The notes below the pieces were generated by a model, which was not told the DNA's origin, made no database searches, and saw only the letters and a list, made by a program, of their open reading frames with translations. Source: a bacterium (GTDB taxonomy: Bacteria; Vulcanimicrobiota; Vulcanimicrobiia; Vulcanimicrobiales; SCRA01). From it: DNA of 29,265 nucleotides. Location: contig SCRI01000021.1 of assembly GCA_004298675.1 (NCBI GenBank), positions 1 to 29,265 of the forward strand, given 5' to 3'. Below, piece by piece: positions 1 through 29,265 of this stretch (its first letter is position 1; every line of letters starts with the position of its first letter). The position numbers and the translations under genes are program-made.

Positions 1-2
1 TG

Positions 3-425
3 GCGGTGCTCCAGATCTTCATCTACGGTACGCGGCTTGGCAAGGCGATGCGCGCCACGGCGCAGGATCGTGATGCCGCGCAGTTGATGGGCATCAACAT
101 CAACATGACGATCGCGCTGACGTTCTTCATCGGCAGCGCGCTGGCCGGTGTGGGCGGCTTCGTCAGCGGCATCTACTACGGCTCGACCTGGTTCTACAAC
201 GGCTTTGAAGCCGGTTTGAAGGCCTTTACCGCGGCCGTGCTCGGCGGCATCGGCAACGTAGCCGGCGCCATGCTCGGAGGCTTCGTCATCGGCTTGATCG
301 AGTCGCTGACCGCAGGCTTCATCTCCGATCAGTGGGCGACGGTGGCCGTCTTCGTGCTCCTGGTCCTGGTACTGATCTTCCGGCCCTCCGGACTCCTCGG
401 GGAAGTGCTCCCCGATAAGGTGTAG
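3..425 (+). CDS. livH: LivH-type branched-chain amino-acid ABC permease, 3' part
   Basis: This is the C-terminal part, about 140 residues, of an inner-membrane permease of the high-affinity branched-chain amino-acid (LIV/HAAT) ABC transporter. The frame is open to the left edge, so the true start lies outside the window and the GTG at 6 is probably internal. Visible features are the permease signature region beginning GKAMRATAQDRDAAQLMGI (the loop contacting the ATPases), then hydrophobic helices, including the AGVGGFVSGIYYG and AVLGGIGNVAGAMLGGFVIG stretches typical of LivH. It ends two bases before the livM ATG, so it is the upstream member of a livHMGF operon. No periplasmic binding protein is inside the window. 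The family call is firm; the exact substrate is inferred from family. Confidence 0.93.
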   Translation, partial: AVLQIFIYGTRLGKAMRATAQDRDAAQLMGININMTIALTFFIGSALAGVGGFVSGIYYGSTWFYNGFEAGLKAFTAAVLGGIGNVAGAMLGGFVIGLIESLTAGFISDQWATVAVFVLLVLVLIFRPSGLLGEVLPDKV

Positions 426-427
426 TC

Positions 428-1492
428 ATGTTCCACTGGAAGAAGTACCGCTTTGTCGACTGGGCACTCGTGGCCGTGGCGGTCTTCGTGCCCTTCCTGC
501 CGCTGGTCGATCACAACGGCGGCCATATCAACGTCCTCGTCAACGCCGGCATCTACATGATGCTGGCGATCGGTCTGAATATCGTGGTCGGCTTCGCTGG
601 GCTGCTGGACCTGGGCTATGCCGCCTTCTTCGCCATCGGTTCGTACACGTACGCGATGGTGGCCAGTCCGCAGTTCGGACTCCACTTCTCGTTCTGGCCG
701 ATGGTACTGGTCAGCGCCTTCGTGGCGGCGATCTTCGGCATCATCTTGGGAGCCCCGACGCTGCGCCTGCGCGGCGACTACCTGGCGATCGTGACGCTGG
801 GCTTTGGTGAGATCGTTCCGCAGACGTTCTTGAATCTCGCCAAGTACACGGGCGGACCCAACGGTATCAGCGCCATCGATCAGCCGAAACTCTTCGGCTA
901 TCATTTTGGCTTGAACCCGCTGCCGTACTACTATCTGGTGCTGGTCCTGATCGCGTTCAGCCTCATCGTGGCCAATAATCTGCGAACGAGCCGTCTCGGG
1001 CGCGCGTGGATGGCCATCCGCGAGGATGAGATCGCGGCGGCGCACATGGGCATCAACACCACCACCGCCAAGCTGGCGGCGTTCTCCCTGGGTGCCTCGT
1101 TTTCGGGGCTCTCGGGCGTGGTGAACGCCTCACTGCTGACACTGGTCTCACCCGACCAATTCAAGTTCAACGTCAGCATCACCGTGCTGTCGATGCTGGT
1201 GCTGGGCGGCATGGGATCGCTGCCCGGCGTGGTCGTGGGTTCAGCTGCGCTCTCGATCCTCAACTTCTTCATCCTGCCGCAAGCGAGTAATATCGCCGCC
1301 AGCGTCGGACTGCACGTCGACTTCACCTCGTACCGCTTCATGCTGTACGGCATCATTCTGGTGGTCGTGATGCTCTTCAAGCCGGAGGGGCTGTGGGGGA
1401 GCGAGCAGCGCAAGGCGGAGCTCAAAGAGCACGGCGGGGCGGCCGGCGCGGAGAACGCGGAGTACGAAGAGATGCCGAGGGAGACGGTCTAG
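428..1492 (+). CDS. livM: LivM-type branched-chain amino-acid ABC permease
   Basis: This is the second inner-membrane permease of the LIV transporter, 354 residues, pairing with LivH to form the channel. Several hydrophobic helices are visible. The family-typical segment NAGIYMMLAIGLNIVVGFAG lies near residue 40, followed by LDLGYAAFFAIGSYTYA. The ATPase-contacting loop GRAWMAIREDEIAAAHMGI lies around residue 195. The hydrophilic C-terminal tail is rich in Glu and Lys. The ATG is two bases after the livH stop, and the TAG stop shares its last base with the GTG of livG, so translation is tightly coupled. Length fits the family. Substrate (Leu/Ile/Val, other amino acids or amides) cannot be decided from sequence. 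Confidence 0.95.
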   Translation: MFHWKKYRFVDWALVAVAVFVPFLPLVDHNGGHINVLVNAGIYMMLAIGLNIVVGFAGLLDLGYAAFFAIGSYTYAMVASPQFGLHFSFWPMVLVSAFVAAIFGIILGAPTLRLRGDYLAIVTLGFGEIVPQTFLNLAKYTGGPNGISAIDQPKLFGYHFGLNPLPYYYLVLVLIAFSLIVANNLRTSRLGRAWMAIREDEIAAAHMGINTTTAKLAAFSLGASFSGLSGVVNASLLTLVSPDQFKFNVSITVLSMLVLGGMGSLPGVVVGSAALSILNFFILPQASNIAASVGLHVDFTSYRFMLYGIILVVVMLFKPEGLWGSEQRKAELKEHGGAAGAENAEYEEMPRETV

Positions 1493-2253
1493 TGGCCTTT
1501 TTTGCGCTCAACAACGTAACCAAGGCCTTTGGCGGCCTGGTCGCCGTCAAAGAGGTCTCCTACGAGATCACGCAGGGACAGATCGCCGCGATGATCGGGC
1601 CTAACGGTGCCGGAAAGTCGACGGCGTTCAACCTCGTGACGGGTCTGTACGTACCGACATCGGGTGAGGTGGAGTTCGAAGGGCAGCCCATCGGCGGCAA
1701 GAAGCCCGACTACGTCTGTAAGTTGGGTATCGCACGTACCTTCCAGAACATTCGTCTGTTCGCGTTCATGACGGCGGTGGAGAACGTCATGGCCGGCCGC
1801 CACGTCCGCATGGGCGCCATGCTCTGGGACAGCTTGCTCCACACGCCCAAGCAGCGTGCCGAGGAGCGCGGAGTACGCGAGAAGGCGATGGAGCTGCTGC
1901 GCTTCGTCGACTTGGAGCGTCACGCCGACGACTACGCGCACAACTTGCCCTATGGTTTCCAGCGGCGTCTGGAGATCGCGCGTGCGCTTGCCAGCGATCC
2001 TAAACTGCTGCTGCTGGACGAGCCCGCGGCCGGCATGAATCCGCGCGAGAAGGAAGACTTGATGAAGCTGATCCGGGCTATCCGCGATCGCGGCACCACC
2101 GTCTTTCTGATCGAGCACGACATGGGATTGGTCATGAACATCAGCGAGAAAATCGCGGTTTTGGATCACGGCGAGAAGATCGCCGAAGGGACGCCGGTCG
2201 AGATCCGCGCCGATGCCCGCGTGATCGAAGCCTACCTGGGGAAGAGCGCGTAA
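1492..2253 (+). CDS. livG: LivG-type branched-chain amino-acid ABC ATPase
   Basis: Cytoplasmic ATPase subunit of the LIV transporter, 253 residues. The frame is open further upstream, but the GTG at 1492 overlaps the livM stop by one base and gives the usual LivG N-terminus. Walker A GPNGAGKST is at residues 36-44. The LivG-type signature NLPYGFQRRLEIARAL replaces the classic LSGGQ. Walker B LLLLDEP follows near residue 175, then the LivG-specific AAGMNPREKEDL, and the H-loop in FLIEHDMGLVMN. The TAA stop overlaps the ATG of livF by one base. Family assignment is very secure. Confidence 0.96.
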   Translation: MAFFALNNVTKAFGGLVAVKEVSYEITQGQIAAMIGPNGAGKSTAFNLVTGLYVPTSGEVEFEGQPIGGKKPDYVCKLGIARTFQNIRLFAFMTAVENVMAGRHVRMGAMLWDSLLHTPKQRAEERGVREKAMELLRFVDLERHADDYAHNLPYGFQRRLEIARALASDPKLLLLDEPAAGMNPREKEDLMKLIRAIRDRGTTVFLIEHDMGLVMNISEKIAVLDHGEKIAEGTPVEIRADARVIEAYLGKSA

Positions 2254-2981
2254 TGGCAACGATGCTGGAGCTGCGTCAGATCGACGCCTTCTATGGCCGC
2301 ATTCAGGCCCTTCACGGCATCTCGCTGCATGTCGAGAAAGGCGAGATCGTCGCGCTCATCGGCAGCAATGGAGCAGGCAAGACCACGACGCTGCGCGTGA
2401 TCAGCGGTCTATTGCGGCCCGGCAACGGTCAAGTGATCTACGAGGATCAGGACATTACGCGTCTGAGCCCAGACCAGATCGTGGTGCGCCGTTTGATTCA
2501 CTCTCCGGAGGGGCGGCGCATCTTCGCCCGCATGACGGTGCTGGAGAACTTGCAGCTGGGCGCCTACACGCGCACGAGTCCGGCCGAGGTCACCGAGACA
2601 CTGGAGGAAGTCTTCGGACTCTTCCCGCGTCTAAAGGAGCGCGCCAGCCAAAAAGGCGGAACGCTCTCCGGCGGCGAGCAGCAGATGCTGGCAATCGGGC
2701 GCGCCCTGATGTCGAAGCCGGATCTGCTCCTGCTCGACGAGCCCTCGCTGGGCCTCTCACCGCTCTTGGTCCAGACGATCTTCTCGATCATCCAGGACAT
2801 CAACAAGCGCGGCGTGACGATCCTGCTGATCGAGCAGAACGCGCGTCAGGCATTGCAGATCGCGCACCGCGGGTACGTCCTGGAGACGGGCAACATCACG
2901 ATGGAGGACACGGCCGCCAATCTGTTGGCCTCCGAAGAGGTGCGTGCAGCCTACCTGGGCGGCAACGTCAAAGCCTCCTAG
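2253..2981 (+). CDS. livF: LivF-type branched-chain amino-acid ABC ATPase
   Basis: Second ATPase of the LIV transporter, 242 residues, forming a heterodimer with LivG. Walker A GSNGAGKTT is at residues 37-45. The family-typical HSPEGRRIFARMTVLENLQLGA follows at about residue 88 onward. The ABC signature LSGGEQQMLAIGRAL is near residue 137, Walker B LLLLDEPSLGLSP near 161, and the H-region is unusual for ABC proteins in general but normal for LivF (LLIEQNARQAL). It is the last gene of the plus-strand operon and converges on the minus-strand nagA gene with only 25 bases between the stops. No hairpin with a T-tract is visible in that gap. Confidence 0.96.
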   Translation: MATMLELRQIDAFYGRIQALHGISLHVEKGEIVALIGSNGAGKTTTLRVISGLLRPGNGQVIYEDQDITRLSPDQIVVRRLIHSPEGRRIFARMTVLENLQLGAYTRTSPAEVTETLEEVFGLFPRLKERASQKGGTLSGGEQQMLAIGRALMSKPDLLLLDEPSLGLSPLLVQTIFSIIQDINKRGVTILLIEQNARQALQIAHRGYVLETGNITMEDTAANLLASEEVRAAYLGGNVKAS

Positions 2982-3006
2982 TCTCCCCGGTCTTGGAGTC
3001 TCGTCG

Positions 3007-4164
3007 TTACGATGCGGCGCGGGTGCGTAAGAGCTCCGCGCCATAGACCGGTTGACCGGCCACGAACGTCGCCGCCACCTGGTACTCGTCGTCCCACACG
3101 GCCAGGTCCGCGCGCCGGCCGGGAGCGATCGTCCCCATCTCGCGCTCTAGTCCCAGCAGTCTTGCCGGTGCCGACGTCGCGGCGATGACAGCGCGCTCGA
3201 AGGGCACGCGTGAGAAGGCCATCAGGTTGCGGACGCCCTGATCGATGCGCAGCGCCGAACCCGCGATCGTGCCGTCGCCGGCACGCATGACGCCGCCCTC
3301 GACGTGGTAGTCCGGACCCGCCGGCGGCATGTTGTCGGTGGCGACCACGAGACGCTCGCCACACGCGCGATAGAGCACGTTGAGCGTGGCCGGAGCGACG
3401 TGGACGCCGTCGCAAATGACCTGGATGGTCGTTCGCTCGTCTTCTATAAAAGCCGGCAGCAGCGAGGGATCGCGATGGTCTAAGGGCCCCATGCCGTTGA
3501 ACGCGTGCGTGAGCGTCCGGAAGCCCACACCGATCGCCAGCACTCCTTCGGCATATTTCGCAGCGGTGTGCGCCGCCGCGCAGACGATGCCCTGGGCGTG
3601 GAGCCAGCGCGCCGCATCGGCAACGCCTTCCACCTCGGGGGCCATCGCCATCATCACCAGCGCGCCGCGGCAGGCCTCGACGGCGGCGCGAACGCGGGCC
3701 GTCGTTGCCGTGAGCAGCCATTCACCGCGGTGGACGCGACGAAACTTCGGGTTGAGAAACGGTCCCTCGAACTGTACACCCAGGCAGCGCGCGCCCGCGG
3801 GCCCCGTCTCCTCCAACTCGTGGGCCGCCTCGGCCACGGCGCTCGCCGCGTGCAGCATGGACTCCCAGGGCGCCGTCATGATCGACGCTACGAAGCCTGT
3901 GGCACCGCAGCGCGCGTAGAACGCCGACGCCACGCGTACGGCGGCGGCTTGATCCCGATTGAAGAGATGGTCGTCCGCACCGTTGGTGTGGACGTCGATC
4001 AATCCCGGAGAGATCGTCGCGCCGGCCGGCAGTGGTACATCGCTGGGACCCGGGCCGTCGAGGACCTCGGCAATCCTCCCCGCGCGCACCGCGATGCGGC
4101 CGCTCCTGCTCGTACCATCGCCGAGCGCCAGCCTCGCGGGGCCGATGATCAACGTTGCGGGCAT
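3007..4164 (-). CDS. nagA: N-acetylglucosamine-6-phosphate deacetylase (NagA-like amidohydrolase)
   Basis: Predicted cytoplasmic metal-dependent deacetylase converting GlcNAc-6-phosphate to glucosamine-6-phosphate, 385 residues, a normal length. Family landmarks in order: GLIDVHTNGADDH near residue 54 (His-x-Asn rather than His-x-His), FEGPFLN with the metal-binding Glu, AAHTAAKY and THAFNGM supplying the two metal-binding histidines, CDGVHV, the catalytic Asp region VVATDNMPPAGP, and the C-terminal LLGLEREMGTIAPGRRADLAVWD strand of the composite amidohydrolase fold. The ATG at 4164 has TAGGAATC just upstream as a ribosome site. It lies 35 bases downstream of the phosphohexomutase gene on the same strand, suggesting shared transcription and a role in amino-sugar or hexose-phosphate recycling. 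No nagB is in the window. Confidence 0.9.
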   Translation of the reverse strand: MPATLIIGPARLALGDGTSRSGRIAVRAGRIAEVLDGPGPSDVPLPAGATISPGLIDVHTNGADDHLFNRDQAAAVRVASAFYARCGATGFVASIMTAPWESMLHAASAVAEAAHELEETGPAGARCLGVQFEGPFLNPKFRRVHRGEWLLTATTARVRAAVEACRGALVMMAMAPEVEGVADAARWLHAQGIVCAAAHTAAKYAEGVLAIGVGFRTLTHAFNGMGPLDHRDPSLLPAFIEDERTTIQVICDGVHVAPATLNVLYRACGERLVVATDNMPPAGPDYHVEGGVMRAGDGTIAGSALRIDQGVRNLMAFSRVPFERAVIAATSAPARLLGLEREMGTIAPGRRADLAVWDDEYQVAATFVAGQPVYGAELLRTRAAS

Positions 4165-4199
4165 AGATTCCTACTTCGTCACCGCCGCCCTAGCATCTC

Positions 4200-5567
4200 C
4201 TAGGAGCGGATCAGCGCTAGAACTTCGTCGCGTCTGCGCTCCATCGTCGCACGGTCGTCGGCTTCGAGGTTCAGGCGTAGCAGCGGCTCGGTGTTAGATG
4301 GGCGTACATTGAACCACCAGGTGTCGTACTGTACGGTCACGCCGTCCAGATGGTCGATTTTACCATCGGCATAGGCGCGCTCGATTTGAGCGAGCTTGCC
4401 CGGGATGTCGGCGACCGTGCTGTTGATCTCGCCGGAGCGCGAGCGATTCTGCAGTGGTGCTACCACGTGGCTGACGAGCGTGCCGGCTTTGGAGAAGACT
4501 TCGAGGCACTCCAGCAACGCGATCATGCCGCTGTCGGCATACCAGTTGTCGCGGAAGTAGAAGTGCCCTGAATGCTCGCCTCCGAAGACCACGTCTTCCT
4601 TGCGCATGATCGCCTTGATCAACGAATGGCCGACCTGCGAGCGCAGCGGGTGCCCGCCGTGACGTTCGATCCACTCGGGTACGCTGCGGCTGCAAATCAG
4701 ATTGCAGAGGATTTTGGCGCCGGGATGCTTGCGCAACTCGTTCTCCGCCACCAGCGCCGTGACCGTGCCGCCGCCGATGAGCTCGCCACGCTCGTCAACC
4801 AGGAACATGCGGTCGGCGTCGCCGTCGAACGCGACGCCGAGATCGCAGCCGTTCTCACGCACGGCGCGCTGCACGTCCACCATATTCTCCGGCTCGATGG
4901 GGCTGGGCTGGTGGTGCGGGAAGGAGCCGTCCAGCTCGAAATAGAGCGGAATCACGGTGCAGGGGAGATGCTTGAAAACGTAGGGCACCGTCTTCCCGCC
5001 CATACCGTTACCGGCATCGATCGCGATCTTGAACGGCTTGATCTTCGCGACGTCGACGAACGAGAGGCAGTGGCGGGCGAAGTCGTCGAGGATGTCGCGT
5101 TGCGTGACGGAGCCGCGGCGCGCCGGTGTGGAAAAGGAACCGCTCTCGATGATTGCGCGGATCTCCTCGAGACCCTCCTTGGACGAGAGCGCCATCGCCT
5201 CGCTGCGGCAGAGCTTGAAGCCGTTGTATTCCTTGGGATTGTGCGAGGCGGTGATCATCGCCCCGCCCTCCAGCTCGTACTTTCCGACGGCGAAGTAGAT
5301 CGCGTCGGTGGAGACCTGCCCGACGTCCAAGACGTCCACGCCCTGCTCCACCAGACCCCGTGCGAACGCTTCGGCCAACTCGGAGCCGCTCAGCCGCATG
5401 TCGCGTCCGAGCGCGAGCGTCAGATGATCCTTGCCCGGATATTTGCCGAACAAGTAGGTGGCGAAGCCGCGCCCTAGGCTGAACGCGAAGTCCGCGCTGA
5501 GCTGCGTGGGATAGATCCCACGCACGTCGTAACTTTTGAAGATTCCCGGATCGAACTGCGTCTGCAC
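4200..5567 (-). CDS. manB: Phosphomannomutase/phosphoglucomutase (alpha-D-phosphohexomutase)
   Basis: Cytoplasmic phosphohexomutase interconverting hexose-6- and hexose-1-phosphates, 455 residues, a full-length AlgC/ManB-type protein. The catalytic phosphoserine loop TASHNP is at about residues 106-111 (Ser108). The metal-binding DGDADR is at 249-253, the sugar-binding GGEHSGH at 329-335, and the phosphate-binding RPSNTEP at 422-428. The frame extends to a GTG at 5585, but the GTG at 5567 is preferred because GAGGAG sits a few bases upstream and the protein then starts MQTQFDPGIFKSYDVRGIYP as in relatives. The upstream small membrane gene ends two bases before this start, implying coupling. 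Whether mannose or glucose is the main substrate cannot be told from sequence. Confidence 0.93.
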   Translation of the reverse strand: MQTQFDPGIFKSYDVRGIYPTQLSADFAFSLGRGFATYLFGKYPGKDHLTLALGRDMRLSGSELAEAFARGLVEQGVDVLDVGQVSTDAIYFAVGKYELEGGAMITASHNPKEYNGFKLCRSEAMALSSKEGLEEIRAIIESGSFSTPARRGSVTQRDILDDFARHCLSFVDVAKIKPFKIAIDAGNGMGGKTVPYVFKHLPCTVIPLYFELDGSFPHHQPSPIEPENMVDVQRAVRENGCDLGVAFDGDADRMFLVDERGELIGGGTVTALVAENELRKHPGAKILCNLICSRSVPEWIERHGGHPLRSQVGHSLIKAIMRKEDVVFGGEHSGHFYFRDNWYADSGMIALLECLEVFSKAGTLVSHVVAPLQNRSRSGEINSTVADIPGKLAQIERAYADGKIDHLDGVTVQYDTWWFNVRPSNTEPLLRLNLEADDRATMERRRDEVLALIRS

Positions 5568-5569
5568 GG

Positions 5570-5743
5570 CTACTCCTCTACCCACATGGGCCCGGCGATC
5601 ACCGGCGGTGCTGCGCTAGCGTGCTGCTCGAGCGCGTGACTGTAGCGTAACAGCAGGACGATTGCGGCGATCACCAGCGCCAGCAGCCCGAGGAGCTGCC
5701 AGATTTTGAGCGGGACCATACTGCCCCGGCTTCGCCCGTTCAT
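5570..5743 (-). CDS. Small single-pass membrane protein, unknown function
   Basis: Unrecognised 57-residue protein. A short basic N-terminus (MNGRSRGSMVPLKIW) leads into one strong hydrophobic helix, QLLGLLALVIAAIVLLL, then a short polar tail ending PPVIAGPMWVEE. The ATG at 5743 has GGAGG about nine bases upstream; an inner ATG at 5719 is an alternative start. Its TAG stop is two bases before the GTG of the phosphohexomutase, and the stop region itself carries that gene's ribosome site. This tight packing is the main argument that it is real. A membrane-anchored accessory protein is possible, but no function can be assigned. Confidence 0.5.
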   Translation of the reverse strand: MNGRSRGSMVPLKIWQLLGLLALVIAAIVLLLRYSHALEQHASAAPPVIAGPMWVEE

Positions 5744-5847
5744 CCGGGCGGCCCTCCGGCGCGGGGCGCATGGCTGCGCAGGAGAGTGCCGGCGAACAAA
5801 CCGAAGCGCGTACGAGCAACCTCGCATCCAATCAGGAGGCTTCTGTC

Positions 5848-6831
5848 ATGCCGCGACCCAAGGCGTTCGTCACGCGCGTCATCCCTGAGGCCGGTATCGA
5901 GCGCTTAGCCGGCGTCTTCGACGTCGACGTCAACCGCGACGATCGCCAGCTCGGCGCCGCGGAGATCGCGCAACGTGCCCAGGGCTGTCAGGCGCTCGTC
6001 ACGCTGCTCACCGATCGTGTCGACGGCAATCTGCTCGACCTCTGTCCGGACGTGCGCATCGTGGCCAACGTCGCGGTCGGCTACGACAACGTCGACGTCG
6101 CCGCGGCCACCGCGCGCGGCGTCTGGATCGCTAACACGCCGGGCGTGCTGACGGAGACGACCGCCGATCTGGCGTGGGCGCTGCTCATGGCCACGGCGCG
6201 ACGGTTGGGCGAGGCCGAGCGCTGCGTGCGCGCCGGCAAGTATCACGGTTGGGGCATCCTGATGCTGTTGGGCGGCGACGTGCACGGTAAGACGTTGGGG
6301 CTCGCGGGCTTCGGGCGGATCGGTCAGGCGGTGGCCAAACGCGCGCGTGGATTCGAGATGCGCGTGCTCTACACCGATCAGCAGCGCGCGCCGGAGGCGC
6401 TGGAGCGCGAGACCAACGCCACGTTCGTCGACAAGGCGACGCTGTTGGCCGAGAGCGATTTTCTCTCGCTGCACGTGCCGCTGCTCCCCCAGACCCGGCA
6501 CTGGTTGGGCGAGTCCGAGCTGCGCGCGATGAAGCCGACCGCTTACGTGATCAACACGTCGCGCGGCCCCGTGATCGACGAGGCAGCGCTGGCGGCGGCG
6601 CTGCGCTCGGGCTGGATCGCCGGCGCTGGGCTCGACGTCTTCGAACGGGAGCCGGAGGTCCAGCCCGAACTGTTGGCGTGCGAGAATGCGGTGCTGCTGC
6701 CGCACATCGGATCGGCGTCGATCGAGACGCGCGACCGCATGGCGACGATCGCTGCCGACAACTGCATCGCGTTCGTGCGGGGAGAGCGCCCGCCGACGGC
6801 GGTCAACGAGCCGGTGCGGGCGCGGGCGTAG
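5848..6831 (+). CDS. D-isomer-specific 2-hydroxyacid dehydrogenase (glyoxylate/hydroxypyruvate reductase type)
   Basis: NAD(P)-dependent oxidoreductase of the D-2-hydroxyacid dehydrogenase family, 327 residues, most like glyoxylate reductases (GyaR/GhrB). The substrate-binding segment NVAVGYDNVDV precedes the nucleotide-binding GLAGFGRIGQ. The catalytic triad of the family is visible: Arg in NTSRGPVIDE near residue 236, Glu in DVFEREPE near 265, and His in LLPHIGSAS near 285. The frame opens earlier, but the ATG at 5848 has a strong AGGAGG at 5834-5839. The last 29 bases overlap the convergent end of the MFS gene on the other strand. Alternative substrates such as hydroxypyruvate or phenylpyruvate cannot be excluded. 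Confidence 0.92.
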   Translation: MPRPKAFVTRVIPEAGIERLAGVFDVDVNRDDRQLGAAEIAQRAQGCQALVTLLTDRVDGNLLDLCPDVRIVANVAVGYDNVDVAAATARGVWIANTPGVLTETTADLAWALLMATARRLGEAERCVRAGKYHGWGILMLLGGDVHGKTLGLAGFGRIGQAVAKRARGFEMRVLYTDQQRAPEALERETNATFVDKATLLAESDFLSLHVPLLPQTRHWLGESELRAMKPTAYVINTSRGPVIDEAALAAALRSGWIAGAGLDVFEREPEVQPELLACENAVLLPHIGSASIETRDRMATIAADNCIAFVRGERPPTAVNEPVRARA

Positions 6832-8005
6832 CCAGCCGCTGCTGCGCCGCACGCGGCGATGGCAGCGTGACCGTCACCAATGTCGCCGCCACGGCGAGGC
6901 CGACGATCGCGTACATCACCGTGTGGAGGCCGTGAGCGTCAGCGATGGCTCCGAGCACGGGCACGCCCAGGCCCCCCAGGCTGATCGAGAGCCCCAGCGT
7001 CATCCCGGATGCCGCACCGATGCGGTTGGGGAGATACTCTTGACCCAGCACGACTGCGGGGGTCATGGAGCCGAAGAGCACGGCTCCGATCAGCACGGCG
7101 AGCGCCCCCGCCTCCAGCATGCCGGCGGCGTTGATGAAGAACGGCAACAGCACGACGACGATAGCCATGGCGGTGGTAAGGACCGCGCGCCGGCCAAAGC
7201 GGTCCGCTAGCCACCCGCTGGCTAGCGTGCCGGCGGCGGACCCTGCGAGCAGCACGCTCAACATCATGCCCGCCGCCCCCGGCGCCAAGCCGTGTACCTT
7301 CATCTCGTAGAGCGGTATGAACGTCATCAATCCGAAGGTCGCGAAAGCGCGCACGACCAGGAACACCGAGAGGCGCGCAAACGGCCACCAGGCGTCATGT
7401 CCCAGCGAGCCCGAGGCCGCCACGCGCTTCGTGTAGACGGCGCGGAAGCGTGCCATCTTCGGCATCTCGATGGCTAACAGCACCGCGGCGAAGGCTCCGG
7501 TGGCGATCGTGGGCAGCGTGCCGATCATGCCGAAGCGCGAGAGCAGGACGGTCGCTAGCACCGGCCCCAGTGCGAATCCGAGGTTGCCGCCTACCGTGAA
7601 GAGGCTCATCCCGCGCGCGCGCATGCCTCCTGAAACGTAGTTGGCGTAGCGCGAGCCCTCGGGATGGAAGGCCGCCACGCCGATACCGCTCAGCAGCAGC
7701 AGCGCGAAGACCGTTGGATAGTTGGGGGCCACGCCTACCAGCGCGACGCCGGCCCCCGCCGTGAGGACTCCCGCGGGTAGGAGCCAGGCCATCGGCTTGC
7801 GATCCGAGAGATGGCCGAAGAGCGGCTGCACGATCGCGGAGCTCAAATTGAAGGCGAAGACCAAGGCGGAGACCGCCTCGTACGATAGTCCCCGGTGCAC
7901 GACGAGGAAGGGTAGCAGCGCCGGGACGATGCCCTGGTAGACGTCGTTGCAGAGGTGCCCGAGCGAGAGTATGGAGATCGAGCGGGCGTGGATGCCATCG
8001 GACAT
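6803..8005 (-). CDS. MFS transporter, fosmidomycin-resistance-like family
   Basis: Inner-membrane proton-coupled exporter of the major facilitator superfamily, 400 residues, with about twelve hydrophobic helices. The N-terminal SLGHLCNDVYQGIVPALLPF segment and the following LFGHLSDRKP loop (the MFS motif-A position, between helices 2 and 3) resemble the Fsr (fosmidomycin resistance) group. The second half repeats a similar loop, GWLADRFGRRAVL. The gene diverges from a LysR-type regulator with a 73-base gap containing an AT-rich dyad, a common arrangement for a regulated exporter. Its 3' end overlaps the convergent dehydrogenase gene by 29 bases. The ribosome site is weak. The exported substrate is unknown. 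Confidence 0.9.
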   Translation of the reverse strand: MSDGIHARSISILSLGHLCNDVYQGIVPALLPFLVVHRGLSYEAVSALVFAFNLSSAIVQPLFGHLSDRKPMAWLLPAGVLTAGAGVALVGVAPNYPTVFALLLLSGIGVAAFHPEGSRYANYVSGGMRARGMSLFTVGGNLGFALGPVLATVLLSRFGMIGTLPTIATGAFAAVLLAIEMPKMARFRAVYTKRVAASGSLGHDAWWPFARLSVFLVVRAFATFGLMTFIPLYEMKVHGLAPGAAGMMLSVLLAGSAAGTLASGWLADRFGRRAVLTTAMAIVVVLLPFFINAAGMLEAGALAVLIGAVLFGSMTPAVVLGQEYLPNRIGAASGMTLGLSISLGGLGVPVLGAIADAHGLHTVMYAIVGLAVAATLVTVTLPSPRAAQQRLATPAPAPAR

Positions 8006-8029
8006 AGGGCTATTCTCGCACGGGCATGG

Positions 8030-8048
8030 TTATATGTCCAATATATAA
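8030..8048. promoter_or_regulatory. Candidate LysR operator dyad in the divergent promoter region
   Basis: A perfect inverted repeat TTATAT-N7-ATATAA sits in the gap between the divergent MFS and LysR genes. It contains ATAT-N7-ATAT, which fits the T-N11-A pattern expected of LysR-type operators. The stretch is strikingly AT-rich against GC-rich surroundings, and TATAAT at 8044-8049 could be a -10 box for the LysR gene. Binding is inferred, not shown. Confidence 0.5.
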
Positions 8049-8078
8049 TTACGACCTCCATGATAAGATGTGTGTCTC

Positions 8079-8969
8079 ATGGAGTTACGGCAACTGCGCT
8101 ACTTTCTGGCCGTCGCCCAGCAGCGGCACTTCACGCATGCCGCCGAGCACGTTGGGATCGCGCAGCCCGCGCTCTCTCAGCAGATCCGGCGGCTCGAAGC
8201 GGAGTTGGGCGTTCGTCTCTTCGATCGCGACAATCGGCGCGTCGCGCTGACGGCGGCGGGGCAGGCGTTCCTGGACCACGCCGAGCGGGTCGTCGAAGCC
8301 GCCGATCAGGCCGTGGCGGAGATGGAGGGGTTCTCCGGTACCCTGCGTGGCCGCGTGATGATCGGGACGCTGCAGTCGCTCAGCGAATTGAAGCTGCCCG
8401 CGATCTTGGCGCGCTTCCACAGCCAGCATCCGCACGTGGAGATCGCATTGCGTGAAGAGACCAGCGACCGCATGCCCGCGATGCTGCTGGACGGAACGCT
8501 CGACATGGCGTTGCTCGACACCACCCGCAGAGCGATGCCGGCGGGCCTGATCGTGGAGAACGTCTACCAGGACGAGTTGATGGTCGTGGTGGCATCGGGA
8601 CATCCGCTCGCCAAGCGCGCGCGCGTCAAGTTGGAGGCGTTGCGCGACGAGGCCTTCGTCCTCTACAAAGCCGGCTCGGGGCTGCGCACCGTGGTCGAGC
8701 GGGCCTGTAACGAGGTCGGCTTCAGCCCGCGCGTGGCTTTTGAGAGCGGTGATTGGTCGACGATCGGCGCGCTCGTGGCGGAGGGTCTCGGGGTAACGAT
8801 CCTGCCGTTCAATCTCGCGGAGCGCGCGGCCCCACGCGTCACGCGCATTGCCGTCGAGCCCAAGGGGCTGCTGCGCACCGTTGGTCTGGCCTGGCGCAAG
8901 GGGCGCCACCTCTCCGGCGCAGCGGTCGCGCTGCTCGCGCTCCTGCGCGACGCGCTGCGCGCGGGCTAA
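8079..8969 (+). CDS. LysR-family transcriptional regulator
   Basis: DNA-binding regulator of 296 residues, typical for the family. The N-terminal winged helix-turn-helix spans about residues 1-60 (MELRQLRYFLAVAQ, then HVGIAQPALSQQIRRLEAEL). It is followed by the linker helix and a periplasmic-binding-like effector domain (LRGRVMIGTLQSLSELKLPA onward). An ATG at 8070 is in frame, but starting at 8079 gives the canonical LysR N-terminus. No strong ribosome site is seen for either. It is divergent from the MFS exporter, so the simplest inference is effector-dependent control of that exporter plus autoregulation. The effector is unknown. The stop is only four bases from the convergent phosphoesterase stop. 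Confidence 0.93.
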   Translation: MELRQLRYFLAVAQQRHFTHAAEHVGIAQPALSQQIRRLEAELGVRLFDRDNRRVALTAAGQAFLDHAERVVEAADQAVAEMEGFSGTLRGRVMIGTLQSLSELKLPAILARFHSQHPHVEIALREETSDRMPAMLLDGTLDMALLDTTRRAMPAGLIVENVYQDELMVVVASGHPLAKRARVKLEALRDEAFVLYKAGSGLRTVVERACNEVGFSPRVAFESGDWSTIGALVAEGLGVTILPFNLAERAAPRVTRIAVEPKGLLRTVGLAWRKGRHLSGAAVALLALLRDALRAG

Positions 8970-8973
8970 GACG

Positions 8974-10077
8974 CTAGCGCGCGAAGAGGCGCAGCATCGG
9001 GCGTACTCCCGCCTCCCAGTCACCTGCGTGTTCGAGGTAGGCGTGGATGCCGAAGGCGTCCTCGAGCGTGCGCAGGAGCGAGTAGTGGTTGTAGGGGGTG
9101 GGGTCCGCCAGCGCGCGCGGGCCGTGGTTGGTGGCGACGATCGTAGGAATGAGACCGCCGCCTTGATTGGCATGGCTTGCGGGCGAGGAGCCGCAGCAGC
9201 CTTGCACGCCGGCGGCGCGCGAGTCGTCGTCGTTCTCGTCGAAGGTCAGGATTACGGCCACGTTGGCGCGCGACTTCCACGCCGGCGAGGCTTCGATGCT
9301 CTCCATCAAATCCTTCACCACGGCGTCACCGCGCGCGATGCGCCCGCTGCGATTGCCGCTGGCGCAGTCCGCGGGAACGTTGGGCCCAGGGTGCAGACCG
9401 TGCATGTCGTCGCATTGGTCGGGCACCACGAACGCGAAGTTCGGCAGCGCCGCGGTGACGAGGTCGCGCTTGAAGCGCTCGAGACTTGAGATGTGTCCCC
9501 AGAACGACGGTTGGGAGCGCAGCGCACGGAAGTTCAGGAACGGATTGTGTTTCGACGCGTAGAGGCCGCCCGGGCGGCCGTTGCCTTCCGCGCTATAGAC
9601 GATGTCGGGCGCGGCGGGATCGAAGGCGCCGAAGTAACCGCGCCACGTGAGTCCCGCCGCCTCGAGTTGACCGGGCAGGCTCTGCGTCTCCAGCGTGTGG
9701 TTGGGGAAGTCCGGCGCGAACGCGTGGCGGCAGTTCTCGTCGAGGCGCCGGGCCGTGCAGTAGAACGCGTCGTCGTCCTGGACTCCGAACGTATCGCCGC
9801 CCACCATGGCCAGATAGTTGGGCTCGCTCGGGTGGGTCTCGGCGTAGAATCGCGTCGCGTTCCCGAAGCTCCGCGCGAGCGCGCTGAGTGTTGGGGCAGC
9901 GGCGTTGCCGATGATCGCGCCGTAGCCCTCGTTCTCCTCGACGATGACGATGATGTGGTCATAGTGCGGGATGGCCAGATCCGCCGGTCGCGGATCGTGC
10001 CGGACCGTGGCGCCCGCCGGCGCTACGGTCGCTAGCGTGAGGAGCAGCGCGAGTATGAGGCTCGTGATGGACGTCAT
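8974..10077 (-). CDS. Secreted phosphoesterase (acid phosphatase/phospholipase C-like, PF04185 type)
   Basis: Predicted exported phosphoesterase, 367 residues. The N-terminal signal peptide has the hydrophobic core SLILALLLTLATVAPAGA. Family landmarks are the metal-binding VIVEENEGYGAIIG, ETHPSEPNYLAMVGG (the conserved His-Pro-Ser-x-Pro-Asn-Tyr block), VVPDQCDDMHG, LTFDENDDD, and HYSLLRTLEDAFGI close to the C-terminus. Several Cys pairs (for example GCCGS) fit an extracytoplasmic protein. The specific substrate (phospholipid, phosphatidylinositol phosphate or small phosphomonoester) cannot be read from sequence. It stands alone, converging on the LysR gene and separated by 36 bases from the glnA stop upstream of it on the same strand. 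Confidence 0.85.
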   Translation of the reverse strand: MTSITSLILALLLTLATVAPAGATVRHDPRPADLAIPHYDHIIVIVEENEGYGAIIGNAAAPTLSALARSFGNATRFYAETHPSEPNYLAMVGGDTFGVQDDDAFYCTARRLDENCRHAFAPDFPNHTLETQSLPGQLEAAGLTWRGYFGAFDPAAPDIVYSAEGNGRPGGLYASKHNPFLNFRALRSQPSFWGHISSLERFKRDLVTAALPNFAFVVPDQCDDMHGLHPGPNVPADCASGNRSGRIARGDAVVKDLMESIEASPAWKSRANVAVILTFDENDDDSRAAGVQGCCGSSPASHANQGGGLIPTIVATNHGPRALADPTPYNHYSLLRTLEDAFGIHAYLEHAGDWEAGVRPMLRLFAR

Positions 10078-10113
10078 GCCATCGATGATAGCGCAGTTAC
10101 GTTAAGGCGAACC

Positions 10114-11595
10114 TTAGATGTCGTAATAGAGGAAGAACTCGTACGGATGCGGGCGGATCTCCACCGGGCGGAGCTCCCGCTCCACCTTGTAGTCGATCCA
10201 CAAACGGATGAAGTCCTCACTGAAGACCCCGCCTTCGGTGAGGAAGGCGTGATCGCGCTCGAGTGCGGTGAGCGCCTCACGCAGCGAGCCGGGCACGCTG
10301 CGGATCTTGGCGGCCTCTTGCGCCGGCAGATCGTAGATATTGGTATCCAGCGGCCCAAAGCCGGCCTTGGCCGGATCGATCTTGCGCTTGATGCCGTCGA
10401 GGCCCGCCATCAGGCAGGCGGCAAAGGCGAGGTAGGGGTTGGCGGTGGGGTCGGGCGGGCGGAACTCCAGGCGCTTGGCCTTGGGGTTGCCCTGGAAGAA
10501 CATGGGGATGCGGATCGCGGCCGAGCGGTTGCGCGCGGAGAACGCCACGTTGACGGGGGCCTCGTAGTGCGGCACCAGGCGTTTGTACGAGTTGGTGGTA
10601 GGGGCGCAGAAGGCGAGCAGGGCGTCGATATGCGTGAGCAGCCCGCCGATGTAGTAGAGCATCGTCTGCGAGCATTCGGCGTAACCCTTGGCGTCGTAGA
10701 AGAGCGGCTTCTCGTTCTTCCACAGCGACTGGTGCACGTGCATGCCCGAGCCGTTGTCGCCAAACAGCGGCTTGGGCATGAACGTCGCCGTCTTGCCGTT
10801 GCGCGCCGCCACGTTCTTCACCACGTACTTGAACGTCATCAAGTTGTCGGCCGTGCGCAGCAGCGTGTCGAAGCGGAAGTCGATCTCCGCTTGGCCGGCG
10901 GTGGCAACCTCGTGGTGGTGCATCTCCACGTCGATGCCCCATTCCTTGAGCACCAGTGCCATCTCAGCGCGCAGGTCGCTGCCCTTGTCGCTGGGCGAGA
11001 CGGGATAGTAGCCCTCCTTGGGACGGATGGTGTAGCCCTTGTTCTTGTCGCCGTCCAAACCACTGTTCCAGTGGCCCTCTTCGGAGTCCACGGAATAGCC
11101 GACGGTGTGTTGGGCGTTCTCGTACGAGACGCGGTCGAAGACGTAGAACTCGGCCTCGGGTCCGAAGTAGGCGGTGTCGGCGACGCCGCTCTTCTTCAGA
11201 TGCTCCTCCGCCCGCCGCGCGATGAAGCGCGGATCGCGTTCGTACCAGGCGCGCTTCATGGGATCCCAGACGTCGCAGATCAGCGAGAGCGTGGGGACCT
11301 GGCGAAAGGTGTCCAGGCGCGCGGTCGTCACGTCGGGCTTGAGAATCATGTCGGACTCGTGGATCGACTGGAAGCCGCGGATGCTCGAGCCGTCGAAGCC
11401 GATGCCCTCGCTCAGCGTCCCCTCGTCGACGCCGCTGGCGGGCAGCGTGGTGTGCTGCCACATCCCCGGAACGTCGACGAACTTGAAGTCGACCATCTTG
11501 ATGTCATGGCGTTTGATGTACTCCACGACGTCTTTTGCGGCAGAGATCGGCTTACCGTTACCGGGTTTCGCCGCACTGCGCTCTCCAACGATCAT
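10114..11595 (-). CDS. glnA: Glutamine synthetase, type I
   Basis: Cytoplasmic ATP-dependent ligase making glutamine from glutamate and ammonium, 493 residues. Visible blocks: the beta-grasp region MVDFKFVDVPGMWQHTTLPA, GFDGSSIRGFQSIHESDM, FGPEAEFYVFD with metal-binding Glu, the GSI-beta-type insertion after it, KPLFGDNGSGMHVHQSLWK, RLVPHYEAPVN (active-site loop), SARNRSAAIRIP, and NIYDLPAQE holding the tyrosine that is adenylylated in GSI-beta enzymes. The frame opens to 11661, but the ATG at 11595 has AGGAGG immediately upstream. The N-terminus is about 20 residues longer than a typical GlnA. Adenylylation control is inferred from the Tyr; no glnB or glnE is nearby. Confidence 0.96.
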   Translation of the reverse strand: MIVGERSAAKPGNGKPISAAKDVVEYIKRHDIKMVDFKFVDVPGMWQHTTLPASGVDEGTLSEGIGFDGSSIRGFQSIHESDMILKPDVTTARLDTFRQVPTLSLICDVWDPMKRAWYERDPRFIARRAEEHLKKSGVADTAYFGPEAEFYVFDRVSYENAQHTVGYSVDSEEGHWNSGLDGDKNKGYTIRPKEGYYPVSPSDKGSDLRAEMALVLKEWGIDVEMHHHEVATAGQAEIDFRFDTLLRTADNLMTFKYVVKNVAARNGKTATFMPKPLFGDNGSGMHVHQSLWKNEKPLFYDAKGYAECSQTMLYYIGGLLTHIDALLAFCAPTTNSYKRLVPHYEAPVNVAFSARNRSAAIRIPMFFQGNPKAKRLEFRPPDPTANPYLAFAACLMAGLDGIKRKIDPAKAGFGPLDTNIYDLPAQEAAKIRSVPGSLREALTALERDHAFLTEGGVFSEDFIRLWIDYKVERELRPVEIRPHPYEFFLYYDI

Positions 11596-11673
11596 GATTC
11601 CTCCTGCGATTCTGAAAACAGAAGAAGATATGACGTGGAGGTGCGGCGGACATTTGGCCATTGCGCCAACGGC

Positions 11674-11710
11674 CGGTAGGGGGCGTTTAGACGTTTGGCA
11701 CCCCCTACCG
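11674..11710 (-). terminator. GC-rich 10-bp stem-loop between the metallopeptidase and glnA
   Basis: A perfect 10-bp inverted repeat CGGTAGGGGG / CCCCCTACCG has a 17-base loop that itself can form a 3-bp CGT/ACG helix. It begins about ten bases after the metallopeptidase stop and lies roughly 80 bases before the glnA ATG. No T-tract follows on either strand, so it may be a non-classical terminator, an mRNA-end stabiliser or a glnA leader element. Confidence 0.5.
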
Positions 11711-11720
11711 CATCAAACCG

Positions 11721-13664
11721 CTAGCGGCGGCGCTGCCCCTGCAGGAGCGTCGAGCGGACCGCTCCGCGCGCGAAGAGGCGCGTCAGCGCCTGCTGCCCCA
11801 CGGCCGCGGGGCGGTCCGTGCGCAGGAAACCGTCGCCCAAGGACTGCGCCGCGCCTGGGAGGCGCGGTGCGCCTGCCGCGACCGGTAGCTTCGCCTCCGA
11901 CGGCGGTGCGGTGCCAAGCGTGGCGGTCAGCGTCAGCGTGGGCTGCGCCAGCGTGGGCGTCCCGCTGGACGGCGCCGCCGCGTTAGCGAGATCGACGAGG
12001 AACGTCTCCGCCGGCGGCTGGGCGCCGGCAAACGGCGTGGTGTTCACGACGCAGCTTGCGCTCGTGGACGATCCTCCACTGCAGGCATTGACCGTGCCGG
12101 CGCGCATGGACGTCATGTACGCAGCGCCCACGAGCAGACCGTCGGCGGCCCCCGATCCGTCATCGGCCGTCATGCTATTGGGAGCGGCGGCGCCGGAGAC
12201 GGGGATGTAGTTCGCTGTGCCCACGTAGAGTGAGAGCGTCTGCGGCATACCGGTTGCCGGCAGGCTGTACCCATTCGACGGCGGTTGCGGGCCGTAGAAT
12301 TTGAACGTCGCGGTGTGCGCCGCGAGATCGCACGTGATGTGCGGGTCCGAGGGTGGACCTTGGCAGGGCGAGGGAATCGTGTAGCTGCCGTAGCTGTCGT
12401 CGAAGGACGGCGACGGCAGCGCTGTGTACGGCTGCGGTGCCGTGACACCGTATGCGAGCGAGCCCGCGAAGGCCAGCGAGAATTGCTGGAAGAGTTGCGG
12501 GAACGTGCCGCCCAGCGCGGCCTGGACCTCATTGGTGCCGGTGCCGTTGGGTCCCGTGTCCGAGTTCTTGATGATCTGCGCGAGGATGCCGCTGTCGTAG
12601 CGGTCGACGGCCCAGCGCCAGAAGAGGTACGCGGCGCCGTAGTTCCCCGCCGTGTAGTTGTAGATCGACGTTGGACAGTTGGTGCTGGTGGCCGCAGGCG
12701 CGCACGCGAAGCCCTCGAACGACGTCAGCGAGTAGTTGCTGGGCGCGATGGCATACTGGTAGGCAAAGCGGATGGGATCGCCGCTGTTAGTGGCCAGGTC
12801 TTCGGCCAGCATGGAGAAGCCCTCGTCGATCCAGGAGGGATCGGCGATCTCCGGAGGGCCGTTCTTCGCGAAGAGCGTGTAGGTCTTGTTGATGGCGTGG
12901 AGCATGTGCTGGAACTCGTGCGCCTCGGTGCGCAGCACGTCGCCGTTGAGATAGAACGACTGCGGCACCTGTCCCGGCGCCTCCGCGAAGAAGACCTGTG
13001 CCTCGTTGGAGTAGGAGGGTGCCCCCAGCGTGCAGTGCGCCGAAGCGTTGGAGACCAGGTCGATCGAGTTGAAGTAGCCACCTTCGCCGGTGCCCAACTT
13101 GTCGGTGATCACCATGTCGATCTGCGCGCCGTAGCCGTTGTTGCCGTTGCCGCTGGAGAAGTTGGGCTGGCTCACGTACTGGCCCGTTGTCAGTGCGTTA
13201 CCGTTGGCGTCGCACTCGCTGAAGGTGTACTGCGACTGCTGGCCGAGCCAGGGGAAGGTCGTGCCGCCGAAGTAGGCGGTGTCCTTGGGGTAGATGGCGT
13301 CGAAGTCGCCCGCGATCTGCTGCCACTGCGGGGTGGTGAGCGCACCGAGGTCGGCATTGTCGACCCAGACGTTGAGATGCGTGCTCTGCGCTAGCAGCGT
13401 CGTGGCCACGTTCTCGTAGGTGACGTTGGAGGTACCGATGGTGGCGACGGAGAGGCACCACGTGCGCGTGGCGCCGGCGGCGTACGCCGTTCCCGTGCCC
13501 GGCGCCGGCGGCGCTTGGCAGGTGCCGGAGACTGCAGGCGGGCTCGAGGGCGGCGCTCCCGGATTGGGCGTCGTGCTCCCGCCACCGCCGCCGCATGCGG
13601 CCAGGCCTAGCGTTCCGGCGGTGAGAAGCGCGAGCAACAGATGGCGGATGGACGACGACACCAC
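11721..13664 (-). CDS. Secreted zinc metallopeptidase lipoprotein (HEFQH, M30-like)
   Basis: Predicted surface or periplasmic lipoprotein protease, 647 residues. The GTG at 13664 is chosen because GGAGGA lies six bases upstream and it starts a lipoprotein signal peptide with lipobox LAAC. A flexible Gly/Ser/Thr/Pro-rich linker follows. The zinc motif HEFQH is near residue 249, followed about 30 residues later by WIDEGFSMLAEDL, whose Glu is a plausible third ligand. This arrangement resembles hyicolysin-type M30 and related peptidases. The second half is a beta-rich, Ser/Ala/Thr/Pro-rich region of unknown role. The catalytic motif is seen; family placement is by recall and moderate. It is divergent from the BtuC-like permease gene. 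Confidence 0.8.
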   Translation of the reverse strand: MVSSSIRHLLLALLTAGTLGLAACGGGGGSTTPNPGAPPSSPPAVSGTCQAPPAPGTGTAYAAGATRTWCLSVATIGTSNVTYENVATTLLAQSTHLNVWVDNADLGALTTPQWQQIAGDFDAIYPKDTAYFGGTTFPWLGQQSQYTFSECDANGNALTTGQYVSQPNFSSGNGNNGYGAQIDMVITDKLGTGEGGYFNSIDLVSNASAHCTLGAPSYSNEAQVFFAEAPGQVPQSFYLNGDVLRTEAHEFQHMLHAINKTYTLFAKNGPPEIADPSWIDEGFSMLAEDLATNSGDPIRFAYQYAIAPSNYSLTSFEGFACAPAATSTNCPTSIYNYTAGNYGAAYLFWRWAVDRYDSGILAQIIKNSDTGPNGTGTNEVQAALGGTFPQLFQQFSLAFAGSLAYGVTAPQPYTALPSPSFDDSYGSYTIPSPCQGPPSDPHITCDLAAHTATFKFYGPQPPSNGYSLPATGMPQTLSLYVGTANYIPVSGAAAPNSMTADDGSGAADGLLVGAAYMTSMRAGTVNACSGGSSTSASCVVNTTPFAGAQPPAETFLVDLANAAAPSSGTPTLAQPTLTLTATLGTAPPSEAKLPVAAGAPRLPGAAQSLGDGFLRTDRPAAVGQQALTRLFARGAVRSTLLQGQRRR

Positions 13665-13759
13665 GAAGAGTCCTCCATTCGGATGCGGTACGGCGTGCGT
13701 GACAACGGCACTTCTCTTTCGAAGAGCGCCCAAGGCGCCCCCTGTCGAACCAGGCGAGA

Positions 13760-14767
13760 ATGGTATCCGCCGTCCACTCTTCTTCGCGGCGCGCGGCCAC
13801 GCTCTGTGCGCTCGCTCTCGTTTTTGCCGCCGCGCTCGCGCTGGGGTCGGGAGTCGGAGCGGTGCGCTACCCGCCCGGGGATATCGTGCGTGCGGTCGTA
13901 CACCCCTTCGGGACGAGCGGCGCCGATCAAGTGCTGTGGATGCTGCGCTTTCCGCGCGTGCTGATCGCGGCGCTGGTGGGGGCGGCACTCTCGCTGGCCG
14001 GAGCGCTCCTGCAAGGCATGCTGCGCAATCCGCTCGTGGATCCCTACCTCACGGGCGCCAGCGCAGGCGCCGCGTGCGCCGTGGCGGTTGCGCTGGTGCT
14101 GGGGCTGGCGCTGCCTGCCCTGCCGCTGGTGGCGTTCGTGGCGGCATTGGCGACGGCGGCCTTCGTCGCGGCCCTGGCGCGGACGGGGAGCGGTATCTCC
14201 GCCGAGCGCCTCATCCTTGCCGGCGTCTCGCTCTCGGCGCTCTTCGCGGGTGTGGTGACGCTGGTGCTAGTACTGGCGCCGCCGTCGAGCACGTCGCTGG
14301 GCATCCTGGCGTGGCTGGGCGGCAGCCTCTCCGGACGCGGCTGGGCCGAGCTCTCCTGGGCCGCGCTCTATGCGCTGGTGGGTGGGGTGGCGGCGCTGGC
14401 GCTGGCTCCCGCGCTCAACGCGCTGCGCTTGGGCGAAGAGCGCGCGCGCGCCTTGGGCGTGAATGTGGACCGCGCGCATTGGGGCATCGTGGGCTCCGCC
14501 GCGCTCTTGACCGCCGCGGCGGTGAGCGTTTCGGGTATGGTGGGATTCGTGGGCTTGATCGTGCCGCACGTGGCGCGCCGCATGGTGGGCAGCGACGCGC
14601 GCTGGATGCTGCCGGCCTGCGTGCTCGTGGGTGCGATTCTGGTCGTCGCGGCCGATGCGCTCTCGCGGGCGCTGGTCCCGCCCATCGAGCTGCCGCTGGG
14701 TGTGCTGCTCTCGCTGTTGGGCGTGCCGGCATTTCTCTACTTGACCTTTCACCGGAGAACCGCATGA
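13760..14767 (+). CDS. btuC: BtuC/FecCD-type ABC transporter permease
   Basis: Inner-membrane permease of the FecCD family (cobamide, siderophore or heme uptake), 335 residues with about ten hydrophobic helices. Landmarks: LRFPRVLIAALVGAALSLAG, LQGMLRNPLVDPYLTGASAGA (family signature near residue 90), the ATPase-contacting LGEERARALGV, and GLIVPHVARRMVG near the C-terminus. It is the first gene of a four-gene operon and overlaps the ATPase gene through ATGA. FecCD permeases cannot be assigned a substrate from sequence. B12 is proposed because btuB, two btuF genes and a cobalamin riboswitch lie within 10 kb and no other FecCD permease is in the window. The symbol is therefore partly inferred from context. 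Confidence 0.85.
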   Translation: MVSAVHSSSRRAATLCALALVFAAALALGSGVGAVRYPPGDIVRAVVHPFGTSGADQVLWMLRFPRVLIAALVGAALSLAGALLQGMLRNPLVDPYLTGASAGAACAVAVALVLGLALPALPLVAFVAALATAAFVAALARTGSGISAERLILAGVSLSALFAGVVTLVLVLAPPSSTSLGILAWLGGSLSGRGWAELSWAALYALVGGVAALALAPALNALRLGEERARALGVNVDRAHWGIVGSAALLTAAAVSVSGMVGFVGLIVPHVARRMVGSDARWMLPACVLVGAILVVAADALSRALVPPIELPLGVLLSLLGVPAFLYLTFHRRTA

Positions 14768-15537
14768 TCGACGTGCGCGGCGTCGCGCTGGCGTACGGCG
14801 AGTGCGTCTTCTTGCGCGGCGTCTCGCTGGCGTTGCGGCCGGGCGAGGTGTTAGCGCTGGTCGGCCCCAACGGCGTGGGGAAGACGACGCTGCTGCGCGC
14901 CATGGCGGGTTTGCATGTGCCGGCCGCAGGAGAGATCGCACTGGATGGGCGGGTGCTGCAGGGGCTGACGGCGCGCGCACGCGCGCGGGAGATCGCGCTC
15001 GTCAGCGCCGATGGACCGCTCGTCGAAGGGGTGACGGTGCGCGAGCTGGTCAGTGCGGGGCGTCTGCCCTATCGCCCCTGGTGGCGCTGGTCGCCTGCTC
15101 CGGAGGATGCCGGCGCGGTGAGCGAGGCGCTGGCGCACACGCAGTTGACGCATCACGCGGAGCGTCCGTTCCACGCGCTCTCCAGCGGCGAACGCCAGCG
15201 CGTGTGGATCGCGCTGGCGTTGGCGCAACGGGCGCGCACGCTCTTGCTGGACGAGCCTACGAGTCACCTGGACGTGCGCCATGCATTTGAAGCGTTACGG
15301 TTGGTGCGGGCCTTCGCCGCGCGCGGGCATGCGGCGGCGGTGGTGCTGCACGATCTCAATCTTGCCGCGGCTTTCGCCGATCGCATCGCGTTACTGGGCG
15401 CGGGGCGTCTGCTCTGCTGCGGTGCACCGCAGGAGGCGCTCGACGAGGAGCTGCTGCGCGTGGCCTACGGCGTGCGTATCGACGTACAGCGCCAGCCGGA
15501 TGGACGCGTGGTGGCCTTCGCGAATCCCAACGCATGA
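14764..15537 (+). CDS. btuD: BtuD/FecE-type ABC transporter ATPase
   Basis: Cytoplasmic ATPase partner of the upstream permease, 257 residues. The frame is open far upstream, but the ATG at 14764 overlaps the permease stop as ATGA and yields the canonical N-terminus. Walker A GPNGVGKTT is at residues 34-42. The signature is LSSGERQRVWIALALAQ near residue 138, Walker B LLLDEPTSHLD near 158, and the H-loop is VVLHDLNLAAAFADR. These match the FecE/BtuD/HmuV group. Its own stop overlaps the next ATG (ATGATGA). Substrate assignment to B12 rests on the neighbouring salvage island, not on the ATPase sequence. Confidence 0.88.
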   Translation: MIDVRGVALAYGECVFLRGVSLALRPGEVLALVGPNGVGKTTLLRAMAGLHVPAAGEIALDGRVLQGLTARARAREIALVSADGPLVEGVTVRELVSAGRLPYRPWWRWSPAPEDAGAVSEALAHTQLTHHAERPFHALSSGERQRVWIALALAQRARTLLLDEPTSHLDVRHAFEALRLVRAFAARGHAAAVVLHDLNLAAAFADRIALLGAGRLLCCGAPQEALDEELLRVAYGVRIDVQRQPDGRVVAFANPNA

Positions 15538-15980
15538 TGAACCGAGAACAGGCCGCGACGGCGATTACTCTGGATCTCGCGCAGGAACTGTTGGAAGAGT
15601 TGGCGCTGGCGCGCGTCTTCGGCTTCCGCGTTCGCGCGCTCGAGCCCGGCGTCTGCGTGCTGGCGGCGCCCTTCGACGAGCTGTTCCTGCGGCCGGGAGA
15701 GCTGGTCAGCGGCCCCATCTACATGGCGCTGGCCGATGCGGCGGTGTGGCTGGCGCTGATGACGCTCGCCGGTCCCGCGCGTATGGCGGTTACCAGCGAG
15801 ATCACGACCAACTTCCTGCACGGTGCCGTGCGCCGCGACGTGATCTGCACGGCGCGGATCATCGCCGTGCACGATGGTTTAGCGGATGCCGTCGCAGCCT
15901 GCGCCGACGACGAGGGTACGCTGCTTGCGCACCATACCGCTACGTACAGCCTGCCGCCAGGCGTGGAGGTGACGCGATGA
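15534..15980 (+). CDS. PaaI-like hotdog-fold thioesterase
   Basis: Predicted single-domain hotdog protein of 148 residues, similar to PaaI-type acyl-CoA thioesterases. The central helix region SGPIYMALADAAVWLALMTL matches the long hotdog helix with its conserved Gly and Asp. The strand MAVTSEITTNFLHGAV, followed by ARIIAVHDGLADAVAACAD, fits the beta-sheet pattern of the family. It starts inside the stop of the ATPase gene and ends by overlapping the ATG of the DapB-like gene, so it is firmly embedded in the operon. The substrate is unknown. Why a thioesterase is cotranscribed with a cobamide/metal-type importer is not evident. Confidence 0.82.
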   Translation: MMNREQAATAITLDLAQELLEELALARVFGFRVRALEPGVCVLAAPFDELFLRPGELVSGPIYMALADAAVWLALMTLAGPARMAVTSEITTNFLHGAVRRDVICTARIIAVHDGLADAVAACADDEGTLLAHHTATYSLPPGVEVTR

Positions 15981-16774
15981 TTCGCGTATGCGTAGCCGGC
16001 GCCACCGGCTGGACGGGAAGCGAGATCGTCAAGGCCGTGCTCGGTTCGCCGGAGTTTCAACTGACCGGCGCGATCGCGCGCAAGACCGCGGGACGGGACG
16101 TAGGGACGATACTGGGCGGGGAAGTCGCCGGCGTCACGATCGCCGCCACGCTGGCCGAGGCGCTCGCGGCGCCCGCGGACGTCTTGATCGACTACACCGG
16201 CCCGCAATCCGTGAAGGAACGCATCCTCGAAGCGCTGGAGCGCGGCGTGCGGGTTGTCGTCGGCACCTCCGGCCTCACGGAGTCCGACTACGAGGAGCTC
16301 GAACGCGTGGCGAAGGCACGGCACCTGGGCGTGGTGGCGGCGGGCAACTTCTCGGTGACGGCGGCGTTGGCTAAGCGCTTCGCGCTCTTTGCGGCGCAGT
16401 ACGTGCCGTCGTGGGAGATCATCGACTACGCCGACGCTGGCAAGATCGACGCGCCCAGCGGCACGACGCGCGAGTTGGCGGAGGCGCTCGCCGCGGTCGC
16501 GCCGCCGCAGACGGCGGTTCCAATCGAGCAGACGCACGGTATGAGAGAGGCACGCGGTGCTACGGTGGGCGCGACGCAAGTCCATTCGCTGCGCTTGCCG
16601 GGGTACGTCATCTCGTTCGAGACGATCTTTGGGCTCCCCGACGAGCGGCTCTCGATCCGGCACGACGCCGGCGCCGGTGCCCGTCCTTACGTCTCCGGCA
16701 CGCTGCTCGCGGTGAAGAAGGTCATGGACGTGACGGGCCTCGTGCGCGGACTCGACCACTTGCTCTTCGATTGA
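15977..16774 (+). CDS. DapB-like reductase lacking the canonical His-His pair
   Basis: NAD(P)-binding protein of 265 residues with the DapB (4-hydroxy-tetrahydrodipicolinate reductase) two-domain plan. The N-terminal Rossmann motif reads GATGWTG (residues 8-14) instead of the usual GAxGRMG. DYTGPQSVKERILEAL, VVVGTSGL and AAGNFSVTAAL follow the DapB pattern. The signature KxDAPSGT is retained at 156-163, but the two preceding histidines of canonical DapB are Ala152-Asp153 here. The ATG overlaps the thioesterase stop and has GGAGG at 15965-15969; the longer open frame upstream is ignored. A true lysine-pathway DapB is therefore doubtful. A reductase on another substrate is more likely. Confidence 0.82.
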   Translation: MIRVCVAGATGWTGSEIVKAVLGSPEFQLTGAIARKTAGRDVGTILGGEVAGVTIAATLAEALAAPADVLIDYTGPQSVKERILEALERGVRVVVGTSGLTESDYEELERVAKARHLGVVAAGNFSVTAALAKRFALFAAQYVPSWEIIDYADAGKIDAPSGTTRELAEALAAVAPPQTAVPIEQTHGMREARGATVGATQVHSLRLPGYVISFETIFGLPDERLSIRHDAGAGARPYVSGTLLAVKKVMDVTGLVRGLDHLLFD

Positions 16775-16780
16775 TGCGGT

Positions 16781-19150
16781 TCACTCCACGCGGACGCTGA
16801 AGTTCTCACCTTCCCACGTGCCGCCCGCGCGCCAGTGGAAGGTGAAGACGATCGTGCATCCCGGCGCCAGTGCCGCCGTGGCGATGTCGACGATGTGGAC
16901 GCCCAAGCCCGTGTCGCGGGTCTCGACGTCGCGTTGCGTCTGCCAATCGTCCGTGGTATAGCGCACGGTGGCAGGGTCGAGCACGGTGATGCGCAGCGTC
17001 TTGCCGCGCTCGATGGCGGCGCGACGGTGGTTGAAGCGCCACGAGCGCCATGGAATCACGGGAACCCGGCCGTGGTAGCGCTGCCACACCACTTCGGGGC
17101 GATCGAAGGGGCGCCCCAGCACGCAGCTTGCGGCGAGCTTGATGAACTCGCCGTGGGCCCAGACCAGCGGCATCGCGCCGCCGGTGGGCAGTCCGGGATA
17201 GAGGAAATGCCCGGGGATCGCGGCACGGTCCCAGACTTGCTCCGGTAGCATTCCGCCACGGCTCGTCGTGGCCGCCATCTCGCGCAGATACGGGATAGGA
17301 TCCTCGCCCGCGGCCAGCGCGTAGTGGCCGCGTTCGCCGGTGAGCAGCGGCCAGGCTCGTCCGATGCCGGTGCCGTCGTAGGGCGAGCCGTCCTCATGCT
17401 CGCCGTAGCCGTCGCCGGGGTAACGGTGCCAAGCTGGACCGGTAGGCAAATCGACGCGCAGCAGCGCGTCGGCAACTTTCACGCTGTCGGCGATCTTGGC
17501 GTCGCCGGCCGTGCGCAGCCCCAAACGCACCAGCTCGAGGAACTCCAAGCCCACGATCTCGTCGGCGGCGGCGCTGTTCTCGTCGGCCGGGCGATTCTTG
17601 ATCGGTACCGTGGCGCAGAGCGCGGCGCGGGCGTCGCGCGCCAGCGGCGGCGCCGTGCGCACGTAGTAGCCCGGCACGCCCAGACGCACCGCCAGCGGCG
17701 TCTGTTCGACGTAGGTCCAATCCTCGATGCGTGCGTTCCAGTGATCGGCTAACTCCAGCGCATACGTGCGCGCGGGCTCGTCGAGAAACTCCGCCGCGCA
17801 CACCAAAGCCGCCACGCAGACGGCCAGCGTGAACGGGTTGAGTCCGGTATCCTCCTCCCAGCGGTCCTGCCCGGTTACCGGGCCCTCGCGTGCGATGAAG
17901 GTGGCGGCGCGCCGGACCATCTCCGCGACGAACATCCCGCGCAGCGCATCGTGCTCTTTGAGTGCCGCAGCCAGCAGAATCGGAAAGCCGACTTCGTCGA
18001 GCTGCAGGCCCTGCCAATACGGCGTTCCATCGAGCCATTGATTCTGGTACCAATGGCCGTCGGGCTGTTGTGTGGCGATGAGGTAGCGCAGCACGTCGCG
18101 CGCGTCGCGGTAGGCGCCGATGGCCAAGAGCGCACCGGCCGACTCGACTTGGTCGCGCGCCCACACGAGGTGATAGCCGCCACCCTCCGAACGGCTTTGG
18201 CCCCAGGGCACGGAGAGGCTGGCCACGGTGGCTCCTGCGTAGACCTTGTCCTGGTGCGTCTTGAGCACCATCGCCGAGATCGCGACACCGCGCGCAAGCT
18301 CGGAGTGCTCGCCGAGCGCGAAGGACGAGCGCTGCTCCGCCCACTCGTGCCAGCGCTGCCACTGCTCGATGGCCTGCTGCCAATTCTCCTCGAAGCCGCC
18401 GCAGAGGCTGCCGGCTCCGAGCACGACGGCCTCCTCGATGCACTCACCAAAGCTCAGGGCCAGATGCGCGTGGCGGGTGAGAACTTGACCCATGAGGGCC
18501 ACGTTGCCCGGCCCCGCCGCCGCGTAGTTCCACGTCATCGCACCGTTGCGTGCGAAATCTTGCCAGCCGTCGCTCACGCCGGCATAGCCGCAGCTGACGT
18601 TGCCCCACATGTCGCGCCCCTCTTCGTCCATCGCCAAGAGCGCGAGCGTGGTTGCGTTGCGGGTGGCGGAGAGCGCGCGCCAGCGCGAGTACGTGACGAT
18701 GCGGCAACGGTTGTCGTCGCCGTGCCCGTCCACGTGCGGCGCCAACAGGACGTAGAGGCGCAGATCGTCGTCCCCGCTGAGATTGGCCTCGATCAACAGG
18801 ACATCGCGTTTGGCATCGGGGCAGATGCGCAATTCGAGCGTGAAGCGCGCGTGCCGGTGGACGATCGTGTAGGCGGGAATCCCCGGCGCGGGCGTTTGGA
18901 TCGTGTACGATTCGAGGCGTTTCACCTCCAGCCAAAAACCCTTGCCGTCGGCGACGATGAAGCCCAGGTCGCGGATCTGCGGCCGATCGACGTGCGGATA
19001 GAAGACCTCGTTGACGATGCCGAAACCCAGCGTGAACCAGACCCGCGAACCGCTCAGCGCGGTGCCGACGGCATCCTTCGCGCTGCTGCTCCAGGTCGGT
19101 GGAATTCCCGGGCATCCAGGGGCGTCGCTCTCCGCGGCGGGCTGAGACAT
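16781..19150 (-). CDS. GH15 glucoamylase/glucodextranase-like glycoside hydrolase
   Basis: Predicted glucan-hydrolysing enzyme of 789 residues with no signal peptide, so probably cytoplasmic. The N-terminal part (to about residue 270) is a beta-rich domain like the glucodextranase N domain (GSRVWFTLGFGIVNEVFYP). The alpha/alpha-barrel follows: GYHLVWARDQVESAGALLAI near 328, DRWEEDTGLNPFTLA near 430 carrying the presumed acid Glu, GTGIGRAWPLLTGERGHYAL, and GMLPEQVWD near 635 with the presumed base Glu. The C-terminal 100 residues are beta-rich and end in TWEGENFSVRVE. The gene converges on the DapB-like gene with a six-base gap and precedes cobS territory on the same strand. A role in intracellular alpha-glucan turnover is inferred. 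Confidence 0.9.
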   Translation of the reverse strand: MSQPAAESDAPGCPGIPPTWSSSAKDAVGTALSGSRVWFTLGFGIVNEVFYPHVDRPQIRDLGFIVADGKGFWLEVKRLESYTIQTPAPGIPAYTIVHRHARFTLELRICPDAKRDVLLIEANLSGDDDLRLYVLLAPHVDGHGDDNRCRIVTYSRWRALSATRNATTLALLAMDEEGRDMWGNVSCGYAGVSDGWQDFARNGAMTWNYAAAGPGNVALMGQVLTRHAHLALSFGECIEEAVVLGAGSLCGGFEENWQQAIEQWQRWHEWAEQRSSFALGEHSELARGVAISAMVLKTHQDKVYAGATVASLSVPWGQSRSEGGGYHLVWARDQVESAGALLAIGAYRDARDVLRYLIATQQPDGHWYQNQWLDGTPYWQGLQLDEVGFPILLAAALKEHDALRGMFVAEMVRRAATFIAREGPVTGQDRWEEDTGLNPFTLAVCVAALVCAAEFLDEPARTYALELADHWNARIEDWTYVEQTPLAVRLGVPGYYVRTAPPLARDARAALCATVPIKNRPADENSAAADEIVGLEFLELVRLGLRTAGDAKIADSVKVADALLRVDLPTGPAWHRYPGDGYGEHEDGSPYDGTGIGRAWPLLTGERGHYALAAGEDPIPYLREMAATTSRGGMLPEQVWDRAAIPGHFLYPGLPTGGAMPLVWAHGEFIKLAASCVLGRPFDRPEVVWQRYHGRVPVIPWRSWRFNHRRAAIERGKTLRITVLDPATVRYTTDDWQTQRDVETRDTGLGVHIVDIATAALAPGCTIVFTFHWRAGGTWEGENFSVRVE

Positions 19151-19225
19151 GGCTCGATCCTCGCTCTCCGCGCTGGCTTCGGAATCGGTGCGCTCGATGA
19201 CCTTGTCGGCCGCCGCCGCGGTCTG

Positions 19226-19978
19226 TCAGCGCACGACGAACGTCAGCAGCGCCGCCAGCTCGGCGAATTGTTCGCAGAAACCGTAGGCGTCGCCGGTGAG
19301 CGTGCCACCCAAGCGGCGTGCCACGAGCTCCGCGAGCGCGGAGCCGGCGGCGAGCGCCGCCAAGAGTGCCGCAATGCCGCGCCAGGATCCCAGGGTGGCG
19401 GCCGCCAGCGCGAAGAGGAGACCGGCTGCTACCGCCGGCCACGGTGTCCGCTCGCGCAGGCCACTCCCCGTGCCGTGCTCTCGTCCGTACGGATAGCGTA
19501 CGACGGCGATGACGGCCGCGGCCCGTCCCGCTGCGCCGGCAACGACCAGGGCCGCGGCCAGCCGCAACGGTGTCAGCGCGAGTGCGCAGCCGTAGAACGC
19601 CAAGAGCACCAACACGCCGGTGACGAGGGCGAAGGATCCCACGCGGCTGTCCCGCATGATCTCGAGCCTGCGCTCCGGTGCGCGCGGCGCGAACGCGCCG
19701 TCGGCGGTGTCTAACAGCCCGTCAAAGTGCAGCGCGCCGGTCAGCGCGAGCGGCGCGGCGACGGCGACCACGGCGACCAATGGGGGCGGTACGACGCGGG
19801 AGGCCAGGAGCACGGCGCCGCCGGCCAATGCCCCCACGGCGGCGCCAACCAGTGGAAAGAAGGCGAGGGTCGCCGTTGACCCTTCAGCGCCCGGTGAGCG
19901 CGGGCACGCCGGTGGCAGGATCGTGAGGAACGACCACGCGGCCCAGAGGGCCGCTCCCGCCCGGCGCAGCGCCCTCAT
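19226..19978 (-). CDS. cobS: Adenosylcobinamide-GDP ribazoletransferase (cobalamin synthase)
   Basis: Integral membrane enzyme joining adenosylcobinamide-GDP and alpha-ribazole (or its phosphate) in the last steps of cobamide assembly, 250 residues. The ATG at 19978 overlaps the cobT stop as ATGA; upstream open frame is discarded. Landmarks: FLTILPP near the N-terminus, FPLVGAAVGALAG, GALHFDGLLDTADG with the Asp-rich metal site, RRLEIMRDSRVGSFA, YGREHGTGSG, and GDAYGFCEQFAELAAL near the C-terminus. It is the last gene of the btuB-cobT-cobS operon, so it should share riboswitch control. Confidence 0.94.
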   Translation of the reverse strand: MRALRRAGAALWAAWSFLTILPPACPRSPGAEGSTATLAFFPLVGAAVGALAGGAVLLASRVVPPPLVAVVAVAAPLALTGALHFDGLLDTADGAFAPRAPERRLEIMRDSRVGSFALVTGVLVLLAFYGCALALTPLRLAAALVVAGAAGRAAAVIAVVRYPYGREHGTGSGLRERTPWPAVAAGLLFALAAATLGSWRGIAALLAALAAGSALAELVARRLGGTLTGDAYGFCEQFAELAALLTFVVR

Positions 19979-21027
19979 ACCGCTCCGCTGACGCCGGCCT
20001 CCGCGAACGTCGCCATCTCGCGCAGCGTGCGCGCCGCGGCGTCGACGAGCGGCATCGCCAACGCCGCGCCCGTGCCCTCGCCTAACCGCAGATCGAGCTC
20101 CAGCAGCGGATGCAATCCGAGCTGCGCAAGGGCATGCGTGTGCCCCGGCTCCGCACCGCGGTGCGCCGCGATCATCCAATCCGTGGATGCGGGGACCAGG
20201 CGTTGTGCCACCAACGCCGCGGCGGTAGCGATGAAGCCGTCGAGCACGACGGGAATGCCCGCGCGGGCCGCCGCGAGCATCGCGCCGGCCATGCCGCCGA
20301 TCTCGAAGCCACCGAGCTCCGCGAGCAGGGTCACTCCGTCGGCATCCGGGGCCACGCGGGCAACCGCTCGTGCGACGATCTCGCGCTTACGCGCCAAGCG
20401 TTCATCGTCGATCCCCGTGCCGCGTCCGCAGATGTCCTGCTCACCGCGTCCGGTGACTGCCGCGGTGAGTGCCGACGCCGGCGTCGTGTTGCCGATGCCC
20501 ATCTCGCCGACGGCGAAGAGATCGACGCCTTCGGAGGCAACCCGCTCGAACGCTTCGGCGCCTCGCTCCAGCGCGCGGCGTGCCTGCTCGCGCAGCATCG
20601 CCGGCCCGCGAGCGATGCTTTGCGTTCCGCGTCCGACGTTGAGCATCATCAGCCGCGGATCGTCGATCCCGTGCCCCTTGACGCCGAGGTCGGCGACGTA
20701 GATGCGTACGCCGCAGCTGCGGGCAATGGCGCAGATCGCCGCGGTGCCGCCCAGAAAACCGCGCAGCATCTGCGCCGTGACCTCCGAAGGGTAGGCGCTG
20801 ACGCCGTCAGCGGCCACGCCGTGGTCGCCGGCCATCACGATCAGCGCGCGGCGCGCATACCCGGCGGGGGGCGTGCCGCCGTGCATCCCCGCGAGGCGCA
20901 CGGAGAGTTCCTCGAGTGCGCCCAAGCTGCCCGCGGGCTTGGTAAGCTGGGCCTGGCGCTCGCGTGCCGCGGCGATCGCCGCCGCAGCGGCCGGCTTCAC
21001 GCCGGCGATCAATGTCTCGACGGTCAT
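19975..21027 (-). CDS. cobT: Nicotinate-nucleotide:dimethylbenzimidazole phosphoribosyltransferase
   Basis: Cytoplasmic enzyme activating the lower ligand base to alpha-ribazole phosphate, 350 residues, the usual length. Landmarks: TKPAGSLGALEELSVRLA near residue 29, the AGDHGV block followed by VSAYPSEVTAQML, GEMGIGNTTPASAL, and PVVLDGFIATAAALVA. LRLGEGTGAALAMPL places the catalytic Glu at residue 317, the same number as in the well-studied Salmonella enzyme. GAGG precedes the ATG by about eight bases, and the btuB stop is only four bases upstream, so the two are cotranscribed. It overlaps cobS by four bases. Confidence 0.96.
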   Translation of the reverse strand: MTVETLIAGVKPAAAAAIAAARERQAQLTKPAGSLGALEELSVRLAGMHGGTPPAGYARRALIVMAGDHGVAADGVSAYPSEVTAQMLRGFLGGTAAICAIARSCGVRIYVADLGVKGHGIDDPRLMMLNVGRGTQSIARGPAMLREQARRALERGAEAFERVASEGVDLFAVGEMGIGNTTPASALTAAVTGRGEQDICGRGTGIDDERLARKREIVARAVARVAPDADGVTLLAELGGFEIGGMAGAMLAAARAGIPVVLDGFIATAAALVAQRLVPASTDWMIAAHRGAEPGHTHALAQLGLHPLLELDLRLGEGTGAALAMPLVDAAARTLREMATFAEAGVSGAV

Positions 21028-21031
21028 GGCA

Positions 21032-22876
21032 CTACCTCGTCGAGATTTCGAGCTCGTAGGTGCGTCGCGCCGCGGGGTAGCCGTAGACGGTTGCGTAGCC
21101 GTCGTTGCCCAGGTTGCGCGCGCGCAGCGTCAGCAGAGCGTCGCGCGTCAGGTGCATACGCAGGTAGGCGTCGACGGTGGTGTACGAGTCGATCGGCGGC
21201 GCCATGCCGGTCGAAGTGGTGAAGTAGTCGATGTGCGGCCCCACGATCTGCGCGCGAATGCCGAAGGCGGGGGCGTTGCCCACGAAGGGGCGCTCGATCC
21301 CCAGCGACACCTGCAGGACCGGCTCGAAGCGCAGGCGCGCCGCAGCGGCGCCCGGTGAGGTGTCGAGCGCGCGATAGAGATCGGTCGCATCGAGTCGCAC
21401 GACGAAGGCGTTGAACGGCTTCGTCCGTACGCTAGCGGTCAGTCCGTCGATCTCGGCGTGCTGGACGTTCTGCGGGACGAAGTTCTGGTCGAGCTGGATG
21501 AGATCGTTGGCGTGGCGGCCGAACCACCCCAGCGAAGCTCCGCCAAGCAGTTGCGGCGCCTCGAGCGTGACGTCGGCGTTGCGCGAGTGTTCCGGGCGCA
21601 GCGCGGGATTGGAGAAGCCTGGATAGTACAGGTCGATCAGCGTCGGTACGCGGAACGATTCGCCGAGGTTTGCGGCCAGGCGCAGCGAACCGACCGGCAT
21701 CAACGCGCCGGCCTCCGGCGCCACGATGCCGCCGTTGGGGGTGTCGTGCTCACCGCGTAGGCCCGCGAACAGGCGCGTGCCTCCGCCCAGCGTCCAGCTC
21801 TGTTGCGCGTACGCTCCTACCTGCGAGGCGCGCGCGGTGAACTGAGGGGGCGTGGGAGGGATCGCGCCGGCGCCGAGATCTTCGAGCATGCTCTCGCGCG
21901 CGATGTCCAGACCGGTCACGAGCGTGGTACGCGCTCCATCGATCACGTCTCTGATGGCGACCTGCGCGCGTCCGTCGTACGTCGCGCTCTCACCTCCGAA
22001 CGCGGGGTCGCGGTAGGGCAGCGCTTGGCGCGATCCGGAGAGCGTGACGGAGAGCAGCGAGTGCGCGCCGGCGCGCTGCGCCTCCACGTGCCCTTCGTCG
22101 AACGAAGTCAGCTGACGAGCTTGCGACGAAGGGAAACTCAGCGAGCCGGGGACGCCGATCGAGACGGCGCTGCTGCCCAGCGAGCCGCGCAGCCGCCACA
22201 GTCCCGCACGCGGTGTCTCGTACGAGAGTCGCATGGCGGTAGACTGCGCGTCGTCGTTGCTGCGCGTACCGGCCGGAAAGCCGTCCAGCGCGGGATACGG
22301 ATAGTCGTTGACGGCGAGACGCCGCTCGAGGACGAGACCCAAGTGCCCGTCGCCGATGGCCGCACGCAGATCCCTTGCCCCAAACGAGCCGGTAGAGGCA
22401 GCGGCGTAGGTTCCACGCGGGACGTCGGTGATGATGTTGATCACGCCGCCGACTGCTGCCGTGCCGTAGAGCGTGGAGACGCCGCCTTCGACCACCTCGA
22501 TACGCGAGACGCCGGAGGTGGAGAGTGTGCCGAGATCGAGCACGCCGTTGGAGGCCGTGGCGATGGGCGTGCCGTCCAGCAGCACGAGCGTCTGAGCCGC
22601 GCTCGCGCCGCGGACGCCGACCGTCGATTGCGCACCGAAGGGCCCGTAGCTGGTGATGTCGATGCCCGGGAGTCCGCGCAGCGCTTCGGCGACGGAGCGA
22701 TCGCCGCGTGCCTCCATCTGGGCGCGCGTTACGACGAACGTCGGGCGGCTGGTCTGGTCGATGGGCTCGGCGCGGCGGTCGCTCGTGACGATCGTCTCGA
22801 TGACCTTGAGCGGAGTCGCTGCGGGGGATGGCGAGGGAGTGGCCGCGAGGACCGCGGCTAGCATGAAGGGATACAT
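21032..22876 (-). CDS. btuB: TonB-dependent outer-membrane receptor, BtuB-like (cobamide uptake)
   Basis: Outer-membrane gated beta-barrel of 614 residues. The ATG at 22876 is preceded by AAGGAAGGA and starts a short signal peptide (MYPFMLAAVLAATPSPSPA). A TonB-box-like ETIVTSDRR follows. The plug domain shows VAEALRGLPGIDITSYG, GVRGASAAQTLVLLDGTPI, and VEGGVSTLYGTAAVGGVINI. The rest is a beta-barrel of alternating hydrophobic strands. It ends YELEISTR, without the C-terminal aromatic residue usual in such barrels. A cobalamin riboswitch immediately upstream makes cobamide the likely ligand. It leads the btuB-cobT-cobS operon. Confidence 0.92.
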   Translation of the reverse strand: MYPFMLAAVLAATPSPSPAATPLKVIETIVTSDRRAEPIDQTSRPTFVVTRAQMEARGDRSVAEALRGLPGIDITSYGPFGAQSTVGVRGASAAQTLVLLDGTPIATASNGVLDLGTLSTSGVSRIEVVEGGVSTLYGTAAVGGVINIITDVPRGTYAAASTGSFGARDLRAAIGDGHLGLVLERRLAVNDYPYPALDGFPAGTRSNDDAQSTAMRLSYETPRAGLWRLRGSLGSSAVSIGVPGSLSFPSSQARQLTSFDEGHVEAQRAGAHSLLSVTLSGSRQALPYRDPAFGGESATYDGRAQVAIRDVIDGARTTLVTGLDIARESMLEDLGAGAIPPTPPQFTARASQVGAYAQQSWTLGGGTRLFAGLRGEHDTPNGGIVAPEAGALMPVGSLRLAANLGESFRVPTLIDLYYPGFSNPALRPEHSRNADVTLEAPQLLGGASLGWFGRHANDLIQLDQNFVPQNVQHAEIDGLTASVRTKPFNAFVVRLDATDLYRALDTSPGAAAARLRFEPVLQVSLGIERPFVGNAPAFGIRAQIVGPHIDYFTTSTGMAPPIDSYTTVDAYLRMHLTRDALLTLRARNLGNDGYATVYGYPAARRTYELEISTR

Positions 22877-22917
22877 AGTCCTTCCTTTGCGCGAGGAACG
22901 AGCGTTATCAAAGCTCC

Positions 22918-23066
22918 CGCGTGGTATCCTGACTCGCGGATCGATGTCTTGTGCCGCGGCCTTCCCGCGCATATCATGCGCAGTGGCGATGCGGCGACTC
23001 CCCGCTTACAGTGGCGCGACCGTCTCGGCATTGCACCGAGTTCCCACGCTTCGAGCCGGACCCAGC
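22918..23066 (-). promoter_or_regulatory. Cobalamin riboswitch controlling btuB-cobT-cobS
   Basis: Read on the minus strand, the leader shows the hallmark blocks in the right order: GGGAAC, then the P5 hairpin CTCGG/CCGAG enclosing GGTGCAATGCC (23024-23040 on the plus strand), then GCGCCACTGTAAGCGGGGAG (22998-23017), and finally GAGTCAGGATACC (22923-22935). The aptamer ends about 45 bases before the btuB ATG. Downstream, CTTTG at 22909-22913 can pair with CAAAG at 22885-22889 beside the ribosome site, a possible translational switch. The 5' boundary is approximate. Repression of the operon by cobamide is inferred from the class. Confidence 0.93.
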
Positions 23067-23075
23067 AATTCGTGT

Positions 23076-23103
23076 CGCAGGCGGCCCCTCCTCTCGCGTG
23101 CAA
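23076..23103 (+). repeat. Copy 1 of a 28-nt element, 11 nt before the btuF1 ATG
   Basis: The element reads CGCAGGCGG, three variable bases, then CTCCTCTCGCGTGCAA. It matches copy 2 at 25366-25393 at 25 of 28 positions without gaps. It lies outside the riboswitch aptamer, in the gap between divergent btuB and btuF1, and ends exactly 11 bases before the btuF1 start. Function unknown; it could be an operator or an mRNA leader element. Confidence 0.7.
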
Positions 23104-23114
23104 CTTCAGCGGCG

Positions 23115-23963
23115 ATGAAACGGATGGTGGTCCTGGCCGCGGCGCTCGCCTGTGCGATCGCCGGCTGTGCCCGCCCGGCGCCCGCGCCGGGCGTCTACGC
23201 GGGCGAGCAGCACAAACGCATCGTCTCGCTCGCGCCTTCGCTCACCGAGGAGCTCTTCGCCATCGGCGCGGGCGGCCAGGTGGCCGGCACGTCGGCCTAC
23301 TCGAACTACCCCGCGCAGGCGCGCGCGCTGCCCGTGATTGACGCCGCGTCGTGGATCAACCTGGAGAAGATCCTCGCGTTGCGACCGGATTTCGTGGTGG
23401 GGCTCCCTTCCGATGCGTCCCGCACGCGCGGCTTGGAGCGTGCCAAGGTTCCGGCGTTCCTGATGAAGGACGACCGCTACGATGATATCTATGCCACGCT
23501 CGACGAGTTGGGCGTGCTCACCGGGCGTATCGACGCCGCGGGGCAAGTGGTGCAGCGCCTGCGCTCGCGCGTCGCGACGTTGCGCAAGCAAAGCGCGGCG
23601 TTTCGCGTGCACCCGCGGATCTTCGTGGTGCTCGACGTTTCGCCGATCTATACCGTTGGCCGCGGCTCGTACATCGACTCGTTGTTGACCATGGCCGGCG
23701 CGCGCAACGTCGTGCAGAGCGGACTGCCTTATCCCAACTACTCCGCGGAACGTCTGTTGTCCGATCAGCCCGATGCCCTGATCGTGGCCGGGGAAGTGAA
23801 GCTGAAGCCATTGCTCGCACGTCCGCCGTGGAGCGATCTAAGCGCCGTGCGCCGGGGGCGCGTCTACCAGGTGCCGCCGGACTTGGGGCTCGAGGTGCCG
23901 GGGCCGCGCGTGGCCATGGGGCTAGCGTGGCTGGTTCGGGTGGTGGAGCGCTTGCAGTCGTGA
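23115..23963 (+). CDS. btuF: BtuF-like cobamide-binding lipoprotein (copy 1)
   Basis: Predicted periplasmic substrate-binding protein for cobamide ABC import, 282 residues. The N-terminal lipoprotein signal MKRMVVLAAALACAIAGC has an IAGC lipobox. The mature part starts with the BtuF/FepB-like hallmark RIVSLAPSLTEELFAIGAG, then VIDAASWINLEKILALRPDFVV, VVLDVSPIYTVGRGSYIDSLL, and WSDLSAVRRGRVYQVPPD. An ATG at 23124 is an alternative start; neither has a clear Shine-Dalgarno, unlike most neighbours. The stop overlaps the GTG of cobC (GTGA). It is divergent from the riboswitch-controlled btuB operon and should serve the BtuC/BtuD-type transporter encoded 8-9 kb to the left. Confidence 0.9.
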   Translation: MKRMVVLAAALACAIAGCARPAPAPGVYAGEQHKRIVSLAPSLTEELFAIGAGGQVAGTSAYSNYPAQARALPVIDAASWINLEKILALRPDFVVGLPSDASRTRGLERAKVPAFLMKDDRYDDIYATLDELGVLTGRIDAAGQVVQRLRSRVATLRKQSAAFRVHPRIFVVLDVSPIYTVGRGSYIDSLLTMAGARNVVQSGLPYPNYSAERLLSDQPDALIVAGEVKLKPLLARPPWSDLSAVRRGRVYQVPPDLGLEVPGPRVAMGLAWLVRVVERLQS

Positions 23964-24586
23964 GGATCGTCGTCGTACGCCACGGTATCACCGAATGGAA
24001 TGCCGCGCGGCGTTTTCAGGGACAGACGGACATCGCACTCTCCGAGGTGGGGCGGTTGCAGGCCCGCTCTGTCGGCAAACGACTGCACGCGGAGCGCTTC
24101 CAACTCTGCGTCGCCAGCGACCTCCAGCGCACGCGCGAGACCGCCGAGCGGATTCTCGCGGAGATCGCTCATCCGCCCACGCTGCATCTGGAACCCGAGC
24201 TGCGCGAGATGAACTTCGGTGTCTGGGAGGGTCTGACGTTCGACGAGGTTGCCGCGCGTTGGCCCGACGAGGCCAGCAACTTTCATCACCACTCGCTGCT
24301 GGCGCCCCCTGGGGGCGAAACGTGGGCGCAGTTCGATGCGCGCGTCACGCGCGGTTTCGAGCGCCACCGTGCGCGGGTGGATTCCGGTGCCGCACTGCTG
24401 CTGGTGGTTCACGGAGGCGTGATCCATGCGCTCGTGCGGCGCTTGATGAACCTCGGCGACCGTCCCGCGCCGATCCACGTCGATCCCGCCGGCGTCACGG
24501 AGATCGAGACGGAAGGCGAGACAGCGTGGATGCGGCTCCTGAACGATCGTTGCCATCTCGAAGGGCTCTCGAAGGCGGATTCCTAA
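23960..24586 (+). CDS. cobC: Histidine phosphatase, probable alpha-ribazole phosphatase CobC
   Basis: Cytoplasmic phosphatase of the histidine phosphatase (phosphoglycerate mutase-like) superfamily, 208 residues. The phospho-accepting His is in VVVRHGITEWN (His8). FQGQTDIALSEVGRLQA, SDLQRTRETAERIL, LREMNFGVWEGLTF and the second catalytic His in LLVVHGGVIHALV complete the pattern. The GTG at 23960 overlaps the btuF1 stop; the frame is open upstream but is not needed. Many members are generic phosphatases. The alpha-ribazole-5'-phosphate role is inferred from its operon with btuF and nearby cobS, cobT and cobU. Its stop overlaps the convergent btuF2 stop. Confidence 0.87.
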   Translation: MRIVVVRHGITEWNAARRFQGQTDIALSEVGRLQARSVGKRLHAERFQLCVASDLQRTRETAERILAEIAHPPTLHLEPELREMNFGVWEGLTFDEVAARWPDEASNFHHHSLLAPPGGETWAQFDARVTRGFERHRARVDSGAALLLVVHGGVIHALVRRLMNLGDRPAPIHVDPAGVTEIETEGETAWMRLLNDRCHLEGLSKADS

Positions 24587-25347
24587 CGCCATTCGTCGAG
24601 CGCGCGCAGGAGGTGTTCGAGAAGTGCGGCGACGTGCGGGCCGGGGACGAGATCGTCTTGCAGATGGACGACGCGGCCTGCTCGCACGGCTTGGAGCAGA
24701 TTCCACGGCGCGCTGCGCGGATCGATCTGGGCATCCTTCGATACGATGAGGATGTCGGGGTGCGCGCCGGCGAGTCGCTCGGCGGAATAGGGCGTCCAAG
24801 GTAACGGGGATGCGGCCGTGTTCTCGAGGTTGGCAAGCCGCAGCAACTCGTCGACGAAGGATCCGCGCCCGGCCGTGTAGATGGGCGCGGTCGCGACGAC
24901 GACGAAGACACGCAGGCGTCTGCGCTGCGCGGCCGCTCGCTCGAGGCGCTGGAGCTCCATGCCGAGCCGGCGGACCAGAGCCGCGGCGCGTGGTTCCGTG
25001 CCGGTGAGCCGCCCGAGGCGCCGCAGCGTGGCGAAGTCTTGCGCGAGGGTGTCCGACGAAAGTATCTCACTGCGCACCCCGGCGCGCTCGAGCGCGGTAA
25101 GCGTGGTCGCCTCGAGCGGTACTCCGACGACGAGGTCGGGGCGCAGTGAGAGGATGCGCTCAGGGGTCGCGTCGAGCATGCTGCCAACCTGCGGCAAGCG
25201 CCGCGCTTGCGGCAAGCGTGCCGAGTAGCGGTCGACGGCGATCACGCGCGCGCCGGCGCCGATTGCGAAGAGGTCCTCGGTGAGCGACGGCGCGAGTGAG
25301 ATGATGCGCTGCGCCTCCAGAACCGCCGCGAGCAAGACGCCCAACAT
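24583..25347 (-). CDS. BtuF-like cobamide-binding protein (copy 2)
   Basis: Second BtuF-type substrate-binding protein, 254 residues from the ATG at 25347. It shares with copy 1 the blocks RIISLAPSLTEDLFAIGAGA, ILSLRPDLVVGVP, VFVVVATAPIYTAGRGSFVDELL, and PYSAERLAGAHPDILIV. The start is uncertain. The ATG gives only a very short hydrophobic lead (MLGVLLAAVLEA) with no positive charge. A GTG at 25413 adds an n-region with Arg-Arg just before that core and would make a better signal peptide, but it would overlap the start of divergent cobU. It may bind a different corrinoid from copy 1; that is inference. It converges on cobC with a three-base overlap. Confidence 0.87.
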   Translation of the reverse strand: MLGVLLAAVLEAQRIISLAPSLTEDLFAIGAGARVIAVDRYSARLPQARRLPQVGSMLDATPERILSLRPDLVVGVPLEATTLTALERAGVRSEILSSDTLAQDFATLRRLGRLTGTEPRAAALVRRLGMELQRLERAAAQRRRLRVFVVVATAPIYTAGRGSFVDELLRLANLENTAASPLPWTPYSAERLAGAHPDILIVSKDAQIDPRSAPWNLLQAVRAGRVVHLQDDLVPGPHVAALLEHLLRALDEWR

Positions 25348-25365
25348 GCCGCGCCGTGTTCCTGC

Positions 25366-25393
25366 CGCAGGCGGAAGCTCCTCTCGCGTGCAA
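25366..25393 (+). repeat. Copy 2 of the 28-nt element, 11 nt before the cobU ATG
   Basis: Matches copy 1 (23076-23103) at 25 of 28 bases. The only differences are the three consecutive bases at 25375-25377 (AAG here, CCC in copy 1). It again lies between divergent genes (btuF2 and cobU) and again ends exactly 11 bases before the plus-strand ATG. No riboswitch core is present here. Confidence 0.7.
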
Positions 25394-25416
25394 GTGTTTG
25401 CAGCATGCTGCACTTG
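25391..25416 (+). promoter_or_regulatory. Inverted repeats enclosing the cobU start codon
   Basis: CAAGTG (25391-25396) and CACTTG (25411-25416) form a 6-bp inverted repeat. Inside it, TGCAGCATGCTGCA (25399-25412) is a perfect 14-base palindrome centred on the cobU ATG. GTGCA (25388-25392) with TGCAC (25409-25413) gives a competing pairing. The start codon could therefore be hidden in mRNA structure. No folding was computed. Confidence 0.4.
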
Positions 25417-25923
25417 ATCGTCGGCGGCGCGCGCAGCGGGAAGAGCCGTTATGCCGCCTCGCTCGTGGGAGCGGCGCAGGCAACCTACGTCGCCACCGCG
25501 ATGCGCTCGGACGATGTGGACTTCATGGCACGCATCGCGCGTCACCGTGAGGAGCGCCCAGCGTCGTGGATCACCGTCGAAGCGCCGCACGATCCCGCGC
25601 CCGCGGTGTTGCAGGCGGTGACGGCGTATGTGATCGTCGACTGCGCCACGCTCTGGCTGACCAATCTGATGTTGGCGCGTCCGACGGCCAGTGACGAAGA
25701 GCTCGAGCGCGTGGCCGACGTCGCAGTCGCGTGCTTCGCGCGAGCGGGACGCGTCCGCGAAGTGATCGTGGTGACCAACGAAGTCGGCGGCGGGATCGTG
25801 CCCGTGGATGCGCTGGCGCGGCGTTTCGTCGATCTGCAAGGCAGGGTGAACCAGCGGCTTGCGGAGGCGGCTGAGCGCGTCGTGCTCATGGTCGCGGGAA
25901 TTCCGGTGGAGGTAAAGCGTTGA
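25405..25923 (+). CDS. cobU: Adenosylcobinamide kinase / adenosylcobinamide-phosphate guanylyltransferase
   Basis: Bifunctional cytoplasmic enzyme that phosphorylates adenosylcobinamide and transfers GMP to it, 172 residues. P-loop GGARSGKS is at residues 7-14. RIARHREERPASWITVE carries His47, aligned with the guanylylated His46 of Salmonella CobU. DCATLWLTNL, VVTNEVGGGIVP and GRVNQRLAEAAERVVLM are the further family blocks. The ATG is set in inverted repeats and has no obvious Shine-Dalgarno. The stop overlaps the TTG start of a second CobU-like gene. It is divergent from btuF2. All key residues are intact, so it is the likely working CobU of the salvage route. Confidence 0.93.
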   Translation: MLHLIVGGARSGKSRYAASLVGAAQATYVATAMRSDDVDFMARIARHREERPASWITVEAPHDPAPAVLQAVTAYVIVDCATLWLTNLMLARPTASDEELERVADVAVACFARAGRVREVIVVTNEVGGGIVPVDALARRFVDLQGRVNQRLAEAAERVVLMVAGIPVEVKR

Positions 25924-26495
25924 AGAAGTTCGTGCTGGTCCTGGGCGGGGCACGCAGTGGAAAGAGCGAGTTCGCCGAGAAATTGGCGGCCTCCATCGGC
26001 GGTGGCGTCGTCTTCGTGGCTACGGGCTCGCCGGTGGACGAGGCACTACGGCTGCGCATCCAGCGCAATCGCGCGCGCCGCCCGCAGGCGTGGCGTACGC
26101 TGGAGGTGGGGACGAGTATCGGGCGCGCGCTGGCCAAAGACGCGCCCGCCGAGCCGATCGTGCTGCTCGATTCGCTCTCCGGAGCCATCGCCAACGTCGT
26201 GCTGCGATCCCGCTCGCGCGAGAAGTTGTCCGAGCGTGCCGATCCCGACGTGGAACAGAAGGTCGACGCCGAAGTCGCGGGTCTGCTCAATTGGTATGGG
26301 CGCAACGAGAAGACGCTGATCGTGGTGAGCGACGAGCTCTCGATGGGGGCGACGACGGCGCTGCCCAGTGTCGGCGCCTACGCCGAGCTCAACGGGCAGA
26401 CCAATCGCCGCTTGGCCGACGTGGCCGATGAAGTGTTTCTGATGATCGCGGGCATTCCGCTCAACCTCAAGGAGTCGCCCAAGGGGCTGCTCTAG
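25920..26495 (+). CDS. CobU-like paralog with the guanylylated His replaced by Asn
   Basis: Second CobU-family protein, 191 residues, directly after cobU. The start is TTG, overlapping the cobU stop (TTGA). It is well supported by GGAGGT at 25908-25913 with a six-base spacer. P-loop GGARSGKS is kept (residues 9-16), and so is the scaffold RIQRNRARRPQAWRTLE, but the position of the GMP-accepting His is Asn50. The cobU block VTNEVGGGIVP becomes VSDELSMGATTALPS, whereas the C-terminal NRRLADVADEVFLMIAGIPL is still CobU-like. It probably retains nucleotide binding but not the classic guanylyltransferase mechanism. A kinase-only partner, or an enzyme on another substrate, is possible. Confidence 0.88.
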   Translation: MKKFVLVLGGARSGKSEFAEKLAASIGGGVVFVATGSPVDEALRLRIQRNRARRPQAWRTLEVGTSIGRALAKDAPAEPIVLLDSLSGAIANVVLRSRSREKLSERADPDVEQKVDAEVAGLLNWYGRNEKTLIVVSDELSMGATTALPSVGAYAELNGQTNRRLADVADEVFLMIAGIPLNLKESPKGLL

Positions 26496-26514
26496 CGCGC
26501 GAGTGCGGTGAGAT

Positions 26515-28077
26515 TTAGCCGGCCGGGTAGCCGGTGATCTCGCGGATCGCGGCGTAGAGCGGACGCAGACGGCCGTAGAGCTTGCGATAGACGCGCCGGT
26601 AGAGCGCATCGTACATGCGTTGTGTTTGCGGATGCGGTTCGAAGGTGCGCTCGATGCGCGTCATCGCGGCGCCGGCGGCGTCGAAATCCGCGTGCAGGCG
26701 CAGCGCCACCGCCGCGTCGATGGCCGCGCCCAATCCGGAGGTCTCGTAGACGTGTGGCCGTGCGGCCGGCAGACCGAAGACGTCGGCGGTAATTTGCACG
26801 GCGGCATCGCTCTGCGCGCCGCCGCCGCAGACGCGCAGGCTCGTGATGGGCGAATGGCTGCGCCGGGCAATGCGCTCGCCGCCCTCGCGCAGTGCGTAGG
26901 CTAAGCCTTCGATAATGGCACGATAGAGATGGGCGCGCGTATGCGCGTCGCCGAAGCCCACGATCGCGCCCTTGGCCTCCGGGCCGGGGACGCGCACGCC
27001 GGGCGTCCAATACGGCTGCAACATCAATCCCAGCGCGCCGGGCGGCACCTGCTTCAGCAACTCCTCGAAGAGCGGCTCCACGGGAATGCCCGCCGCTTGC
27101 GCGGCCAAGCGCTCGCGCTCGCCGAACTGCTCCTTGAACCAATTGACCATCCAGTAACCGCGGAACACTTGCACTTCGGTGTTATACGCATTGGGGATAG
27201 CGGCGGGATAAGGCGGCAGGAACGGCGCCGGCTCCACGTAGCGGGGATCGCAGACGTTGATCGTCGCGGTGGTGCCGAAGCTCAAGCAGGCGGTGCCGGG
27301 CCGGGTGCAGCCCGAGCCGAGCACTTCGCAGGCCTTGTCGGATGCGGCGGCTACCAGCGGTGTCCCGGAGGGAATGCCGCTGGCGGCGGCTGCCTGAGGC
27401 GTCACCGCGCCGATGATCGTCGCGGGCGCGGCAAGCTCCGGCAGCATCTCCGGCTCAATCGGGAGCGCGGCCCACCTCCAGTCGCCGGCGCGCGCCCAGC
27501 TCAAACCCTTGAAGTCGAAGGGGAGGTAGCCCACCTGCGAGCCGGCGGAGTCGACGAAGCTCCCGCACAAGCGGTAGTTGAGATAGCCGGAGAGCAAGAG
27601 AAAGCGGCGCGTGCGTCTCCAGATCTCCGGCTGACAAGCGGCGATCCAACTCGCTTCCGCCTCGCGTTGAAAGGAGCGCACCGTCGGCGCCATGCCGGCG
27701 GCACGAAACGCCAAGCGCCAGCGCAGCGGCAGCGGTGCGACGCGTGGGCTTTTGCGGCTGTCCAGCCAGGTGATGGCTGGGCGCAGCGGCCGCCCCGCGT
27801 CGTCGAGGTTGATGACGGTGCCGCGCTGCGTGGTGACGGCGACGGCGCGCACGGCCGCGCGCAGCTCCGGCGCGTCCTCCCAGAGGCCCCGGCACGCGCG
27901 GCAAGCCGCCTCCCAAAAGCCCTCGGGATCGTGCTCGTGCCAGCCGGGCTCTTCGATCGTATAGTCGTCGAGTGGCTCGCGCCGCTTGGCCACCAGCCGC
28001 CCACGCACGTCGAAGAGCAGCGCGCGCACGCTCTGCGTGCCGTTGTCCAGCGCCAGAATCAGCTCGTCAGACGGCAT
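26515..28077 (-). CDS. FGGY-family carbohydrate kinase
   Basis: Predicted ATP-dependent sugar or polyol kinase, 520 residues. The actin-fold phosphate-1 motif is LALDNGTQSVRALLFD (DNGTQS at residues 11-16), where glycerol kinases usually read DQGTTS. AVTTQRGTVINLD and ITWLDSRKSP carry the family's catalytic-Asp region. LSFGTTATINV and LRVCGGGAQSDAAVQI match the C-terminal FGGY nucleotide site. The ATG at 28077 has GGAG seven bases upstream and lies inside the end of the upstream glpD-like gene (11-base overlap). That neighbour suggests glycerol or another polyol as substrate, but the motifs are not those of standard GlpK, so no symbol is given. It converges on the CobU-like paralog. Confidence 0.9.
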   Translation of the reverse strand: MPSDELILALDNGTQSVRALLFDVRGRLVAKRREPLDDYTIEEPGWHEHDPEGFWEAACRACRGLWEDAPELRAAVRAVAVTTQRGTVINLDDAGRPLRPAITWLDSRKSPRVAPLPLRWRLAFRAAGMAPTVRSFQREAEASWIAACQPEIWRRTRRFLLLSGYLNYRLCGSFVDSAGSQVGYLPFDFKGLSWARAGDWRWAALPIEPEMLPELAAPATIIGAVTPQAAAASGIPSGTPLVAAASDKACEVLGSGCTRPGTACLSFGTTATINVCDPRYVEPAPFLPPYPAAIPNAYNTEVQVFRGYWMVNWFKEQFGERERLAAQAAGIPVEPLFEELLKQVPPGALGLMLQPYWTPGVRVPGPEAKGAIVGFGDAHTRAHLYRAIIEGLAYALREGGERIARRSHSPITSLRVCGGGAQSDAAVQITADVFGLPAARPHVYETSGLGAAIDAAVALRLHADFDAAGAAMTRIERTFEPHPQTQRMYDALYRRVYRKLYGRLRPLYAAIREITGYPAG

Positions 28078-29265
28078 CGCCGTGCTCCGCCGCGTACGCG
28101 CGCCGCCAGCGCACGCGGTACTCCGTCGCTTCGCGCTGCCAGCGTGCGTCGTCCCACCCCAGCTCGCTCGCGCAGATCTCACGCACGCGCGGTAAGTAGC
28201 GCGCGCCGCCTTCCGGCGTGAGCAGACCGACGCGCGTTCTGCGCAGCAGCAGATCGTCCAGATGCTCCACGCTTTCCGCACGCGCCGCCCAGCGCAACTC
28301 GCACCAGAGAAACTCGCTGGCGCCGACCGGATCGAATTCATCGCCGCGTGCCGCATCGACGACGTCTTGCGCCCAGCGTCCGTAACGTCCGGCCAGGCGC
28401 CGGCGCATGGCCGGGGCGAGGGCCGGGGCCGTTGGTTGTGCCGCCGGCGAAAAGACCGGGCGGGGCTCGAAGTTCGCGCGCATGCCGGTCTCCGCGCAGG
28501 CGGCGCGCAATGCCGCCAGCGCCAGGGGGCGAAACGTCGTGAGCTTGCCGCCGATCGCGGTGACCAGCCCCTGCTCGCGCAGGATCAAGTGGTCGCGGCT
28601 CTCGCGCGAGGGCTCGGCATGTCCCCCCAGCAGCACGGGGCGTACGCCGGCAAAGGCGGCGCTGGCGTCGTGCAGCGTGAGGTCTGAGCGTGGAAATTGG
28701 AAGCGTAATCCAGCGATGAGATAGGCGGCCTCTTGCGCCGAGATGGCGGCCTCCACGGCGGGGTCCTCGCAGTGGTCGAGGTCCGTCGTGCCGGCTAAGA
28801 CCGCCCCTAGCCAGGGATAGGCGAAGATTGGGCGCCGGTCGTGCGGATGGAAGAAGGCCACGGCCTGCGCCAGCGGCAGCCGCCAGTTGGGCAGCAGCAG
28901 ATGGCTGCCGCGCAGCGGCCGCAGCTTGGGGGTGACTCCGCTGCCGGCGCGCAGTTGATCCGCGGCGGGGCCGGCTGCGTTGACGATCGCGCGCGCCTGC
29001 ACCTCGCTGCACGCGCCGCTGAGCACGTCGCGCAACGCGGCTCCGGCCGCGCGTCCGCCCAGCCGGAGGATCTCGTCGACGCAGACGTAGTTGAGTGCCG
29101 CGCCGCCGGCGTCGACGGCGGCGTGGAGCAGGCGCAGCACCAGCCGCGCATCATCCGTCCAGGCGTCGCCGTACCCGTGCGCCCCCAGCAGTCCTTGCCG
29201 CTCGATCTCCGGCACCAGCTCCAATGTTTGTCGCGCATCGAGGCGGCGGCGCGTGCGCCGTCCCG
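28067..29265 (-). CDS. glpD: Glycerol-3-phosphate dehydrogenase (FAD-dependent, GlpD type), 5' truncated by window edge
   Basis: About 400 C-terminal residues of an FAD-dependent oxidoreductase; the frame is open to the right edge, so the FAD-binding N-terminus lies outside. Visible: YGDAWTDDARLVLRLLHAA, ARAIVNAAGPAADQL, LRPLRGSHLLLPNW, the substrate-binding FAYPWLGAVLAGTTDLDH, FAGVRPVLLGG, and REQGLVTAIGGKLTTFRPLA. A DAO_C-type domain follows from the PALAPAMRRRLAGRYGRWAQ region to the end. These match membrane-associated GlpD/GlpA enzymes feeding electrons from glycerol-3-phosphate to quinones. It overlaps the FGGY kinase gene by 11 bases, so both are in one operon. Whether this is GlpD or a paralog cannot be settled without the N-terminus. 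Confidence 0.9.
   Translation of the reverse strand, partial: GRRTRRRLDARQTLELVPEIERQGLLGAHGYGDAWTDDARLVLRLLHAAVDAGGAALNYVCVDEILRLGGRAAGAALRDVLSGACSEVQARAIVNAAGPAADQLRAGSGVTPKLRPLRGSHLLLPNWRLPLAQAVAFFHPHDRRPIFAYPWLGAVLAGTTDLDHCEDPAVEAAISAQEAAYLIAGLRFQFPRSDLTLHDASAAFAGVRPVLLGGHAEPSRESRDHLILREQGLVTAIGGKLTTFRPLALAALRAACAETGMRANFEPRPVFSPAAQPTAPALAPAMRRRLAGRYGRWAQDVVDAARGDEFDPVGASEFLWCELRWAARAESVEHLDDLLLRRTRVGLLTPEGGARYLPRVREICASELGWDDARWQREATEYRVRWRRAYAAEHGDAV

Follow-up and report, generated by a model that had tools for sequence, protein, structure and literature searches.

A conserved element shared by two divergent vitamin B12 gene pairs, one beside a cobalamin riboswitch and one without

Two divergent gaps between vitamin B12 genes carry copies of a 28-bp sequence that is a real, selected and shared control element. 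Across the order it keeps fixed distances to both a riboswitch and the gene on the opposite side, and it has been reused once without a riboswitch. We hold with moderate confidence, from sequence comparison, that the two copies represent a compact divergent promoter/operator, which a shared trans-acting protein would recognize at the DNA level. For bacterial B12 genes, the cobalamin riboswitch by itself is the usual explanation. No account of this element emerged from a literature search.

Results

Two copies of the element in the B12 locus

The window (the whole stretch analysed, 29,265 nt) contains a locus made up of btuB, btuF1, a phosphatase gene, btuF2, cobU1 and cobU2. The features of the two gaps are listed here by window position.

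21032-22876, minus strand: btuB, TonB-dependent B12 receptor (Pfam plug and barrel; TIGR01779 below its cut-off)
22904-23094, minus strand: cobalamin riboswitch of btuB, Rfam span (RF00174, 85.9 bits; aptamer core GGGAAC starts at 23045)
23069-23075, plus strand: left extension of E1, TTC-N4 (N4-GAA in the btuB sense), at the place where the third order-wide block (CAA/GTA) lies
23076-23103, plus strand: copy 1 of the element (E1), 28 bp, CGCAGGCGGCCCCTCCTCTCGCGTGCAA, built as CGCAGGCGG-CCC-CTCCTCTCGCGTGCAA; kept in congeners G001, G002 and G003
23115-23963, plus strand: btuF1, periplasmic B12-binding lipoprotein-like protein (PF01497; BtuF best match below cut-off), ATG 11 nt past E1
24583-25347, minus strand: btuF2, BtuF paralogue, 45% identical to btuF1
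25359-25365, plus strand: left extension of E2, TTC-N4
25366-25393, plus strand: copy 2 of the element (E2), 28 bp, CGCAGGCGGAAGCTCCTCTCGCGTGCAA, built as CGCAGGCGG-AAG-CTCCTCTCGCGTGCAA, in the btuF2/cobU1 divergent gap; also in G002
25405-25923, plus strand: cobU1 (PF02283 and NF004469 above cut-off), ATG 11 nt past E2

The original prediction, made from this sequence by itself, described a 28-nt repeat before btuF1 and cobU1, and that description was borne out. E1 and E2 are identical at 25 of 28 positions, the mismatches being three consecutive central bases (CCC and AAG), and exactly 11 bases separate E1 from the ATG at 23115 and E2 from the ATG at 25405. The spacers between each copy and its ATG differ in sequence, as had been said, and on reading the sequence we likewise saw no Shine-Dalgarno at either btuF1 or cobU1. 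Both gaps are divergent, also as claimed, but the first holds in addition the minus-strand btuB cobalamin riboswitch, which had been overlooked. The second gap measures 57 bp, since btuF2 starts at 25347. Read in the btuB sense (minus strand), E1 is TTGCACGCGAGAGGAG-GGG-CCGCCTGCG. When the left extensions are included, the likeness becomes a 35-nt repeat that begins at 23069 and 25359.

Dinucleotide shuffles of the window yielded no E1-type matches. In the 3.03-Mb genome E1 and E2 were the sole places found at three or fewer mismatches (reversed control, 0); a multi-copy genomic repeat was rejected because the genome holds these two copies only. Two weaker sites elsewhere in the genome, L009 and L010, were both taken as chance. 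The first (CTCCGCTCGCGTGCAA) falls within a flagellar flgF/flgG-like leader and looks like a sigma-28-like promoter spacer: a 16-nt part with one mismatch (L009, 1501-1516) is, in reverse sense, the 15-nt spacer of TAAA-N15-GCCGATAC, which is probably a coincidence. The second is located in a ribosomal-protein region.

The cobU1 and cobU2 genes are adjacent (25405-26495). The product of cobU1 scores above the NCBIfam cut-off; cobU2 reaches 142 where the cut-off is 161, starts with TTG and is the copy retained in all congeners. The btuF2-E2-cobU1 block (24583-25923) has a tail-to-tail overlap of about 4 nt with the phosphatase stop and a 4-nt overlap with cobU2.

Conservation within the genus

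Three congeners (G001, G002 and G003) were searched. Both copies are present in G002, the one genome besides this one that has E2, while G001 and G003 carry E1 only, with 1-2 changes. All six copies in the genus stand exactly 11 nt from an ATG. At both E1 and E2, G002 has the same 25 of 25 recognition bases as this genome, while the two genomes differ at 33% of fourfold-degenerate sites in btuF1 and at 44% in cobU1. Of the central triplet, two bases have changed in E2 and none in E1. An unchanged set of 25 bases around a variable centre is the pattern left by selection on a bipartite recognition site.

In G001 and G003 cobU2 directly follows the phosphatase gene, and therefore the whole btuF2-E2-cobU1 block is missing there, not E2 alone; no trace of it is left in either genome. 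The btuF1 of G003 is 89% identical to that of G002 and 85% identical to that of this genome. G003 is thus closer to G002, which calls for either a single loss in G003 or a transfer. The original prediction had counted the lack of further copies at B12 genes against itself: this genome does hold two places only, but each of the three congeners searched retains the element.

The core of the element across the order

The full-length element was found in this genus only: scanning 84,980 species gave no case outside it, and on this basis a genus-independent regulon was rejected. A shorter core, AGGA-N6-GCCTGC in the btuB sense, reaches further. We scanned 96 riboswitch leaders of the sister family (family 2) and found the core in 25, against 0.01 in shuffles. 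The core lies 44-52 nt upstream of the aptamer core in the sister family (58 nt in one case) and 47 nt upstream in this genus. The exact family-2 form, ACCAGGAA-N5-GCCTGC, occurs once per genome in 22 genomes, always at the riboswitch, and the reversed control gave 0. Looser blocks are present in most leaders, with AGGA 40-49 nt, GCC/CCT 30-39 nt and CAA/GTA 20-29 nt before the aptamer core; for AGGA, 85 non-redundant leaders gave 58 occurrences in the 40-49 bins and at most 7 in bins beyond 55. Similar blocks are found in some class-level relatives.

The core keeps an equally regular distance on its other side. A divergent start codon stands 20-24 nt from it in 20 of 25 non-redundant loci, with no other 5-nt bin exceeding 5; four of the remaining five loci show, by eye, an ATG or GTG at 20-23 nt in truncated sequences whose frame is not callable. 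The 11-nt rule is the genus version of this spacing, where 11 nt of spacer plus 11 nt of element beyond TCCT make 22. The divergent gene is usually btuF. At the motif-bearing loci L116, L118, L243 and L246 it is instead a TGEGKT P-loop gene, which may be CobB/CbiA-like to judge by its KxGPDYID motif, and the start-codon distance is the same with either gene. The distances to the aptamer core and to the divergent start are both constant, and therefore the element is fixed relative to both neighbours. Its assignment to btuF1 and cobU only, as originally proposed, is not supported, as the core keeps a set distance from the minus-strand btuB riboswitch throughout the order.

Toward the divergent start codon the genus has a fixed extension of its own, TTGCACGCGA, which is absent from family 2 and present in E2. 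E2 was thus probably copied from E1 within this lineage.

A riboswitch beside E1 and none beside E2

The RF00174 match beside E1, which E1 adjoins on the upstream side in the btuB sense, is the only cobalamin riboswitch in the genome; no RF00174 match was found in the btuF2/cobU1 gap, even at a relaxed threshold. Rfam draws E1 as a strand of P1. The helix by the aptamer core (23046-23049 with 22919-22922) is GCGU/ACGC here and ACGU/ACGU in G002 and G003, a compensatory change, and sister-family genomes have GTTTGCGC/GCGCAAAC at this helix. Because the helix next to the core covaries, the real aptamer ends short of E1, and the P1 assignment was ruled out, the covarying helix directly adjoining the core. 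The repeat is not itself an RF00174 riboswitch: E1 is outside the covarying helix and E2 has no match to the model.

Past the B12 box, btuB expression platforms across the order (L105, L113, L121 and others) share an almost invariant CCTCGCG, then AAGGAAAGG, then the start codon; CCTCGCG and AAGGAAAGG are probably the loop of a hairpin that sequesters the Shine-Dalgarno. In one phylum-level relative (L249, contig G130:C32) there are five cobalamin riboswitches, of which a single contig carries four. A divergent pair on G130:C32 is separated by about 28 bp (34640-34834, minus strand; 34862-35061, plus strand).

RNA-level and other explanations

The constant distance to the aptamer core would also be expected if the element were an RNA feature at the 5' end of the btuB riboswitch transcript, such as a short AGG/CCT hairpin or an anti-sequestering strand, with E2 as the remnant of a lost btuF2 riboswitch. 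CAGG/CCTG, AAGG/CCTT and GAGG/CCTC arms occur in other clades and could mean a btuB-leader hairpin, the flanking pair changing together in some of them (AAGG/CCTT, GAGG/CCTC). On reading the sequence, CGCGAGAGGA of E1 (btuB sense) could base-pair with UUCCUCGCG in the expression platform of btuB, and in some family-2 genomes (G004, G030) a riboswitch lies directly before btuF. We nevertheless consider this explanation unlikely. Over 26 loci the mean folding z score was about 0 on both strands, so that no stable conserved fold emerged, and AGGA had no consistent base-paired partner in the folded leaders. The AGG/CCT hairpin was rejected, as its flanking pairs match in 12 of 23 cases, near the chance rate, and in the genus the outer pair of the arms is G-G or A-G. 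E2 is conserved as strictly as E1 yet has no aptamer, and an RNA feature of the leader alone leaves the fixed distance to the divergent start unexplained.

Less probable again is an action in the plus-strand mRNA of btuF1 and cobU1, as a translation signal or a switch at a fixed distance from the start codon. The 11 nt to the ATG in six genus copies and the 20-24 nt from core to start across the order fit such a role, but the core also follows the minus-strand aptamer, and family-2 relatives carry an ordinary Shine-Dalgarno of the GGAAAG/GAAGG type between element and start. A TTCC/GGAA hairpin sequestering that site in the btuF leader of relatives was rejected, as its outer pairs extend it in only 4 of 15 loci (by eye). 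The suggestion that CTCCTC acts in mRNA, opposite a Shine-Dalgarno, is not supported: there is no fold signal on either strand, and most family-2 relatives read TTCCT at this place. A further alternative, that E2 arose recently from E1 by duplication or gene conversion and has no function, draws on there being two copies only, on the paralogy of btuF1 and btuF2 and on the absence of the btuF2-E2-cobU1 block from G001 and G003. It appears the least probable of all, as both copies are intact in two species at 33-44% fourfold divergence, and conversion would have homogenised the central bases of E2, which vary while the rest is constant.

Discussion

No RNA fold was favoured and E2 has no riboswitch; the element may therefore be best read as a protein-bound divergent promoter/operator of the btuB-btuF gap. 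The strongest argument for recognition at the DNA level is the conservation of E2 without any aptamer. The original suggestion is partly supported: cross-species conservation speaks for a shared, selected regulatory element in divergent B12 gaps, and the fixed start-codon distance extends far beyond this genome.

Under the promoter/operator reading, the element would be recognized either by a regulator or by RNA polymerase with a particular sigma factor. The btuB-sense blocks would occupy the -35 to -10 region of a promoter whose transcripts begin about 15 nt upstream of the aptamer core and immediately before the first helix: AGGA is 47 nt from that core, GCCT(GC) about 37 nt and CAA/GTA (GAA in the genus) about 25 nt. 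AGGA and CAA/GTA are spaced like -35 and -10 boxes, which would make the TTC-N4 extension of E1 a candidate -10 of the btuB promoter. The same layout at E2 would place the btuF2 transcription start within a few bases of its ATG. The element may be active in both directions. E2 presumably arose in this genus by copying of E1 into the btuF2-cobU1 gap, and btuF2 and cobU1 would then share the btuB-btuF1 promoter/operator without the riboswitch, as their gap has no aptamer. The sequence GGAA-N16-CGTA, seen at some family-2 sites, resembles ECF-type promoters, which is a lead only. No sigma-70-like promoter was seen in either gap on either strand, and this GC-rich lineage may use other sequences; a leaderless promoter signal (TANNNT near -12) was also not detected in 429 kb of the genome with crude gene calls. 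The dyad in the genus is weak, consisting of AGG-N8-CCT only, with a variable N3 centre at the two genome sites.

More tentatively, a lineage-specific regulator or sigma factor might tie B12 uptake (btuB, btuF) to salvage (cobU) as a second layer beside the riboswitch, and in this genus act also on a riboswitch-free pair. E1 and E2 offer a ready comparison for telling promoter/operator control apart from control by the riboswitch, and the element can serve as bait for finding its binding protein.

One of the closest known systems is the RF00174 riboswitch of btuB itself. E1 lies directly upstream of it at an order-wide constant distance; E1 is, however, outside the aptamer, and E2 is without one. 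Bacteria commonly have bidirectional promoters (PMC12825309, PMC10268837), and the gaps here resemble them: each is compact and divergent, with a single short element and a gene start close by on either side. The differences are that no sigma-70 hexamers were found, that the conserved sequence is longer and that it is specific to one gene pair. In Escherichia coli, btuB is controlled by the transcription factor GadX besides its riboswitch (PMC3050690). What would be alike is a second, protein-based layer on a riboswitch-controlled btuB, whereas the element described here is common to a second B12 gene pair.
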